This document shows, piece by piece, positions 1-61,655 of a stretch of 61,655 nucleotides of DNA. The stretch comes from an uncultured archaeon. Its GTDB lineage: Archaea; Halobacteriota; Methanosarcinia; Methanosarcinales; Methanoperedenaceae. The notes beneath the pieces are model-generated. The model was not told the origin of the DNA. It searched no databases and saw only the letters and a program-made list of their open reading frames with translations. The position numbers and the translations under genes were made by a program. Position 1 is the first letter of the stretch. The number at the start of each line of letters is the position of its first letter. The stretch lies in the NCBI GenBank assembly GCA_902384525.1, contig CABMCA010000101.1, forward strand, positions 1 to 61,655, in the 5' to 3' direction.

Positions 1-1
1 A

Positions 2-364
2 AGCCCAGTCTGGTCATTAGCTGATAGAGATTTAACGCAGTATGCTGGAAAAAAGATAAGAATTGCTTTTTTCCACGCTCCTTTTAACCCCTTTGGATAT
101 GTAAGCAAAGGATGGTACATCGATGATGTTCAGCTAACGTTGCCAAATTCGATTCCTGGCGATATAAATGGTGATGGCAAATTGACCCTTGTGGATGCAA
201 TATACCTGGCAAAGCATGTTGGGGGCTTTAGCGGATATGAGGTCATTTATGCTGATGGTGACATAAACTGCGATGGAAAAGTTACTCTTGTGGATGCAAT
301 ATACCTGGCAAAGCATATTGGAGGCTTTATTGGATATGAAAAATTATATTGTGCTATAGCATAA
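2..364 (+). CDS. Surface/secreted protein with C-terminal type I dockerin (5' partial)
   Basis: The frame is open from the first bases of the window, so only the C-terminal ~120 residues are seen. The visible N-terminal part ends in GWYIDDVQL, the kind of motif that closes MAM/concanavalin-like domains of secreted proteins. It is followed by two dockerin-type calcium loops, GDINGDGKLTLVDAIYLAKH and a near copy starting GDINCDGKVTL, 34 residues apart. Dockerin duplexes bind cohesins and are common in surface proteins of Methanosarcinales. The last codons overlap nothing, and a repeat hairpin follows. The product is probably exported, but the signal peptide and catalytic or binding domain lie outside the window. 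Confidence 0.85.
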   Translation, partial: SPVWSLADRDLTQYAGKKIRIAFFHAPFNPFGYVSKGWYIDDVQLTLPNSIPGDINGDGKLTLVDAIYLAKHVGGFSGYEVIYADGDINCDGKVTLVDAIYLAKHIGGFIGYEKLYCAIA

Positions 365-387
365 TTCTTAAATCTTCGTAGTATTTT

Positions 388-459
388 AACCGCAGATGAA
401 CACAGATGAACGCAGATTTATGGCGATACATCCGCATTTATTTGCGTTCATCTGCGGTT
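388..459. repeat. Intergenic inverted repeat of CGCAGATGAAC units
   Basis: The left arm (388-416) holds three tandem-like units CCGCAGATGAAC / ACAGATGAAC / GCAGAT. The right arm (442-459) is the reverse complement of AACCGCAGATGAACGCAA, so the RNA or single strand can fold into a long hairpin, followed by a T-rich run at 459-467. It sits just downstream of the dockerin gene and could end its transcript. The unit resembles dispersed intergenic repeats I recall from other environmental prokaryotic genomes. That recollection was not checked. Confidence 0.7.
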
Positions 460-624
460 TTATTTTTTCATGAATATTCCGGTTATTTTCGAACTTGACT
501 ATAGATCTAATGGGAAACATTGAGTTAGTAAGTAAGCTAACAAAAGATTAGACCTCTTTTTTGTGATGTCAATCCCGCGATTCTAAGTGCATCATGCAAA
601 GTAAGTGAATATAAGTTTAAAGGA

Positions 625-813
625 ATGAAAGATAAGAAAATCCAATTCACCATAGCCAACCCTGCATCCCCGACTAGCAGTACACCGGCGCCGCCACGAC
701 CCCCCGCGCCGGAAATAGCAGGAACGGGCGCTCCGGCGAAAGAGACACCGTTCCCCTCAGGGATCTTTGTCTTTATGGCGCTGCTTGCGTGGCACTTCAG
801 AACGAGAGCGTGA
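625..813 (+). CDS. Doubtful small ORF with Pro-rich segment and hydrophobic C-terminus
   Basis: This 62-residue frame has a Pro/Ala/Thr-rich middle (residues ~13-45) and a single hydrophobic stretch with a basic end (SGIFVFMALLAWHFRTRA). That is the tripartite look of the C-terminus of a surface-anchored archaeal protein. Its base composition is much more GC-rich than the flanking intergenic DNA. It has no convincing ribosome binding site. It may be the leftover 3' end of a degraded surface-protein gene rather than an independent gene. Confidence 0.25.
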   Translation: MKDKKIQFTIANPASPTSSTPAPPRPPAPEIAGTGAPAKETPFPSGIFVFMALLAWHFRTRA

Positions 814-968
814 CGCTGTTGATCAACCAGGAGCCGAATTATCTGGATGCTGAATTAGTTCCACTTTTAATTTAGCATTTTGATACATTTTTTACCTCAT
901 AATCCCTATATCACTGCAAAAGATATACATGCAAGTTAGTTGTATAGGAAAAAATCAGGAGATATCTT

Positions 969-2114
969 ATGAATCTTGAAAATAACTTATTGATGATACC
1001 GGGTCCTGTGCCCGTTGCGCCAAGGATATTAAGAGCCATGTCCAGACCCATTATCGGGCATCGGGGCAAGGAATTCGGGGACATGTACAGCGAATGCCGA
1101 ACAACGCTCCAGGAGCTTTTCGGCACCAAAAACGACATGTATATAATTACAGGGTCGGGGAGCTGTGCCATGGAGGCTGCGGTCAGCAACGTAATCGGGG
1201 AAAAAGATACTCTTATAACAATTGAGAACGGGAAATTCGGGGAACGCTTCAGGGAGATCGGGGAACGCTTCGGTAAAGTAAAGGCTGTAAAATTTGACTG
1301 GACAAAAGGTGAATCCATTGAACTTGACAGTGTTGAAAGCGCACTGGCAGAAGGAGCAAAAGCAATTACTCTTGTTCATAATGATACATCAGTTGGCATC
1401 AAGAATCCTGCAAAAGAAATAGGCGACCTGGCGAAAAAATACGGCGCCATATTTATCATGGACGGTGTGACAACTATTGGCGGTGATGAAGTTCTTGTTG
1501 ATAAATGGGGTGTGGATATTGCGGTCGTAGGCTCCCAGAAGTGCATAGGCGCACCTCCGGGATTATCTGCAATATCTGTGAGCAAGAAAGCATGGGAATC
1601 CATAGTTGATAAGCCTCCTTATTATATAGATCTTAAAGCTTATAAAAAATCAGCAAATAAAGATACAGCCCAGACACCTTATACTCCTGCAGTATCCCTG
1701 TTCTTTGCAATGCAGGAAGCGCTTCGTATCGTAAATGAAGAAGGACTTGAAGCCAGAATCAAGAGACATGCAAAATTTGCAGAAGCGCTCAGGGCGGCAG
1801 CCGATGCCATGAATGTCGAAATGTTCCCGCAGTTGAACAATTACAGCAAATACTCAAATACAGTAACAGCGATGAAAATACCTACAGGTATCGATGATAA
1901 GAAACTGCGAAATGGGATAAAGGAATTAGGTATCCAGGTTTCAGGCGGCCAGGGCGCTCTTGAAGGCAAGATATTCAGGATAGGCAGCATGGGCAATATC
2001 AGTAAGCTGGATATTTTAAGCACGGTACAGGCAGTGGAAATTGTTCTTCATAAGAATGATGTGGTCAAGAAAATGGGGCCTGGTGTAGAAGCTGCAAGTA
2101 ATGTATTGAAATAG
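969..2114 (+). CDS. Class V PLP-dependent aminotransferase (serine/alanine-glyoxylate type)
   Basis: The 381-residue protein matches the serine-pyruvate/alanine-glyoxylate aminotransferase family. It starts with the substrate-loop motif MIPGPVPVAPRILRAM, has TGSGSCAMEAAVSN for phosphate binding, FIMDGVTTIGG for the PLP ring Asp, and GSQKCIGAPPG holding the Schiff-base lysine. Length is normal for the family. The ATG at 969 is preceded by CAGGAGAT, a good ribosome binding site. The amino donor cannot be told from sequence; in archaea, members act in serine/glycine or alanine/glyoxylate exchange. It appears to be transcribed alone, with a 3' AT-rich tail before a convergent small membrane protein gene. 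Confidence 0.9.
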   Translation: MNLENNLLMIPGPVPVAPRILRAMSRPIIGHRGKEFGDMYSECRTTLQELFGTKNDMYIITGSGSCAMEAAVSNVIGEKDTLITIENGKFGERFREIGERFGKVKAVKFDWTKGESIELDSVESALAEGAKAITLVHNDTSVGIKNPAKEIGDLAKKYGAIFIMDGVTTIGGDEVLVDKWGVDIAVVGSQKCIGAPPGLSAISVSKKAWESIVDKPPYYIDLKAYKKSANKDTAQTPYTPAVSLFFAMQEALRIVNEEGLEARIKRHAKFAEALRAAADAMNVEMFPQLNNYSKYSNTVTAMKIPTGIDDKKLRNGIKELGIQVSGGQGALEGKIFRIGSMGNISKLDILSTVQAVEIVLHKNDVVKKMGPGVEAASNVLK

Positions 2115-2162
2115 ATCTTAAAAATAATAAAATAAAATAGATTAAATAAAAAATCAATAAAT

Positions 2163-2516
2163 CTACTGATGCTGTTTTAACTCAGTAGATTTTATATCCT
2201 GCAGGACCTGGGAGATCAGCTTTTTGGCATTTTGCAGATGAGCTGTCCCGCTTCCTGCCAGCTGTGTAAAGTTATCCTGTATGAAAACTTCATTTTCCTG
2301 TATCAGATAAATGTAATAAACAAGTATTACCCAGTAAACGACAGCACCCACAAACATTGCAGTTGCAATTCCAAGCAACTGATAATAGACCATAGCTGTT
2401 GTCATTCCGCCGGGTTGTAAAATATTAATAGCTGCTATGAAGTTATAAAATATTATCAAACCAATAATTATTGGTATTATTCCTATTACTAACAAGTTGT
2501 TTTTACTCAGTCTCAT
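2163..2516 (-). CDS. Small membrane protein, two TM segments
   Basis: The 117-residue product has two hydrophobic helices (about residues 8-31 and 43-72) and a soluble C-terminal tail rich in Gln, Lys and Ser that is predicted helical. I recognise no family. It converges on the upstream aminotransferase gene and diverges from the peroxiredoxin gene. Its start codon is preceded on the minus strand by GGTGGAAAG. Function is unknown. Confidence 0.6.
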   Translation of the reverse strand: MRLSKNNLLVIGIIPIIIGLIIFYNFIAAINILQPGGMTTAMVYYQLLGIATAMFVGAVVYWVILVYYIYLIQENEVFIQDNFTQLAGSGTAHLQNAKKLISQVLQDIKSTELKQHQ

Positions 2517-2658
2517 CTTTCCACCTGCATTATAATCATAATATGCAAATGTAGTATTTAAAGCTGCCTGATGATAATAACAAAAGTTAATACCAGAAAA
2601 TCCAATATTACTAATTACTGTTGGAGTGTATAATTTTAGAATAGTAGGAGTTTAAATA

Positions 2659-3129
2659 ATGGGTATAGTAAAAATTGGTGACAAAGCGAAAGATTTCAGT
2701 TTAAGCGATCAGGATGACAATGAAATCAGTCTATCCTCCTTTAAAGGCAAAAGAATACTGTTGTCTTTTCATCCGCTTGCATGGACAAAGGTCTGTGCCG
2801 AACAGATGAAATCGCTTGAAAAAAATCGGGAAAGATTCGAGAAATTAAATACAGTAGCATTGGGTATAAGCGTGGATACGGTCCCGTCAAAAAAAGCATG
2901 GGCAAAAGAACTTGAAATAAAAAATACCAGGCTTCTATCTGATTTCTGGCCCCATGGCAAAGTTGCTGGTCTTTATGGGATATTCAGGGAAAAAGAAGGA
3001 TTTTCCGAACGGGCGAATATTATTATTGATGAAAATGGAAGGGTGGTATTTGTGAAGGTTTATCCAGTTTCACAGTTGCCTGATATTGAAGAAATAATAA
3101 AAGTTCTCGAAGACCTGGAACCAAAATAA
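2659..3129 (+). CDS. Peroxiredoxin (AhpC/TSA family, 1-Cys pattern)
   Basis: This thiol peroxidase reduces hydrogen peroxide and organic peroxides in the cytoplasm. The 156 residues carry the active-site pattern P-x3-T-x2-C (Pro39, Thr43, Cys46, in FHPLAWTKVC) and no second cysteine, so it uses a 1-Cys mechanism or an external resolving thiol. The family-typical ISVDTVPSKKAWAKEL and GLYGIF segments follow. A thioredoxin gene lies about 160 bases downstream on the same strand, the expected electron donor. Start ATG 2659 follows a TAGGAG ribosome binding site. Confidence 0.92.
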   Translation: MGIVKIGDKAKDFSLSDQDDNEISLSSFKGKRILLSFHPLAWTKVCAEQMKSLEKNRERFEKLNTVALGISVDTVPSKKAWAKELEIKNTRLLSDFWPHGKVAGLYGIFREKEGFSERANIIIDENGRVVFVKVYPVSQLPDIEEIIKVLEDLEPK

Positions 3130-3207
3130 GGCTTTATTATCAAACACCAAATGGGCAACAATTTTAAATCATAAGTGTATTATTAGGTATCGTAGCAGGT
3201 AAAAAAT

Positions 3208-3300
3208 ATGTCAGATAAAAAAGCGGAGAAAAAAACGCCGATTAAAGAAAAATGCAAATCGTGCAAAATCTGCTTCAAGAGGAGGAAATCAAATGAGTAA
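3208..3300 (+). CDS. Possible 30-residue Cys-containing leader peptide overlapping thioredoxin start
   Basis: An ATG at 3208 opens a 30-residue frame, very Lys-rich (15 basic residues) with a compact CKSCKIC motif. It stops at 3298-3300, inside the first codons of the thioredoxin gene (ATG 3293). The upstream GCAGGT is a weak ribosome binding site. The strong GAGGAGG site for thioredoxin lies within this frame and encodes its Arg-Arg pair. The overlap would couple translation of the two. It is too short for homology claims and could be chance, but three cysteines in seven residues is unusual. Confidence 0.4.
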   Translation: MSDKKAEKKTPIKEKCKSCKICFKRRKSNE

Positions 3301-3565
3301 AGTTGTTCTAATGGATTTTTTTGCAGAATGGTGCGGTCCCTGCAAGATGCAGGATCCGATCATCGAAGAGCTTAAGAAAAAATTCGAGGGTAAAGTTGAA
3401 TTCAAGAAAATTGACGTCGACAACAATAATGAATTGGCCGCTAAGTTCACAGTGCATGCAATCCCTACACTGGTAATTGAAAAAGATGGCGCCGTGTTCA
3501 AGCGATATACCGGTGTAACCCGCGCGAATGTTCTTGAATCGGATTTGAACGCAGCCTTAAAATAG
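3293..3565 (+). CDS. trxA: Thioredoxin
   Basis: This 90-residue protein-disulfide reductase has the redox centre AEWCGPCKM (Cys14, Cys17) and the cis-proline motif HAIPTLVIE. The central DVDNNNELAAKFTVHAIP stretch is typical of thioredoxins. The start follows a strong GAGGAGG site. Located after the peroxiredoxin gene, it is a plausible reductant for it. It lies 10 bases before the MBL-fold gene, so the two may be cotranscribed. Confidence 0.93.
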   Translation: MSKVVLMDFFAEWCGPCKMQDPIIEELKKKFEGKVEFKKIDVDNNNELAAKFTVHAIPTLVIEKDGAVFKRYTGVTRANVLESDLNAALK

Positions 3566-3575
3566 CGTGGTTTGA

Positions 3576-4559
3576 TTGAAACCTTTATTTGACCTTGGTG
3601 TGCTGCCGATCAGGCACAGGACAGATAAGGGATTCAAACCTCATATTTCACTTGTTTTCAATGCAGGGAAACGGCTGACTTTTTCCGTGGATACTACGAA
3701 CTCCCGTTCCCAGCAGCCTGATGCATATCTTATAACCCATGCACATTCAGACCATCATGGCAGGTCTGCAATGCTCTCAAAGAACACTGTGTGTTCACAG
3801 GAAACTGCGAAGGCACTTGAAATCCTTTACGGAAAGAAATATGCCGGAAGAACATTCAAGATCGGTGACAGCATTGATATTGCTGGCGTTGAAGTAAAAA
3901 CATATCCTACACATCATACAATAGGATCATGCGCTTTTTACTGGAAAAATGATGTGGGTACAAGAATCATGGTCACCGGGGATGTCAAAGATTCAAAAGA
4001 CCTGCCAGACTGCGATTGTCTTGTCACGGAAGCAAATTATGGGGATCCAGATGATCCGAAATGTCATTTCGAAGATGATCTGGGTGCATTCAGAGAATCA
4101 CTGGAAGAATCGCCCAATGATGTTGCTTTTGGCGCTTATGCATTCGGGAAGGCTCAACGCGCAGTCAAACTAATTCGTGAATCCGGTTATTCGGGAAAGA
4201 TCGGTATGGATCCGGTATCTCATGCGCTTACTGACGGATTAATGAAAGATGCGGGGCAGCTTGTTGATCTTGATAGCAATTGCGGTATTAAAATAACCAC
4301 ACCGGGTGAAATTTCCGGCCTCACCTGCGCAATGAAATTCATACTGACAGGACGAAAGGATATCAAATTTCCTACTATCAATATCAGCGACCACATGGAT
4401 GTGAACGGTCTTATCGGTATGACAAAACAGTGCGCACCTTCAGCAGTTATCACATACCACCCAGGTGGCAACCGTCCCCTTAAGCTTGCTGCATATTTAA
4501 GGAGAAATGGGGTTTATGCGAAAGCCCTTGAAGAAATAAATACTATTCTTGAAATTTAA
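3576..4559 (+). CDS. MBL-fold exonuclease-like metallohydrolase
   Basis: This is a 327-residue metallo-beta-lactamase-fold protein. The Zn-binding motif HAHSDHHG lies near residues 51-58, further ligands are in YPTHHTIGSC and TGDVKD, and a C-terminal ISDHMD plus ITYHPGG segment resembles the late His motifs of nuclease-type members (beta-CASP/exonuclease-like proteins). The only reasonable start is TTG at 3576, since an in-frame GTG is not available and the next GTG (3567) runs into a stop. It probably acts on nucleic acid, but the exact substrate is not evident. Confidence 0.75.
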   Translation: MKPLFDLGVLPIRHRTDKGFKPHISLVFNAGKRLTFSVDTTNSRSQQPDAYLITHAHSDHHGRSAMLSKNTVCSQETAKALEILYGKKYAGRTFKIGDSIDIAGVEVKTYPTHHTIGSCAFYWKNDVGTRIMVTGDVKDSKDLPDCDCLVTEANYGDPDDPKCHFEDDLGAFRESLEESPNDVAFGAYAFGKAQRAVKLIRESGYSGKIGMDPVSHALTDGLMKDAGQLVDLDSNCGIKITTPGEISGLTCAMKFILTGRKDIKFPTINISDHMDVNGLIGMTKQCAPSAVITYHPGGNRPLKLAAYLRRNGVYAKALEEINTILEI

Positions 4560-4617
4560 TTTGAATTGATTCATCCTTCAGATAATTTTAAGCCGATAAA
4601 AATATTCATACTATATA

Positions 4618-5265
4618 ATGGCAATAGAAATTGAACCTTTTTTCACAATAATCGGCGAAGCTGTAGTATATTTTGTGGCTTTTTTATTGACAATAGCAAT
4701 TACGGGTTCACTGCTTATTGCTTATTCATTTAAGACCGAGAAGTTTATTTTCCCGGGATTTATGCTTTTCTCTATCACTCTTCTTGAAAACCTGGTCAAG
4801 GCTTTATTCAGGCTTATCAAAATGGATGATTCCATTGTAGATGATGTGGGTATAGCACTTAAGAACAAAATATCTCTGCGCAAATTCAGGGACACGCCAG
4901 TCAATAAACGGCTGATATTTTTGCCACAATGCTTAAGAGCCATCACCTGCCCATCCAAACTGAGTCCCGAGGGTATGCAGTGTGAAAATTGCGGTGCATG
5001 TGAGATAGGACAGGCCAAGAAAAGCGCAGAAAAGCTTGGTTATAAGGTTTTTATTGTGCCAGGTTCAAGTTTTATCAGGCGGCTGGTACGAAAACACAAG
5101 CCAGAGGCAATACTGGGGGTTGGATGTATGACCGAAATAAAAGCAGGGCTTGAAATGTGCGAGAAAATCAACCTTTTTGGTGTTGGTATCGTTCTTGAGA
5201 AGGCAGGGTGTGTCTCAACTGTACTTGACTGGGATAAGTTCTACGAATTTATCGAAAGTTCGTGA
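4618..5265 (+). CDS. DUF116 family protein
   Basis: This 215-residue protein starts with two hydrophobic segments (about residues 8-33 and 41-62). The DUF116 domain follows with cysteines in FLPQCLRAITC, MQCENCGACEIG, GVGCMTEIKAG and EKAGC. Eight or more conserved Cys suggest a metal or iron-sulfur site. The family is common in methanogens and in some bacteria and its biochemical role is not established. The first codon sits about 20 bases after a TATA-like AATATTCATACTATATAA stretch, so the transcript may be almost leaderless. Confidence 0.8.
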   Translation: MAIEIEPFFTIIGEAVVYFVAFLLTIAITGSLLIAYSFKTEKFIFPGFMLFSITLLENLVKALFRLIKMDDSIVDDVGIALKNKISLRKFRDTPVNKRLIFLPQCLRAITCPSKLSPEGMQCENCGACEIGQAKKSAEKLGYKVFIVPGSSFIRRLVRKHKPEAILGVGCMTEIKAGLEMCEKINLFGVGIVLEKAGCVSTVLDWDKFYEFIESS

Positions 5266-5356
5266 AAATAAGCATTTTTTAGTGTTTTTATTGTTATTCA
5301 ATATACTATGAACTATTTTAAACTAAAAAAGACATTGTTATAGCTTAGAAACTGAA

Positions 5357-5385
5357 AAATAATCCTTGAAATTGTCGGATTATTT
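5357..5385. terminator. Hairpin downstream of the DUF116 gene
   Basis: AAATAATCC at 5357-5365 pairs perfectly with GGATTATTT at 5377-5385 around an 11-base loop. It may serve as a terminator for the DUF116 gene, or be the subterminal hairpin at the left end of the decayed IS200/IS605 element that follows. The sequence alone does not decide between them. Confidence 0.45.
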
Positions 5386-5504
5386 ATATCCCAGCTGGCA
5401 TATTTGAAAATATAGAGGAGCAGTAACAAACCATCATCATGGATTCCATCCAGACCCTTTTGGCTCCTCTACCCCTTACAATAAACAAACTTTTATAAGC
5501 AAGT

Positions 5505-5653
5505 ATTCGGGAGTTTAGGAAAGAATGTATAATAAAGGCCATCTCTGGAATCCAAGTTATTATTGCGGCACTATGGGCGATGTTACCAAAGACATTGTTA
5601 TGAGATATATCGAGATGCAGAAGGTAAAAGATGATTGTCAAGAAATCGCTTAA
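5505..5653 (+). pseudogene. Remnant of IS200/IS605 TnpA (Y1 transposase) C-terminus
   Basis: Translation from ATG 5525 gives MYNKGHLWNPSYYCGTMGDV and then MRYIEMQ, ending at the TAA at 5651. This is the conserved C-terminal block of Y1 HUH transposases, where the YIExQ helix carries the catalytic tyrosine. Immediately upstream, in the next frame, IREFRK (5505-5522) continues the family pattern, so a one-base frameshift is present. The HUH motif and the N-terminal half are missing. The stop lies within the start region of the following TnpB gene (ATG 5631), as in intact tnpA-tnpB pairs. Confidence 0.75.
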
Positions 5654-6608
5654 AATCCCAATCCATTATAACACAACGAAATCAAAACAGGATATACTGG
5701 ATAATCTCACTGCACGTATAACTTATTGTATCAGACTTATTTCCGGTCTAATCATTGAAGAAATGAAGATAGACCGACCAACAGTAAGAAAATTGGTAAA
5801 GGATAATGATATTTCTTCGAAAACCGGATTATCGGCTGGATTCATAGACCAGTGCATAGATAAAGTAATCTGGTCATGGAAATCATATCGAAAACATCAT
5901 ATCCAGTGGGAACTGAAAGCTGAGAAAGCAGAATCTCGTGTATCTTCTGCAAGAGATGAGAAAGAACTGGCAAAAACCAAAAAATCCCTTGAGAAGTTGC
6001 TAAGGCGTGAACCATCCAGACCGGATTTTAAGAATAAAATCCCATGCAGAATAGATTACAGGACAGGTAAAGTACAAAGAAGCAAGAGCAAACTAACTCC
6101 CCTCTGGATACACATCTCGACCCTTAAAAAAGGCAATACAATAGACATTCCTTTAAATCCTGCTCAGTATCATCTTAACCAGCTTAAGGATGCAGAAATA
6201 GGTGATTTCGAGATAATTAAGAAAAATAAGAAATATTATATTCATATTTCTATCACTAAAGTGGTAGAGGACAAACCAATAAGTTCCATCGGTGGGATCA
6301 ACCGGGGATTGAATAAATCCATAGCAGCCGTGCTGTTAACAGAACCGTTTCCACAAGAAGAGCAATTGTTGGATTCAGCAAAAAGAGAACTTCTGGAAAA
6401 ATATGATGATATCATATCATCGTTACAGGAAGCCCAGAAATGGAATAAACTCCGTGAATTAAGGAATAAGCGTGAGAATGTTTCAATTCATGATTATGGT
6501 GGTAAGATAGATGCAGACATTAATGCTGGATACAACATAGCTATTCAATGCCGAGATGACAGGCTGAAAATGCAGATGAACATGGAGAAAACCCATGCGA
6601 GTGCATAA
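5631..6608 (+). CDS. TnpB-like protein, RuvC-defective and internally deleted
   Basis: The 325-residue frame aligns with IS200/IS605 TnpB. It has the N-terminal helical region, then the RuvC-I strand as GGINRGLNKSIAAV, where the usual catalytic Asp of GIDxGxN is Asn. The long helix (QKWNKLRELRNKREN) follows. It then jumps directly to the RuvC-III block DADINAGYNIA. RuvC-II with its Glu and the four-Cys zinc ribbon, normally ~100 residues between these blocks, are absent. The frame nevertheless stays open. DNA cleavage activity should be lost. It is either a decaying transposon gene or a nuclease-dead RNA-guided DNA binder. It overlaps the TnpA remnant and ends 9 bases before the right-end hairpin. 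Confidence 0.8.
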   Translation: MIVKKSLKIPIHYNTTKSKQDILDNLTARITYCIRLISGLIIEEMKIDRPTVRKLVKDNDISSKTGLSAGFIDQCIDKVIWSWKSYRKHHIQWELKAEKAESRVSSARDEKELAKTKKSLEKLLRREPSRPDFKNKIPCRIDYRTGKVQRSKSKLTPLWIHISTLKKGNTIDIPLNPAQYHLNQLKDAEIGDFEIIKKNKKYYIHISITKVVEDKPISSIGGINRGLNKSIAAVLLTEPFPQEEQLLDSAKRELLEKYDDIISSLQEAQKWNKLRELRNKRENVSIHDYGGKIDADINAGYNIAIQCRDDRLKMQMNMEKTHASA

Positions 6609-6617
6609 AGATGGATG

Positions 6618-6637
6618 CTCGCCAATTCATTGGCGAG
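6618..6637. repeat. Right-end hairpin of the IS200/IS605-like element
   Basis: CTCGCCAA (6618-6625) and TTGGCGAG (6630-6637) form a perfect 8-bp stem with a TTCA loop, nine bases after the tnpB stop. Subterminal hairpins at this place mark the right end in IS200/IS605 elements, and the same region forms the 3' scaffold of TnpB guide RNAs. The hairpin also contains the ATG at 6615-6617 and following codons that could be mistaken for the mfnA start. Confidence 0.65.
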
Positions 6638-6650
6638 AGGAGATCACCAC

Positions 6651-7793
6651 ATGAACCAGAAAGGGCATTCTGAGAAGAAAGTATTATCCATGCTTAATAA
6701 CGCTATGCAAAAAGACACTTCCTACGATAAGGTCCTGAGTGCAATGTGCACACAACCCCACCCTATAGCTGTAAAAGCCCACATGCAATTCATCGCATCA
6801 AATATGGGGGACTTTGGTTTATTCCAGGGGACAAAGGAACTTGAAGATAAAGTAATAAAGATGATGGGAGGCATGCTCGGTGATGATAATGCATGCGGTT
6901 ACATTACGACAGGGGGCACGGAATCCAATATCCAGGCGTTGAGGACTGCCAGGAACATGAGCAAAAAGAAGCGTCCGAACATGATCATTCCATTTTCAGC
7001 CCATTTCTCTTTCGATAAGATAGCAGATCTTCTTGGAATAGAGATAAGAAAAGCTTCGCTTGATACGGAATTCAAGGTGAATATAGACTCTGTTTCAGAC
7101 CTTATCGATAATAACACCATTGCGCTTGTTGGTATAGCAGGCTCAACGGAATTCGGCCAGATCGATCCGATAGATAAACTGGCCAAACTTGCGTTGTCAA
7201 ATGACCTGTTCTTGCATGTCGATGCAGCTTTTGGGGGATATGTCATCCCTTTTCTTGATAAAAAATATGATTTTGATTTTTCAGTGAAAGGAGTTACATC
7301 AATAACAGCAGACCCTCATAAAATGGGCATGTCCACCATTCCGGCAGGAGGTCTCCTGTTCAGGGAAGAAGCCTGTCTTCTTCCACTGGAGATCGATACG
7401 CCCTACCTGACGATCAGGAAGCAGCATTCCCTGGTTGGCACACGAAGCGGGGCAGCAGTTGCGGCTGCATATGCCGTTATGATGCATCTTGGAATAGAAG
7501 GATACAAAAAAATTGTGAAAAGATGTATGAAAATGACTGGCAGGCTTGTGGAGGGCGCCTGTGACCTGGGAATTGACCCGCTGATCGAGCCTGCAATGAA
7601 CATCGTAGCGCTTGACGTACCCGATCTTGATGACGTCAGGAAAAAATTGCGTTCCAGGGGCTGGGTTACTTCTTTAACGCGAAGCCCAAAAGCCATGAGA
7701 TTGATAATAATGCCGCATCTTACTGAGAATACTATTGAGTTGTTTATTTCCGATCTTGGTAAATGCATTCACCGAAATGTTTATCACATTTAA
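6651..7793 (+). CDS. mfnA: L-tyrosine decarboxylase MfnA
   Basis: This PLP enzyme converts tyrosine to tyramine, the first step of methanofuran biosynthesis, and in some archaea also decarboxylates aspartate. From ATG 6651 it is 380 residues. [29 protein letters not shown] and [19 protein letters not shown] (Schiff-base Lys in PHKMG) are diagnostic of the archaeal MfnA group. The longer frame from 6615 starts inside the IS right-end hairpin. ATG 6651 has a GAGGAGAT ribosome binding site and gives the usual family length. The IS insertion lies directly upstream, so the native promoter may have been displaced. Confidence 0.93.
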
Positions 7794-7826
7794 TATTTAT
7801 CCTTAAGTTTATAGGAAGTTAGATGC

Positions 7827-8192
7827 ATGAATAATTATATTTTATATAAATATGTAGAATTTCTTATGTTCTCTTCATATTTAATTTTTATTTTCTTATT
7901 AGCTCAAATATGGTTTTTGTGGAAGGATGTAGATAAAAATGAGTTAGTCCTGAAATCCCTGGTAAAAGAATCTTTTTTTAAAAAAAATTGCATATATATA
8001 TTTTTGTTCAGTACGTTTTTCATGGCGCATGAATTTTTTGAAGGATTGAGCACATCTGACACAATAGTATTTTTTGAATTCCTTGATATGATGGGAATGA
8101 TAATTCTAGTATTATTTGCTTATACCTGGTATATCGCCTTAAAGTCATGCGTCCCAAAGAAATCAATCACGAACGAATTTATATCCGAATGA
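7827..8192 (+). CDS. Small membrane protein, three to four TM segments
   Basis: The 121-residue protein has hydrophobic helices at about residues 10-31, 54-70 and 84-106. A conserved-looking AHEFFEG motif sits at the end of the middle helix, with a His and two Glu that might bind a metal or haem. No family was recognised. It ends four bases before the next gene, so the two are probably cotranscribed. Confidence 0.6.
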   Translation: MNNYILYKYVEFLMFSSYLIFIFLLAQIWFLWKDVDKNELVLKSLVKESFFKKNCIYIFLFSTFFMAHEFFEGLSTSDTIVFFEFLDMMGMIILVLFAYTWYIALKSCVPKKSITNEFISE

Positions 8193-8196
8193 TTCT

Positions 8197-9207
8197 ATGA
8201 AATGTCCGACATGCAATGGGGATTGCATTCTTCCTGCCCAGAAAGTGCTGGATGATATATTAAGTATGTATATGGCATGCGGCCTGTGTCCTCGCGACCC
8301 AATGCTGGTTAAAAATGCCCCGATACCAGGAAAAATCGATAAAAATTTCGGCCTGTGTATTAATTGCAAAAAGAGGCACCTGGATATTGTCATCTGGAAT
8401 GTTCTTTCGATATTGAAAGAAAAAGGATTCCTCCAGGATGCAGCCCTTCGTGAAGTTGGAACCCCGCTTATCTCTTTTGGCTATCAGATACCATATCCGC
8501 CAAGGCTCAATGAAAAAAACCTTGTTCTTATTATGGATTCTGTGACAAAAGACATTGCCATAGAAATTGTCGAAAAAGTACCGGAAGTTAAAGGAGTGAT
8601 CAAAAGAAAGGGTCTGCAATCACAGAGCATCGGTATCCTTGACACCAACAGCTCCCCGCATACATATGAATTGCTTTCTGGATGTGATATGCGATGTGAT
8701 GTTATCTCATCATTGTTCGGGGAATTGTGTATTTATAAGAACCAGTCACTGATCCACATAGAGTTCAATAACACAAAAATTACAAAAATGGAGGAACTTT
8801 ACCTTAAGGGAGAACTGGAAAATGCCATAGTCGTTGATGGATTTTGCGGTCCGGGTACACTCGGGCTGTTATGCGTTATTGCAGGCGCAAAGAAAGTGAT
8901 CCTCAATGATGCCTGGCTTCCTGCGCTCAAGAATACCATTTTGAATATCAAAGTGAACTCAAGTATCCTCGGGATTAAAATTAATTTTGAGAACGCAGAT
9001 TATGATAAACTGATCGCAGATGAGCCAGTGCTACTTGCAAGAGCACAAGGGAAATCAGAAGTTTTCGTTTATCATGGGGATATACGCAAACTTGATACGG
9101 CAGCTAAGGGTTCCGATATTTGTTTGATAGATACATTCCCTTCAGTAAATCCTGCCCGGTTCATGGCCGCATGCAAGGATATTGCAGGAAAGATAATAAT
9201 AATATAA
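8197..9207 (+). CDS. Zn-finger plus Rossmann-fold methyltransferase-like protein
   Basis: The 336-residue protein opens with a cysteine-rich domain (CPTCNGDC, ACGLCP, CINCKKRH within residues 3-60), probably a zinc or iron-sulfur site. The C-terminal half has a SAM-methyltransferase-like core: VVDGFCGPGTLGLLCVIAGA (glycine-rich loop), then VILNDAWLPAL (acidic end of strand 2) and ICLIDTFPSVNP (position of the catalytic motif). The layout resembles Trm5-like or other RNA/protein methyltransferases, but I cannot assign a substrate. It looks like a methanogen-lineage protein and is probably cotranscribed with the small membrane protein before it. Confidence 0.6.
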   Translation: MKCPTCNGDCILPAQKVLDDILSMYMACGLCPRDPMLVKNAPIPGKIDKNFGLCINCKKRHLDIVIWNVLSILKEKGFLQDAALREVGTPLISFGYQIPYPPRLNEKNLVLIMDSVTKDIAIEIVEKVPEVKGVIKRKGLQSQSIGILDTNSSPHTYELLSGCDMRCDVISSLFGELCIYKNQSLIHIEFNNTKITKMEELYLKGELENAIVVDGFCGPGTLGLLCVIAGAKKVILNDAWLPALKNTILNIKVNSSILGIKINFENADYDKLIADEPVLLARAQGKSEVFVYHGDIRKLDTAAKGSDICLIDTFPSVNPARFMAACKDIAGKIIII

Positions 9208-9245
9208 CTCAATAATTCAATAAAATAATTTAATAATTAAATGAT

Positions 9246-10292
9246 CTAACTCTTGCAGCAGACATGATTTAACACTATAAGGCTCGTGGAATATTTCGCT
9301 TCATATTCATGCCCGTTTGCTTTTAGAAGTGATACGTAATAATCCTGAAGATTCTTGATCGCTTTTTCGTTCTTGTAATTGTGATAAATATTGATGCTGT
9401 TCTCCAGTATCTCGATCTTATCCACTATCAACATGGATTCTTCGGTTTTTTTTAATAGTTTCAAAAAATCCTGGTGAGGAATACTGGCAATATGTTTTTT
9501 CGATATTGATTCGAATATGCCTGCGTCCATGAGTGGATCGCAAGCAAGCAGTTCTTCATAATTCCCCTTATAAAGCGAGACCATATTATAATTCACAGAA
9601 CTGTATATCTCCATCAGGTTTTTCCAGAATTCTTCTCTGGATTTGAATTCCTTCACTGCATCTTTCAAATATCCGAAGTACTTCATTGCTGCAACAGGTT
9701 GCGTTCCTTTTTCACGGTACTTCAGGTCAATCCTGAGAGTCGTTGCTCGTTTGTGAACAACATCAATGTCCAGGCATTTGTTATTAACAAGGAACATTAC
9801 CACAATATGGGCTACAAAATCACGATAAAATTCATTATCACCTGTTATGGTAACAGTTGCAGTAGTCGGATTAATATAATCCATACAAAAGATGGATATC
9901 TGGCTGTTCCAACCGGATTCACAGCTTATTTCATTTATCCTCTTATCCAGGTCTGGTATCGTGATGATTTTAAGGGGATCAAGCACCTCTTCAAATATTT
10001 CTTTTTCAAGTGGAATACCTTTTGTGGATTTAAGCATCCAGAGGAAAATAGGCCTTCCAAGAAGAACGTTCTTTCCTGATTCTATTGATTCTCCCCTTTC
10101 TGTTAATTCTTTTTTATCAGAGGCAATTTTTGATATTGCCTCCTCGACAGAACCATAGCGCCGAAGCGAGATCTCAGTGATATCAATGGCGTCCCTTATA
10201 GCTGCGCTCAGATTTCCATTGTGTTTAGTGATCAATGAATCAAGTTTCTTAAGATGAATTGGCTCCAGTGAAATATTTTTTCTAACAACCAT
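9246..10292 (-). CDS. RHH-type N-terminal domain protein, putative transcription regulator
   Basis: The first ~50 residues (MVVRKNISLEPIHLKKLDSL, then NLSAAIRDAIDI) have the strand-helix-helix pattern of ribbon-helix-helix DNA-binding proteins. The remaining ~300 residues are a mixed alpha/beta region ending in HVCCKS, which I do not recognise; it may be a sensor domain. On the minus strand a TATA-like TTTATAAT is centred near 10326, about 30 bases ahead of the start codon. A cluster of AGTA/TACT palindromes lies just upstream of it (10354-10406). Such arrays are the usual operators of RHH proteins, so autoregulation is plausible. Confidence 0.65.
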   Translation of the reverse strand: MVVRKNISLEPIHLKKLDSLITKHNGNLSAAIRDAIDITEISLRRYGSVEEAISKIASDKKELTERGESIESGKNVLLGRPIFLWMLKSTKGIPLEKEIFEEVLDPLKIITIPDLDKRINEISCESGWNSQISIFCMDYINPTTATVTITGDNEFYRDFVAHIVVMFLVNNKCLDIDVVHKRATTLRIDLKYREKGTQPVAAMKYFGYLKDAVKEFKSREEFWKNLMEIYSSVNYNMVSLYKGNYEELLACDPLMDAGIFESISKKHIASIPHQDFLKLLKKTEESMLIVDKIEILENSINIYHNYKNEKAIKNLQDYYVSLLKANGHEYEAKYSTSLIVLNHVCCKS

Positions 10293-10320
10293 TATACCGC
10301 CAGATTATCACTAAGTTAAT

Positions 10321-10406
10321 CTATTATAAACCTTTTCACATTAGTGTTCAAAAAGTAATACTTCAGTAGTACAATTGTAGTAATTTACTATTTATTAGTG
10401 ATACTA
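10321..10406 (-). promoter_or_regulatory. Promoter with AGTA/TACT palindrome array upstream of the RHH gene
   Basis: The minus strand reads GGTTTATAATAG over 10321-10332 (TATA box). Upstream of it are AGTAATACT (10354-10362), TAGTAATTTACTA (10378-10390) and TAGTGATACTA (10396-10406). All are palindromic around AGTA/TACT half-sites, spaced 16-24 bases apart centre to centre, so close to whole helical turns. A partly matching AGTAGTAC lies at 10365-10372. This looks like an operator array for a dimeric RHH protein. Confidence 0.5.
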
Positions 10407-10452
10407 TATCAATTATATTGCATGATGATGCATAGTTAGTGTGGAATGCATG

Positions 10453-10475
10453 AGGCGGGTTGGGGGAGTGGGGGG
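10453..10475. repeat. G-rich repeat copy (third member of a dispersed element)
   Basis: The plus strand has GGCGGGTTGGGGGAGTGGGG, matching the reverse complement of the C-rich loop in the hairpin elements at 49239-49294 and 50969-51022. The stem arms are not retained here. It abuts the dph6 stop codon. Its four G-runs could form a quadruplex. Confidence 0.5.
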
Positions 10476-11144
10476 TTACTTTTCCCCAAGCTCTGCTGCT
10501 ATCACTTTCATGATCCCGTGATCTTTCATCCAGATATTTCGGGTCGCAAGAAGATCAATTTTTTTTTTGTAGAACGGCGCGTCAAGAACAAGCGACTCAT
10601 ATTCGCCACCTTCACCCGCGATATGAACCCTGTATTTCCTGTTAAGCGCTTTGAGGTCTTCTATCAACTTATCATCAAAGTGCCTGCCAAGCCACGCTTC
10701 ATCCATCCCTGCTGCTGCTACTTTTATCATCCTGATATCCATTAGGGTGATCATTTCCCGAAGAAGCTTTTCAGGATCCATATGCCACAACGGCGCATAC
10801 ATTTTTATTCCGAGTTCAACACAAATCCGCCTCACGCGGGAAGCCTGATATTCAGATTCGATAGCACCCACCGCAACACCATCAACATTCACACACTTCA
10901 GGGCTTTTATGAGGTCTTCGAGTTCTTTTTCCTTCTCGCCTGTCGATATCTGAGAAGTGAGGGGAATCCCGCAAGCTTCTGAGATAAGCTCGGTGAGGTG
11001 AATATTTGCAGAATGAAACATGTATGAATCTTCATTTGCGGGTATTATCGTTACAAGATCTGTGACTTCATGACCTTCCTGCAATGCTTTATAAATTGCA
11101 AATGACGAATCCTTGCCCCCGGAAATAAGAGCTGCAAGTTTCAT
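10476..11144 (-). CDS. dph6: Diphthine--ammonia ligase
   Basis: This ATP-dependent amidase makes diphthamide on elongation factor 2, the last step of the modification. The 222-residue protein begins MKLAALISGGKDSSFAIYKA, with the SGGKDSS PP-loop of N-type ATP pyrophosphatases. It has the Dph6 motifs VGAIESEYQASRVRRIC, PLWHMDPEKLL and AGEGGEYESLVLDAPFYKK. Length is normal for archaeal Dph6. It is followed on the same strand order by UPF0212 (six bases upstream) and DUF357 genes, so an operon DUF357-UPF0212-dph6 is likely. Confidence 0.93.
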   Translation of the reverse strand: MKLAALISGGKDSSFAIYKALQEGHEVTDLVTIIPANEDSYMFHSANIHLTELISEACGIPLTSQISTGEKEKELEDLIKALKCVNVDGVAVGAIESEYQASRVRRICVELGIKMYAPLWHMDPEKLLREMITLMDIRMIKVAAAGMDEAWLGRHFDDKLIEDLKALNRKYRVHIAGEGGEYESLVLDAPFYKKKIDLLATRNIWMKDHGIMKVIAAELGEK

Positions 11145-11149
11145 CCTGA

Positions 11150-11536
11150 TTAATGTTTCCCTGAGGATTTTTTCTTTTCCTTACTCTCTTTTCCACCTTC
11201 GAACTCATCGACATCAACGACATCCAGAGGTGTGCTTATCAACGCCTTACCTATTGTTGATTTTGCGATCCTTGCCGCATGCTCTTCATTTTCCGCATCA
11301 TACACTTTCATTTCAAGCAGAATTCCCACAAGAGCGGTACCTGCTGCCATAAATACGCTGTCGAAAGCTTCGCCGCACGCCGGACAGCTAGTGGTCCCCA
11401 CTTCTATTTCCACGAAGTTCAAATCAGGATTGAGCATTTTTCCAACTTCAGATATAGCAATATTCATTGCATCTTCAACACTTTCTACACTTTTCACAAG
11501 CCATGCGGCTTCAAGTGTAACTATATAATTTGACAT
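11150..11536 (-). CDS. UPF0212 (DUF555) family protein
   Basis: This 128-residue conserved archaeal protein starts [20 protein letters not shown] and contains [20 protein letters not shown], a CxxC metal-binding knuckle, and [14 protein letters not shown], all hallmarks of the family. The C-terminal 20 residues are Lys/Ser/Glu-rich and probably disordered. Function is not established. It lies between DUF357 and dph6 with short gaps. Confidence 0.9.
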
Positions 11537-11551
11537 TTTATTATTCCTCTA

Positions 11552-11860
11552 TTAAATTGTAAACAGGTTTTCATCACTTACTTTAAAGACACCGAGTTTT
11601 ACACCAGCGTCCAGCCACGCGTGTCCATAACTGAAACATACAAGTGCATTCACCATATCCTCATCTTTGATAAAGTGCATTCCATCATCGTAATAGGAAC
11701 TGGCCATATTTGAATAATCCCGGGCAACTTTACTTAAATGGGAATTTTCCTGTACCGCTATCTCAAAAGCTTTCAACGCTTTACGTAAGAGTTCTTCGTA
11801 TCTTTTGACTTTTTCCGGAAGGACAGCGTGTTGTTTCACTTTTCTGTAATATACAGGCAA
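11552..11860 (-). CDS. DUF357 family protein
   Basis: This 102-residue, mostly helical archaeal protein contains the family block KVKRYEELLRKALKAFE, then YYDDGMHFIKDEDMVNALVCF and SYGHAWLDAGVKLGVF. It probably folds as a helical hairpin bundle. Function is unknown. It is the first gene of the three-gene minus-strand cluster with UPF0212 and dph6. Confidence 0.88.
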   Translation of the reverse strand: MPVYYRKVKQHAVLPEKVKRYEELLRKALKAFEIAVQENSHLSKVARDYSNMASSYYDDGMHFIKDEDMVNALVCFSYGHAWLDAGVKLGVFKVSDENLFTI

Positions 11861-12006
11861 TGATATGTAAAGGTTATTGTAATTCAGTTAAATACACAGT
11901 AATCTTGAAAGCAATGAAAGAAAAAGGTAGAGGATTTCAAGAATTCTTGGATAGATTGTGGATAGGATAGGATGTGAATCTTGATGATTTGTATTTATCC
12001 TCTACT

Positions 12007-12447
12007 TAGAGCCTATCTGAAAAGTCTTGCCGCTCTGAAAGTTATTCACCCGCATGCGAAATGAAGCATTGCGGAATAATTCTCAATTTTCTTCTCCCAT
12101 CGTATAAGCAGCCTTCTAAAGCGATTCAGCCATGAATGTGTCCTTTCCACTACCCACCTTCTTGCTCTATAACCTGGTATCTTTTTTTTCTTTGTTCTCT
12201 TCTCCACGACTTCGAATATGAGCGGTATAACCATATTCCTCTACCAGATCTTTTCAAATATAGCACTCATTATCTTTTTGCTATCTTTCCTTGGTCTTCC
12301 TGGCTTCTTCTTTGGTTTCGGAAGCGGTATTAATGGTTCAATCCTTTTCCAGGACTTGTCTGGTATCTGATTATCATCCCCTACATCCGTAATTATTCCC
12401 CTATTCTATTAGAGCGTAATGGTTCTTCTATTTATCGGATAGGCTCT
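12007..12447 (-). mobile_element. Internally deleted IS5-family element (copy 1)
   Basis: Terminal inverted repeats AGAGCCTATC (12007-12016) and its complement (12438-12447) enclose 441 bases. Reading the minus strand, the N-terminal transposase part (WKRIEPLIPLPKPKKKPGRP) runs straight into FEKIW, skipping the central catalytic region. A second frame from 12234 to 12046 encodes the C-terminal block YRARRWVVERTHSWLNRFRR, with the last catalytic Glu of IS5-type DDE enzymes. The element cannot encode a working transposase. A related, differently truncated copy lies at 19926-20152. No clear target duplication was seen. Confidence 0.8.
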
Positions 12448-12485
12448 TACGTGGCCCCAGGATGCTGCGGCGCTGCTACTACCCC
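12447..12485. repeat. Tn3-family-like terminal inverted repeat, copy 1
   Basis: On the minus strand this 39-base segment starts GGGGTAGTAGCAGCGCCGCA and ends near ACGTAA. It matches the segments at 18493-18531 (plus strand) and 18824-18862 (minus strand). The GGGG outer end and ~38-base length are those of Tn3-family ends. The outer end faces right, and the IS5 remnant abuts the inner end. Confidence 0.65.
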
Positions 12486-12549
12486 TATATCACCAAATAC
12501 AATTCAATTAGATCTTTCAGTTAAGAGTCTATCTATTTTAATTTCCCGT

Positions 12550-12897
12550 TCATATAGCATTTTCAATAAACATTTTCAAAGCCACTGCACTATTATGTTC
12601 TTCATCTTTTGCTGCGTAAACAAAAGTAACCGTTCCTTCTTTGATTTTTTCTTTCAACATGTTTATCTGGTCTTTGTTTTGATCAAGTTCCTTTTTATAC
12701 CGTTCACAGAAACCTTTCCACTTTTCAAGGTCATGAGAGAACCATTTTCTCAGTTCAGGACTTGGGGCAATATCCTTCAACCACATGTCTATTGCTGCAC
12801 GCTCTTTTGAAAGACCTCGCGGCCATAGCCTTTCCACAAGTATTCTCATACCATCTTCTTGTGCTGGATTTTCATACACCCGTTTCAATTTTATCAT
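12550..12897 (-). CDS. DUF488 family protein (YeaO type)
   Basis: From ATG 12897 the protein is 115 residues and starts MIKLKRVYENPAQEDGMRIL, then VERLWPRGLSKERA, LRKWFSHDLEKW and VTFVYAAKDEEHNSA, the pattern of the small DUF488/YeaO family. Upstream codons to 12936 do not fit the family. An AAATATATTTT box on the minus strand ~20-25 bases ahead of 12897 suggests a leaderless transcript. Biochemical role is unknown. Confidence 0.88.
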   Translation of the reverse strand: MIKLKRVYENPAQEDGMRILVERLWPRGLSKERAAIDMWLKDIAPSPELRKWFSHDLEKWKGFCERYKKELDQNKDQINMLKEKIKEGTVTFVYAAKDEEHNSAVALKMFIENAI

Positions 12898-12939
12898 ACA
12901 TTTATAAATTGTTAAAATATATTTTCTCACTTTCACGCC

Positions 12940-13277
12940 GTTATAGCAGACCCTATCGATTTATGCTTGTCATAATGACTTGATTTTGATTCTATTTTTG
13001 ATTTTTCTTGTCTTTGACTTTAAAATTGCTTTATATCTCGATGATTGTGGTTTAAGGAGGGATTTGTTACCAGAGTATTTTCTTTTCAATTGGCAGAAAT
13101 CAACAAATCACTGAATTTTAGGATTGTGCCTTTTAAAACGTATTCTCATCATTTGAGAATGGTTTACATAATTTATATATTCGCGCCTTACATTGAAGGC
13201 ATCGATTGCAAATAAATCAGCACGCTGTGAATCATATATTTGTTTCGATAAATTATAAGACAGTTTTAGGATCCAAT
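12940..13277. other. Intergenic region, no gene recognised
   Basis: This AT-rich stretch lies between the divergent DUF488 and glycosyltransferase genes. A TTTATATATTC box at about 13171-13181 is a likely archaeal promoter for the plus-strand glycosyltransferase operon. No repeat or RNA was recognised. Confidence 0.4.
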
Positions 13278-14618
13278 ATGAATTTAATATTTTACATTTT
13301 ACGCAGTCTTCTATGGTTCTTAGAAGTAATATTTTTGATTGGTAATGTCAATATGGTTGTTTTTTACATTTCTTTGTTGTCAAATAGACTATCAAATAAT
13401 GTACCATTTGCATTATTCCCAATGGCAATTGTATACAATGTAGATGATGAAAAATCTGAGCATAAGAACATTGCTAGAGATAGATATGAAGATGGTGAAT
13501 ATCCTTACATAACCATATTAATCCCAGCTTTCGATGAATCTACTGTAATCGAGAGAACTATTGAAAGATTCATGAAAGTTGATTATCCGCAAGATAGATA
13601 TGAAATTTTAATTGCTACATACGAATCAGATAACAGTACTAGAGATGTTGTTAAAAAACATATGAAAATATATAGCAATGTAAGAGAAGCTGTTAACCCA
13701 AAATTACCTCCGACATCGAAGGCGCAAAATGTTAATAACGCCTATTTATATGTCAATAAGAAAACAGAAATAATTGGATTACACGATGCTGAAGATATCG
13801 TGTCTGATAATATTTTGAGATCTATTGTGTCAGAAATAAAGGATAAAAATTGTATACAAATTAAAGTTGTTGTTGATGTGAACAAAAATTCAACTCTGAC
13901 AGAAATAGCATCCGCTACAGGTTTTGCGAGATATTATAATTTCTCCGTTTTGGGCAAAGAGAGTATAGGTCATTTGATATTTTCATCTGGCACTGGCACA
14001 TATATAAAAAAAGATGTTCTTGATAAGCTTATATTGACAAATGGATTCTTTTTAGATGAAAAAATCCTTGTCGAAGATTTTGAATTGTCTTTAAGATTAG
14101 CTAAGATTGGCCATAAAATAGTATATAATCCTATATCTGAGGTTAGAGAAAAATTTCCAAATAAGTTTTCTCTAGCAGTAAGACAGAGAACAAGGTGGGC
14201 ATTGGGAAATATGCAAATATTTGACCAGTACGGTGTTGCAAACAAATTCTCGCTTAATGAAAGAATTGGATTATTTATGGATTTGTTATGTTTCAATGCC
14301 CAAGTGTTATGGGTAGTGGCATTGTTCATATCATTAACTTGCGTAATTGCACCAATGTTTATGAGCATGCCGATTCTCCAAATTGGTTCGCCATTATGGT
14401 ATATATCCACTGCAAATACAATAATTGGTTTGGAGAAAATAATTACTGCCCAAATATTCTTAAGAAAAGGAAATGATGTCAAAATCAAATATCACAGAGT
14501 TATTTTGTCAGTGATATTGAATGATATTATAAATACGGTTGCCTTCATTAAAGCATCTTACAGATATTCAATTAGCCAGAAGAAACAATTCAGTTGGGAT
14601 AAAACACAACATATGTAA
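13278..14618 (+). CDS. Membrane glycosyltransferase, GT2 family, processive type
   Basis: This 446-residue integral membrane glycosyltransferase probably extends or starts a surface polysaccharide. The N-terminus has one or two TM helices (to residue ~45). The GT2 catalytic domain follows, with ITILIPAFDESTVIERTIE, a donor-binding Asp pair in IIGLHDAEDIV, VEDFELSLRLAKIG as the acceptor-side ED motif, and RQRTRWALGNMQ, the QxxRW signature of processive synthases. Three or four TM helices close the protein. ATG 13278 with TTTAGGATCC upstream is preferred over a TTG at 13206. It is followed 24 bases later by an epimerase gene, forming a sugar cluster. Confidence 0.88.
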   Translation: MNLIFYILRSLLWFLEVIFLIGNVNMVVFYISLLSNRLSNNVPFALFPMAIVYNVDDEKSEHKNIARDRYEDGEYPYITILIPAFDESTVIERTIERFMKVDYPQDRYEILIATYESDNSTRDVVKKHMKIYSNVREAVNPKLPPTSKAQNVNNAYLYVNKKTEIIGLHDAEDIVSDNILRSIVSEIKDKNCIQIKVVVDVNKNSTLTEIASATGFARYYNFSVLGKESIGHLIFSSGTGTYIKKDVLDKLILTNGFFLDEKILVEDFELSLRLAKIGHKIVYNPISEVREKFPNKFSLAVRQRTRWALGNMQIFDQYGVANKFSLNERIGLFMDLLCFNAQVLWVVALFISLTCVIAPMFMSMPILQIGSPLWYISTANTIIGLEKIITAQIFLRKGNDVKIKYHRVILSVILNDIINTVAFIKASYRYSISQKKQFSWDKTQHM

Positions 14619-14642
14619 AATTAGACATTAAGTAGAGAAAAA

Positions 14643-15713
14643 ATGATCTTAATAATTCTTGGAACGAGACCAGAAATAATAAAAATGAGTCCCATAATTA
14701 GAGAATGTGAGAAACAACAGAAAGAATATTTTATTTTGCATACAGGACAACATTATTCCCACAATATGGATAAAATATTTTTTGAACAGCTTAATTTGCC
14801 TGAGCCTAAATACAATCTTGATGTTGGCTCTGGTACACAAGCTGTCCAAACTGCCAAAATGATGATGGGAATAGAACATACCCTTATAAAGGAAAAGCCT
14901 GGTGTTGTCTTGGTCCAAGGAGATACAAATAGTGTTCTGGCTGGTGCTATTGTAGCAAGTAAACTCAAAATAAAAGTAGGGCATGTAGAAGCAGGACTTA
15001 GAAGCTATGATAAAAGCATGCCTGAAGAGATTAATAGAATTTTAACAGACCATTGTTCCGATTATTTATTCCCTCCAACTGAGAAATCTAAACAAATTTT
15101 GTTAAAAGAAGGAATATCCGAAGATAAGATTTTGGTAACAGGAAATACAGTTGTTGATGCTATTCATCAGAACATTAAACTATCAGAAAATAACGTATTG
15201 AACAATTTGAGAATAAAAAAGAAAGAATATTTGCTTGTAACTGTACATAGACAAGAAAATGTCGATTTGATTGATAGGTTTAAGGGTATATTAGATGGTA
15301 TAAACCTTATTGCAAAAGAATTTAACTTGCCAGTTATTTATCCGATCCATCCTCGCTCAATGAACATGTTTAAAAAATTTGGATTGAATACGAACGAAAA
15401 TGTTAAACTTATTGGTCCAGTGGATTATCTTAATTTTCTTCAACTCGAGGCCAGTGCTAAGATGGTATTAACCGACTCTGGGGGAGTACAGGAAGAAACT
15501 TGCATACTCCGAGTACCATGTGTTACTATGAGAGATAATACCGAAAGGCCTGAAACAATTGAAGTTGGCTCGAATATATTAGCAGGCACACAACCTTTGA
15601 AAATATTGAAATGCGCGAGGTATATGAAAAAGGTAGAAAACACATGGCAGAATCCCTTCGGTGATGGAAAAGCAGGAGAAAGAATAGTGAATAATATAAC
15701 AGGAGTGAATTAA
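14643..15713 (+). CDS. wecB: UDP-N-acetylglucosamine 2-epimerase (non-hydrolysing)
   Basis: This enzyme interconverts UDP-GlcNAc and UDP-ManNAc, providing ManNAc-type sugars for surface glycans. The 356-residue protein starts MILIILGTRPEIIKMSPI and has HTGQHYSHNMD, VQGDTNSVLAGA, VGHVEAGLRS, TVHRQENVD, PIHPRS and LTDSGGVQEETCILRVPCVT, all family hallmarks, including the catalytic His/Glu region. It directly precedes the secreted protein gene with no gap (stop 15713, next ATG 15714), so they are cotranscribed with the GT2 gene. Confidence 0.94.
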   Translation: MILIILGTRPEIIKMSPIIRECEKQQKEYFILHTGQHYSHNMDKIFFEQLNLPEPKYNLDVGSGTQAVQTAKMMMGIEHTLIKEKPGVVLVQGDTNSVLAGAIVASKLKIKVGHVEAGLRSYDKSMPEEINRILTDHCSDYLFPPTEKSKQILLKEGISEDKILVTGNTVVDAIHQNIKLSENNVLNNLRIKKKEYLLVTVHRQENVDLIDRFKGILDGINLIAKEFNLPVIYPIHPRSMNMFKKFGLNTNENVKLIGPVDYLNFLQLEASAKMVLTDSGGVQEETCILRVPCVTMRDNTERPETIEVGSNILAGTQPLKILKCARYMKKVENTWQNPFGDGKAGERIVNNITGVN

Positions 15714-16685
15714 ATGAATAAAACAATAGTAATATTGTTTTTAATATTGGTAGGCATTTCATTTTCTGTTAATGCTGATAAAATAGAGGCAACAAAAAAT
15801 GAAGTTCCTAATATGACTACAATGGAAGTATTGCCAACGCCAGTATTAGAAAATATTACTCAAGTGCCAACAATACCAATGAACATAACTCCTCAAGAGA
15901 GACAATATAAAGTGTATCTGATCCTCCCAAATGCAAGATTTGATAAATTGGCGCGATATAATGATAGCTTCTCAGATGAAAATGGTATGAGAGCATATCC
16001 GTGGGGTTTTGAACACCAGCAAGGAGATATGTTGAACTATTTCGAGAATGGAACGGCAAGAATGGTAGGAAATAGTGAAGATGATGCCACCCTTTTCGCT
16101 ATACCTGACTTACTTTATGACAAGCCAGTTATTGTAGAAGGTCATAATTATACGCTGTCCTTCGATGTAAAGCTAACAAACGTTTCTGGTCATGGTGTAC
16201 GAATGATGCAACAATGGTTTAATACGTCTAATCCAAAAATTATGCCTTTCCCTTCTCAACACAATTCTGATAATTTTGAAAATGGTACATTGGATTGGCA
16301 CACAATAACGTATACCGTTATAGCACCAAGAGGAGCAATAAGGGGAGACCCAGTAATAGAGATGTGGGGAAGCGGAATGGTCGAAGTAAAGAATCCAAAA
16401 TATTCTGTTGATGCTTTAAATGAAACCGATATGGAAACTATGCCTTACAGGAGTTTTAACAAAGCTATAAGAGAAGACATTATGTCGTCATCTTGGACAT
16501 TTGGAACTTGCGATTGTGACAGATTGAAAATTATGAAATATCTGGTACCTACTGGAAACGAGACACAAGACAAGAGAATAAATGGTCTTATGGAGTCAAT
16601 TGCCTGGAGCTACAATTATTATACAGTAGATGATATGTTGAACTATTGTATCAGAAGTAACTACAATATGAGTGGCCCAATATAG
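15714..16685 (+). CDS. Secreted glycoprotein-like protein of the polysaccharide cluster
   Basis: This 323-residue protein has an N-terminal signal peptide (MNKTIVILFLILVGISFSVN) and many Asn-x-Ser/Thr sequons. A Cys pair (CDCDR) lies near residue 265 and another Cys at residue ~312. The middle (GHNYTLSFDVKLTNVSGHGV) looks like a jelly-roll, carbohydrate-binding fold. I recognise no named family. Its position directly after GT2 and the epimerase suggests it binds, modifies or carries the glycan outside the cell. Confidence 0.6.
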   Translation: MNKTIVILFLILVGISFSVNADKIEATKNEVPNMTTMEVLPTPVLENITQVPTIPMNITPQERQYKVYLILPNARFDKLARYNDSFSDENGMRAYPWGFEHQQGDMLNYFENGTARMVGNSEDDATLFAIPDLLYDKPVIVEGHNYTLSFDVKLTNVSGHGVRMMQQWFNTSNPKIMPFPSQHNSDNFENGTLDWHTITYTVIAPRGAIRGDPVIEMWGSGMVEVKNPKYSVDALNETDMETMPYRSFNKAIREDIMSSSWTFGTCDCDRLKIMKYLVPTGNETQDKRINGLMESIAWSYNYYTVDDMLNYCIRSNYNMSGPI

Positions 16686-17077
16686 TGACATTCGAGAATG
16701 TAAACCTTGATCTCAAGATTTTCTCTCTATTGTCATCTCCGGCTTAAAATTCCCCACCCCATTATAACCCTACTTTGACAGTTAAAAAATTCCATTCATC
16801 GAGTTTGTCTACTATTTTGGCGGGAAAACTAATCTGAAAGTTACAAAAAATTAACTATATTTCTTAACTTTTTGCTATATTATTCCTTGATTTTGCATCA
16901 AAATCAACCTATTTATAGGGTCAAAATTAGCATAAATATACTTTTTCGCTCTTATGTTGCATACCGTTGCTCTCATCAAAATCTCGGTGAAATACTCAAT
17001 CAGCATATCGATTCTGAAATCGACACCGGCAATAGAAGCAACGGTTTCTTATAGATGAGCGTATTATACTACGATTA
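16686..17077. other. Intergenic region between convergent genes, no gene recognised
   Basis: This AT-rich stretch of about 390 bases holds only short frames without family resemblance, including one of 60 codons with no ribosome binding site. Pairs of complementary segments exist (for example AAATCAACC and GGTCAAAATT), but I could not define an element. Confidence 0.4.
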
Positions 17078-18409
17078 TTATTTAAGTAGTCTAAATTTGA
17101 CATTATCAAAATTTACAAGCGCATCTTCGTTATACATACCTATAGAGCCAGATTTCAGTTGATTAGACATTGTCTTATCAATATAATCAACTACCTTGAC
17201 CCCATCTACATATACTATGATATGATTGCCGACAACATTTATTTTCCATGTTGACCATGTGCCTATAGTAACTGTAGGAGTTTCGGTAGTATATAATATT
17301 TTCTGATCTACAACTTCCTGTCCTCCATCATACTTACCTAATTCTATTCCATTTGTTTTAACTGTAAAGTAATAATAGTGCGTCAGGTCAGTGAACCTAA
17401 ACATGATCCATGAAACTTCCCATGGGTTAGGAGAAGTGTTCTGTCTTAGTTGACGAACTGTCTTAACATCTGTAACAAATTCAAAATTGGAGAATGTCTG
17501 TGTTGAAATTGCCAAACTCGAATTGGTCTCGTCAGGAGCTTGGGACGTTGAAGAATACATGAAAAATATATTGTTACCGGTAGAGTCTTTCTTTACTCCA
17601 CTGGAACCGTAACCATTCCAAAGACATTTCCATTTTCTATTTAGCGATGTATCACCATCGTGTAGATTATATGTTCCACTCTCAAAATTATCGTATGTTA
17701 TATATGGCAAAGTCGCTAAATTCGTGAATATCAGGCCATTAGAAAGAGAACTAATAATGATAGAAGGATGGGTTGTTACTGTAGGCGTTTGAGTTGGTGT
17801 TGGTGTTGGAGTTACTGTAGGTGTTGGAGTTAGCGTTGGCCCAGGAGTTGGTACAGGAGCAGCTTTCAGACCTAAGTTTACATCATCAACCCAGAAAGTT
17901 CCATAGCCTTTCCAGATATTGGCATAGACATAAAGATAGGCCGTATTAGAACCCGTCTTGAGATGGATTGTTTTTTTATTGGCATCGACCTCAACCATCC
18001 TTACTGCAGGTGCATTTGTGCCCCTTGCATTTTTAGTCTTTCCCCAGGCTAAGAAAGTATAATTTGAAAGTGGTTGAACCCTTATTAAATCTGAGTTCAT
18101 ATATCCACTAATTTTATCTATTGTTCCCCCTATTTGCAGTCGAACAGATCGTGTCCCTGAAAGGGCTACAGTGTCCCAGAAGGGTATATTACCGCTGTCG
18201 GTAACGAAAGTCCAGTTTAAAAGTTGAATTCCCCCGTTTTCAAAGCTCGGATTTGCCACAAGGTTCGTTTCTGCAAGGGCTGAAGATACTATAGGGGAAG
18301 TTAAGAATAGAATAATAGTTAGAAATGTAAATTTAATACAAAATCTTATGTCATAAACTGTCCCAGAATTTATTGTCTTAGAGTTTTTTGTCATAATTAT
18401 ACGTATCAT
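17078..18409 (-). CDS. Secreted protein: carbohydrate-binding domain, Thr-Pro linker, LamG-like domain
   Basis: The 443-residue product begins with a membrane-spanning signal (about residues 26-46). An N-terminal jelly-roll domain (NLVANPSFENGGIQLLNWTF) resembles carbohydrate-binding modules. A linker of repeated Thr-Pro pairs (residues ~187-215) follows, and then a concanavalin/LamG- or DUF1080-like domain (WEVSWIMFRFTDLTHYYYFT, then GTWSTWKINVVGNHIIVYVD). Such modular extracellular proteins bind glycans. Its location next to the glycosyltransferase cluster, on the opposite strand, suggests a role at the cell surface. Confidence 0.75.
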   Translation of the reverse strand: MIRIIMTKNSKTINSGTVYDIRFCIKFTFLTIILFLTSPIVSSALAETNLVANPSFENGGIQLLNWTFVTDSGNIPFWDTVALSGTRSVRLQIGGTIDKISGYMNSDLIRVQPLSNYTFLAWGKTKNARGTNAPAVRMVEVDANKKTIHLKTGSNTAYLYVYANIWKGYGTFWVDDVNLGLKAAPVPTPGPTLTPTPTVTPTPTPTQTPTVTTHPSIIISSLSNGLIFTNLATLPYITYDNFESGTYNLHDGDTSLNRKWKCLWNGYGSSGVKKDSTGNNIFFMYSSTSQAPDETNSSLAISTQTFSNFEFVTDVKTVRQLRQNTSPNPWEVSWIMFRFTDLTHYYYFTVKTNGIELGKYDGGQEVVDQKILYTTETPTVTIGTWSTWKINVVGNHIIVYVDGVKVVDYIDKTMSNQLKSGSIGMYNEDALVNFDNVKFRLLK

Positions 18410-18492
18410 AAACTAAAAATCTCATGACCAAACTCATAACTGTTATGGTGATTACCTCATTAGTATTATCATTATGATGTAACTTAAGATAA

Positions 18493-18862
18493 GGGATAGT
18501 AGCAGCGCTGCTGCATCCTGGGGTCACGTAAACCCATTTTATGAATTTTCAACTAATCGTATGGCAGAGACGGATAAATGGCAGTAAATAACAGAGAAGA
18601 TCAGGAAATGGCTATTTTATCCTTGCATCTATTGCAGATTTGTATGGTCTATATTAACACGCTTTTAGTGCAAAAGGTGTTATCTGAAAAGAATGGTTTA
18701 ACAAAATACAACCTGAGGATTTCCGGGGACTGACACCGTTTTTTTATGGACATACCACGCCATACGGCGAATTCCTGTTAGATACGAATAAACGAATAAA
18801 TATTGAAGGAACAATCTAAATAACCAAGTGGCTCCAGGATGCAGGAGTGTCGCTACTACCCC
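18493..18862 (+). mobile_element. Tn3-family remnant, ~370 bp, with two terminal inverted repeats
   Basis: Inverted 38/39-base ends lie at 18493-18531 and 18824-18862, outer ends outward (GGGATAGTAGCAGCG on the left, complement GGGGTAGTAGCGACA on the right). Between them is the degenerate C-terminal end of a Tn3 transposase ending five bases before the right repeat, the normal arrangement. The rest of the transposon is deleted. The five bases next to each end differ, so no target duplication is visible. Confidence 0.7.
18610..18819 (+). pseudogene. Tn3-family transposase, C-terminal fragment with frameshift
   Basis: One frame gives QICMVYINTLLVQKVLSEK. After a shift near 18690 the next gives EWFNKIQPEDFRGLTPFFYG followed by HTTPYGEFLLDTNKRINIE, then TAA at 18817-18819. 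This is the conserved tail of Tn3 TnpA (VYINTLMIQ, RALTPL, NPYGxFxLDM patterns). At least one frameshift and the loss of all upstream sequence make it non-functional. Confidence 0.75.
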
Positions 18863-18863
18863 G

Positions 18864-18977
18864 ACTTATGTGCTCGATGAAATTCTTGATAATGAAACTG
18901 AGCTTGATATCGTGGAGCACACGACAGACACTGCCGGCTACACCGAGATTGTATTTGGGCTCTTTGATTTGTTAGGG
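18864..18977 (+). pseudogene. Tn3-family transposase, internal fragment
   Basis: Directly outside the right end of the small Tn3 remnant, the plus strand encodes TYVLDEILDNETELDIVEHT followed by TDTAGYTEIVFGLFDLLG. This is the block around the second catalytic Asp of Tn3 transposases. It is cut on the left by the Tn3 repeat and on the right by the IS481-like element, so a Tn3 transposase gene was broken at least twice. Confidence 0.75.
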
Positions 18978-19925
18978 TTAGTGTTCACACACCTGCTGGG
19001 GTAAATTTGGCATTTTTGTAACCATAACTTCTAAAGGATTCTTGTAATCGAATGCAGAGTTGGGTCTATGATTATAGCCATATTTGGCGTCTCTCAACAC
19101 ATCTTTGAATTTATTCCAATTGCCAATCCATACGAGATTTAGGAATTCCTCCTTAATAGTTCGAAAACTTCTTTCGATGAAAGCTTGTAGCCATGGACTA
19201 CCTTTCGGAATAAAGTGGAGATGTATGTTGTTACTGATTCGTTATAAAATTCTTTTCCACAATCCGACCTTATCTCTATTTCTTGACCTTGAGGTTTTAT
19301 TTGTTTAAGGATTTCCAGGTTTTTTGCAACAATGTCGCCATTTTTTTCTGGATGACCTGCCAATGTTACAAAGGCATCATTATGCATGTCAAGAAGACCA
19401 AAAACATATCCAATATCCCCGTTACCAATTCGTTTTTGGGTAAAATCCATAGAAAAACTTGCTATTGGCTTTTCTGGTCTACTCAAACGCTTTGGCGTCA
19501 TTTCAATTTTCTTTTCTCTTTCAAAGATACCAGCAGAAGCTAATATCTCATGAACTCTGCTTTTGCCTATGCTGATATCCTTTCCAAGATTCTGCATACA
19601 TTGAACCAGTAACTTATTCTGCGTACTCCAGGAATTGCACGATTCATCGAATCTTTTAATCTCTCTAATTTTTTGAGAGATAATGAACGGCCATCTTTTT
19701 TATATCTGTTTCAAAAGCAGATTGCAGAGCTTGATCTTTTCCCGATCTTCATGAGCTTTATTTATGATTTTTTGCATCTCCTCTTTACCCAATTTGTGAG
19801 ATGAATTCTTTGGTTTGCTTGATTTATCCTTTAAATTTTCCTCCTCTGAGTATCGCTTGATGATCATAGAATGCATTTTCACTCATTCCATAACGTTCCC
19901 AAATTTCTCTATATTTAAATTTCCC
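18978..19925 (-). pseudogene. IS481-like (rve-type DDE) transposase pseudogene
   Basis: On the minus strand the pieces in order are an N-terminal HTH (KYREIWERYGMSENAFYDHQ, then RYSEEENLKDKSSKP), a linker, and the catalytic core SFSMDFTQKRIGNGD with FGLLDMHNDAF and IRSDCGKEFYNE. After a frameshift near 19210 comes IPKGSPWLQAFIERSFRTIK with YNHRPNSAFDYKNPLEVM, up to the stop near 18979. The D-D-E residues survive but in different frames, with several shifts (about 19210, 19600-19700, 19870). The 5' end runs directly into the IS5 remnant. Confidence 0.8.
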
Positions 19926-20152
19926 AGATTTCCATTGACAACCAGTGCGAAGAACATAGAAAATAGCACTCATTATTTTTTTGCTACCTTTCCTTGGTCT
20001 TCCTGGCTTCTTCTTTGGTTTCGGAAGCGGTATTAATGGTTCAATCCTTTCCAGGACTTGTCTGGTATCTGATTATCATCCCCTACATCCGTAATTATTC
20101 CCCTATTCTATTAGAGCGTAATGGTTCTTCTCTTTACCGCATAGGCTCTTGG
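19926..20152 (-). mobile_element. IS5-family remnant (copy 2)
   Basis: Bases 19962-20152 are almost identical to the right part of the copy at 12258-12447, including the terminal AGAGCC(T)AT-type end. The minus strand encodes the N-terminal transposase half (LIPLPKPKKKPGRPRKDSKK), then IMSAIFYVLRTGCQWKSG, which is missing from copy 1. It stops at the junction with the IS481-like sequence near 19925. Confidence 0.75.
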
Positions 20153-20272
20153 TTGATAATTGGTCTATCCTTTCATAGTATTTTCCAATATTATACCCAA
20201 ATTACATCCAATTCGTCATATCGAATTTGCGATAGAAAAGTTTTAATTGCAGCTTACCATTAAAAACACACC

Positions 20273-21205
20273 ATGTTTGAAGAAAAAGAGATTATTATCG
20301 GGCATCTTTCTACCTTATACCACACCTCTTTTATTCTCATGTGTACTGACTGGTTGGAGAAGTCCGTGATACATGCAACCTGGAAACTTTTTGCTTCGGG
20401 GCCTGATATTGTTAAAGCTTTTGAAAATAAAGAAATTGATGTCGGGTACATTGGTCTTCCTCCTGCTATCATTGGTATGGATCGCGGTATTCCAATCGTA
20501 TGCGTGGCAGGGGGACATGTCGAAGGAACTGTATTGATCGCCCGGAAAAATTATAGGACTTATACTGAACATGATGATATCAACACTGTCATGAGACAAT
20601 TTGAGGGAAAAGTAATAGGCTCCCCCCCAAAAGGGTCTATTCATGATGTTATTATAAATAATATCATAAATGCAAATGATTTGAGCATCAGGGTAAAGAA
20701 CTTCCCGTGGACTGACTTTGTTCTTGAGGCGCTGGTAGATGGAAAGATCGATGCTGCAATCGGAACTCCATCGCTTGCTGTTGCAGCAGCGCGTGCCTGC
20801 AATGCAAAATTAATTATTCCACCGCATTTGCTCTGGCCTGATAATCCGAGTTACGGTATCGTTATCCGAAAAGAATTAATACAGTATCCTGATGTTATCC
20901 TGCGGTTCCTTGAACAGCATGAAAAAGCAAGTAATTTCATCAGGATTTGTCCAGCAGAAGCTGCAAGGCTTGTATCAGGACTGACAGGAATAGTTGATGA
21001 GAAGTTTGTCCTGGATGCTTACCGGATCTCTCCAAAATATTGTGCCGCCCTTTCAAGAGAATTTGTTAAATCGACAATGGCTTTTGTACCTGTGCTCCAC
21101 AGGCTAAAATATATCTCAAAGATCATATCAGGAAAAGAAATATTCGAGTATGGTTTTATCGAAAAAATCCATACAGAACAACCTCATTACAATCTTCATT
21201 TATGA
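20273..21205 (+). CDS. NMT1/SsuA-like solute-binding fold protein without signal peptide
   Basis: The 310-residue protein has the periplasmic-binding-protein type II fold of nitrate/sulfonate/thiamine-precursor binders: IIIGHLSTLYHTSFILMCTD at the start, FENKEIDVGYIGLPPAIIGM, FEGKVIGSPPKGSIHDVII and LVDGKIDAAIGTPSLAVAAA. It lacks a signal peptide or lipobox, so it is either cytoplasmic (a sensor or a Thi5/MqnA-like enzyme fold) or the annotated start is wrong. No in-frame upstream extension encodes a signal. No permease or ATPase is adjacent. Its 3' end overlaps moaA convergently by six bases. Confidence 0.7.
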   Translation: MFEEKEIIIGHLSTLYHTSFILMCTDWLEKSVIHATWKLFASGPDIVKAFENKEIDVGYIGLPPAIIGMDRGIPIVCVAGGHVEGTVLIARKNYRTYTEHDDINTVMRQFEGKVIGSPPKGSIHDVIINNIINANDLSIRVKNFPWTDFVLEALVDGKIDAAIGTPSLAVAAARACNAKLIIPPHLLWPDNPSYGIVIRKELIQYPDVILRFLEQHEKASNFIRICPAEAARLVSGLTGIVDEKFVLDAYRISPKYCAALSREFVKSTMAFVPVLHRLKYISKIISGKEIFEYGFIEKIHTEQPHYNLHL

Positions 21206-22105
21206 GTGATCTTTATAGAATGGTTCTCTTTTTTCCATCGCGAATTTCATTAATTCTGCGATTTTCTCCGGTTCTTTGTTATTGACATCCACAAGATTAT
21301 CATTTCTTAGAAGACAGGGCTTCAGCTTTCCATCAGAAGTCACCCTGAGCCTGTTACAATTTGCACAGAAATGCGAATTGTCTATGGGGCGGACAAGCTC
21401 GACTTCAATGCCATCTATATGGTATTTCTTTCTCCTGTGCATTGATCGCTCTTCTATATCTGTTGCCCTTTTTTCAAGGAATTTTTCTACTTCATTGATA
21501 TTTACCTGATACTGCGCAGTCTGCTGGAAATTCATCAATTCAATTAGCTGCAGGATTACCTTCCCATTATACTTTTGAATAAAATCCATCATGTCTGGAA
21601 TTTCAGTATCATTTAATCCTTTCATCAGTACCATATTTAATTTGACAGGTATCAGGCCGGCGTCTACTGCGGCATTTATTCCTTTAAGTACGATTCTTAC
21701 GTCACCGCCTGTTACTTTCCTGTATTTTTCAGCTCGCATGGATGGGAGACTTATGTTTATCCTGTTAAGTCCGCTCCCGGCAAGGTCATTTGCTCTTTGT
21801 GCAAGAAATGTACCGTTGGTTGTAGCTGAAATATCCTTCAATTCTGGAAGAGCTCTGAGGATATTTTCAAAATCATTCCGCATTAAAGGTTCACCCCCTG
21901 AGAATTTCACTTTATTAACCCCGAATCTCTTTGAAGCCTTCACGATATTAGCTATGGTTTCAACACTCATCTCATTATTGGTATAACGCGTCTCGCCTTC
22001 ACGATGGCAATAAATGCATTTAAGATTGCAGCGGTTTGTAATGGAAATTCGCAGGCTCTTTATTGTTCGTCCATAAGCGTCTGTTAATTGCATAGCTGCT
22101 GTCAT
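21200..22105 (-). CDS. moaA: GTP 3',8-cyclase MoaA
   Basis: This radical SAM enzyme performs the first step of molybdopterin/tungstopterin biosynthesis. The 301-residue protein has the radical SAM motif CNLKCIYC near residues 26-33, KFSGGEPLMR, and the second cluster motif CANCNRLRVTSDGKLKPCL near the C-terminus. The family-typical C-terminal Gly-Gly is not present, as in several archaeal members. It lies just downstream of a ThiS/MoaD-like gene (24-base gap), consistent with a cofactor-synthesis pair. Confidence 0.93.
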   Translation of the reverse strand: MTAAMQLTDAYGRTIKSLRISITNRCNLKCIYCHREGETRYTNNEMSVETIANIVKASKRFGVNKVKFSGGEPLMRNDFENILRALPELKDISATTNGTFLAQRANDLAGSGLNRINISLPSMRAEKYRKVTGGDVRIVLKGINAAVDAGLIPVKLNMVLMKGLNDTEIPDMMDFIQKYNGKVILQLIELMNFQQTAQYQVNINEVEKFLEKRATDIEERSMHRRKKYHIDGIEVELVRPIDNSHFCANCNRLRVTSDGKLKPCLLRNDNLVDVNNKEPEKIAELMKFAMEKREPFYKDHS

Positions 22106-22128
22106 GATAAAATAAAAATTATGAAAAA

Positions 22129-22335
22129 TTATCCACCCGTCACTACTCTTAAGATATCTATATTTTCCGGTGTAACTTTTTCATCAAGCGGCACAGGATT
22201 GCCTCCCCTGAACACGAGAACGATTTCTGGATTAATATGAAGAGATTCAAGAAGCTCTTCATATGTTGATGCTGATGGGACGTCCAGGTTTTGTTCTTTA
22301 ACACCTCCTGACAGGATTTTTACTTTTATCTTCAA
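22129..22335 (-). CDS. MoaD/ThiS-family ubiquitin-like sulfur carrier (SAMP-like)
   Basis: The 68-residue beta-grasp protein ends in VVTGG, the di-glycine tail that is adenylated and thiocarboxylated or conjugated. KVKILSGG at the start and NPVPLDEKVTPENIDILRVV near the end are typical. It may supply sulfur for molybdopterin (as MoaD next to moaA) or act in tRNA thiolation or protein conjugation as archaeal SAMP. It starts one base after the stop of the preceding 45-residue gene, so translation is probably coupled. Confidence 0.88.
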   Translation of the reverse strand: MKIKVKILSGGVKEQNLDVPSASTYEELLESLHINPEIVLVFRGGNPVPLDEKVTPENIDILRVVTGG

Positions 22336-22336
22336 T

Positions 22337-22474
22337 TTAGTCCTCAGGGAGTTCCGCTACTTCCACTTCTTTCTTAGTCAAATCCCCAAGATGCTCACCC
22401 ATCAATTTAGTATCCAATATCTTTTGTTTCTTTTCTCCTTTTCGTTCCAATTCTCTCTTTTTAAGTTTTGACAT
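22337..22474 (-). CDS. Small charged protein upstream of the ThiS-like gene
   Basis: From ATG 22474, after a GAGGTAAG site, a 45-residue protein begins MSKLKKRELERKGEKKQKIL and ends EVEVAELPED: very basic first half, acidic end. The longer frame to 22594 encodes residues unlike a real N-terminus. The stop is one base from the ThiS-like start, suggesting an operon. Function is unknown. Confidence 0.6.
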   Translation of the reverse strand: MSKLKKRELERKGEKKQKILDTKLMGEHLGDLTKKEVEVAELPED

Positions 22475-22677
22475 ATTCTTACCTCGCATCTTTTCGATTT
22501 TAGAAATAATGTTTGACCATTGGAAAATTGCATGAAAACATAATGAATGGTTGTAAATAATTGCTATATCTAATACATACTTGGATTCATTCATTTATTA
22601 AGCTATTGTTAGGTCTCATTCAACCCTTCTTCCCTAAAACGTCCTTTTTCGTCACTCAACCGATTGTGCAATATTTA

Positions 22678-24339
22678 TTACTCATCCACGAACTTCTTGC
22701 CAGTATCTTCAACAAGCATTCCCTGGATTACTTCGGCATACGCGGGTCTTGCAATGAATACCCCGATTAGTACTCCGACTATGGTAATTACAGCAAAGCC
22801 CCTTAGAGCGCCAAATCCCATGATCAGGAGAGGAGACATCGCCACAAGTACTGTTGCAGCTGCTGAGAATATTATGGCAAATGCTTTAGTAAGACGCGAT
22901 CTATAAACCTTATCTGGTGGCATTGCACCACCTGCAAGAACTTCATCAGTAATAATTATAAGGTGGTCGATACCTGTACCGATGACCGCAATTATACCAG
23001 CGATTGTCGGAAGGTCAAGCTGGAATCCAACAAGGACAGTAAAACCCAGTATGATTATTACTTCACTGAAGGATGTCGAAAGCATCGGGATAACGATATT
23101 TGGCTGTTTGTATCTTAACGAAACAACTATAGCGACCAATATTAGTGCTATTAATCCGGCGATCAGAACCTGGGACTTGAACCTGGAGCCAAGTTCTGCT
23201 GAAACCTCTCCAGCGCCTATCACATCTACCTTCACAGGCAGGGCTCCGGCTCTTAAATGGATCTGGAGCTCATTTGCCTTTCTTTGTCCCCCATCCCCTG
23301 TACCTGTTGTTGCTGAAAGGCTTTTCACAGGTACGCTCTGGATGTTCCTGGCCAGCTCGGGTGACAGCGGAGCACTATATACCTCATTTTCATCAAGTAA
23401 CATTATCAGCTCATGTGCTGAAGGATTTGTGACAGCTCCATACTGTATTGAAGCATCACGGAGTGCCGCTGCACCAGCATCACTCAGGGTAAAAGTCACG
23501 GCCCATACATCGCCGGTCTGTTTTTCAGGTAGTCCGGGTGTTATTTCCGTGCCATACAATACGTGTTCAGTTACATTGCCATTCACCTGTATCCGAATTT
23601 CAAATTTTCCGGGTTTGGCGGCGATATCCTTTGCTGTAGTCATATCCACGCCTGCAAGGTCAATAAGAATAAAATCATCTCCAACTGTCCTTATCGGGAT
23701 CTCTTTCATCCCCAGGCTATTGAGCTTAGTTTCAAGAATCTTTTTTGTTTCGTCTCTTGTATCCGATGATACGCCTGCTTTGAAGGAATTGACTTTCCCA
23801 TCCACTGGTTTAAGAACTGCATTCAATTCATCCTGGGTAACCGCTTTTCTTATTTCAAAGGTGAGAACATTTCCAGGGATCATTCTTATTTCTGCATTGA
23901 GGTTATTCTCAAGATATTTCTGGATGGCATATTCCCTGCTTATTTGCAGGGAGATCCTGGTGCCCCCGTCTGGAGCCTGGGTTATCGTGGATTTGCCAAA
24001 ACCGAAGCTATCTATTATTTTCTGGGTGGTCTGTTTTATTGTTGTAAAAGTGACTGAACTTAAAGTGGTCTCTTCGACCTTGACGGAAGGGTCATTTAAT
24101 AGTCTCTGGAATTCGGATTGTATTATTTTGTTCTCATCAGCGCTTACCTGGACAATTGCTCCCTGGAGCTGCAATTGCAGCCATGAGCCGCCCTGCAGGT
24201 CAAGTCCGTAGTTCAGATTACTGCCGACTTTCACTTCCCCGTTCTTATAAGAGACGGTCATTGCCACAATTGAAGCGAGGATCACGATCAATAATAAGAG
24301 GACTCGCGGCTTTTTGTAAAAAGGTTCTTCACCGTTCAT
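22678..24339 (-). CDS. secD: Protein-export membrane protein SecD
   Basis: SecD assists Sec-dependent export using the proton gradient. The 553-residue protein has an N-terminal TM helix, then LNYGLDLQGGSWLQLQLQGA (D1 motif), a large extracytoplasmic region, and a C-terminal five-helix RND-type domain with IIAVIGTGIDHLIIITDEVL. It overlaps secF by four bases (ATG 24339 within the secF stop region). The order secF-secD on the minus strand is typical for archaea. Confidence 0.94.
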   Translation of the reverse strand: MNGEEPFYKKPRVLLLLIVILASIVAMTVSYKNGEVKVGSNLNYGLDLQGGSWLQLQLQGAIVQVSADENKIIQSEFQRLLNDPSVKVEETTLSSVTFTTIKQTTQKIIDSFGFGKSTITQAPDGGTRISLQISREYAIQKYLENNLNAEIRMIPGNVLTFEIRKAVTQDELNAVLKPVDGKVNSFKAGVSSDTRDETKKILETKLNSLGMKEIPIRTVGDDFILIDLAGVDMTTAKDIAAKPGKFEIRIQVNGNVTEHVLYGTEITPGLPEKQTGDVWAVTFTLSDAGAAALRDASIQYGAVTNPSAHELIMLLDENEVYSAPLSPELARNIQSVPVKSLSATTGTGDGGQRKANELQIHLRAGALPVKVDVIGAGEVSAELGSRFKSQVLIAGLIALILVAIVVSLRYKQPNIVIPMLSTSFSEVIIILGFTVLVGFQLDLPTIAGIIAVIGTGIDHLIIITDEVLAGGAMPPDKVYRSRLTKAFAIIFSAAATVLVAMSPLLIMGFGALRGFAVITIVGVLIGVFIARPAYAEVIQGMLVEDTGKKFVDE

Positions 24340-25298
24340 GCTGCCTGCCTCCTCTTCTTATTCTTAGGTTTTTCGACCCGGGTTTCCGTTTTTCCGGTTT
24401 TTTCCAGATACCATTTCAGGATTCCTACGTTTGTCATCCAGGTGTTTATTATGTCCGCTATCAAACCGAAAATAAGGACAACGGAAATATCTCTTATTAT
24501 GTCAATACGTGTAAACGTTGATACAAGATAAGAACCCGATGAAACCACGAATAATGCAATGAGAGCTGCAAGGGTCGTTAATGTCATTGTCATACCGGTT
24601 TTCATAGCATCTTTGATCTTGTCACCCAATTCGCCTTTTCGCTTGAGAAGACGCGTGGTCAAAAGGATGTCAGTGTCTACAGAATAACCTATCAGCATCA
24701 GAAGGGCCGCAACAGTCCCGAGAGAGAGAACTATGCCGAATACATCCATCATTGCCGCAGCAAAGACAATATCGGCGAATGCCGAAATTACTACTGCTAT
24801 GGATGGTACAAAAATCCGAAATATTATGAATACAACAATAGCCATTCCAATGAATGAGAATAATATAGCGTTAAGCGTCTGCCCCTGTAAAGCTTTACTG
24901 ACTACTTCTCCCATTTGTGTTATTTGACCTGGATTGGAGTATTCGGAATTGATCTTGTTTATAACATCGGAAAGCTGGGATTCCGTCATGGGGCCGAATT
25001 GTAATAATTTTTGGTTACCACCGCCATATTCCCTTGCCTGCACAACAGGATATGCTGAAAATTCTTCTTTTAATTGTTCAGGAGTCTTTGAGCTGTCAAA
25101 AGTTATGGCCGTTCCCCCCTGGAATTCCATGCCGAGTTTCACAGGCGCACCAAGCCCCTCGGGCGTTCTGGTCGTGTAGGATGTATATGCTAAAATCGAC
25201 AACGATACTATAAGAAGAATTACAGGAAGAATTAGCATTTGTTTGAAATTGAACTTCTTGACATATTCGTCAATCATTTTTTCATTAATTAGATTCAT
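24336..25298 (-). CDS. secF: Protein-export membrane protein SecF
   Basis: This 320-residue partner of SecD has six TM helices, LGMEFQGGTAITFDS after the first, and the RND domain with LMLIGYSVDTDILLTTRLLK. The C-terminal tail is strongly basic (RVEKPKNKKRRQAA). It is translationally coupled to secD. The start ATG 25298 is preceded on the minus strand by GAGAGGAGATTTCA. Confidence 0.94.
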   Translation of the reverse strand: MNLINEKMIDEYVKKFNFKQMLILPVILLIVSLSILAYTSYTTRTPEGLGAPVKLGMEFQGGTAITFDSSKTPEQLKEEFSAYPVVQAREYGGGNQKLLQFGPMTESQLSDVINKINSEYSNPGQITQMGEVVSKALQGQTLNAILFSFIGMAIVVFIIFRIFVPSIAVVISAFADIVFAAAMMDVFGIVLSLGTVAALLMLIGYSVDTDILLTTRLLKRKGELGDKIKDAMKTGMTMTLTTLAALIALFVVSSGSYLVSTFTRIDIIRDISVVLIFGLIADIINTWMTNVGILKWYLEKTGKTETRVEKPKNKKRRQAA

Positions 25299-25417
25299 TG
25301 AAATCTCCTCTCGACATCTTATGACTGGCTTACATTATAACACAACATATTTACCTTTTGCTGTTTAAGATTTTTTGGTTTTTAGTCCAGACGGGACATT
25401 TCAATCGACATGGTTTA

Positions 25418-26410
25418 TCATTCTATATTCTTAAGCTCTCCCACGATATTTTCAAGAATTAATCCCAGTGTTATCAAACCAAGCGCTTTACCTTCTTCAT
25501 TTAAAACAAAACACATGCTTGATTGACTCCCTTTAATAAGCTCAATAAGTTCAAGGAGATTTGCATCAGGGCTGGCAAAAAGAGCAGGCCTTAAGAATTC
25601 CTTTACTGGATTTTTCCTGTCAGTATGATCGCCCAATGCGTCTTTTATATGTACAAAACCAAGGATTTTTTCATCATTGGTCACAGGTATCCTTGCAAAT
25701 TTTTTTACACGAACAAGATCTATTGCATCGCCAAGTGTTGCAGCAGCATCTATACATGTTACTTTTTCAATTGGTATCATTATATCATTTGCTTTTATCC
25801 GTGAAAAATCAAGGGCTGATTTAAGAAAATATTTTTCTTTTTTTAGAATTATGCCTTCCTCTTCACCCATTTCGATCATATGGCAGAGGTCCTCCCGCAT
25901 GAAAATTGGCTCTCTGATTGAGGTATTCACCCCAATGAATCGCAGCAGGATATTTGTAAAACCTGTAAAGAAAATAATTAGTGGCTTTAAGATCCGGATG
26001 AGAAATTTCATCGCAGGAGCAAGCTTATATGCAATTTCAGGATGCCTTGTAGCGTATGCTTTTGGAGTTATTTCTGAAAAAGCAACTATAAGAAGAGTAG
26101 CTATAAGGGTTGCAATAGATACTGCGTTAGGGCCAAAGAAAGAAATAGCAATTACCGTTATCAGGACTGAAATTATTATGTTCACAATATTATTGCCAAT
26201 TAAAATCGCCGCAAGGAAACTCTCAGGAACATCAAGCATTTCCTTTATCATTCTGGCATTTTTCCGGCCATTTTCCAGATGGCTTTTCAGTCTGATCCTG
26301 TTCTGGGATGTTATTGAAGTCTCAGACAGGCTAAAAAAGATCGAGGCAAGCATCAGGAAAATAATTGCGATTAAGATAAACGAAAGCTGTGCAAAGTTCA
26401 ATAAATTCAC
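25418..26410 (-). CDS. CNNM/CorC-like transporter: DUF21 plus CBS pair
   Basis: This 330-residue membrane protein has the DUF21/CNNM transmembrane domain at residues ~10-190 (LSETSITSQNRIRLKSHLEN, AILIGNNIVNIIISVLITVI) and two CBS domains at ~205-320 (IKANDIMIPIEKVTC, then VTNDEKILGFVHIKDALGD). The usual C-terminal CorC_HlyC domain is absent. Such proteins are linked to Mg2+ or other divalent-cation transport, regulated by adenine nucleotides at the CBS pair. It is monocistronic. Confidence 0.88.
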   Translation of the reverse strand: MNLLNFAQLSFILIAIIFLMLASIFFSLSETSITSQNRIRLKSHLENGRKNARMIKEMLDVPESFLAAILIGNNIVNIIISVLITVIAISFFGPNAVSIATLIATLLIVAFSEITPKAYATRHPEIAYKLAPAMKFLIRILKPLIIFFTGFTNILLRFIGVNTSIREPIFMREDLCHMIEMGEEEGIILKKEKYFLKSALDFSRIKANDIMIPIEKVTCIDAAATLGDAIDLVRVKKFARIPVTNDEKILGFVHIKDALGDHTDRKNPVKEFLRPALFASPDANLLELIELIKGSQSSMCFVLNEEGKALGLITLGLILENIVGELKNIE

Positions 26411-27102
26411 CGATTGTTTTTGATTCTATTGATTATTTTTGATTCTATTTTTTGAATCTAAATAATATTATCAAAACTTAAATCTAATCTTTAAACTTAA
26501 ATTGTAATTATTAAAAAATGAGGGGCAATGACCTTTGTCACAAAAGCTTATTAATGATATTTAGAGGTTTCTAATTTTTCTGATAAAAAGGAGACGCCGT
26601 TGTGAACGGCGTGGCGATGCATGTCGCGAATAAGTAGCTCAAGAAGATTAAGATAAATTTGCTATTTGTTTATCTTGATAATTACAGGATACTCCGAACT
26701 CACATGCGCGGAGCTCTTCACATTCTTTGTTAATAATTCGCGTTACGCAATTTATTTCCAGGTGCTTACATTTCATATTTTTCCATCCGTTAGACCCTAC
26801 ATTATAACTATTACCAATAAAACTCACACTTTGATTAATATGGGTGTGAAAAATATGTGGATTTTCACTATGAGTGTGAAAACCAGTGAGATTATTTAAT
26901 AGTTAGAACTCAAATCAAATTGATTAAAATCCTCCCTGATGCTCCTGTTTTTTCGCTCCTGCAATATCCTTGAGGTTATTGCTCTTCTCTTGAATTTTCT
27001 TGGTAAAACCATAATCGATCCCGACACTTGCTAATCTTTTCACATTTTGATTAAGCTTGGTGTGAAAAAGGTGTGAAACCTATGTGAACTGGATTTGTTT
27101 AT
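26411..27102. other. Intergenic region with hairpins and TCACA/TGTGA repeats
   Basis: No gene is convincing in these ~690 bases. A strong hairpin (ACGCCGTT 26594-26601, GTG loop, AACGGCGT 26605-26612) is followed by a second short stem GCGA/TCGC (26614-26627). Two ~37-base direct repeats, 26823-26860 and 27039-27075, share TTTGATTAA and GGTGTGAAAAA and each carries a TCACA...TGTGA inverted pair. A third such pair lies at 26864-26880. They could be operators, or debris of a mobile element or small RNA. Confidence 0.5.
26594..26627. other. Double hairpin, possible small RNA or IS end
   Basis: A perfect 8-bp GC-rich stem with a three-base loop, followed two bases later by a 4-bp stem, stands out in AT-rich DNA. 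It resembles right-end structures of IS200/IS605 elements or stable RNA folds. No associated gene was found and no poly-T follows. Confidence 0.4.
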
Positions 27103-27507
27103 TCATTCTCCCCGCCACTTTCTCTTTAAACCCTGGATGATATCAAAATCCTTATCCTCTGAAAAAATGGTCTGTGCACCTACAATGAATGCTGTTGCTG
27201 CGTGTATGGCATCTCGTGGGAGAAGATGGTATCCCCTGATAAGTTCAAGAGCTTTCCATATCACACCATCATTAACATCGATAAACCTCATATTTGGCAT
27301 GGTTAAGAAAGCCTCAGTGTTTTTAATGGCAACGCCAGAGCCTTTGATTTTATTTATCTTATAAAAAACCTCATCGAATGTGAGAAAAGAAGTGCATGCG
27401 GGCATTTCCTTTTTCTGGACGCGTTCCAGTAACTCTCTTGCCCACTCTCCAATTTCCGTTTCATCCAACATTGCGTAGATAACCAGATTTGAATCAAAAT
27501 AATTCAA
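27103..27507 (-). CDS. PIN-domain toxin, VapC family
   Basis: This 134-residue PIN-domain ribonuclease begins with the first acidic residue in MNYFDSNLVIYAM and has LTFDEVFYK, LPRDAIHAATA and the last Asp in FSEDKDFDII. That keeps the four acidic metal ligands of VapC-like endonucleases. The start overlaps the stop of the AbrB-type antitoxin gene by four bases, the standard antitoxin-toxin order. Confidence 0.9.
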   Translation of the reverse strand: MNYFDSNLVIYAMLDETEIGEWARELLERVQKKEMPACTSFLTFDEVFYKINKIKGSGVAIKNTEAFLTMPNMRFIDVNDGVIWKALELIRGYHLLPRDAIHAATAFIVGAQTIFSEDKDFDIIQGLKRKWRGE

Positions 27508-27746
27508 TTTATCCTCTCTTCCAGTTCCTCTTCATATGCTTCATGAGGATGGAACTTGAGTTTACCCATGCCTTTTGCGCTTTCCCTGAAAATGGCAACT
27601 GCATCCTGTGGAGGTTTTTCTATCTCTAATTTATTACCAACTAACCTGAACAACACCTTTGATCCCGGATAAATGTTCATGGCGTGCCTGATTTCCTGGG
27701 GAATCACTACCTGCCCTTTAGGTCCGACTTTCATTATGGCTTCCAT
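27504..27746 (-). CDS. AbrB/SpoVT-type antitoxin, VapB-like
   Basis: This 80-residue protein has an N-terminal swapped-hairpin AbrB DNA-binding domain (KVGPKGQVVIPQEIRHAMNI, PGSKVLFRLVGNKLEI) and an acidic C-terminal tail that would wrap the PIN toxin. The first in-frame ATG (27746) and the ATG four codons later are both possible starts. The complex normally represses its own promoter, which would lie upstream of 27746. Confidence 0.9.
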   Translation of the reverse strand: MEAIMKVGPKGQVVIPQEIRHAMNIYPGSKVLFRLVGNKLEIEKPPQDAVAIFRESAKGMGKLKFHPHEAYEEELEERIN

Positions 27747-27905
27747 TTTGGTTATCTCCAGTGTTTATGTCTGGTATAACTTGTATTTATACTTAATCAG
27801 AGAGGGGTGTATTGTGGGGCAAGGTTTGATTCAAAATGGCTGATTTGGGTTCACTTATAATTATTCAGGATAGTTTTATTATCCTTTGAATTATGTTTTG
27901 TTCGG

Positions 27906-28583
27906 ATGGTAGATATTCATTTATTCGGTTATGTGGTGGATTCAACACTGCTTTTCCAGATAGTGATGCCTATATTGGCTTTTCTCGGTTTAGTTATTGC
28001 CTATAAAAATTATCGGAAAAAACCTGTCACACCTCCTGTATCCACTCATGCGCCAACAACCACTTTTAAGGATTGTATCTTTTACATTCAATCAATGGAT
28101 CCGAAAGAACTTGGCAAAGAGTCTGTGATTAATAAAATAAGTGATTGCCTGACAAAAAATGCATCAGAATTCACTGGGACGACTATCAAAGATGCAAAAT
28201 TTGAATTGAATGAAGATAAACTTAAATTAATAGACTCTGTTGGAAATAAGGTAAAGGAGTATGAAAAAACAAGTGGAAAATCCATAAAAGATGCCAACAT
28301 TCTTCGCGCTCTGGGTAACGAGGCATATTATCTCGGCAAACCTGAAGATGCTTTCAAGTATTTCACCGAAGCACTCAAAATCGATGAGGAGCTTAAGGAT
28401 ATAAGGGGAAAAGCAATAGACTTTAACAATATTGCGAGTGTATACCAAGACTGGGGAAAGTCGGAGAAAGCGCTGGAATATTATAATACATCATTGATAA
28501 TATTTAATGAATTGAAAGATGTCAGAAATGCGGACATTGTAAAGGGAAATATCGAGTTTTTAAGAAAAAGTCTGAAAAATTAG
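27906..28583 (+). CDS. Membrane-anchored TPR protein
   Basis: This 225-residue protein has an N-terminal TM helix (residues ~10-35) and a soluble region whose C-terminal part holds two TPR units ([20 protein letters not shown], then [20 protein letters not shown]). TPRs mediate protein-protein contacts. It overlaps the convergent hisS stop by four bases. No partner is evident nearby. Confidence 0.75.
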
Positions 28584-29812
28584 CTTTTCACTCTCTCAAC
28601 AGCTTCCTCCACCGTAACCAGCACCTGCTCCCCGGTCTTCATATCCTTGAGTGCAACCTTCCCTGCATCAAGCTCGTTTTTTCCTACGATAACCACATGG
28701 CTTGCGCCGATCGTATTGGCATAGGAAATCTGGTCTTTGAACTTGCGCCCCATGACGTCGACGTATGTTGAAACGTGCTCTCTTAGCTTATTTGCTATAA
28801 TTATCGCTTCTTTGCGCGTGTCCTCGAACGAGACTACCACAATGCGTTTGGGTGGCTGGGGATTTACCTCACAAATCTCCATTATTCTGTCAAACCCGAT
28901 ACCATATCCGGTTGATGGCGTGTCCTCGCCCCCAAAAAGCGCCGCAAGGCGGTAAGAACCGCCGCCACACACCTGGTTCTGTGCGCCAAGTCCTTCACAA
29001 TAAATCTCAAACACCATGCCTGTATAATAATCAAGACCTCTTGCGATCCCGAGGTCAACCTGGTATTCCAGGCCATACACATCCAGGAGATCAAGAAGCA
29101 CTTTGAATTGCGATATCGCATCGATGTCTCCAACAAGCTCACGCGCCTCATGCACTGCATTTTCACAATGTAATCCGATCAACCGGAACAATTTGCCCCT
29201 CATATCATCAGGTGCATTGATCTTGTCGAGAAATTCCTCAAGCCCCAAATCATCTTTCTTATCCACAAGCCGCATGATCTTGCCCTGGTGTTCAGGTCTG
29301 GTATCTTTTAAAAGAGCCCTCACTATTCCCAGATTTCCCACATGGAGATCTCCACCGACACCTGCACTTTTTAGCATTTCAACTGCAAGCGCTATTACTT
29401 CTGCATCAGACTCGGGCCTTACGCTTCCGATTATCTCAACCCCGAACTGGAAAAACTCACGGAAACGTCCTTTCTGGGGGCGCTCATATCTGAAGCAGTT
29501 ATCAAAATAAAAGAATTTCAGGGGTTTTGGCGACCTCTGGAGCTCTTCCACATACATCCTGACTACCGGGGCTGTTAGTTCAGGACGAAGCGCTATCTCG
29601 CGGTCACCTTTGTCCTTGAAATTATATATTTCACCAAGTATCCCTTCACCGGATTTAAGCGTAAAAAGCTCTATATGCTCAAATGTCGGAGTTTTTATCT
29701 CCCCGTATCCCCAGTGTGTAGCGATCTTGCGCAACTTATTTTCAATATATCTGCGCTTAATCATTTCTTCTGGCAGGAAATCACGCGTGCCTCTGGGTTT
29801 CTGGAGCTCCAT
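28580..29812 (-). CDS. hisS: Histidyl-tRNA synthetase
   Basis: This 410-residue class II synthetase runs from ATG 29812 ([20 protein letters not shown]). Motif 2 is [18 protein letters not shown], histidine-binding motifs are [16 protein letters not shown] and [13 protein letters not shown], and the C-terminal anticodon-binding domain starts near residue 310. The frame extends 24 codons further to 29884, but the family start and a GGAAGAA site support 29812. Confidence 0.95.
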
Positions 29813-29979
29813 TAATATTCTTCCTTTTGCCTCGAATACAGCTTTGATATTAATAAATCCGTATGTTTTCCATCTTCTCAACAAAGATGTGAGAATTCAA
29901 GAAATAGAATTAGAAACAGAAATATAAATAATAACAGAAATAGTAACAATTAATACTTCTTACTGACTACAGATACATC

Positions 29980-30564
29980 ATGGGGATAAAAGAAACGATA
30001 AAAGAAATAAAGGAAAGCAATAATTTCTGGGTTGGGCTTCTCCGGGATTTTTTATTTGTGCTCATAGTAGTTGCGATTTTTGCCTCGATCTCTTACATTG
30101 CCCTTGGCCGCTTTTCCCCGATGGTAGCAGTGGAAAGTAAAAGCATGGTCCCCCATCTGAATATAGGTGATATAATTTTCATTGAAAGCCCGGACCGCTC
30201 GAAAATTATAACTTATGAGGATGGTGAAAAAATAGGGTATTTATCTTTTGGTAATTACGGTGACGTAATTTTATACATGCGGTCCGGAAATGAGGAGAGG
30301 ACTCCTATTATTCATCGCGCCATGTATTACGTCAATAAAGGCGAACCTATGTGGCCTGGCGGACCTACTGCTCCCTATGAGGGTTATATTACAAAGGGGG
30401 ATAATAACAATACAAATCCATTATACGACCAGCAAGGAAGCGTAAGTTATTTGCAGCCAGTCAAAAAGGAATGGGTGATTGGTGTTGCCCGTTTCAGACC
30501 AGTACCTTTAATCGGGTGTGTTTCACTCACCATGAGAGGAAATCTCGCATGTTTTAATCAGTAA
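29980..30564 (+). CDS. Signal peptidase I, archaeal S26B type (paralogue 1)
   Basis: This 194-residue membrane protease removes signal peptides from exported proteins. A TM helix (residues ~22-45) precedes AVESKSMVPHLNIGDIIF, with the catalytic Ser in SKSM. The general-base position is His, in TPIIHRAMYYV, as in archaeal and ER-type peptidases rather than the bacterial Ser-Lys dyad. GYITKGDNNNTNPLYDQQG is the conserved Asp region. It is followed by a close paralogue 80 bases later. Confidence 0.92.
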   Translation: MGIKETIKEIKESNNFWVGLLRDFLFVLIVVAIFASISYIALGRFSPMVAVESKSMVPHLNIGDIIFIESPDRSKIITYEDGEKIGYLSFGNYGDVILYMRSGNEERTPIIHRAMYYVNKGEPMWPGGPTAPYEGYITKGDNNNTNPLYDQQGSVSYLQPVKKEWVIGVARFRPVPLIGCVSLTMRGNLACFNQ

Positions 30565-30643
30565 TTATATATAACTTTGGACTTAAATTTGGACTAATAA
30601 GGACAAGTCTTAATATGATAACCGATATTATCTCAACCCGTTT

Positions 30644-31228
30644 ATGGGCCTAAAAAACATAGTAAAATATTTTAAAGAAAGTGATAGTTTCTTTGCAGGA
30701 CTTTTGCGTGATTTGATTTTTGTACTTACAGTTGTAGTTATTTTTGCCTCGGTTTCAAAGGTCGCGTTGGGACTATATACACCAATGGTAGCAGTAGAAA
30801 GCGGGAGCATGATCCCCCACATCCAGATCGGCGATATCATATTTTTTGAAAGTATCAATCGCACGGAAATAATCACAAATGAAGAAGGAAAAAAGATTAA
30901 TTATTTGTCTTTTGATGAATATGGCGATGTCATCTTATACAAACCACATGGGATTGAGGGAGTTACACCAATTATCCATCGAGCCATGTATTATGTAAAC
31001 GAAAGCGAACCAATGTGGCCTGGAGGACCTCTTGCCCCGCATGCTGGCTACATTACAAAAGGTGATAACAGCAGAACCAACGCTGCATATGACCAGCAAG
31101 GGAGTATAAGCCACCTGCAGCCTATTAAGAAAGAATGGGTGATCGGAAAAGCAAAATTTGGCAGGGTACCATTGCTCGGGTGTATTTCGCTTATTCCCAG
31201 AGGGAATTTTGCATGTTTTAAACAATAA
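30644..31228 (+). CDS. Signal peptidase I, archaeal S26B type (paralogue 2)
   Basis: It is also 194 residues and collinear with the preceding paralogue (same TM, AVESGSMIPHIQIGDIIFFE, TPIIHRAMYYVN, GYITKGDNSRTNAAYDQQG). It differs in many positions, so the duplication is not recent. Catalytic Ser, His and Asp are all kept. The two enzymes may divide substrates, perhaps between class I signals and surface-protein processing. It converges on cdc6. Confidence 0.92.
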   Translation: MGLKNIVKYFKESDSFFAGLLRDLIFVLTVVVIFASVSKVALGLYTPMVAVESGSMIPHIQIGDIIFFESINRTEIITNEEGKKINYLSFDEYGDVILYKPHGIEGVTPIIHRAMYYVNESEPMWPGGPLAPHAGYITKGDNSRTNAAYDQQGSISHLQPIKKEWVIGKAKFGRVPLLGCISLIPRGNFACFKQ

Positions 31229-31240
31229 AAAGAGATGATT

Positions 31241-32482
31241 TCAGGCGTACAACTTTGTCTGGTTGGGCGGCTTGAAATCTTCCAGCGGTTTTAACCTGTA
31301 ATCCTCGAATAAAACTCTTTTAGTGCTTTCGGAAGGGACGCTTAAAGAGATTTCTTTGGTCCTTCCGTACCTTCCTTTACTTACAACCGTTGCATTCAGG
31401 ATACACATCATATCAAGTTCGGATATCAAATCCGTAACCCTTCGCTGGGTCAGGATTTCTATTCCTATCAATCTGCACATCTGCTTGTAAATATTATACG
31501 CTTCGCCCGTTGTGAGATTGCTGTCACCATTGTATCCGAGAAGGACCACACTCAACAGGACAAGCTTAGACTGGCTCGGCAGAGTCCTTACTACCTCCAC
31601 TATCCTGTCTATTTCTATTTTCTCCTGGGCCTGTTTGACATGCGCTTCAAGTACCTTGCTCGACTTAATTCCTTCTGCGATCTCCCCTGAAACCCGCAAA
31701 AGATCCAGTGCACGCCTTGCATCCCCATGCTCTTGGGCTGCGTAAGCAGCACAAAGAGGGATAACAGTCTCTTCCAGTACCTGGGGTTTAAATGCCATTT
31801 GTGCTCTCTGGTTAAGGATATCCCTTATCTGGTTTGCATCGTAAGGCGGGAAAATAATCTCTTCTTCGCCCAGTGAACTTTTAACCCTTGGATCGAGGAA
31901 TTCTGTGAATTTAAGATCGTTCGTGACACCGATAAGACTTACTTTTGATTTTTTCAAGTCCGAATTTATCCTGGTAAGATTGTAAAGAACATCGTCTCCT
32001 TTGCATACAAGCTTATCAACCTCATCAAGTATTATTATCGCTATGCGTTTATCCACATCAAGAGCATTTTTCAGTTCGGAATATACCTGGTCAGTCGGCC
32101 ACCCTGTCATAGGAATGTCCTTCTCGAAATGCCGTGCAATGGATGCCAGCAAACGATATTGCGTATCAACAACTTCACAGTTAATATAGACCACCTTACA
32201 TGGAATGTCATGCGTTTCACTTGTTTTCTCAAGTTCCCTACCTACGTGTTTTGCTACAGCCGTTTTACCTGTTCCGGTCTTTCCGTATATCAGGATATTA
32301 GAAGGGGTTTCGCCCCTTAATGCTGAAACTAATATTGTAGCCAATCCTTTTACCTGATCATTCCTGTGCGGAAGATAGTCCGGAGTATATGTAGATCTCA
32401 GTACCTCTCTATTCTCAAAAATCGTTGCACGCATCAACATATCCTCGAAAATACCATTTATTGGTGAATTTTTTGTCTCCAT
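31241..32482 (-). CDS. cdc6: Orc1/Cdc6 replication initiator
   Basis: This 413-residue AAA+ initiator binds origin recognition boxes and loads MCM. Walker A is IYGKTGTGKTAVAKHV, Walker B is IAIIILDEVDKLV, and sensor-1 is SLIGVTNDLKF. A C-terminal winged-helix domain covers about residues 315-413 (RVTDLISELDMMCILNATVV). It reads away from a ~600-base AT-rich region with several ORB-like boxes, the usual cdc6-origin arrangement. Confidence 0.95.
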   Translation of the reverse strand: METKNSPINGIFEDMLMRATIFENREVLRSTYTPDYLPHRNDQVKGLATILVSALRGETPSNILIYGKTGTGKTAVAKHVGRELEKTSETHDIPCKVVYINCEVVDTQYRLLASIARHFEKDIPMTGWPTDQVYSELKNALDVDKRIAIIILDEVDKLVCKGDDVLYNLTRINSDLKKSKVSLIGVTNDLKFTEFLDPRVKSSLGEEEIIFPPYDANQIRDILNQRAQMAFKPQVLEETVIPLCAAYAAQEHGDARRALDLLRVSGEIAEGIKSSKVLEAHVKQAQEKIEIDRIVEVVRTLPSQSKLVLLSVVLLGYNGDSNLTTGEAYNIYKQMCRLIGIEILTQRRVTDLISELDMMCILNATVVSKGRYGRTKEISLSVPSESTKRVLFEDYRLKPLEDFKPPNQTKLYA

Positions 32483-32501
32483 CCTTCAACCTCGTTAATT
32501 A

Positions 32502-32520
32502 CTCCAATGGAAGGATAGGT
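32502..32520 (+). promoter_or_regulatory. ORB-like box 1
   Basis: CTCCAATGGAAGGATAGGT keeps the TCCAnTGGAA core of archaeal Orc1/Cdc6 sites and a weak G tail. It lies 20 bases from the cdc6 start codon and might also let Cdc6 regulate its own gene. Confidence 0.55.
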
Positions 32521-32539
32521 ATTAAGAGTAATGGTAACG

Positions 32540-32563
32540 ACCCCTCTATTTCAATTGGAAATG
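32540..32563 (-). promoter_or_regulatory. ORB-like box 2
   Basis: On the minus strand TTCCAATTGAAATAGAGGGG keeps the half-palindromic core (one change in TGGAA) and a full G-string followed by T. Confidence 0.55.
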
Positions 32564-32669
32564 CTAATGTCTGGAAGATGTCCGTGTACATAAAAGATGC
32601 CATAATATATCGTTTTATTAATGATATATATCATAATGTATGTGATGCAAGTAAAATTTTATCCTTCAG

Positions 32670-32691
32670 ACCCCATTGTTTCCACTGGAAA
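32670..32691 (-). promoter_or_regulatory. ORB-like box 3, best match
   Basis: On the minus strand TTTCCAGTGGAAACAATGGG continuing to GT is nearly identical to the archaeal ORB consensus, with both the TCCAGTGGAAAC core and the GGGGT G-string. Confidence 0.75.
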
Positions 32692-32703
32692 GCGTGTAAA
32701 CCC

Positions 32704-32725
32704 ACCCCATTATTTCGTGTGGAGA
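32704..32725 (-). promoter_or_regulatory. ORB-like box 4
   Basis: On the minus strand TCTCCACACGAAATAATGGG continuing to GT keeps TCTCCA, GAAA and the G-string. It is 34 bases from box 3 in the same orientation, about three helical turns. Confidence 0.6.
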
Positions 32726-32895
32726 TTTTAAAAAAATGATTGTGATTATTTTTTTTAAAATTTTAAAAAACAATGTGACTCAGTTATGATCTAACTATAT
32801 ATAAAGATTTCGATAACCGCAAAAAATATTTCTATTTATTACAAAAAGAATTGTACTGTTATCAAGAATACTACAAGTCAAACAATTAAGATATA

Positions 32896-32986
32896 ACTAA
32901 TCAACAAGACTAATCAACAAGACTAATCAACAAGACTAATCAACAAGACTAATCAGCAAAACTAATCAATAAAACTAATCAATTAA
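32896..32986. repeat. 13-bp tandem repeat, seven units
   Basis: The unit ACTAATCAACAAG is repeated four times exactly and then three times with drift (ACTAATCAGCAAA, ACTAATCAATAAA, ACTAATCAATTAA), with no spacers. AT-rich 13-mers beside initiator boxes recall the unwinding repeats of bacterial origins. Here they may help melt the archaeal origin. Confidence 0.9.
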
Positions 32987-33025
32987 AGTTAATTCTAAGT
33001 CAGCTCACAAAATTTATTTTCCAAA

Positions 33026-33047
33026 TCTCCAGTAGAAACGATAGGGT
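33026..33047 (+). promoter_or_regulatory. ORB-like box 5
   Basis: TCTCCAGTAGAAACGATAGG continuing to GT matches the ORB core with one change (TGG to TAG) and a reduced G-string. Its orientation is opposite to boxes 2-4, placing the AT-rich repeat region between inverted boxes. Confidence 0.7.
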
Positions 33048-33079
33048 AGGTAGAAATAATCATAATTAAGAGAACAGAC

Positions 33080-33361
33080 TCACCGGTCAACAGGAATGGA
33101 CTCCAACTTACTTGATAATCCCCATATTAATGTTCTAGTATGTATTGGAATATTCGGGTCATTCCCTATATCATCAAGATTTGATATCACAATTGCTGCC
33201 CTTTTTGATATTGGTTGTTTTTCATTAGAGAGAACGTTTTTTATATTATCTGCTGAGCGTCTGATGTTTCTTGGGACAGAATCATCACTGATTATCCTGT
33301 CAAGCACTTCAGTACATTGTTTTATAATTTCGCTAAGATTTTCCGACACAGTTATCACCAC
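33080..33361 (-). CDS. UPF0147 family protein
   Basis: This 93-residue, all-helical conserved archaeal protein carries the family block [40 protein letters not shown] and [16 protein letters not shown]. Function is not established. It lies at the far side of the origin region and starts divergently from the p27-like gene. Confidence 0.9.
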
Positions 33362-33426
33362 GTGGTATAAATATGAAACAAAAACTGTAATTAAAATTAT
33401 TGCTTGAAAAGACTTTCGGTGATATT

Positions 33427-33864
33427 ATGGTTGGCAAAGACTCAGATGATAATATCCAAAAAATAACAAAACTCCTTGAAAAAGGAGGGACAATGCTGGC
33501 AACACATCATGAGTGTGGAGCTCCGATGTTTCGGTATCAGGGAAAAATTGTATGTCCGGTATGTGATTCCCAGGAAAAAAAGCAAATTGTTGAGCCGCAG
33601 GAAACAGGAAAAACTGAAACTGAAAAACAGCAGATAGATCGGATAAAGCAAGGTCAGCAAAAGAAGAACCTGTCTGTCCAGATAACCCCACAATCAGCCG
33701 ATATGTCGCCGATTAAAGAGAAGATCAACGATATAATCATAAATAAAGTTCGCGAGCTGACAGCAAGTCTTGAAAACGAGGCAGAAATCGGAAGGATAAA
33801 GGATAAAATGGAATGCATCGAGCAGGGTTTAAACATATTAAAATTGCTGCGTGAACAGGACTAA
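33427..33864 (+). CDS. Autoantigen p27 (SSSCA1)-like zinc-ribbon protein
   Basis: From ATG 33427 the product is 145 residues. It has the family motif KGGTMLATHHECGAPMFRYQ followed by KIVCPVCD, i.e. Cys pairs forming a zinc ribbon, near residues 22-48. A Gln/Lys-rich linker and a C-terminal coiled-coil-like helix follow. The family is shared by archaea and eukaryotes, and its archaeal role is unknown. A TTG at 33400 is possible but less likely. The gene overlaps the convergent Rsm22-like gene by four bases. Confidence 0.82.
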   Translation: MVGKDSDDNIQKITKLLEKGGTMLATHHECGAPMFRYQGKIVCPVCDSQEKKQIVEPQETGKTETEKQQIDRIKQGQQKKNLSVQITPQSADMSPIKEKINDIIINKVRELTASLENEAEIGRIKDKMECIEQGLNILKLLREQD

Positions 33865-35390
33865 CCCACAATATTAACGATCGTATTTCTGGTGACAAAG
33901 AGATTAAAAGATGATTGTTCCACGTTCTCGCGTACAAGAGTGCCGGATATCTCGATAATATCCCCGTAACCCGCATCAATAAGCGCCCTGTTATTTTCAC
34001 TCATATGATATACAGGCATTACCGCATAGCATGGGGATGAAGCGGTGCCGTCGCATATCTTGAACACAAAAGTTTTCTTATCACCGAGATTTCCGGACAT
34101 GACTGATGCTGCAACATTTATGTGTTTCTTGATATGTTTTTTGAGATTTGTTAGAGCCATGATTTTTCCCTTCGCCCGATAAGCGTGTTTAGTAAGTCTG
34201 TCTTTTCTTAATATGACAGATGAAAATTTCATATCTGTGTTCAAATACCTGTAAGAATCCACTGTATCTGCGATCTTTTCCATGAAACCTGGCACCGTAA
34301 TGTTCCCAGGCTCCTGGAAACTCCAGCAATTAATGCCGCTGCATAATCTTCCCCATATAAAAGAGCAGGGACTATAGACATTAAATCCTTTTTTGATCAA
34401 AGCATGCTGGCTGATGCGCAGAGCCTTTGAATTATCAAGGTCAGCAGGCTCAATAATTACCAGTGTGGGATTTTTGCTCACCGAAGCGATCCTTTCCACA
34501 ATATCAGCACGTTCATGAGGAAGAGACCTTAACTCAGCCAGGACATTTGAGAATATAATAAGGTCGACATCCCCGGGAACAGGCGCGGTCTCAACAGGTG
34601 AGTGGACAGGCTCATCAATTGTTATATTTGAATTCGATATATACGCATTACCGCTTAAGAGAAAGCCTGATGTGAGTTCCCTGTAACACCTGATATTTTC
34701 CAGCTCATGCTCTATCGAACCTATCCTGATATTGAGTTTAACATCCATTTTATTCCTGGAATAAATATCCTGGAGTTTCCTTAAGAAATCAAGTGTGCTG
34801 AGTGTAATTGTTCCTGGACCTGAACCAACGTCAACAATGCTCATTTTGTTCATAAGTACTCCACCCTTGAATAATTCAAGTAGCAGGTACTGATACTGGC
34901 AGAAATATACAGGAAAATGATAAAGCAGATAGGATATGATCCTTATCCCGGGGTACCGGGATTCTCCTTCCCCTTTCACTTTTTCTTTTCCTTTTTCCTT
35001 CCCTTCCCCTTTCCAGTATTCCTCTTTCTGCTTCACGATATTCTCGCGGATATGCGTCGCAGTTTCTCCTTTGTGCCAGTTCTTTCCACAGGATCTTTCT
35101 ATATAAGATTCGATCAATTTTTCCATGGAAAGAGGCAATCCCGGATTCTTAAAAACTGCCTCAAGTTCACTGACGATCCCTTCGTCAGAAGGCAGCGGGC
35201 CCTTTACCAGTTTTGTACATTTGTAGTCGGCGCTGCAAAAGAGATCAAGGTCATAAAAATGCGGTTTTAGAATTGCATACAGCTCTTTTTCTTCATATTT
35301 CCTGCTAAGATACTGGTTCATCTCCAGAAGTGCAAACTCAGAGCGGGAGGAGGCGAGGTATTTTGCAAGAGAGAGGATTTCGGTGGTCAT
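33861..35390 (-). CDS. Rsm22-like ribosome-associated methyltransferase-fold protein with OB-like C-terminus
   Basis: The 509-residue protein carries the Rsm22 domain: SIVDVGSGPGTITLSTLDFL (SAM-type glycine loop) near residue 185, LIIFSNVLAELRSLPHERAD, VIIEPADLDNS and a Cys cluster (YSPCSFIWGRLCSGINC). In mitochondrial homologues this cluster binds an iron-sulfur centre and the protein assists small-subunit assembly. The last ~100 residues (KTFVFKICDGTASSPCYAVM, IIEISGTLVRENVEQSSFNL) look like an OB fold, perhaps for RNA binding. A low-complexity Lys/Glu/Gly stretch (residues ~126-142) separates the helical N-domain. Confidence 0.75.
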   Translation of the reverse strand: MTTEILSLAKYLASSRSEFALLEMNQYLSRKYEEKELYAILKPHFYDLDLFCSADYKCTKLVKGPLPSDEGIVSELEAVFKNPGLPLSMEKLIESYIERSCGKNWHKGETATHIRENIVKQKEEYWKGEGKEKGKEKVKGEGESRYPGIRIISYLLYHFPVYFCQYQYLLLELFKGGVLMNKMSIVDVGSGPGTITLSTLDFLRKLQDIYSRNKMDVKLNIRIGSIEHELENIRCYRELTSGFLLSGNAYISNSNITIDEPVHSPVETAPVPGDVDLIIFSNVLAELRSLPHERADIVERIASVSKNPTLVIIEPADLDNSKALRISQHALIKKGFNVYSPCSFIWGRLCSGINCWSFQEPGNITVPGFMEKIADTVDSYRYLNTDMKFSSVILRKDRLTKHAYRAKGKIMALTNLKKHIKKHINVAASVMSGNLGDKKTFVFKICDGTASSPCYAVMPVYHMSENNRALIDAGYGDIIEISGTLVRENVEQSSFNLFVTRNTIVNIVG

Positions 35391-35473
35391 GGGTCAACTC
35401 AATAGAAACAATTAATACTTCTTATAATAATCTAATATATAAGAATATATAAGAGAATTGTGCAGGGGTTGTC

Positions 35474-36256
35474 ATGGGTTCAATCAATTGGAAAGTATAC
35501 TTTATTTTAATAAGTTCATGTATAATCATATCTTCAGCAAATGCTATCGATTATCCAGATGAGCGACCTTCAATTGAATCCGGAAAAAATATCTATCTAT
35601 CGAACTGTGCGGGATGCCATGGTGAAAAAGGGGATGGATCAACTTTTTCTGGCGCTTTCAATTTCACAAACAGCGAAAAGATAATCAACTCCAATTCGTC
35701 AATATTTTTTGATGCGATAACAAATGGAATTCCAGGAACTGCTATGTCATCTTTTAGCAAACTTCCAAAAAAAGACAGATGGGATGTTATAGCATATCTC
35801 TGGACTTTCTGGATCGACAGGCAATCAGCAGAAAATGGGAAAATGATCTATGTGAAAAACTGTGCAGGATGTCACGGCATGCTGGGAAATGGATATGGTT
35901 TTCCCGAGGCTTTTGATTTTACGAATTTAAGCCAGACAGCATCAAAGCAACCATCCGTTTTTTTTGATCGTTTAACCCAGGGCATCCCCGGGACAGCTAT
36001 GCGCTCATATAAGAGCGACCTGACTGAAAATGAACGCTGGGATGCCGTAAAATATCTATTCACATTCCAGTTCAGTGATTATCAGTTCCCAGTACCTCAA
36101 ATTACTCAGCCCCAAATCACTCCCGCGACAACAAAACCTCAATACTCCGGGAAGGAATGGTATAATACAACAGGCGGTGGCGCAATAATTTTAGTTTCAG
36201 CAGGGTTGGCGATTTTTATATTATATCTTTTTATAAGGGGGCTTAAAGAAAGATGA
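35474..36256 (+). CDS. Dihaem cytochrome c, membrane-anchored
   Basis: This 260-residue exported protein has a signal peptide (to Ala ~24), two class I cytochrome c domains (NCAGCHGEKGDG near residue 43 and NCAGCHGMLGNG near residue 132, each with a distal Met in GTAMSSF and GTAMRSY) and a C-terminal TM helix (residues ~235-255). Electron transfer on the outer face of the membrane is expected. Its stop overlaps the NorC-like start by four bases (ATGA), so it is likely the electron feeder of the NO reductase encoded next. Confidence 0.9.
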   Translation: MGSINWKVYFILISSCIIISSANAIDYPDERPSIESGKNIYLSNCAGCHGEKGDGSTFSGAFNFTNSEKIINSNSSIFFDAITNGIPGTAMSSFSKLPKKDRWDVIAYLWTFWIDRQSAENGKMIYVKNCAGCHGMLGNGYGFPEAFDFTNLSQTASKQPSVFFDRLTQGIPGTAMRSYKSDLTENERWDAVKYLFTFQFSDYQFPVPQITQPQITPATTKPQYSGKEWYNTTGGGAIILVSAGLAIFILYLFIRGLKER

Positions 36257-36834
36257 ACAATAACCGGCTCATATTGATCGGGCTTCTTATCCCTGCAATT
36301 CTTATGATCCCGTTTAGCATAATCTCATTCTACACGGATTTTGCCAACAGGAATCCTGATCCTTTATCTGTAACTGTTGATTTTGATCAAAACGCATACA
36401 ATGCAGTTGAAGGAAAGAAAGCTTTCGAGCAGTACCAGTGCATGGACTGCCATACCATCGTAGGGAATGGGGCATATTTCGCACCTGACCTGACCACGGT
36501 TTATAAAAGAATAGGAGAAAATGACGCAGCACTTTCTAATTTTATTCTTTCAGGTGCATCCGCAAAGGGTATGCAGCCAATGCGGGATCGAGGCATGACA
36601 GAAGACGATGCTTACAGGATAACCGCTTTTTTGAAATATGCAAATATGCTTGATACCAACGGCTGGCCTGGCGCCGGTTCATGGGAGAGGGACGGTAATC
36701 CGGACAGTACGTCAGCAAAAAAACTGGATTTTTTCGATATCTGGCAGGTAGTGTCAGGGATCGTATTTATAAACGTGCTGATATTTGCGATAATTCTTGC
36801 TTATGAGAATAAGAAAAATGACAGGGAGGCTTGA
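36253..36834 (+). CDS. norC: NorC-like monohaem cytochrome c subunit
   Basis: This 193-residue protein has an N-terminal TM helix (residues ~5-27). One haem c site, QCMDCHTIVGNGAYFAPDLT, lies near residue 57 and a Met ligand in GMQPM near residue 113. An additional C-terminal TM helix (~165-187) is not found in the ~150-residue bacterial NorC. The EGKKAFEQYQC lead-in is the NorC pattern. NorC passes electrons to the haem b of NorB. It is translationally coupled to both neighbours. Confidence 0.88.
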   Translation: MNNNRLILIGLLIPAILMIPFSIISFYTDFANRNPDPLSVTVDFDQNAYNAVEGKKAFEQYQCMDCHTIVGNGAYFAPDLTTVYKRIGENDAALSNFILSGASAKGMQPMRDRGMTEDDAYRITAFLKYANMLDTNGWPGAGSWERDGNPDSTSAKKLDFFDIWQVVSGIVFINVLIFAIILAYENKKNDREA

Positions 36835-36839
36835 GACGA

Positions 36840-38216
36840 ATGAGTGAATATCCATCAAAAATAAAAACAAGAAAATACTTCATTACAGCTATCCTGCTAT
36901 TTATTGTCCAGATGCTTCTTGGTCTTATAATGAGCGTTGATGTCCTTGCAAGAGACTCTTCAACAAATCTGCCTTTGACATTTGATATTCTAAAAGCGCT
37001 TCATCTCAATTTAATGGTACTCTGGCTGCTTCTTGGATTTATTGGCGGCCTGTATTATCTGCTTCCGGCTGAGGCCGGACGCGATATAAAGCATCCGCGT
37101 TTGATCGATATCCAGTTCTGGTCCCTTCTTCTTATTGGCATCGGGATCATCATCTCTGAGATTTTCTTCACAGGAAGGAACTGGTGGCTGGTAGAAGGAA
37201 GAGAATACCTGGAAGCTGGAAGATTCTGGGATATCCTTCTCACAGCGGGACTTTTAAGCGTTGTTTACAATGTGATCGCTACGATTTTTGAAAGCAGGAA
37301 CAAATTAAGTTCTCCCATTCTTGTCCTTGCTGCAGGCGCTATAGGCTCGATATTAATGTATGTTCCCGGTGAAATATGGTTTGACAGCATTGTAGCTGCC
37401 GAATATTTCAGGTGGTGGGTAGTTCACTACTGGGTCGAGGCTTCATTTGAATTAATAGCAGCAGGAGTAATAGCACTTATTCTCCTGGCAATGACGCAGG
37501 TGCGCCGTGAAATAATTGAAAAATACCTGGCAATTGAAGTCGCACTCATTCTTCTTACAGGAATAATCGGGCAGGGCCATCATTATTACTGGATCGGGAC
37601 ACCAGGCATCTGGATTTTCCTTGGCGGACTTTTTAGCGCACTTGAACCTGTTCCTCTTTTCCTTATGGTCTGGTCGGCATATAAAGACCTGAAAGAGAAC
37701 AAAAAACCTATCCCGAATAAAGTTGTGCTTTACATGATCATCGGAGCTACACTCGGGAACTTTGTTGGAGCAGGGCTGTGGGGCTTCATCCATACGTTGC
37801 CGCAGATCAATTTCTTCACTCACGGAACCCAGATAACGTCATCACACGCACATTTTGCTACTCCTGGCACATATCTGTTACTCGTTATTGGAATTGCGTA
37901 TCTTGCAATCCCGGAAATATCCGGAAGATTGGACTTTTCACACTACAGGGGTAAAATCGGGTTCTGGCTTCTTGTTATTGGTTTTTTGAATATGATAATC
38001 GCATTGATGATAGCAGGGGTCATCCAGGTATACCAGCAAAGGATCGAGGGTTTGAGTTTCATGAGCGTCCAGAATACTCTATTTCCGTATTTTGAATGGC
38101 GATTAATTGGCGGGTTGATCGCCTTTGCTGGAGGATTGCTGATAGCGTATGATCTTATTTTGATAAGCACAATAAAAGTAAAAACTGAACGAAATAATAT
38201 AAATAAGGAGATTTAA
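36840..38216 (+). CDS. norB: Nitric oxide reductase catalytic subunit NorB (cNOR type)
   Basis: This 458-residue haem-copper-superfamily protein with ~12 TM helices reduces 2 NO to N2O. Counting from ATG 36840 (GGGAGG site upstream): His55 for low-spin haem; His196 with Glu200 and Glu204 in HYWVEASFE; His247/His248 in GQGHHYYW; Glu269; His336/His338 in SSHAHFATPGTY. Intervals 196-247-269-336 (51, 22 and 67) equal those of Pseudomonas cNOR (207-258-280-347), as does the four-residue step to Glu211. No cross-linked Tyr of oxygen reductases is present. TTG 36831 is an alternative start. The M24 peptidase gene follows after one base. Confidence 0.92.
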   Translation: MSEYPSKIKTRKYFITAILLFIVQMLLGLIMSVDVLARDSSTNLPLTFDILKALHLNLMVLWLLLGFIGGLYYLLPAEAGRDIKHPRLIDIQFWSLLLIGIGIIISEIFFTGRNWWLVEGREYLEAGRFWDILLTAGLLSVVYNVIATIFESRNKLSSPILVLAAGAIGSILMYVPGEIWFDSIVAAEYFRWWVVHYWVEASFELIAAGVIALILLAMTQVRREIIEKYLAIEVALILLTGIIGQGHHYYWIGTPGIWIFLGGLFSALEPVPLFLMVWSAYKDLKENKKPIPNKVVLYMIIGATLGNFVGAGLWGFIHTLPQINFFTHGTQITSSHAHFATPGTYLLLVIGIAYLAIPEISGRLDFSHYRGKIGFWLLVIGFLNMIIALMIAGVIQVYQQRIEGLSFMSVQNTLFPYFEWRLIGGLIAFAGGLLIAYDLILISTIKVKTERNNINKEI

Positions 38217-38217
38217 A

Positions 38218-39339
38218 ATGAATTCCACGACATATAAGGAACGTTTGAAAAAGTGCAGCAGCCTTTTGGAAAAAGAGGGGCTTGACGCATTACTTCTTGC
38301 AAAACCGGCGAACATGTTCTATCTTACCGGAGATGGGCGCCTGTGTTCTTTTGCCATAATAACACAGGATGGAAAAGTCGCACTTGGTGTGCCAAAGACA
38401 GATATTGAAGATGTAAGGGAACTTGCGGTCTTTGACCATATAGCGGGATTTGATGATGAAGTGGGAATGATCCATTCGATAGCTCATTATTTCAAGGACT
38501 TCGATATAAATAAAGGAGCAGTGGGTCTTGAGTATACTTTCCTGACACAATCCATGATGGGGATGCTGACCCATCCGCATGCCAAACCTAAAGAAGTTTC
38601 TGTCAAGGATTGCACTCATATCATGTCAGAACTACGGTTAGTCAAGGACAAAGAAGAAATAAAATTAATAAAAGGCGCTGCTGCGGCTGCGGACTTTGGT
38701 ATGAAGGCAGCTGTGGAGTCTATTAAATCCGGCATGACAGAATCAAATGTAGCTGCTGAGGCCGAATATGCGATGCGTGAAGCTGGCGCCGAAGAGTTCT
38801 GGAGGACTTATGTTTGCTCAGGTCCCAGAACCAACATTGCCCACGGCCTTCCAACAAACCGGAAAATCCAGACCGGTGACCTTGTGATGATCGATATTCA
38901 TCCGATCGTTAATGGATACAGCGCTGATATGTGCAGGACGGTTTGTGCTGGAAAACCTGATGAAGAACAGCAGAAGGCCTATGATATATATCTTAAGGCG
39001 CAGCAGGAAACCATCAAGAAAGTAAGATCAGGCGCAGATATAGGCGATCTTGAAGAAACACTGCATGCTGTTATTCGGGATGCAGGGCATGGTGAACATA
39101 TTTTCGGTCCTCCCATACATGGCGTGGGAATAGAGTTCGAAGAAGCGCCTCTTCCGCCGGGCCATGCTTTCTTCCATGGGGAAAAAGAAGCTTCGCCTCT
39201 TCAGGCCAATGTTGTTCTGGCGGTCGGGAATTGCGGGCTATATACTGGAAAGTTCGGGGTGCGGGTAGAGGATACAGTTGTTGTTGGGAAGGAGGGACTG
39301 GAAGTTCTTACTTCTTTCAGGCGGAAACTTGAAATATAA
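38218..39339 (+). CDS. M24-family metallopeptidase (Xaa-Pro dipeptidase-like)
   Basis: The 373-residue protein has an N-terminal creatinase-like domain (residues 1-135) and a pita-bread catalytic domain with dinuclear metal ligands: VMIDIHPIVNGYSADMCRTV (Asp pair), GPPIHGVGIEFEEAPLPPG (His and Glu) and VRVEDTVVV (Glu). It probably cleaves Xaa-Pro dipeptides or N-terminal Xaa-Pro bonds. The ATG is one base after the norB stop, so it is cotranscribed with the NO reductase genes. A functional link is not obvious. Confidence 0.9.
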   Translation: MNSTTYKERLKKCSSLLEKEGLDALLLAKPANMFYLTGDGRLCSFAIITQDGKVALGVPKTDIEDVRELAVFDHIAGFDDEVGMIHSIAHYFKDFDINKGAVGLEYTFLTQSMMGMLTHPHAKPKEVSVKDCTHIMSELRLVKDKEEIKLIKGAAAAADFGMKAAVESIKSGMTESNVAAEAEYAMREAGAEEFWRTYVCSGPRTNIAHGLPTNRKIQTGDLVMIDIHPIVNGYSADMCRTVCAGKPDEEQQKAYDIYLKAQQETIKKVRSGADIGDLEETLHAVIRDAGHGEHIFGPPIHGVGIEFEEAPLPPGHAFFHGEKEASPLQANVVLAVGNCGLYTGKFGVRVEDTVVVGKEGLEVLTSFRRKLEI

Positions 39340-39383
39340 CTGTCAAATTCTATTTTGGGCTTTTATATTAGGCAGGCGAAAGA

Positions 39384-39410
39384 TATAAATGCAAGCAAGT
39401 ACATACTTGC
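39384..39410 (+). promoter_or_regulatory. TATA box and TetR-type palindromic operator
   Basis: ATATAAAT (39383-39390) is a TATA-like box 25-30 bases before the TetR start at 39415. Just downstream, GCAAGTACATACTTGC (39395-39410) is a perfect palindrome with 7-bp arms and a 2-bp spacer. It lies between TATA box and start codon, where a bound repressor would block initiation. Autorepression by the following TetR protein is the likely reading. Confidence 0.7.
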
Positions 39411-39414
39411 ATTA

Positions 39415-40008
39415 ATGAATAAAACTGAGCAAAGAATCCTGGATGCGGCTATGAAAGTGTTCGCAGAGGATGGATTTGAGGGTGCAAGGACTAGAAAGAT
39501 TGCAGAATTAGCAGGTGTTAACGAAGTGACTTTATTCCGCAAATTCCAATCAAAAGAGAATATTCTGCGAGTGGTCATGATGAAGAATAGGGATATTGTT
39601 CTTCAAGCGCTTGACCCTGTATTCTTGAATGAAAACAGGGAAAACTTCCAGGTAAATCTTCACAATCTGTGTGAAAATATCATGAAAATTATTGAAGAAA
39701 GGATTGACATGATGGTTATACTGATCGCAGAATCATGGAAAAAACCTGAGATCGCCAGTATCCTGGCTCCGGTTCCAAAAATGATACTTATGAGGCTGAC
39801 CGATTATTTTGAGCAGCAGCAAAAACAAGGAAGAATGCGAAATGTAAATCCCAAAGTTGCAGCTCTGGCCTGCATCAGCTATATTTTTTATTCAAATCTT
39901 TTAAGGAGAATGCTCAGGGACAATAAGTCATCTGGCAGTAAAGAAGAGTTTGAAGCATTTATTGATATTTTTTTAAATGGAATTCTTGAATCTAAAGATA
40001 AAAAATGA
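39415..40008 (+). CDS. TetR-family transcriptional repressor
   Basis: From ATG 39415 it is 197 residues. The N-terminal HTH is typical of TetR (QRILDAAMKVFAEDGFEGAR, TRKIAELAGVNEVTLFRKFQ, SKENILRVV) and a helical ligand-binding domain follows. The longer frame to 39355 runs through the operator and TATA box and is not a real N-terminus. It heads an apparent operon with an exported COG1361-type protein and an ABC transporter, so it probably responds to the exported compound. Confidence 0.92.
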   Translation: MNKTEQRILDAAMKVFAEDGFEGARTRKIAELAGVNEVTLFRKFQSKENILRVVMMKNRDIVLQALDPVFLNENRENFQVNLHNLCENIMKIIEERIDMMVILIAESWKKPEIASILAPVPKMILMRLTDYFEQQQKQGRMRNVNPKVAALACISYIFYSNLLRRMLRDNKSSGSKEEFEAFIDIFLNGILESKDKK

Positions 40009-40054
40009 ATGGATAAACATGCGCTTAAAAAATATCAAGGAGAATAATAATACT

Positions 40055-41233
40055 ATGAATAATAAATCCAATATATCCTGTATTAAAATATCAATCCTGT
40101 TCGCAGTCGCTGTAATCCTTTTGTTGACAGTTCCTGCCAATGCCGAAATTGATGTAGTATTAAGCAAACTCTCGCCCCAACCTGTCGAACCCGGCCATGA
40201 TCTTATGCTTTCGCTCACACTTGCAAATGGAAATGCGCAGGCGAATAACGTTATTCTTACCATCGATCCTGACCCATCGATCATCCTTAAAAATGAAAAT
40301 GATCGGGTCATCAATGAAGGTACAATTATCAGTTATGGTACCGTGGCTGAAAATTATCTTCTTCATATTGACCAGAGTGCATTTTCAGGTATTTATGAAA
40401 TTGAGTTCATGGTGAACTGGATGAGCAGTGACCAGCTGCATGAAATTAATAAAACATTTAAAGTTATGGTGCAGGGAGCGCCGCAGCTTGCAATTTCCAA
40501 TATTACGATCGACTCTGGATCCATAAGCCCGAAGGATATGTTCAATATTACATTTTTACTCTCAAATGCGGGATCAGGTATCGCACGTGAAGTAGAGATC
40601 AGTGCAGAAACATCCGGCCTGCCATTCGTTCCTGCAGGAGCCGACACAAAGATCATAAAAACACTCAAGCCAGATGAGTCTATCGAATTGAACTTCCGTC
40701 TTTTGGTCAAAGATAAAACCGTGATTTCATCCTATTCGATCCCGATAAAGATGGACTATAAAGATGAATCAGGGAAAAATCAGAGTTCCCGGAGTTTTGT
40801 AGGTGTGAATATACTTGGCAATGCTGAACTTTCAATTGGAAATATCAAGACAGAGCCCCAAAATCCTGTAAAAGGTGATCCTGTTACAATGACCCTGCGC
40901 ATTGAAAATTCAGGAAATGGGGACGCGAGGGCAGCAAAAGTAAGCCTAAATATACCATTTGAAGGAACTAAAACTGCCTTTCTGGGAAAAATAAAGCCGG
41001 ATGACGATGCACCGGGTGTATTTACATTGAATGCAGCCCAGAGCGGCGATATTCCATATACTGCCACAATCGAGTTTGAAGATGATCTTGGAAAGCACAC
41101 AGTTAAAGAGGCACTCTCCCTAAACGTGCGCGATACAAATAAAAGTGGAATAATAATACCTGTTATTGTGGTAATACTTGCGGCTGGAACATTTGTCTTT
41201 TACTTTTCCCGCAGGAAAAATAAGAAACAATGA
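40055..41233 (+). CDS. Exported COG1361/CARDB-type protein of the ABC operon
   Basis: From ATG 40055 (AAGGAGAA upstream) it is 392 residues: signal peptide ending ...VPANAEI; about three Ig-like beta domains of the CARDB/NEW3 type (FNITFLLSNAGSGIAREVEI, VTMTLRIENSGNGDARAAKV); and a C-terminal TM helix (GIIIPVIVVILAAGTFVFYF) with a basic tail. It is thus anchored with its bulk outside. It lies between a TetR regulator and a MacB-like permease, where bacterial systems have a MacA-type adaptor. An accessory role in export is inferred. Confidence 0.82.
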   Translation: MNNKSNISCIKISILFAVAVILLLTVPANAEIDVVLSKLSPQPVEPGHDLMLSLTLANGNAQANNVILTIDPDPSIILKNENDRVINEGTIISYGTVAENYLLHIDQSAFSGIYEIEFMVNWMSSDQLHEINKTFKVMVQGAPQLAISNITIDSGSISPKDMFNITFLLSNAGSGIAREVEISAETSGLPFVPAGADTKIIKTLKPDESIELNFRLLVKDKTVISSYSIPIKMDYKDESGKNQSSRSFVGVNILGNAELSIGNIKTEPQNPVKGDPVTMTLRIENSGNGDARAAKVSLNIPFEGTKTAFLGKIKPDDDAPGVFTLNAAQSGDIPYTATIEFEDDLGKHTVKEALSLNVRDTNKSGIIIPVIVVILAAGTFVFYFSRRKNKKQ

Positions 41234-41269
41234 CCAGCAACCGATACACTAAACAATATAAGGCGTCAC

Positions 41270-42472
41270 ATGTTAACTGATCTGAATCTATCATTATTCC
41301 TGGCATATAAGTCAATTACAAAAGGCAATAAAGGAACCCTTGTTTTGACAATCTTTATTATGTCCCTTATCTTTGTAAATTTAGTATTTACAGCCTCCAT
41401 TTTTCTTGGATTGGGAAACACAGTGAATAACCAGGTAATTAATACTCTTTATGGAAACATTGCAGTTGAACCAAAAAAAGATGAAAAATATATCAGTGAC
41501 GTTCATTCACTGGAACAAAAGATAAATAGCGTTCCCGGCGTAACAGGCATCTCCTCACAATATGTAATTGGCGCCGCATTTTCCTATAAAGATAAAAGCG
41601 GGGCATGGGCTATCCGTTCAATCAATCCCGATGATGAAAAAACAGTCACTATAATACACAATTTCATGATCGATGGGGAATACCTGAGCAAGCTTGACAC
41701 TGATGAGATCATCCTTGGAAAAGAGATACCTGGTGGTTATGGCGGGGATCTTGAACATCTTTCACTTGGCGGAGTTAAGATCGGTGAATCTGTCGATGTG
41801 CTATTCAATAACGGCGTTAAACGGAGTTACCGGGTAAAAGGTGTATTTGATGTAAATTTCCAGCAGTCAAATAACCTCGCATACATAAGCCAGAATGAGA
41901 TGGAATCCGTACTTGGTTTCAATGATAAGGCATCACTTATCCTGATCAAGACCGGTGAAACTGGAAATGAAGAAATTTACATAAAAAAGTTCCTGGAACT
42001 GGGTATTAAAGAAGAGATCAAACCATGGACAGTCTATGCTGCCATGGTAAAAAACATAACTAAAAGTTTTGATATGATCGCTTTATTGATCGCCGTAATC
42101 GGACTTTTTGTGGCAAGCGTCACCATTTTTATCATAATATATGTGAACACCATAAGCAAAAGAAGGCAGATCGGAATATTGAGAGCCATTGGAATAAAGG
42201 AAAATATTATCATTCAATCTTATATCTTCCAGGCGATGTTCTATGCGATAAGCGGGACGATCATAGGTTTATTTATAATGTTTTTCATACTGGAACCCTG
42301 GTTTATCGAACATCCACTGAAATTCCCGGTCGGGTATGTTTCATTATTGATAGTACCTGAAAAAGTCTCGATAAATACTATAAGCCTGATAGCTGCTGCA
42401 TTGGCTGCGGGATTGATACCATCATGGATGGCAGTCCGGGAAACGATATTAGAGGCTATCTGGGGTGATTGA
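41270..42472 (+). CDS. ABC transporter permease, MacB/FtsX type
   Basis: This 400-residue membrane protein has an N-terminal TM helix (residues ~22-48), an extracytoplasmic MacB-PCD-like domain (~50-260) and three C-terminal TM helices. The FtsX motif is KRRQIGILRAIGIKENIII. The fold matches type VII ABC exporters or lipoprotein-release systems, which pull on a partner outside the membrane rather than moving substrate through it. The stop overlaps the ATPase gene start region. Confidence 0.9.
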   Translation: MLTDLNLSLFLAYKSITKGNKGTLVLTIFIMSLIFVNLVFTASIFLGLGNTVNNQVINTLYGNIAVEPKKDEKYISDVHSLEQKINSVPGVTGISSQYVIGAAFSYKDKSGAWAIRSINPDDEKTVTIIHNFMIDGEYLSKLDTDEIILGKEIPGGYGGDLEHLSLGGVKIGESVDVLFNNGVKRSYRVKGVFDVNFQQSNNLAYISQNEMESVLGFNDKASLILIKTGETGNEEIYIKKFLELGIKEEIKPWTVYAAMVKNITKSFDMIALLIAVIGLFVASVTIFIIIYVNTISKRRQIGILRAIGIKENIIIQSYIFQAMFYAISGTIIGLFIMFFILEPWFIEHPLKFPVGYVSLLIVPEKVSINTISLIAAALAAGLIPSWMAVRETILEAIWGD

Positions 42473-42476
42473 AACC

Positions 42477-43232
42477 ATGGTGGATGATTTGACTTCAAAT
42501 ATCGGGAACAAAAATGAAATACTTCTTGGAATAAGAAACCTCACCCGGATATATACAATGGGTAAAGTGCGCGTCCCGGCTCTTAATAATGTCACATTCA
42601 ACATAAAACGAGGAGAATTTGCTGCAATAATGGGAAAAAGCGGAAGTGGAAAGTCCACCTTGCTTCATCAGCTCGGATTGCTCGACATTCCTACATCAGG
42701 TGAGATCAATATCGGTGGAATTGACATTTTAAAATTATCTGAATCACAGAAAGCAAAATTCCGCCTTGAGAGATTCGGTTATGTATTCCAGGAATATGCT
42801 CTCCTGCCTGAGCTTACAGCTCTTGAGAATGTTTTTCTTCCGGCAATGGCGCGCGGAAGAAAAAAGGAAGATTATTTGAAAACAGGCACAAAAGCGCTCG
42901 AACAAGTCGGGCTTGGAGCGCGTTTACATCACCGTCCGCGAGAGATGTCAGGAGGCGAGCAGCAGCGTGTTGCGATCGCAAGAGCGCTTATCAATGATCC
43001 AGATATCCTGTTCGCAGATGAGCCGACAGCAAATCTGGACAGCTCTTCAACCAGACAGATACTTGAATTATTCCAGAAATTGAACCGGGAGCTCGGTTTG
43101 ACTGTCCTGATGGTGACACATGAGCCTGAGGACAGGAAGTATGTGAGCAGGGTGATATGGCTCAAAGATGGAGAGCTTGTGGAAAAAGAAGGGATACCGG
43201 GGGCAGGAAATCTACAAATTGCAAAAGATTAA
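42477..43232 (+). CDS. ABC transporter ATPase, LolD/MacB type
   Basis: This 251-residue ATPase from ATG 42477 (a GTG at 42465 is possible) has Walker A IMGKSGSGKSTLLHQL, Q-loop FQEYALLPEL, signature MSGGEQQRVAIARAL, Walker B ILFADEPTANLDSSS and the H-loop MVTHEPED. It pairs with the preceding MacB-like permease. The likely operon is TetR - exported COG1361-type protein - permease - ATPase. Confidence 0.94.
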   Translation: MVDDLTSNIGNKNEILLGIRNLTRIYTMGKVRVPALNNVTFNIKRGEFAAIMGKSGSGKSTLLHQLGLLDIPTSGEINIGGIDILKLSESQKAKFRLERFGYVFQEYALLPELTALENVFLPAMARGRKKEDYLKTGTKALEQVGLGARLHHRPREMSGGEQQRVAIARALINDPDILFADEPTANLDSSSTRQILELFQKLNRELGLTVLMVTHEPEDRKYVSRVIWLKDGELVEKEGIPGAGNLQIAKD

Positions 43233-43306
43233 TATCCTGAAAAATACTATGTATAATTGGGAAAAACGGGGTATGATTAATTCATTAAAATCCAGGATGT
43301 GAAGTT

Positions 43307-43612
43307 ATGTTTGTAAATATTGTTCAATTCCCACCAGTTAGAAAGGGAAAAGATGAGGAATTCAGGAAATGGTTTGCCTGGTCAAATGCAGTATATGAGA
43401 AATTTGATGGATTTATATCAAGGCGGCTTTTAAAACCAACCAATGATAAGAAAAACTATGCTGCGATCGTTGAACATGAAAGTGAAGAAACCTTCATGGC
43501 TATGCACTTAAGCGATGAGCGTCAAACTGCATGGGAAAAGGTTGAGCCATTGCTGGAAGGATCGCCAACACCCGGTTTCTATGAGGTAATAATAACTTCA
43601 GAAAAGAAATGA
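43307..43612 (+). CDS. Antibiotic biosynthesis monooxygenase (ABM) domain protein
   Basis: This 101-residue ferredoxin-like-fold protein (FVNIVQFPPVRKGKDEEFRK, WSNAVYEKFDGFISRRLLKP, ESEETFMAMHLS) is of the ABM/HemS-like superfamily. Members act as cofactor-free oxygenases or haem-degrading enzymes. Dimerisation is typical. It is eight bases from the CDF exporter gene, suggesting a joint transcript. The substrate is unknown. Confidence 0.82.
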   Translation: MFVNIVQFPPVRKGKDEEFRKWFAWSNAVYEKFDGFISRRLLKPTNDKKNYAAIVEHESEETFMAMHLSDERQTAWEKVEPLLEGSPTPGFYEVIITSEKK

Positions 43613-43619
43613 TGCATAA

Positions 43620-44504
43620 ATGAGTTACGCAACTGACTCCTCGCAGGAAAGCGATATTCGAGCATTGAAGATAGTAGTGGGAGATTATATCCTGATTTTT
43701 GTCATGAAACTGGCAGTATATTTTATGACCGGAGTCATGGCCATTTTTGCCGAAGCGCTGCACACTCTTAGCGACATCTTCGTGTCAAGCTTCCTGCTTT
43801 TGGCGTTAATATATTCGCGCAGGCAAGCCGATGTGGTACACATGTTCGGTTACGGCCGGGCGCAGAATGTGGCTGCCCTGGTGGCTGCAACTCTATTTAT
43901 TTCATTCACCAGTTTCGAACTATACAGGGAAGCAATCCCAAAACTCTTTGCGCCTGAAGCAGTGAGCTATCAGAACCTCAACCTGGCTCTGGGAGTGCTT
44001 ATCATATCGATGTTTATTGCAGGAATTCCCCTGATAAACATGTTCAGGCAAAAAAAGCATGGAGCTGCTGCCAGAGCACAGCTCACTGAGTTATTCAATG
44101 ACGAACTGGGTCTGCTGGCTGCGCTTATAGGCACAATATTCATTATTCAGGGAGAATACATCGCTGACCCGATTGCCTCTATAGTAGTTGCTACCATAAT
44201 AGCTTACAACGCCATAGGGCTGTTCAGGGAGAACTTAAGCTTCTTGCTGGGGCGTTCACCCGGACCCGAATTATTAAAAAATGTTGAGAATCTGGCCCTT
44301 TCGGTAGAAGGTGTAATGGGAGTACATGAAATACGCGCTGAGTATATCGGACCTGATACTATTCATTTGGGGATGCATATCGACGTGCTAAAAGGGACCC
44401 CTATTGAAGAGGCAGCCCGCATAGCAGAGGAAGTACGAATGCGGGTACATGAATCTATAAAGGGAGGTTATTGTTTCATTCACATGGATGCAGCAATACC
44501 ATGA
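43620..44504 (+). CDS. Cation diffusion facilitator (CDF) metal exporter
   Basis: This 294-residue protein with six TM helices exports Zn2+, Fe2+, Mn2+ or similar by proton antiport. Metal-site motifs are ALHTLSDIFVSSFLLLALIY (H-x3-D) and FNDELGLLAALIG. A VHMFGYGRAQNVAALVAA loop and a C-terminal cytoplasmic ferredoxin-like domain (GVMGVHEIRAEYIGPDTIHL) follow the CDF plan. The transmembrane site reads H-D/N-D-like, so the metal cannot be named from sequence. Confidence 0.92.
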   Translation: MSYATDSSQESDIRALKIVVGDYILIFVMKLAVYFMTGVMAIFAEALHTLSDIFVSSFLLLALIYSRRQADVVHMFGYGRAQNVAALVAATLFISFTSFELYREAIPKLFAPEAVSYQNLNLALGVLIISMFIAGIPLINMFRQKKHGAAARAQLTELFNDELGLLAALIGTIFIIQGEYIADPIASIVVATIIAYNAIGLFRENLSFLLGRSPGPELLKNVENLALSVEGVMGVHEIRAEYIGPDTIHLGMHIDVLKGTPIEEAARIAEEVRMRVHESIKGGYCFIHMDAAIP

Positions 44505-44525
44505 AAAATGAAGGCAAAAATGCCT

Positions 44526-45770
44526 TCACTGATTTTTCCTTTTTCTTAAATAATATCCCGCCGCCCCAACGATCGCGATCAAAGCTGCGATACTTCCAGT
44601 AGCTGGCGAGCCCTTTGGCCCCGAATCAACAGTTATCGGGACAGTGCGTCTGAAGATTACAACATTGTTTGACTCGTCGATCCCCCTTAATTCCACATCA
44701 ACAAGGTACTTCTTTGCCGCTGCTTTCGGGTCAACTGTAAATCCCAGGACTGCTTCACCGCTCTCGCCGGACTCCAATTTTCCCACGAAATCAGACTTAT
44801 CGCTAAACTCAAACGGCTGGGAAGTATCCTTGAATACGCGCATTGAAACAGAATCAGCTTTTTTATTTCCTGTATTCTTAACAGTAATGTGAATTTCAGA
44901 GGTGCTTCCTGCTTTCAGGCTTACCGGGGTTGTTGTTACATTTTCCACTATGAGATGAGGAGCAGGCTTTATGGGTATGTTGAGTCCAAGGGTATTTGTC
45001 CGGTATGTGGCGCTCTGATCATTTTCATCCTTATATGTGATATTTAGTGTAGCCAGGTAATTCCCTTCTTTGATATTTTCATCGACATCTGCATAGAAGG
45101 TCGCTGTTTTACTGCCGTCCTTTGGAATTATGCCAAGGGTGTCTTCGTCAGAATAACTGTAACTGGAATTGAAGCCTTCAGGCAATAAGAGTTTAATTTT
45201 GACATTCTCCGCATTGCCCTTCCCTATGTTGTTAATATCAACAGACAGCTTTGCCTCCTTTGTATCAGCTATCAGCTTTTCAGGAGATGTTACAAGCGCT
45301 CCCACAACGAAATCTGCCTTTTTAGGATCAACGTATATAGGGAATTCTTTCTTTGTATATCCATTTCCTGTATCCCAGTTCAGTGTGACATTATATGTTC
45401 CCTTGATAGCATTGTCAGCTACCCTCAGTTTGTAGTGAAGCACATAAAAAATCTGGTTATCGCTTGTGCCTGCGGAGGGTCCAAAGTCCTTATCCGGAGA
45501 ATCCCCGGCCTCAAATAAAAATGGATATCCAGCATCCAGACGGAACCTAAGGTGGTCTGTCGGGATTGAAAGTGAGTTGTAAATCTGCCATCTTAAATCA
45601 AGGTCATTTCCGGCATCAGCCGGATCAGGGTCCTGACTCATGAAATTCGCCTGGATCCTGCTTCCCTGTGCTCCAGTGGGGGATTGGCCAAAAACAGGAG
45701 TGATCATTATCGAAAGGAAGATTATCAGTATAATGAATCCTATACTCTGCTTCAATATTTTGCTCTTCAT
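44526..45770 (-). CDS. Exported COG1361/CARDB-type protein of the RND cluster
   Basis: The 414-residue protein has a signal peptide (SIGFIILIIFLSIMITPVFG) and several Ig-like domains: DPDPADAGNDLDLRWQIYNS, LSVDINNIGKGNAENVKIKL and IHITVKNTGNKKADSVSMRV. A C-terminal TM helix after GSPATGSI is followed by a Lys/Arg tail. It overlaps the downstream half of the RND pair by four bases (45767-45770), so it is cotranscribed as the last gene. The arrangement mirrors that of the TetR/ABC operon. An external adaptor or substrate-binding role is inferred. Confidence 0.82.
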   Translation of the reverse strand: MKSKILKQSIGFIILIIFLSIMITPVFGQSPTGAQGSRIQANFMSQDPDPADAGNDLDLRWQIYNSLSIPTDHLRFRLDAGYPFLFEAGDSPDKDFGPSAGTSDNQIFYVLHYKLRVADNAIKGTYNVTLNWDTGNGYTKKEFPIYVDPKKADFVVGALVTSPEKLIADTKEAKLSVDINNIGKGNAENVKIKLLLPEGFNSSYSYSDEDTLGIIPKDGSKTATFYADVDENIKEGNYLATLNITYKDENDQSATYRTNTLGLNIPIKPAPHLIVENVTTTPVSLKAGSTSEIHITVKNTGNKKADSVSMRVFKDTSQPFEFSDKSDFVGKLESGESGEAVLGFTVDPKAAAKKYLVDVELRGIDESNNVVIFRRTVPITVDSGPKGSPATGSIAALIAIVGAAGYYLRKRKNQ

Positions 45771-46957
45771 GTTCTTACCTCAAATATGTTCATTAATTTT
45801 TTATATATATTTTTCATATTCACCGTATCGATTATGAGAATAATTGCAGGCACAATTGTTATAGCTGCGATCATGCTCGCTGCGACTCCATAGCTCATCA
45901 TGGTTCCCATATCCCCCAGGAACGTTAATCTTCCAAGAGACATCGCCTGGAAACCTATCAAAGCTGCAAGCGTTGTTGTCAACATGGGGATTATTACATT
46001 GTTCAGGGTTACTGTCATTGCTTCCCTGTGTCCAAGCTGGAACTGCGGATGACGCTCATTCAACGTGGACAGGTTTTGCAGTTCAAGCCTGTACCTTGTA
46101 ACAAGCTGTATCCCGAAATCTATGCCTATGCCCATTATCATCGATGTAACGCCCGATGTCTGGGAACTCAATCCCATTTGGATAAGCCCGACATAGCCCA
46201 TTGTCCAGAGGGTTCCGAATATTATTGTGGTCATCGGAGTGAACCCATATTTTATCGAACGGAACAATACGAGTACGATAATCAGTATCCCTACAAGCGA
46301 ATACAAGGATGTTTTTGTCATGTCGGGCGCGATAGCCGTTTGCATTATCTGGCTTTCCATCACACTGCCGCCGATGCTTGCCGTAATTCCTGGCGGTTTT
46401 GGAACTTGTTGTAGTATTTTCTCAAGTTCCCGCTCAAGTTTCGAGAGGTCTACATCATCGGTTGTGCGGATTGTCACAAGGGCTAAAGTGTAATCCTTGC
46501 TGATATACCTGTCAAGAAGCCCATTCTTATTTGCAAGATTCTGAATCTCTCTTGAGGATTGAGGCAGCCGTCCGCCGTTAATGCTCTTCAGTACTGTGGC
46601 AGGGCCTGTGGCGTCTATCACGTTATCGGTATGTAGCGCCAGCTCCGAGAGCTGATCTGTATACTGTATCACCCTGGGGTCTCTTACATCCCGCACCTCG
46701 TCCGAGCCTGTATACTGCGGGTCCATTTCGACTGCAAAAGATACAATATTCGTACTGCCGAACTCGTTCTCGATGCTGTTAAGGGTTTTTATAGCTTCGG
46801 CATCCTGCGGAAGCATCGACTTGGTATCGGATTTCTTTGTCTTGATTGTGCCTGCCATCTGGATTGCAAAAACGGATACCAGAAGCATAATGACAAGTAC
46901 CAGGACCGGGAATTTTGTGATAAAGTTTGAATATATTTCGATTATCTTATTACTCAT
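45767..46957 (-). CDS. MMPL/HAE3-type RND transporter, half-size (second)
   Basis: This 396-residue protein with one N-terminal TM helix has an extracytoplasmic domain (residues ~45-215) with DPRVIQYTDQLSELALHTDN, and then five TM helices including MIMGIGIDFGIQLVTRYRLE, the HAE3 TM4 motif. Full-length HAE3 pumps (~750-850 residues) contain two such halves. Here each half is a separate gene, and this one starts just after the stop of the other. Likely substrates are lipids or hydrophobic compounds (established for some HAE3 relatives). It overlaps the COG1361-type gene. Confidence 0.88.
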   Translation of the reverse strand: MSNKIIEIYSNFITKFPVLVLVIMLLVSVFAIQMAGTIKTKKSDTKSMLPQDAEAIKTLNSIENEFGSTNIVSFAVEMDPQYTGSDEVRDVRDPRVIQYTDQLSELALHTDNVIDATGPATVLKSINGGRLPQSSREIQNLANKNGLLDRYISKDYTLALVTIRTTDDVDLSKLERELEKILQQVPKPPGITASIGGSVMESQIMQTAIAPDMTKTSLYSLVGILIIVLVLFRSIKYGFTPMTTIIFGTLWTMGYVGLIQMGLSSQTSGVTSMIMGIGIDFGIQLVTRYRLELQNLSTLNERHPQFQLGHREAMTVTLNNVIIPMLTTTLAALIGFQAMSLGRLTFLGDMGTMMSYGVAASMIAAITIVPAIILIIDTVNMKNIYKKLMNIFEVRT

Positions 46958-46959
46958 CG

Positions 46960-48135
46960 TTACCTGCCTCTCTGGGTATGCATTTCTTTTTTAGCTGCAA
47001 GTTTTTCAAGCTTCCTGTGGGTGCTCCAGTACTCGTAGTCCTCTTCAAGCAGTATGAACACCGGGTTGACAAAAAGCGCTGCAAGAAGACAGAAAGCTAT
47101 CCCCAGCGCAAGGGTTTCACCCAGATGCTGGATCATGGGCACTGTAGCGAATGCAAGTACTCCAAAACCCACGATTACTGTAAGCCCTGAGCCTATGATG
47201 GCTGAGCCTATCCCCCGGACTGTGGTTCTCAATGAATCAAGCTGGCCGTAGTTTTTGGCTCTTTCCTCATTATATCTGCTTAGCATGAACACTCCGTATT
47301 CAACTCCAAGACCCAGTATCATTGAACTGAGACCCACTGTGGCTACAGAGAGCGATATTCCAAGCCATCCCAGTGTTCCCATCGTCCATATCAATCCTAA
47401 AGACAGGGGGGCAAATACCAGAAGGCCCCGTGTATATGAGCCCTCCATCAAGAAAAGCAGGAGGAGTATAAGAACTGCGGCAACGGTCAGAGTGAAAACA
47501 GCATCGCTCTTCAGTAAATCAAAAATAGTCATCCTGAGGGTTGGTCCGCCTGTTATGCCAAACTTTACACCGGGCGGCTTTGGAGTATAATCAATGCGCT
47601 TCTGGATGAGTTCGTCAAAACTCTTTATCTGTTCCTCTCCAGAGCCAATATCTGCAGTAACGTACATGAGCGTCATCTTATAATTCCGGCTGAAGAAAGC
47701 ATTTGCCTGAGGGCCGCGAAGGGTCTGCGTTATTTCCTCCGGCGTAACTTCACTTTTTCCCCTGAAAAAAGTGGCAGGTGAGGTGACGCTGGTTATACTT
47801 GACTCATCCCTCAGCACCCCGTCCAGGAAAATCAAGGATTGTATCACTCTGGGATCCCTGATATCCCTGACCGCACTATTCAGATCAACTGAATCATCAA
47901 TCTGCACTGCAATGACCACGGTATCTTCACCCCCAAATTTAGCTGATATGCGGTCGTTAAGCGCAAATATCGGTAGACCTTTTGGCATCTCTTTCCTGAA
48001 ATCGGAGTTTATTGTCAGATCCTTAAGTCCAATACCCAGTATAATTGTGAAAATAATTACTAATATAGCCAGTAATTTTGCATGTTTTCTTTGCATTTCT
48101 GCAAGTTTTACAAGTGATTTTTGCAGGGGATCCAT
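46960..48135 (-). CDS. MMPL/HAE3-type RND transporter, half-size (first)
   Basis: This 391-residue protein has the same architecture as its neighbour: TM1, an outer domain with RDIRDPRVIQSLIFLDGVLR, then five TM helices containing MILGLGVEYGVFMLSRYNEE. Asp/Glu residues in this helix are candidates for the proton relay. The stop lies two bases before the next half, so the two probably form a heteromeric RND pump. Divergent from it is a TrmB-type regulator that may control the cluster. Confidence 0.88.
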   Translation of the reverse strand: MDPLQKSLVKLAEMQRKHAKLLAILVIIFTIILGIGLKDLTINSDFRKEMPKGLPIFALNDRISAKFGGEDTVVIAVQIDDSVDLNSAVRDIRDPRVIQSLIFLDGVLRDESSITSVTSPATFFRGKSEVTPEEITQTLRGPQANAFFSRNYKMTLMYVTADIGSGEEQIKSFDELIQKRIDYTPKPPGVKFGITGGPTLRMTIFDLLKSDAVFTLTVAAVLILLLLFLMEGSYTRGLLVFAPLSLGLIWTMGTLGWLGISLSVATVGLSSMILGLGVEYGVFMLSRYNEERAKNYGQLDSLRTTVRGIGSAIIGSGLTVIVGFGVLAFATVPMIQHLGETLALGIAFCLLAALFVNPVFILLEEDYEYWSTHRKLEKLAAKKEMHTQRGR

Positions 48136-48257
48136 TTTGCCTCTTTAAAATAGGCTTAATTAATCAAAGGTTCTTATAAAGATTTCACTCTGAAAACAAC
48201 TAAAAATAGGTTTATTCAAGAAAAGCTTATAGGCAACAATTGCGTCAATATTAATGC

Positions 48258-49094
48258 ATGCTTGAAAAACTCAGGAGTTTTGGGCTTACAAAATATGAAG
48301 CCGATGTTTATCTCAGCCTTATACGTCTTGGCTCTGCCGATGCCAATGCCGTAGCGTCAGCATCAGGAGTTCCCCTGGGCAGGATGTACAGCATTCTCAA
48401 CGCACTTCATGAAAAAAAAATCATACGGTTGCAGGAGACAAGACCCCGCAAGTTTGCCCCTGTTGAGCCGGGAACGGCATTAAAATACCTCCTCGATGCC
48501 CAGCGTTTTAAACTCCAACAGGCATCCTTACAGCTCAGTGAGACTGCGAAAGAGCTTGAAAATGAGCTGCTTGGAATTAAAAAGTCAACGCAGGAAAAGC
48601 AGTTCTGGACTGCTGCCCTGGGCTCTGAAGAAACTCGTGATATCATTATAGAGCAAATAAACCAGGTAAATGATGAAATGTGCCTGACTATAGGTTACCC
48701 GGAGTTTTCAAAATATCTCCCATCTGGAAAAGAAGAAAAAAACGATACTAGAAAAGCGCTCCTGAGAGCCCTGGAAAGAGGTGTAAAGTTCAGGATGCTG
48801 ATTGACAGGAGTGTCAATTACCCGGATATGCACAGGGATGAGACCGTAAAGAGCATATTCAAATATCTTGACAGTAGCTTTCAGTGCAGAGTGATAAATT
48901 TCACCTCAACGCTTTTTGATATAATCGACGACGACAGGATAAACCTTAAGATCAGCAGCCCTGTAAAGAAAGAGGAACTGTTTGCCATAGTACATGTGAG
49001 GGATAAGAAGCTGGCTGCTGAAATGAAAAAACACTTCGAGGATATGTGGAAGAAAGCGGAGCAGTTGAAGGTGCAAGAAAATACGCAGGACTGA
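48258..49094 (+). CDS. TrmB-family transcriptional regulator
   Basis: The 278-residue protein has an N-terminal winged helix (LRSFGLTKYEADVYLSLIRL, AVASASGVPLGRMYSILNAL), a coiled-coil linker (residues ~85-115) and a C-terminal ligand domain of the TrmB-PLD type. Archaeal TrmB proteins sense sugars or other small molecules. Transcribed divergently from the half-size RND pair with 122 bases between start codons, it is the natural candidate regulator of that export cluster. Confidence 0.9.
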   Translation: MLEKLRSFGLTKYEADVYLSLIRLGSADANAVASASGVPLGRMYSILNALHEKKIIRLQETRPRKFAPVEPGTALKYLLDAQRFKLQQASLQLSETAKELENELLGIKKSTQEKQFWTAALGSEETRDIIIEQINQVNDEMCLTIGYPEFSKYLPSGKEEKNDTRKALLRALERGVKFRMLIDRSVNYPDMHRDETVKSIFKYLDSSFQCRVINFTSTLFDIIDDDRINLKISSPVKKEELFAIVHVRDKKLAAEMKKHFEDMWKKAEQLKVQENTQD

Positions 49095-49377
49095 TAGGTT
49101 TAATCTTGCCAAAGAGCTGAGGAATAAATTCTTTACGATATGGTATAAGGCAGAAGTGTATTGCGGGAAGAATATCAACACAAAAATATAAGGAAAAAAT
49201 CGTAAATTATATATACAACGATGATGTTGCAGGGCTTGCGATGGGCAGGTCATTTTTTATATACACTAACCCCCACTCCCCAACCTGTCCATCGTAACTG
49301 GTTTTTAAGATATGATCTCAATACAGTATGAAACTTTTATTCAACACACGTAAAGTTTTTTTATAGTACACAATGAT
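49095..49377. other. Intergenic region upstream of the intact IS
   Basis: Apart from the hairpin repeat at 49239-49294, nothing is recognised. An AT-rich ATTATATATACA stretch at 49205-49216 could be a TATA box, but no gene follows before the IS. Confidence 0.4.
49239..49294. repeat. C-rich-loop hairpin repeat, copy 1
   Basis: CGATGGGCAGGT (49239-49250) pairs with ACCTGTCCATCG (49283-49294; one G-T wobble). The loop contains ACTAACCCCCACTCCCCA. The second copy at 50969-51022 is almost identical in stem and C-rich loop and differs in the AT-rich loop part. The two copies flank the IS insertion but lie outside its target duplication. Confidence 0.75.
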
Positions 49378-49383
49378 TCTTTG

Positions 49384-50923
49384 CAGTACTTCCGAATACC
49401 CTGACTTCCGAACAAAAGATCATATTCAGCCATTGACAATCGCCCATAAAATATAATAAGGATATTATCCCATCTAAAAATATAGAGGGGATAATAAGAT
49501 GAGGCTTGTACCGGAAATACAAATAACCAATCTCTTGGCTTTAACCTCAGAACTATTTGGTAAGTCAAAAATAATAAATCTACCTGAAAAAGCAGAGTAT
49601 AATTTTCAAGACACATTGAATGTATTGCTGCGTGCAGCAACTTCGAATACAAATTCAATAGAATCAGCAAGCAATGACCTTAGAATAAAGACTCCAAATA
49701 AAAATGTGCCTTCTGCCGATTCAATTCACGACTACATAAATTCAAACTCTATTGATTACATGATGTCTTCATTCAGACAGATCAATACCGAAATAATTCA
49801 ACATGTGAATTTAAAAGGAACATATCAAGATGCTGCGATTGATTTTCACGACATACCTTATTATGGGGATAAAAATACATCAGGAATAAGAGGAATCAAA
49901 CCGAAAAATGGAACATCCTGGGGATATTCATTTTGTTCACTGGATATAATTGGTGACATCAAATTAACTCTCGATGTCATTGACATCAATGGATTAGCAA
50001 AGAATTATTCAATATTAATGAAATCAATGATGCAGAGACTAAAAGCAATGGAAATCAATCTCAGGACATTGTTTATGGATAGGGAGTTTTTTAATAACCC
50101 AACAATCTCTACTCTTCAAAGATTAAATAAAAATTACGTAATTGCAGCGAAATCAAACAAAAAAATCAACGCGATACTCCTCGAACATAAAAAGAAATTC
50201 GGGCAAACATCGACATTTTTTGAATATCAATTCGAAAAAGGTGGTCAAAAATTCATTATTGTAGCCGTTCTCAATCCAAAATATGATCCAAACTCCAAAC
50301 AGGATAAGGGGAACAATGAATATCATTTGTTTGCAACAAATCTCCCGATAAATAATGCATCAGATTTTATCAAAAAAATTCCCGAAGAGTATCGAAAACG
50401 TTGGAACATAGAGACAGGATATCGAGTTAAAAACGCATTCAAGATACGAACTTGTTCCAAATCTCCTATCGCAAGATCATTATTTTTTTTGATTCAATGT
50501 CTCTTATACAATATTGAGAGTTTATTGAAGCTGGTTATTGAGATTGATGCATATAAGCTAAAATCAGCTATCAGCGATGCAATAGTAGTCATTATTAAAG
50601 AGGGATACAAATTATTATGCAATGTCACAGTAGAAAATTTTATGAAGTCATTGTGGGAATTTATGGAAAATAGAACTGAAGATCTTCGTGACCGCCTGGG
50701 TGTAACCTGATTCTTATTATTTTCTTGGAGAAATATAAGGTAGATGGGAGCGGTGGCTATCAATAAAAAAGTAGAAATATGTGCTTATGTTAGCGTTTTT
50801 ACAAAAATAAATATACAGAAATGTCATTTTTCTTTTTGTGATGGAAATAGAAGTATTTGATTTGAGGTCAAATTGAGTATTTCAGAGTAGCTCGTTCGGA
50901 ACTAGGCTAAATCGGAAGTACTG
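49384..50923 (+). mobile_element. Complete IS4/ISH3-like insertion sequence, 1540 bp
   Basis: The 30-base ends at 49384-49413 and 50894-50923 (inverted) both read CAGTACTTCCGA inward and end TTCCGAAC, with 22 of 30 or more positions matching. TCTTTG stands directly outside each end (49378-49383 and 50924-50929), a 6-bp target duplication. One full-length transposase gene fills the interior. The element therefore looks complete and inserted recently enough to keep its target repeats. Confidence 0.9.
49499..50710 (+). CDS. IS4/ISH3-like DDE transposase
   Basis: This 403-residue transposase moves the surrounding element by cut and paste. The first acidic residue lies in DAAIDFHDIPYYGDKN, the second in RTLFMDREFF and the Glu in YRKRWNIETGYRVKN (Y-x2-R-x3-E pattern near residue 305). 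Length is normal and no frameshift or stop is present. The ATG follows AGGGGATAATAAG. It is the sole gene between the 30-base inverted repeats. Confidence 0.9.
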   Translation: MRLVPEIQITNLLALTSELFGKSKIINLPEKAEYNFQDTLNVLLRAATSNTNSIESASNDLRIKTPNKNVPSADSIHDYINSNSIDYMMSSFRQINTEIIQHVNLKGTYQDAAIDFHDIPYYGDKNTSGIRGIKPKNGTSWGYSFCSLDIIGDIKLTLDVIDINGLAKNYSILMKSMMQRLKAMEINLRTLFMDREFFNNPTISTLQRLNKNYVIAAKSNKKINAILLEHKKKFGQTSTFFEYQFEKGGQKFIIVAVLNPKYDPNSKQDKGNNEYHLFATNLPINNASDFIKKIPEEYRKRWNIETGYRVKNAFKIRTCSKSPIARSLFFLIQCLLYNIESLLKLVIEIDAYKLKSAISDAIVVIIKEGYKLLCNVTVENFMKSLWEFMENRTEDLRDRLGVT

Positions 50924-51094
50924 TCTTTGAGCGTCAACTTTAAATAGTATAATGTATTATGGGTGATACGATGGGCAGGTAATCTAATTTTATACTAACC
51001 CCCACTCCCCAACCTGTCCATCCTTTTATTCATAATCATTACAGGATGAATCTTCTCTTAATCAAGACTCTACCGTTACCAACATTTTCAGAAA
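50711..51094. other. IS right end and flanking intergenic DNA
   Basis: This stretch holds the non-coding right end of the IS (to 50923), its target duplication (50924-50929) and the hairpin repeat at 50969-51022. No further gene is visible before the convergent ribC stop. Confidence 0.6.
50969..51022. repeat. C-rich-loop hairpin repeat, copy 2
   Basis: The stem CGATGGGCAGGT / ACCTGTCCATC and the loop ACTAACCCCCACTCCCCA match copy 1 (49239-49294). On the strand of the downstream ribC gene the loop is G-rich (GGGGAGTGGGGG), capable of quadruplex formation. It lies ~70 bases after the ribC stop. Confidence 0.75.
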
Positions 51095-51562
<468 letters not shown>

Positions 51563-51683
51563 TCAGTCAAAATAGCTTTTAACATATATTAAATGATTTC
51601 ATATTCCTTCACAATCAAATAGAGCTAAAGCGATGACTAAATTATAAATATTATATGATTGTTAAAGTCCTGGGGCAGCCGAT

Positions 51684-53189
51684 ATGCAAAAAAAAATAGC
51701 ATTCTTATGTGTATTTGTAATGGCTTATACACTATATTTTATCCACCTTCCCCCCTGGTGGGATGGCACAACAACAGCCGTGACCGCACTGGATACTGTT
51801 AAAAACAATATAAACCTCTATGTTGATTTTTTCGGCAAACCCCCGTTCATTTTTCTCTCACTTGGCACTTTATTTAAAATATTTGGATATTCACCTGAAA
51901 TGATTCATGTATTTATGATAGTATTTTCAATCACAGGCATCATCTTTACATACAAAGCCGGAGAAATCCTTGGAGGCAAGGAAATCGCATATGGTGCTTC
52001 ATTTCTTCTTGCGTTTTCCCCCCTGTTCATCGCTCAATCCGTAAATCTGAATTTTGATCTTCCGAGCATGGCTCTCTTGATGGGAGTTTATTATTTCAAT
52101 TTAAAGAAAAACTATGTTTTTTTAGCTATTTCAGGTACAATGCTTGTAATGACAAAAGAAATCGGGATTTTATTTATGGCTGCTCTATTACTCAGCACAA
52201 TAATAAATTATACAGCAGAGAAAAAATCCAACAAAAATAAATATAAATTAAGAACTGCTCTTGCGGCCCAGCTAATTCCAGTCATAATATTCGTCGGCTG
52301 GGCATATGGGAATTATACAAGAAAGGGCTGGTTCCTTTTCCCAAGGGATTCCCCAATAATGAAGTTTGACTCAATATTCAATGAAAATCTCATCATGCGT
52401 TCCGAACAACTGCTCGTTATAAACTATAACTGGATATTGACTATTCTGATAATATGTTCTCTTCTAATCTGGTCTTACAGATACAGACACAGACAACACG
52501 AAAGCTTTGATCGTGAAAAAATTAAAATGCTTCTGCCTTTGATACTGTTTTCCCTCCTGTTTTTCATAACTGTGGCACCCATCAGGGATTTTAATCTTCC
52601 AAGATACGTAATAGTCCTGTATCCTGCATTCTACCTGGCATCTGCATGGGCAATATCTGTTTTATCAGGAAAGAATAGGAAATTGTTCGCAATTATCATT
52701 GTTTTTATGGCTCTGCTGTTTGCAGCCCAATCTGCATATAGCGTTTACAGCCCTTATGTTTTCCTTGACCCTGCCACGCAAAAAATATATGGGGAGAATC
52801 CTTCCCTGACCCTGGATGGTTCAGGAGTAATGGAGATTAATTTGAAGTATGTGGATTATGTGAAAGCTGATATCGAACTTATTGGTTTTATCAATACAAC
52901 TGAGCCCTCAGCTCCCTTATTATTGAACCGTTTCAATCATTATGGCATTTTCGGGGCTGCCAATAAAGGAATAGATATCGGATACGGACAGAAGTCCCAC
53001 AGGGGATATAAAGAACTGGGTGATTTCTACAGGTCACCTGATACGATCTCATATCCTGCTATCCTTGTTATCGAGAATTTCGATATGTTTGACCTTGAAA
53101 AACTATATAATATGTATAATATAACATTATTGAAACAAATACGGGTAAATGGTGTTGGTGCAGATGTTTATCAAATCGACAAAAATTAG
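51684..53189 (+). CDS. Membrane glycosyltransferase, GT39/PMT-ArnT-like
   Basis: This 501-residue protein with ~11 TM helices is a GT-C-fold enzyme using lipid-linked sugar donors on the outer membrane face. The first extracytoplasmic loop has the acidic motif PPWWDGTTTAVTALDTVKNN with the catalytic-type Asp, and KPPFIFLSLGTLFKIFGY matches the PMT/ArnT pattern. A C-terminal soluble domain (~100 residues) follows. It may glycosylate surface proteins or lipids. Confidence 0.85.
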   Translation: MQKKIAFLCVFVMAYTLYFIHLPPWWDGTTTAVTALDTVKNNINLYVDFFGKPPFIFLSLGTLFKIFGYSPEMIHVFMIVFSITGIIFTYKAGEILGGKEIAYGASFLLAFSPLFIAQSVNLNFDLPSMALLMGVYYFNLKKNYVFLAISGTMLVMTKEIGILFMAALLLSTIINYTAEKKSNKNKYKLRTALAAQLIPVIIFVGWAYGNYTRKGWFLFPRDSPIMKFDSIFNENLIMRSEQLLVINYNWILTILIICSLLIWSYRYRHRQHESFDREKIKMLLPLILFSLLFFITVAPIRDFNLPRYVIVLYPAFYLASAWAISVLSGKNRKLFAIIIVFMALLFAAQSAYSVYSPYVFLDPATQKIYGENPSLTLDGSGVMEINLKYVDYVKADIELIGFINTTEPSAPLLLNRFNHYGIFGAANKGIDIGYGQKSHRGYKELGDFYRSPDTISYPAILVIENFDMFDLEKLYNMYNITLLKQIRVNGVGADVYQIDKN

Positions 53190-53687
53190 TTGAAAAAATT
53201 TTATACATTGATGTCTGAATTTTTATTACGAATCAATGCATATATTATGGCAATGAACTGTACAATGATTTGTTGGGTTAACATGTGTATGTATATATTC
53301 GAAGAACGGCATTTTTGAGAAGGTGGCAGAGAATTTTGACAGGTTACATGAGAGCTACAGGGCATTTGTGGAAGAGTGATAGATCCAGGTATTTACAGCG
53401 GCAATTGAACCTTTGGCTTGGATTTTTGCACAAATGGTCGTGACAAACCTTACGTAATAACATATAAGAATTATCACATTACATAAATAATTGTTTTTAA
53501 TAATCTTTTATCCTGTTTTATCTATTATCGAGATTATATAAAGGAAATGGAATGATTTTAAAGGATATAACATTTTTCGAGGGACGAATGTACTTTAAAA
53601 TATTATTAGACAGTAAGAATGCTTAAATTCATAATAATTATGATATGTTCTTAGAGGCAAAATGCCACATAAAAAAGAGGTGAAATT
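53190..53687. other. Intergenic region with a short degenerate reading frame
   Basis: Near 53303-53378 the plus strand encodes NGIFEKVAENFDRLHESYRA up to a stop, helix-like but without a plausible start or ribosome binding site. It may be the remnant of a small gene. The rest is AT-rich. A TTTATCCTGTTTTATC-type poly-T stretch near 53505-53525 could end transcription. Confidence 0.4.
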
Positions 53688-54431
53688 ATGAGATTGAGAA
53701 ATATAACTTTGGCAGGTATGATCCTGATCGTGCTGGCCTTTACTATAGGCATGGCTGGCGCCATAGAGAATGGTACTGATAATGAAACACTAACAGTAAA
53801 TGTAACAGGAAATTCAACTGAAACATTGACAATAAATGTAACGGGAAATTCAACTGACACACTAACTGTCCCTCCAAATGCTACAGTAACCCCGGAAGCG
53901 GATGATAATAACATCGAAGATGAAAGTCTGATCGGTCCCGGAAATGCATTATACGGATTAAAAATAGCATTTGAAAATATAGGTGAGGTCTTCACTTTCA
54001 ATGCAAGTGAAAAACTGGGAAAACAGGTATCTCATGCAAGAAAGAGGATAGCTGAGGCAAGAGCAGCACTAAGAAGAAACGATACTGAAGCGGCAAATAA
54101 AGCACTTGCTAAGTATGAAGAGAAAATCAATGATGTAAACGGTACAATATCTAAACTTTCCGGCAAAGATACTGGACTTATCAATGCACAGCAGATGATA
54201 TTAAAGCATCAGCTTATTCTTGAAAATCTCAGTATCTCACACCCCAATAGCACAGGACTTCAGAGAGCTTACAACAATAGCAAGAACCTTGAGATCAAGT
54301 CTGCTTCAAAAATAAGACAAAAGCTCGACATAAATGACACGAAAGAGAATCGCGAGATACCGAAAGCTGAAAAGACAGAAGTATCCATAAAAGACGCAAA
54401 ATCTGAAAAGGGATCAAGAGATCGAATTTAA
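53688..54431 (+). CDS. Exported DUF5667-like protein with Asn/Thr repeat
   Basis: This 247-residue exported protein has a signal peptide (MILIVLAFTIGMAGAIENGT region), then a short low-complexity segment of TLTVNVTGNST-type repeats (three copies of ~12 residues, all potential N-glycosylation sites). The DUF5667-like helical domain follows, starting GPGNALYGLKIAFENIGEVF and continuing with EKLGKQVSHARKRIAEARAA. The C-terminus is Lys/Glu-rich. The family occurs on archaeal and bacterial cell surfaces and its function is not known. The ATG follows AGAGGTGAAATT. Confidence 0.75.
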   Translation: MRLRNITLAGMILIVLAFTIGMAGAIENGTDNETLTVNVTGNSTETLTINVTGNSTDTLTVPPNATVTPEADDNNIEDESLIGPGNALYGLKIAFENIGEVFTFNASEKLGKQVSHARKRIAEARAALRRNDTEAANKALAKYEEKINDVNGTISKLSGKDTGLINAQQMILKHQLILENLSISHPNSTGLQRAYNNSKNLEIKSASKIRQKLDINDTKENREIPKAEKTEVSIKDAKSEKGSRDRI

Positions 54432-54541
54432 GTACAACTGAAAAAGCGATTGACTAAAGGCAATACAGGTTAGATAGATGAAGGTTCACCTATCTTTTTT
54501 ATCATAATTGTAAACCGTCAGGCACGGAATTTAAACGTGCA

Positions 54542-54745
54542 ATGTTTGGGAGAGTGAATGAGAGAATGAATAGTACAATATGTGATAGTCCATACCGCAT
54601 AAAGCTACTAAAAGCTGGATTCATTGGCAAAAAGATAGAATATTTATATATTTTAGAGAATAATATAGAGGTTGTCAAAGTGAATTGGTGCAATTGCAAA
54701 CGGTGTAAATCATGCCGAGCCAAATCTATTCAGAACCAATTGTAG
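54542..54745 (+). CDS. Possible small Cys-rich protein
   Basis: This is a 67-residue frame whose C-terminal third contains WCNCKRCKSCRAKS, four cysteines in eight residues, suitable for a metal knuckle. The N-terminal part (PYRIKLLKAGFIGKKIEYLY) has a beta-alpha look. No family is recognised and the ribosome binding site (GGGAGAGTGA inside the frame) would rather support the internal ATG at 54566. Reality is uncertain. Confidence 0.35.
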   Translation: MFGRVNERMNSTICDSPYRIKLLKAGFIGKKIEYLYILENNIEVVKVNWCNCKRCKSCRAKSIQNQL

Positions 54746-54962
54746 GTTCACCGCATCAATTTAGATGCTCTTATCTCTCTCTATGGTTCTGAATATTAAA
54801 GTTGCACTTATCGATGCGTGAAAATAAGATCTTGACATTAGTAAAATATATTCAATTAAAACAGATTGAGATTAATGGAAACCGAACCAGTATGTATAAA
54901 TAAAAACTCATCTTTCTGATAATACAAACAATAAGTGTAAATCCACTTGGGAGTAATATCTT

Positions 54963-55418
54963 ATGAAAATAAATGTTAACACCGTTAACAAATTTTATAG
55001 CATGGAGAGATTTAAAATTATTATTCTGAGTATAGTGATCCTGGCAATATTTTCCGGATGTGTAAGCGACACTAAACCAACTGTGAAAAACCAATATACA
55101 GACGTAGGTGTCCAGCAGGGAAAAGGAATGATCGACCGCCAGGAAGTATTTATTCTTGATGTAAGGACAAATGAAGAATATGCAGCAGGACACATCAAAG
55201 GCTCAATATTGCTGGCAGTCCAGGATATCCCGAAACAGGAACTTAACGAAAAGTTAAAAGAAATCCCGAAAGACAGGAAAATTCTCGTTTATTGCAGAAG
55301 CGGCCAGCGCAGTGCAAAGGCCAGCAGGATACTTATAGAAAATGGATATTCCCAGGTTTACAATATGCAGGGTGGGATCATGGAGTGGATGAATGCCGGA
55401 TATGAAGTTGAAAAATAA
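54963..55418 (+). CDS. Rhodanese-domain lipoprotein
   Basis: This 151-residue protein has a lipoprotein signal with lipobox IFSGC and an extracytoplasmic rhodanese domain: VFILDVRTNEEYAAGHIKGS, then the active-site loop VYCRSGQRSAKASRIL with the persulfide Cys, and NMQGGIMEWMNAGYEV. It may transfer sulfur or bind small anions outside the cell. ATG 54963 follows TGGGAG. An internal ATG at 55002 would still leave a complete signal. Confidence 0.88.
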   Translation: MKINVNTVNKFYSMERFKIIILSIVILAIFSGCVSDTKPTVKNQYTDVGVQQGKGMIDRQEVFILDVRTNEEYAAGHIKGSILLAVQDIPKQELNEKLKEIPKDRKILVYCRSGQRSAKASRILIENGYSQVYNMQGGIMEWMNAGYEVEK

Positions 55419-55657
55419 AACATGATAATAGTTAATTCTTTTATTCTCTGTCTTATTTAAGTATTTCTTATCTTTTTTAATTTGCATATCCATCTCACAA
55501 TGAATGCATATCCGTGAACATTTAAAACGATTTATCATTTAAAATAGTTGTGCGCAAACCCATAAGTTCAATTAAAACCGAATAATTTAAGTAGGTAGTC
55601 TCCTATGCAGAATCAAATTCAAAACGATGCTATTATTTTAGATCACAGAGGAATTAA

Positions 55658-55984
55658 ATGACAAGAGCTGAAATTTTATCTGATATCAAACAGGCTGAAG
55701 ATGAAGCCAAAGGTATGGTAATTCAGGCACAAGAAGCCAGGAACCAGAAAATAAATGACGCGAAATCAGAGGCCAGAGAGATTTTGAAATCTGCAGAAGA
55801 AGAAGCATCTAAATATTATATATCCGAAATTGGAAAAGCTAAAGAAGAGAGCAGGAAAGAAAAAGAAAAGCTCATAAAGAAAGGATATCAGGAAGCAGAA
55901 GAGATCAAATCAAAAGCCAAGAAGAATATTCCCAATGCTACAAAATTTATTTCAACTGAATTTGAGAGGGCGGCGAATGCTTAA
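55658..55984 (+). CDS. ahaH: A-type ATP synthase subunit H
   Basis: This 108-residue, highly charged coiled-coil protein (EILSDIKQAEDEAKGMVIQA, EARNQKINDAKSEAREILKS) is the H subunit, which forms part of the peripheral stalk together with E. It is the first gene of the ATP synthase operon, preceded by an AATAATTTAAGTAGG stretch (about 55579-55593) that may contain the promoter. Its stop overlaps the subunit I start. Confidence 0.88.
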   Translation: MTRAEILSDIKQAEDEAKGMVIQAQEARNQKINDAKSEAREILKSAEEEASKYYISEIGKAKEESRKEKEKLIKKGYQEAEEIKSKAKKNIPNATKFISTEFERAANA

Positions 55985-57947
55985 ACCCACTAGAATGACA
56001 AAGGTCGTTATAGCAGGCACAAAAGACCAGATAGAGCCAACTATTTCAATATTTCATAAGTTGAATGTACTTCATATTACTGATTTCTCAAAAGAAACTG
56101 AAGATTTCAAGATCGGCCGTCCGTTAAAAACAGCATCTAAATTCTCAGAGTACCTTCTTTCGCTCCGGGCGATTTCCAACCAGCTGGGGCTGAAGGAAGG
56201 CGAATCCGGAAAATTAACCAAAGTAGAATTATCTTCGAATATCGATGAAAAGATCACAAAACTCCAGAAAGAGGTTTCATCCCGCTTTGATGACTTAAGG
56301 AATATTGAGTCCAGGCTGAAAGAAAAAGAAGATCTCCTATCTTCGGTTAAACCTTTCTTTGGCCTGCCTTTATCCCTGGAATCTTATACCGGGTATGAAA
56401 CTGTAAAAGTGTATACAGGTTACATAGACATTGACCTGGAATCTCGAATTAAAAAAATTACCACTAATTTTGAATTATTCATGGGAGAACATGAAAAACG
56501 AAAAATCTTTGCACTCTTTATTCCAAAAGAATTTGAAGGTGAGGTTCAAAAACTCCTTCAGGAAGAGCGAACCTATGTTGAATTAAAGGTTCCTCCGTTA
56601 AAAGGTAATCCACCGGTGATAGTGGATGAACTCACAAAAGAGATAACTGGCCTTAAAGAGAAATATTCTTTAATAAAAACAGAACTTGATAATTTAAAAG
56701 AAGAATATTCCGAATTCATAATTGCTACCGATGAACATCTTTCAATTGAAACTCAGAAGTCAGAGGCACCCTTAAAGTTTGCCACGAGTGCGAATGCATT
56801 TATCATAGATGGCTGGGTTCCATCTGATAAATTTGATGAAATAGAAGCTGAATTGCAGAAAAATACCGATGGTAAGGTATATTTAACCAGGATCGTAGAA
56901 GAAATCGATGAAAAAGAAATTCCGATAGAACTTGAAAATCCTGTTGTTGCTAAGCCTTTTGAACTATTAATTGATACGTTTGCAACTCCAAACTATAAAG
57001 AAATAGATCCATCATTAGTTTTATTTATTACATATCCATTGTTTTATGCCCTCATGCTGGGGGATGTAGGATATGGATTGATCGTAACAGCAATTGGCCT
57101 GGTAATCAAACAGAAATTCAAAACAGGTGGACTCAATGCATTAGCATTGATATTATTGATTTCAGGATTGTTCTCAACAATTTTCGGGGTAATCTACGGA
57201 GAATTTTTCGGATTCCCCATATTCAATATAGAATTCAAAGGACATTTTGAAGAAGGCATTCTTGGTATTTTCGGGCCTACGATCGCGGGAATACATTTAC
57301 CTGTACATCGTTTCGAGTCTGTCAAACCATTACTTTTATTGTGCTTCGCAATCGGCATATTACATGTTCTCCTGGGATATGTGATCGGATTCCGAAATGA
57401 GGTTGTCAAGCACGATCTTAAACATGCGATATATGCAAAGGGAAGCTGGATGATGATATTGATTGGAGGAGTTTTATTAATAGCAAAAGTAATGCCTGCA
57501 TTGATGTCAAAATCGTCCGTGCCAACAGGTGACATGATCTTTCTTGCCGGGGCGGGATTAATGCTCATTGGAGTGATCCTCCTGATAAAAGGTGAGGGCT
57601 TCATTTCAGTACTTGAATTACCCACACTTTTGAGTAATGTATTATCTTACTCAAGGATACTGGCAATTGGTCTGTCTTCTGCTGGAATAGCACTTGCGGT
57701 AAATACCATGGCAATGAACCTTTTCATAAGACCGGAAGGTGTTTTATTGGGCGGTGGAATAGTACTTGCTCTGGCAGGTGTAGTAATTTTGTTCATAGGG
57801 CATATAATAAATCTGTTATTAGGGATCCTGGGCCCGGGAATCCATTCATTAAGACTTCAATATGTGGAGTTTTTCACTAAATTTTATGAAGGGGGCGGTG
57901 TAAAATACCTTCCCTTTGGTCATAAACGAAAATATACGGAGGAATAA
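55977..57947 (+). CDS. ahaI: A-type ATP synthase subunit I
   Basis: This 656-residue membrane stator subunit (V-type a-subunit homologue) runs from ATG 55977. The soluble N-terminal half (residues 1-350) has coiled-coil arms binding E/H. The C-terminal half has ~8 TM helices with YPLFYALMLGDVGYGLIVTA, and LPTLLSNVLSYSRILAIGLS carries the essential Arg of the ion path. The overlap with ahaH indicates translational coupling. The longer frame from 55935 lies within ahaH. Confidence 0.93.
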   Translation: MLKPTRMTKVVIAGTKDQIEPTISIFHKLNVLHITDFSKETEDFKIGRPLKTASKFSEYLLSLRAISNQLGLKEGESGKLTKVELSSNIDEKITKLQKEVSSRFDDLRNIESRLKEKEDLLSSVKPFFGLPLSLESYTGYETVKVYTGYIDIDLESRIKKITTNFELFMGEHEKRKIFALFIPKEFEGEVQKLLQEERTYVELKVPPLKGNPPVIVDELTKEITGLKEKYSLIKTELDNLKEEYSEFIIATDEHLSIETQKSEAPLKFATSANAFIIDGWVPSDKFDEIEAELQKNTDGKVYLTRIVEEIDEKEIPIELENPVVAKPFELLIDTFATPNYKEIDPSLVLFITYPLFYALMLGDVGYGLIVTAIGLVIKQKFKTGGLNALALILLISGLFSTIFGVIYGEFFGFPIFNIEFKGHFEEGILGIFGPTIAGIHLPVHRFESVKPLLLLCFAIGILHVLLGYVIGFRNEVVKHDLKHAIYAKGSWMMILIGGVLLIAKVMPALMSKSSVPTGDMIFLAGAGLMLIGVILLIKGEGFISVLELPTLLSNVLSYSRILAIGLSSAGIALAVNTMAMNLFIRPEGVLLGGGIVLALAGVVILFIGHIINLLLGILGPGIHSLRLQYVEFFTKFYEGGGVKYLPFGHKRKYTEE

Positions 57948-57952
57948 AAAAT

Positions 57953-58210
57953 ATGGTAGATCCATCAGTGGTAGATCCAGCAATTGTAGCAGCAAATGCA
58001 AAAGGAATAATTGCAATTGGAGCAGGAATAGCAGTAGGACTTTGCGGAATTGGAGCCGGTATGGGTGAACAGGCCATTGGAGCCGCAGCAGTAGGTGCAA
58101 TGGCAGAAGATGAAAAATTCTTCGGTAAAGGTCTTTTAATGACAGTTATACCCGAGTCCATAGCAATTTTCGGACTTGTAGTCGCTTTGATCTTATTGTT
58201 CGTATTCTAA
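57953..58210 (+). CDS. ahaK: A-type ATP synthase subunit K (proteolipid c)
   Basis: The 85-residue proteolipid is a single hairpin of two TM helices: GIIAIGAGIAVGLCGIGAGM, then FGKGLLMTVIPESIAIFGLV with the ion-binding Glu in IPESIAIFG. The polar loop and the absence of the Na+-type Gln/Ser set suggest no clear ion call, so H+ versus Na+ coupling is left open. It follows subunit I by six bases. Confidence 0.93.
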   Translation: MVDPSVVDPAIVAANAKGIIAIGAGIAVGLCGIGAGMGEQAIGAAAVGAMAEDEKFFGKGLLMTVIPESIAIFGLVVALILLFVF

Positions 58211-58220
58211 AAGGAAAAAC

Positions 58221-58772
58221 ATGGGACTTGATGCGATAGTTGAGGAAATTAAGGCCAAGGGCAGGGCAGAAGCCTCGAAAATAAACCAGGAGACGTCTTT
58301 GGAAGTTTCTAAGATTATTGCAGATGCCCGGGCCGGCGCAGATAAAATAAAAGCTGCCAAAAAAGAAGCTGCCAAAAAAGAAATTGAGAGAATAAAGCAG
58401 CAGGAACTATCAAGTGCCAATCTTGAGGTCAAAAAAGCAAAACTCAATGCCCGCAAGGAAATCCTTGATGAGGTTTATGAGGAAACCAGAGAATTGATCT
58501 CAAAACTGCCGGCTGAGAAGAACCAGAAAATCCTGAAATCGATAATTGAAAAAAACCAATCAGGCAACAGTAAAATATATTCAAGAGGTAAAGACAAATC
58601 AACAGTTTCAAAAATGACGAAGCTGGAATTTGCCGGTGAAATTGACTGCATCGGTGGCATTGTTATGGAAAATGCTGACGGAAGCGTAGTTCTGGACTTT
58701 AAGTACGATATGATCCTTAAAAATGTCAGTGAACAATCCTTAAAACAGGTTTCCGATATCTTATTTGGGTGA
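58221..58772 (+). CDS. ahaE: A-type ATP synthase subunit E
   Basis: This 183-residue peripheral-stalk protein has a long N-terminal coiled coil (residues ~5-95: VEEIKAKGRAEASKINQETS, AKKEAAKKEIERIKQQELSS) and a globular C-terminal domain containing CIGGIVMENADGSVVLDFKY, the family signature. The stop overlaps the possible GTG start of subunit C. Confidence 0.92.
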   Translation: MGLDAIVEEIKAKGRAEASKINQETSLEVSKIIADARAGADKIKAAKKEAAKKEIERIKQQELSSANLEVKKAKLNARKEILDEVYEETRELISKLPAEKNQKILKSIIEKNQSGNSKIYSRGKDKSTVSKMTKLEFAGEIDCIGGIVMENADGSVVLDFKYDMILKNVSEQSLKQVSDILFG

Positions 58773-58780
58773 AAAAAGTA

Positions 58781-59800
58781 ATGGGAAAATCACAAGCTGT
58801 CAAATATGCGTATATTGTGGCCAGGGTTCGGGCTATGAGAGGTAAACTCATCCCCAAGGAGATGTATCCCAAATTCCTTAACATGGATATACCTGAGATC
58901 ACACGTTTCATCGGGGAATCCGAGTATAAGAAAGAGGTTGATGAACTTGGAAAGAAATATAGAGGTACTGACCTTTTTGAACATGCATTGAACCAGAACC
59001 TGGCTTTGACTTACCGTAAATTGATCGAAGTATCCCAGAACGAGGCAAATTATATAATAACGGAATATCTTCGCTACTGGGATGTATGGAATATAAAAAC
59101 CATACTGCGTGGGAAATTCTCAGGAGCAAGCGAAGAGGAGATCCTTGAAGACGTGGTTTCTGCGGGCCAGTTAAGATACAGGGATCTATTGGAGCTCGTC
59201 AAGATCGCAAGTGTTGAGGGAGTTATTGCAGCTTTATCAAAAACCCCCTATTATCCTGCACTTTTCGGTTACAAAGGAGTTCTGGCTGATATCGAGAATA
59301 ATCTGGATAAACTATATTATGCTAACCTTATAAAAGCAGGTGAGAGTTCGAAAGATCGGTTTTTCTTGAAATTCCTGAGGACAGAAATAGATTTGAAGAA
59401 CTTGAAGATCCTCTTCAGGATGAAAAGTGCAGGAATGGAACGCGAAGATATACTCAAACTTTTGATCCCTGGAGGTATTGAACTTAAAGAAGCAGATCTT
59501 GGGAGGCTTGCAGCGCTACCTTTTCCTGAATTTGTGCGGGCTCTTGAAGAATATTCTTACTGGAAAGCAATAGCAGGCATAAGTAATGATTTGACTTCCC
59601 TGATCAATATTGAAACACAGCTTGATAAATACGGTCTTGTCAATATTACCAGGATATCATATTATTATCCGCTTTCAATCCTTCCGGTTCTTGATTATAT
59701 AGTGAGCAAGAAACTTGAAGTTGATAATCTGCGGATCATTGTACGAGGAAAAGAAACAAAACTTCCTGAGGATACAATAAAAGCCCACCTGGTGATGTAG
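58781..59800 (+). CDS. ahaC: A-type ATP synthase subunit C
   Basis: This 339-residue central-stalk adaptor links the rotor proteolipid ring to subunits D/F. The three-lobed helical fold is visible from the repeated RAMRGKLIPKEMYPKFLNMD, YLRYWDVWNIKTILRGKFSG, EIDLKNLKILFRMKSAGMER and VDNLRIIVRGKETKLPEDTI segments. ATG 58781 after GGGTGA is preferred to the overlapping GTG 58769. Confidence 0.92.
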   Translation: MGKSQAVKYAYIVARVRAMRGKLIPKEMYPKFLNMDIPEITRFIGESEYKKEVDELGKKYRGTDLFEHALNQNLALTYRKLIEVSQNEANYIITEYLRYWDVWNIKTILRGKFSGASEEEILEDVVSAGQLRYRDLLELVKIASVEGVIAALSKTPYYPALFGYKGVLADIENNLDKLYYANLIKAGESSKDRFFLKFLRTEIDLKNLKILFRMKSAGMEREDILKLLIPGGIELKEADLGRLAALPFPEFVRALEEYSYWKAIAGISNDLTSLINIETQLDKYGLVNITRISYYYPLSILPVLDYIVSKKLEVDNLRIIVRGKETKLPEDTIKAHLVM

Positions 59801-60100
59801 ATGGAAATAGCAGTTGTTGGAAATAGTGATTTTGTTATTGGATTTCGGCTTGCAGGCATCCGGAAAATTTTCGATGCAACGTCAAGTGATATAGAATCGA
59901 AGATCCAGAGTGTATTGAATGATAAAACCGTGGCGATTCTTGTTGTTCATGATGATGACCTGAGAATGTTATCCCCACATATGCAACAAACACTTGATGA
60001 CTCAGTTGAGCCAACAGTGATAGCCATCGGCGGAAAAGGTGAGAGTACAAACCTCAGGGATAAGATAAAACAAGCGGTGGGTGTAGATCTCTGGAAATAA
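59801..60100 (+). CDS. ahaF: A-type ATP synthase subunit F
   Basis: This 99-residue rotor-shaft subunit has a CheY-like fold (MEIAVVGNSDFVIGFRLAGI at the start, then TVAILVVHDDDLRMLSP and TVIAIGGKGEST). It starts in the base following the subunit C stop, so it is tightly coupled. Length is normal. Confidence 0.93.
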   Translation: MEIAVVGNSDFVIGFRLAGIRKIFDATSSDIESKIQSVLNDKTVAILVVHDDDLRMLSPHMQQTLDDSVEPTVIAIGGKGESTNLRDKIKQAVGVDLWK

Positions 60101-60132
60101 TACTAATTAGATTAAAATAGCAGGTGTCACAG

Positions 60133-61655
60133 ATGAAAAATAAAGGTGAAATTTATAGGATATCAGGACCTGTCGTTATTATCACCGGCTTAAATACCAA
60201 GATGTATGATGTGGTAAAAGTCGGAAATGAAGGCCTGATGGGTGAGGTTATAGGTATTGAAGGAGATAAATCCACAGTACAGGTTTATGAAGAAACATCA
60301 GGAGTAAGACCTGGTGAACCTGTAGAAAATACTGGCATGTCCCTGTCTGTTGAACTCGGACCCGGCCTTCTTGAGAGCATATACGATGGTATCCAGCGTC
60401 CTCTTCCTGTATTAAAGGAAAAGATGGGCGACTTTATTAAGCGCGGTGTTTCTGCGAACGGCCTATCCCGTGAGAAAGAATGGGATTTTATCCCTACTGT
60501 TAAAAAAGGCGATAAAATTAACGGCGGAGATATAATCGGAACAGTCCGGGAAACATTGAATATCGAGCACAGGATACTTGTTCCGCCTACAATTTCAGGA
60601 ACCATAAGTGAAATAAAGAAAGGAAAATTCAAAGTTGATCAAGTGATCTGTACCCTTGAAGACGGCAAGGAACTCACAATGATGCAGAAATGGCCTGTAA
60701 GGAAACCAAGACCAGTAAGCAAAAAAATGACACCGGGCACACCGCTGATCACAGGCCAGAGGATCCTTGATGGTCTCTTTCCTATTGCAAAAGGCGGAAC
60801 TGCAGCAATCCCCGGTCCGTTCGGAAGTGGAAAAACAGTTACGCAGCAGCAGCTTGCAAAATGGAGCGATACAGAAATCGTGGTATATATCGGATGCGGC
60901 GAACGCGGCAATGAAATGGCGGATGTTCTATACGAATTCCCTGAGATCAAAGACCCTAAAACAGGCCGGCCTTTAATGGAGCGAACTGTTCTTATCGCAA
61001 ATACATCCAACATGCCGGTAGCAGCAAGGGAAGCTTCGGTTTATACAGGAATTACCATCGCTGAATATTACAGGGACATGGGTTATGATGTATCCCTGAT
61101 GGCCGATTCAACATCCCGCTGGGCAGAAGCAATGAGAGAAATATCATCACGTCTTGAAGAAATGCCAGGTGAAGAAGGATATCCGGCTTATCTTGCAGCA
61201 AGATTATCAGAATTCTACGAGCGGGCAGGAAAAGTAAAAGCCCTTTCCGGAAAAGAAGGTTCGATTACTGTAATCGGGGCAGTTTCACCTCCTGGTGGTG
61301 ACTTCTCAGAGCCAATCACACAGAACACCCTTCGTATCGTCAAAGTATTCTGGGCACTTGATGCCAAGCTTGCACAGAGAAGGCATTTCCCATCAATTAA
61401 CTGGCTTAACAGTTATTCATTATATACCAAAGCTCTGGGGCCATGGTATGATGAACATGTGTCTCCTGACTGGGTAAAACTCAGGAATGATGCAATGGAA
61501 CTTCTTCAGAAGGAATCGGAACTCCAGGAAATTGTCCAGTTAGTGGGTTCAGATGCGCTTCCTGAAGACCAGCAATTGACCCTTGAGGTTGCAAGGATGA
61601 TCCGTGAATATTTCCTGCAGCAGAATGCCTACCATGAAGTTGATACGTTCTGCCC
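60133..61655 (+). CDS. ahaA: A-type ATP synthase catalytic subunit A (3' partial)
   Basis: The catalytic alpha-like subunit of the A1 head runs from ATG 60133 past the end of the window; 507 of about 580 residues are seen. Walker A is [17 protein letters not shown], the ~90-residue non-homologous insertion is present before it, and [20 protein letters not shown] and [19 protein letters not shown] are family hallmarks. Subunits B and D should follow outside. The frame is intact throughout. Confidence 0.95.

Follow-up and report, generated by a model that had tools for sequence, protein, structure and literature searches.

The window, a stretch of 61,655 nucleotides from a Methanoperedenaceae genome, was found to contain three open reading frames, lying in one direction and encoding a dihaem cytochrome c, NorC and NorB, in that order (Table 1). 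In the alignment of orthologues the NorB proteins begin with M-x-x-YPS, and ATG 36840 is the best start of norB. The earlier note had described a NorC-like monohaem cytochrome and an extra dihaem cytochrome c ahead of NorB, joined by four-base overlaps. Both frames were found, and the 4-base overlap between the dihaem gene and norC is certain; that between norC and norB arises only with TTG 36831, and with ATG 36840 a gap of 5 bases is present instead.

Table 1. Features of the nor locus and its neighbourhood (positions in the window)
Feature	Coordinates	Strand	Length	Remarks
dihaem cytochrome c gene	35474-36256	+	260 aa	
norC	36253-36834	+	193 aa	
norB	36840-38216	+	458 aa	from ATG 36840; alternative start TTG 36831
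ABM-domain protein	43307-43612	+		PF03992 6.9e-6
CDF cation-efflux protein	43620-44504	+		PF01545 9.4e-38

NorB, numbered from ATG 36840, contained H55, H196, E200, E204, H247, H248, E269, H336 and H338, all at the positions named in the earlier note, and these nine ligand and active-site residues were invariant in the aligned bacterial and archaeal cNOR-type sequences. E122 and E125 are the counterparts of E135 and E138 of Pseudomonas aeruginosa. The phmmer alignment with 3o0r_B (E 5.5e-84) was without gaps from H196 to H338; the intervals are therefore the same as those of the Pseudomonas residues 207, 211, 215, 258, 259, 280, 347 and 349, as had been claimed. Among the PDB sequence matches the cNORs 3o0r_B and 4xyd_A came first, followed by the qNORs, with cbb3 far behind (286 bits to cNOR vs. 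43 to CcoN). NorB contained 12 hydrophobic segments, consistent with about 12 membrane helices. Its AlphaFold2 model (pLDDT 77.7, pTM 0.82) gave 3o0r_B as the best Foldseek match (E 2.0e-19, TMq 0.80), and the top two matches were the cNORs 3o0r_B and 4xyd_A, well ahead of qNOR and cbb3. NorB begins at the first core helix, without a qNOR-type N-terminal domain, and the Pfam search found no match to PF22085 in it. A qNOR identity was rejected on its length, the missing fused N-terminal domain and the restriction of PF22085 to the qNOR that relatives encode separately. The identification of the protein as a cNOR-type NO reductase, proposed in the earlier note, is well supported by the sequence, the residues, the NorC partner, the predicted fold and the conservation of the operon.

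The host genome is 2.92 Mb long, with mcrA on contig C42 and the operon on contig C101. By NorB, the closest named relatives are Ca. Methanoperedens BLZ2 and METP1 (92-94% identical). Given mcrA and this closeness, the host is a Ca. Methanoperedens and an anaerobic methanotroph, not the methanogen-type archaeon that had been supposed. Orthologous NorB, 73-94% identical, was found in 10 other genomes among the 34 family genomes searched, and the isolate B4-08 also carries it. The order dihaem gene-norC-norB was kept in all 11 complete nor+ family genomes and in B4-08. The dN/dS ratios against three close relatives were 0.13-0.14 for norB, 0.20-0.34 for norC and 0.24-0.36 for the dihaem gene, by which measure all three genes are under purifying selection. 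With the same order in 10 other genomes of the family and in B4-08, and with purifying selection, the arrangement is not due to chance, and the sequence comparison indicates a real and functional three-gene operon. A viral or mobile origin was rejected: the close-relative search found no NorB relative among viral contigs, and the operon lies within a chromosomal block common to G021 and METP1. In G427 (L126, C282) the dihaem gene adjoins a CDF fragment, norC is lacking and the NorB match spans only 35 residues; this looks like a remnant from gene loss or an assembly error. The association tests (12 nor+, 22 nor-) treated this genome as nor+. In FeB_1, from an iron enrichment (L043:7995-10568), NorB was fused to a hydrophobic C-terminal part of about 400 aa, for which no Pfam or NCBIfam match was found.

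ABM and CDF genes were present beside nor in many relatives (L099, L101, L103, L104, L105). The ABM gene adjoins nor in Mnv1 and FeB_1 and the CDF gene is next to nor in G021, G008, G004, G009 and G020; in the window the ABM gene is parted from nor by a TetR/ABC block. A close CDF orthologue was found in 8/12 nor+ genomes (one a remnant) vs. 3/22 nor- genomes (Fisher p 0.005). The link of these genes to NOR is uncertain, and a supply of metal for FeB by them is only a thought. In L011 (G036:C163), from another family of the order, the end of a multihaem cytochrome (HAO-like by eye), ABM and CDF run into the C-terminal third of NorB, which is either a deletion fusion or an assembly chimera.

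NorC matched 3o0r_C (E 1.9e-12) and 4xyd_B (E 5.4e-10) in the PDB. The alignment showed an invariant CxxCH motif and Met107 and a conserved DTNGWP motif. Two hydrophobic segments correspond to N- and C-terminal membrane helices, of which the C-terminal one is common to other archaeal NorCs and absent from the bacterial NorCs aligned. The dihaem protein was found to contain a signal peptide, two class-I cytochrome c domains (PF13442 1.6e-25; PF00034 1.1e-22) and a C-terminal membrane helix, with hydrophobic segments at 1-22 and 231-259. Its haem sites are CAGCH with Met91 and CAGCH with Met176, and neither the CxxCH motifs nor the candidate Met ligands varied among 9 orthologues. Wherever it was readable, the dihaem gene stood at the head of the operon; in two loci, Mnv1 and LFW-280, the frame was incomplete, one of them at a contig end.

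We regard the dihaem protein as a putative electron-entry subunit of the NOR. It could also be a co-transcribed carrier that works separately, for example with nitrate reductase or in metal reduction. The genome's own cbb3-like fusion has similar cytochrome c domains at its C-terminus (25%), and bacterial iron permeases contain them too (the cytochrome domains of the latter were among the best plasmid matches, none covering 80% of the dihaem protein); the dihaem gene also evolves faster than norB. However, it overlaps norC and leads the operon wherever readable, and an extra c-type haem is found at further archaeal norCB loci as well, so that a separate carrier appears unlikely. The accessory c-type haems elsewhere in archaeal norCB support an electron-delivery role for the dihaem protein, without proving it. 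A bolder reading, which we put forward tentatively, is that the Methanoperedenaceae cNOR is a distinct lineage and a three-subunit, three-haem-c unit (dihaem protein, two-helix NorC and NorB) whose maturation would need neither NorQ nor NorD and whose extra haems would wire NO reduction to the cytochromes of extracellular electron transfer. If so, accessory c-type haems would recur among archaeal cNORs.

The 34 family genomes searched yielded no true NirK or NirS. NosZ had no match in the host genome, and the matches elsewhere were short cupredoxin-like proteins. True NrfA was present in four family genomes, the host genome not among them, and canonical NarG, among the family genomes searched, only in BLZ2 and METP1. 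At L096:7396-12605 (G000:C77) the host genome contained a NarGHJ-like operon, assigned to the type II DMSO reductase family by TIGR03479 (1045 bits, above cut-off); it encodes proteins of 932, 346 and 222 aa and is distinct from the canonical narGH of BLZ2 and METP1. This operon may encode a nitrate reductase, which makes nitrate respiration possible. Thus, of the mcr, nar/nrf and nos genes for which the earlier note had suggested a check, mcrA and the NarGHJ-like operon were found, and true NrfA and NosZ were not. A Nar-like gene was present in 5/12 nor+ and 11/22 nor- genomes (Fisher p 0.73; three Nar-like types counted as classified by us, with MAG incompleteness as a limit), and a link of nor to nitrate respiration by co-occurrence was rejected. 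The nor+ genomes G021, G008 (MnB_21) and G004 (RBG1) contained none of the three Nar types counted. No match to qNOR was found in the host genome; in BLZ2, METP1 and Mnv1 a second NOR, a qNOR of 753-755 aa, lies near Nar genes (L108, L109, L110), with canonical narGH and nrf genes as neighbours in BLZ2 and METP1 and a 1157-aa Nar-like gene in Mnv1.

We infer the following path. Electrons from the c-type cytochromes of the cell would pass to the membrane-anchored dihaem cytochrome c, from there through haem c of NorC and haem b of NorB (H55/H338 side) to the haem b3-FeB site of NorB (H336; H196, H247, H248, E200), where 2 NO + 2 e- + 2 H+ would give N2O + H2O at the outer membrane face. The enzyme would serve mainly to remove NO that arises outside the cell or as a side product when nitrite is reduced, rather than to support denitrifying growth. 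As one reading, a cNOR with this electron path that reduces NO to N2O mainly for detoxification is probable. Detoxification is favoured because no NirK, NirS, NosZ or true NrfA was found in the genome and because some relatives carry norB but no nitrate reductase, and the published rise of norB and norC with nitrite (PMC11337218) agrees with it; removal of NO from an outside source or side reactions probably fits the gene pattern better than a denitrification chain does. Of the two roles suggested in the earlier note, a link between C1 metabolism and N-oxides or NO detoxification, the second is therefore upheld and methane-coupled denitrification fits less well. The NarGHJ-like operon, the modestly supported deep placement of NorB, the undetected NorD and the published community-wide decrease of norB transcripts after NO and sulfide exposure (PMC8906906) weigh against the favoured reading.

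The enzyme might instead act within a partial denitrification coupled to methane (nitrate to nitrite to NO to N2O) that supports energy metabolism. The cell's own NarGHJ-like operon, its plentiful c-type cytochromes and the position of the second NOR of BLZ2 and METP1 near narGH and nrf genes agree with such a respiratory role, but NirK and NirS were not found in the family genomes searched, nor NosZ in the host genome, and nor is independent of Nar across genomes. cNOR itself is not known to conserve energy. We consider a respiratory role improbable, and detoxification of NO stays the preferred reading.

The NorB tree was built from 41 rows, among which were only seven bacterial cNORs. The NorBs of Methanoperedens formed one clade (100/100), apart from the haloarchaeal and Methanoperedens qNORs, the Archaeoglobi-Thermoproteota type and the genome's own cbb3-like protein. 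Their clade was sister to the bacterial cNORs with modest support (86/54), and the AU test rejected neither the joining of NorB to other archaeal NORs (p 0.26) nor to the qNORs (p 0.11). This tree position makes NorB a NOR and not an oxidase; the phylogeny that the earlier note had suggested as a check excludes the oxidases, with the genome's own cbb3-like protein beyond a 100/100 branch. A cbb3 or other O2 reductase was rejected on this branch, and an NO dismutase (Nod) because all ligands are intact and the fused N-terminal domain is absent; NOD carries replaced FeB ligands. That NorB is one of these two kinds of haem-copper superfamily protein, O2 reductase or NO dismutase, is highly improbable: it shares PF00115 with the oxidases and matches CcoN weakly, and the true cbb3-like fusion shows that haem-copper proteins are in use, but E200 (the FeB glutamate), E204, E269 and H247/H248 are intact, NorC is present, the PDB score is far higher for cNOR and the cbb3-like protein is far off in the tree.

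The cbb3-like protein of the host genome (L002:1477-4116; G000:C2:64477-65796) is a fusion, 879 aa long, that joins CcoN, CcoO and two additional cytochrome c domains. About 10 family members, and some genomes from a second family (f5) of the order, contained similar cbb3 fusion frames of 880-990 aa. Membrane proteins of 135-145 aa that resemble one third of CcoN/NorB and contain H-x-H were present at L003:1357-1767, L004:1387-1824 and L125:6744-7151.

The earlier note had implied that a NOR in such an archaeon is surprising. The accessible text of two previous studies already reports norBC in the genus: Dalcin Martins et al. (2022) described a transcribed cNOR norBC, and also a qNOR, in Ca. 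M. nitroreducens, where after exposure to NO and sulfide norB transcripts decreased community-wide and the qNOR transcript increased (PMC8906906), and Echeveste Medrano et al. (2024) found norB and norC increased under salt stress with nitrite accumulation, interpreted as a nitrosative stress response (PMC11337218). norB is variable among Methanoperedens MAGs (PMC11264602). The accessible portions of PMC4683180 and PMC7327174 contain no mention of NO reductase. Since norBC was already known in Methanoperedens, the surprise is limited, and the novelty lies only in the architecture of three genes and in its lineage. A conserved dihaem subunit, a NorC with two helices and the lack of a detectable NorD seem to be undescribed in the open-licence literature. 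In freshwater rich in nitrate, Methanoperedens is a major sink for methane. With an active operon these archaea could convert NO to the stronger greenhouse gas N2O, and no N2O-removing enzyme was detectable in the host genome. The conserved dihaem subunit offers a testable route for methane-derived electrons to NO.

In comparison with known systems, the norBC genes of PMC8906906 and PMC11337218 belong to the same genus and to the cNOR type and are putative orthologues of the present genes; the accessible text names norB and norC alone, without the dihaem gene, gene order or residues. The bacterial cNORs (Pseudomonas aeruginosa 3o0r, Roseobacter denitrificans 4xyd) have the same NorB size, about 12 helices, ligand set and spacing, the same monohaem NorC with CxxCH/Met and DTN-WP and likewise no qNOR-type N-terminal domain, but their NorB is only 36% identical. 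The Methanoperedens operon adds the dihaem cytochrome gene and the C-terminal NorC helix. In contrast to the bacterial operons, no norQ or norD adjoins it, and the host genome gave no match to NorD (one bacterial query, without a positive control). In Paracoccus, FeB insertion requires NorQ/NorD (PMC9976466).

The qNORs of Methanoperedens and haloarchaea share the haem-copper NOR core (about 32% identical) but are single chains of 750-780 aa with the N-terminal cytochrome-like domain PF22085 and form their own clade (100/100). The NorCBs of Archaeoglobus/Ferroglobus, Pyrohabitans, Pyrodictiaceae and Nitrososphaeria likewise contained a two-helix NorC and the full His set, with an accessory c-type haem in several; their NorBs are 33-37% identical, 543-595 aa long, carry a C-terminal extension and form a distinct clade (100/100). 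The second haem lies inside NorC in Pyrodictiaceae, and a separate monohaem cytochrome c was found upstream of norCB in Nitrososphaeria (L053) and downstream of it in Archaeoglobus (L046). In Archaeoglobi norB is followed by a farnesyltransferase-like gene (UbiA/COX10-type, by eye). The norC-norB of Thermus thermophilus NorCB(H) (L059; NorB 35% identical) is likewise without adjacent norQ/norD, and a small third gene follows norB there instead of the dihaem cytochrome.

Follow-up and report, generated by a model that had tools for sequence, protein, structure and literature searches.

Little is understood of how the export machines of archaea cooperate with the layer that lies beyond the membrane, and many archaeal genes bear the uninformative label 'COG1361 S-layer family protein'. 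The stretch of DNA analysed here, 61,655 nt in length and hereafter called the window (all coordinates refer to it), carries a gene of this kind in one run with two half-size RND transporter genes, which raises the question of whether its product belongs to an exporter and, if so, in what capacity.

The RND operon and the ABC set of the window

The original prediction described a four-base overlap between the COG1361-type gene and one RND half gene, as well as a two-base gap between the two halves, and both were found in place (Table 1). The gap occupies 46958-46959, and the overlap consists of an ATGA shared by the stop codon of RND half 2 and the start codon of the COG1361 gene, an arrangement by which the two genes are likely translationally coupled.

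Table 1. Features of the window around the two transporter sets, with the evidence for each
Feature	Coordinates	Strand	Evidence and remarks
TetR-family regulator ahead of the ABC set	39355..40008	+	Pfam TetR_N, 53 bits
Second COG1361-type protein, accompanying the ABC set	40055..41233	+	CARDB, 38.7 bits; ORF open from 39977, likely start 40055
FtsX/LolC-type ABC permease	41270..42472	+	Pfam FtsX, 43 bits; TIGR02212, 62 bits
LolD-like ABC ATPase	42465..43232	+	Pfam ABC_tran, 121 bits; TIGR02211, 242 bits
Terminator-like stem-loop	44509..44528	+	Pattern match only
COG1361-type partner	44526..45770	-	414 aa; Pfam CARDB/NPCBM_assoc; AlphaFold2; alignment A1
ATGA overlap (4 nt), RND half 2 stop / COG1361 start	45767..45770	-	
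RND half 2	45767..46957	-	396 aa; second MMPL/HAE3-type half; Pfam, NCBIfam
RND half 1	46960..48135	-	391 aa, 6 TM; MMPL/HAE3-type half transporter; Pfam, NCBIfam
Divergent intergenic region, 122 bp	48136..48257		Read directly from the sequence; function inferred
TrmB-family regulator (HTH + DUF7436), divergent	48258..49094	+	Pfam TrmB, 61 bits; DUF7436, 96 bits

The Pfam family MMPL (PF03176) was matched with 115 bits by RND half 1 and with 98 bits by half 2, both above the cut-off of 20.5, and the top NCBIfam model for the two halves was HAE3 (TIGR00921; 185 and 165 bits, respectively). The full-length cut-off of this model, 351.9, was reached by neither, since each half covers positions 6-357 of 733, as expected at half size. 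On these profile matches, the halves are classed as HAE3-type in a split variant, and not as full-length HAE3 members. The carboxylate-aromatic pair in TM4 that characterizes HAE3/MMPL transporters was present in both, as GLGVE279-Y280 in half 1 (E-Y in 32/32 orthologues) and as GIGID280-F281 in half 2 (D-F in 33/34). Fused relatives carry D-Y in the first pair and mostly E-Y in the second. The asymmetry of the acidic pair, kept in split and fused RNDs alike, suggests that the two halves may form one heterodimeric pump. From the same pairs it is also suggested that the halves may be inverted relative to the fused RND, with neither order favoured by the tree of halves or by profile comparisons. 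The predicted fold of half 1 was of low confidence in its transmembrane part (mean pLDDT 56.5). The solved RND structures nearest to this half were those of MmpL4 and MmpL5.

The partner encoded downstream matched CARDB (50 bits) and NPCBM_assoc in Pfam, and was predicted to consist of a signal peptide, three Ig-like domains (about residues 37-150, 151-268 and 269-384) and a C-terminal TM helix. Its AlphaFold2 model (mean pLDDT 78.5) agreed with this build, showing the three Ig-like domains flanked by one helix at each terminus. Conserved stretches were spread over all three Ig domains, leaving no single obvious interface.

Upstream of the operon, a TATA-like box (TTTATAAG, at about 48180-48173) lies before RND half 1, whose ATG is preceded by GAGG, and the divergent TrmB-family gene is a candidate regulator of the operon. 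At the opposite end, the terminator-like stem-loop falls between a convergent CDF gene and the COG1361 gene.

It had also been predicted that two transporter classes within the same 9 kb each possess a COG1361 partner, and both the RND set and an FtsX/LolD-type ABC set proved to be real. The best-scoring models for the ABC set were those of LolC/E (62 bits) and of LolD (242 bits). However, it differs from LolCDE, MacB and FtsEX systems in that its scores fall below the curated cut-offs and that its partner is a COG1361 protein. Moreover, archaea lack, to our knowledge, an outer membrane, unlike the envelopes that bear LolCDE. The two COG1361 proteins of the window share 22% identity over 326 aa (E 6e-6), and are thus remote homologues only.

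Gene order and exporter linkage across the order

The adjacency of RND half 2 and the COG1361 gene was found in 29/29 other fetched loci (same genus, same family and sister family), RND half 1 preceding the pair except in a few loci where the contig ends too early. In related loci, most gaps between the two halves fell in the range of -8 to +7 nt, and over half of 33 loci had a gap of -4 nt between half 2 and the COG1361 gene. In other families of the order, there is one fused RND (about 700-800 aa), and two COG1361 genes usually come after it. When named genomes were scanned with the alignment of this second partner, 80 Methanosarcinales loci were recovered, nearly all in the order RND-COG1361-COG1361, from Methanosarcina, Methanolobus, Methanococcoides, Methanohalophilus, ANME-2 and others; profile A4 was used for the genome scan, A3 being too divergent. 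An RND was present in 75 of the 81 COG1361 runs of named genomes, about half of the exceptions being located at contig ends. Judging by how the matches are related, the source organism of the window would belong to the Methanosarcinales and is probably Methanoperedens-like. A gene fusion between COG1361 and RND was not found, and RNDs of 950-1200 aa without a neighbouring partner gave no COG1361 match.

Linkage was then considered from the side of the COG1361 genes, in a census of nine genomes of the order in which profile A2 recovered 55 loci. An exporter gene (RND, FtsX-type ABC or ABC-2) occurred in the same-strand, operon-like run at 45 of them, a proportion biased upward because the profile had been seeded with transporter-linked members. 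Of the remaining loci, four adjoin a tubulin/FtsZ-like gene and six have neither. In a control of random genes from five of the nine genomes, judged with the same kind of script, 8/282 lay beside exporter genes (Fisher p about 1e-37 against 45/55). With the independent CARDB model, 6/12 CARDB genes of the window's genome were exporter-linked (p 3e-6 against 8/282), and the unlinked ones were mostly of another size or architecture. The random scatter of COG1361 genes across Methanosarcinales that would have argued against the association is therefore contradicted, and the link of these genes with exporters is real and non-random. One COG1361-like tandem was observed to come after an MscS gene.

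When loci were tallied from the RND side, a partner was found at 32/40 regions within the order and at 24/40 loci from the phylum's other families. There is also an RND subtype that has no partner, as observed at the HAE3 RND loci L045, L047, L060, L064, L268, L297, L302 and L304.

Probable dedicated partners and alternative readings

When 81 COG1361 proteins were placed in a tree, 6 changes sufficed to account for the transporter class of the neighbouring gene, against 33.5 when the classes were shuffled. The tree contained two RND-partner clades, FtsX-partner clades and, inside one of the RND clades, a pair associated with ABC-2 exporters, which comes from contig C22 of the window's genome and from a congener. 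The C22 protein shares 39% identity with a protein that partners a Methanosarcinaceae-like RND, and the partner in the RND operon of the window falls in the clade accompanying split and split-like RNDs. The coevolution proposed for transporter and partner was assessed as co-variation of the two: RND type and COG1361 type agreed at 139/141 loci, and the correlation between RND and partner was high, albeit inflated by common descent (Mantel r 0.94). In genomes of one ANME-2-related family that harbor both modules, each RND was accompanied by its cognate partner, and this matching inside single genomes indicates that species history alone is insufficient as an explanation. The general adaptor role originally suggested for the family is thus supported as a family-level association with exporters. 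A single general adaptor is not supported, since remote homology and separate transporter-specific clades point to a family of dedicated partners; its generality is further limited by the partnerless HAE3 RNDs and by the half of the genome's CARDB genes that are not transporter-linked.

The same associations may be read in other ways. The COG1361 protein could capture or carry the exported substrate, as an extracellular binder or acceptor of lipids or siderophores, with no role in the assembly or gating of the pump. A shared operon and co-inheritance would be expected in this case, FtsX/LolD-type partners sit with relatives of the lipoprotein-releasing LolCDE, and a Haloferax RND of this kind was 44-fold upregulated in iron starvation and proposed to be a siderophore exporter (PMC11349517). 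However, the Ig stalks have no evident pocket, and the matches listed for the COG1361 model in a fold search were of generic Ig type (integrin, transglutaminase, alpha-2-macroglobulin, Fusexin-1 and TRAP), with no exporter accessory protein among them. In addition, an ABC-2 exporter is served by one protein whose clade otherwise partners RNDs. We consider a role confined to substrate binding unlikely.

It is likewise improbable that the protein is an S-layer-associated structural protein or a stress marker merely co-transcribed with envelope-stress exporters, with no contact between them. Although the NCBI product name refers to the S-layer, CARDB domains also occur on unrelated surface proteins of the window's genome, and tubulin-like or MscS genes are the neighbours of some members, such a role predicts neither transporter-class-specific clades nor the cognate matching of two modules within genomes. 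Finally, it is very unlikely that the transporters work the Ig stalk conformationally, as FtsEX and MacB do, acting on S-layer or cell-wall glycans instead of exporting small substrates: the ABC members are of FtsX/MacB_PCD type, a class known for mechanotransmission, and some COG1361-like genes adjoin a tubulin/FtsZ-like gene, but the RND members are closest to the MmpL/HAE3 exporters, which are not known to play such a role, and no enzymatic domain was found in the stalk with Pfam.

Known systems and the proposed exporter

Bacterial membrane-fusion proteins (MacA, AcrA/HlyD) are an accessory family common to RND and MacB-type ABC exporters, and the COG1361 proteins would resemble them as an envelope accessory family shared between these two transporter classes. 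However, HlyD/MFP, biotinyl-lipoyl and hairpin domains were absent from both COG1361 proteins of the window in Pfam searches up to E 1, and the partner is predicted to be built of tandem Ig domains and a C-terminal TM helix.

A closer counterpart was described in mycobacteria, in which MmpS5, a single-TM, Ig-like partner of MmpL5, is required for efflux and for trimerisation (PMC12501195; PMC12346298). MmpS5-MmpL5 and MmpS4-MmpL4 share with the window the combination of an MMPL-class RND and a single-TM, Ig-like protein encoded in the same operon. They differ in that MmpS has one Ig domain against three in the window partner, and in that MmpL5 is full-length, bears a coiled-coil tube and resides in a mycomembrane envelope. 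The COG1361 protein gave no match to the MmpS family in Pfam up to E 1. By analogy, MmpS with MmpL would be the closest working analogue, and the most suitable reading of the partner is that of an extracellular accessory subunit dedicated to an HAE3-type exporter, MmpS-like in its working and outside the MmpS family.

In archaea, an operon of this kind, HVO_A0466/HVO_A0467 of Haloferax volcanii, was published in 2024; there, the pairing of RND and Ig stalk is widespread in haloarchaea, the two phylogenies run parallel and a functional interaction was proposed (PMC11349517). The RND is of HAE3/MMPL type and shares its operon with HVO_A0466, an RND-associated Ig-fold glycoprotein that is secreted and ends in a C-terminal TM; the operon coupling and the predicted build of the partner are similar in the window. 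In Haloferax, however, the partner gene lies upstream of one full-length RND and encodes four Ig domains, whereas in the window it lies downstream of two half-size RND genes and encodes three. The equivalent proteins of Haloferax alexandrinus are homologous to those of the window: on a plasmid of this species, a 'COG1361 S-layer family protein' gene and an 'MMPL family transporter' gene overlap by one base, and the former aligned with the window partner with an hhalign probability of 96 (E 1.7e-9) over 308 columns, including the TM. Given the published operon (PMC11349517) and this homologous layout, the core of the finding is known in haloarchaea. The ABC-linked relatives find no mention in the available portion of the haloarchaeal account (PMC11349517), and no paper containing both 'COG1361' and 'RND' was found in the open-access literature. 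What is new here is the split-RND variant, its spread through methanogen and ANME lineages, and the association of the family with two classes of ABC exporter.

It is reasonably probable that the operon encodes one proton-driven HAE3-type exporter together with a dedicated extracellular partner. In this arrangement, the two RND halves would form a heterodimer that corresponds to a single 12-TM RND protomer and whose TM4 carboxylates are asymmetric, half 1 contributing Glu279-Tyr280 and half 2 Asp280-Phe281. The COG1361 protein would be secreted and anchored by its C-terminal helix, so that its three-Ig stalk would stand under the S-layer, next to the porter domains that the RND exposes outside the cell. 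In this way, the stalk would most likely keep the pump in its active oligomer and/or guide the substrate away, as MmpS5 does for MmpL5. A siderophore or some hydrophobic or amphiphilic compound is the probable substrate, and the operon may be placed under the control of the divergent TrmB regulator.

Specialised clades of the same Ig-stalk family would serve FtsX/LolCDE-type and ABC-2 exporters, and the occurrence of Ig-protein relatives with several kinds of euryarchaeal pumps suggests a shared helper role in cells without an outer membrane. More tentatively, and somewhat short of probable in our judgement, the tandem-Ig COG1361 proteins would constitute a general euryarchaeal class of exporter subunits, the single-membrane counterpart of bacterial membrane-fusion proteins, with dedicated clades for HAE3 RNDs (fused or split), FtsX/LolCDE-type ABC and ABC-2 exporters, and with at least one switch of transporter class by a partner lineage.

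Two natural experiments on the surfaces by which partners are chosen are provided by the split-RND module and by the ABC-2 partner that falls inside an RND clade. Should the Ig stalks prove to be subunits of exporters, many genes now under one annotation would acquire a function open to testing, and archaeal RND and ABC exporters would share an accessory principle with the mycobacterial MmpS-MmpL systems.

RND genes lacking a COG1361-type neighbour

At L287, L306 and L307, loci encoding RND proteins of ~1150-1190 aa, no COG1361 gene adjoined the transporter gene, and these proteins presented an additional, beta-rich-looking C-terminal region past the last TM helix. A fused RND subtype of ~700 aa was also found without any COG1361 partner (L045, L047, L049 and L064), and in three of these four loci it lay near one and the same conserved gene pair with no role in transport.

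Further copies and neighbouring genes

Genome G024 carried the split module a second time; half 1 and the COG1361 gene were present in this copy, but half 2 was matched only partially. At L235, an MscS-type channel gene occupied the place of the RND and was followed by a tandem of COG1361 genes that belong to the RND-partner type. In the window itself, a cytochrome c/haem-copper-oxidase-like pair was judged by eye as resembling NorC/NorB, and a transposase-like ORF, also judged by eye, was placed near the TrmB regulator gene.

Positions of the additional features
Feature	Location	Remark
Cytochrome c + haem-copper-oxidase-like pair	window 36253-38216	
Transposase-like ORF	window 49499-50710	403 aa
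Second split-module copy	L072:8054-10672	genome G024
MscS-type channel + COG1361 tandem	L235:3-2867	
COG1361-like + tubulin/FtsZ-family pair	L101:5402-7685	own genome (G000), contig C55

COG1361-like genes and the tubulin/FtsZ family

In four genomes of the order (loci L101, L114, L119 and L121), a tubulin/FtsZ-family gene, whose L101 representative matched Pfam Tubulin with 114 bits, immediately followed a COG1361-like gene. This pairing is a conserved partnership outside transport.
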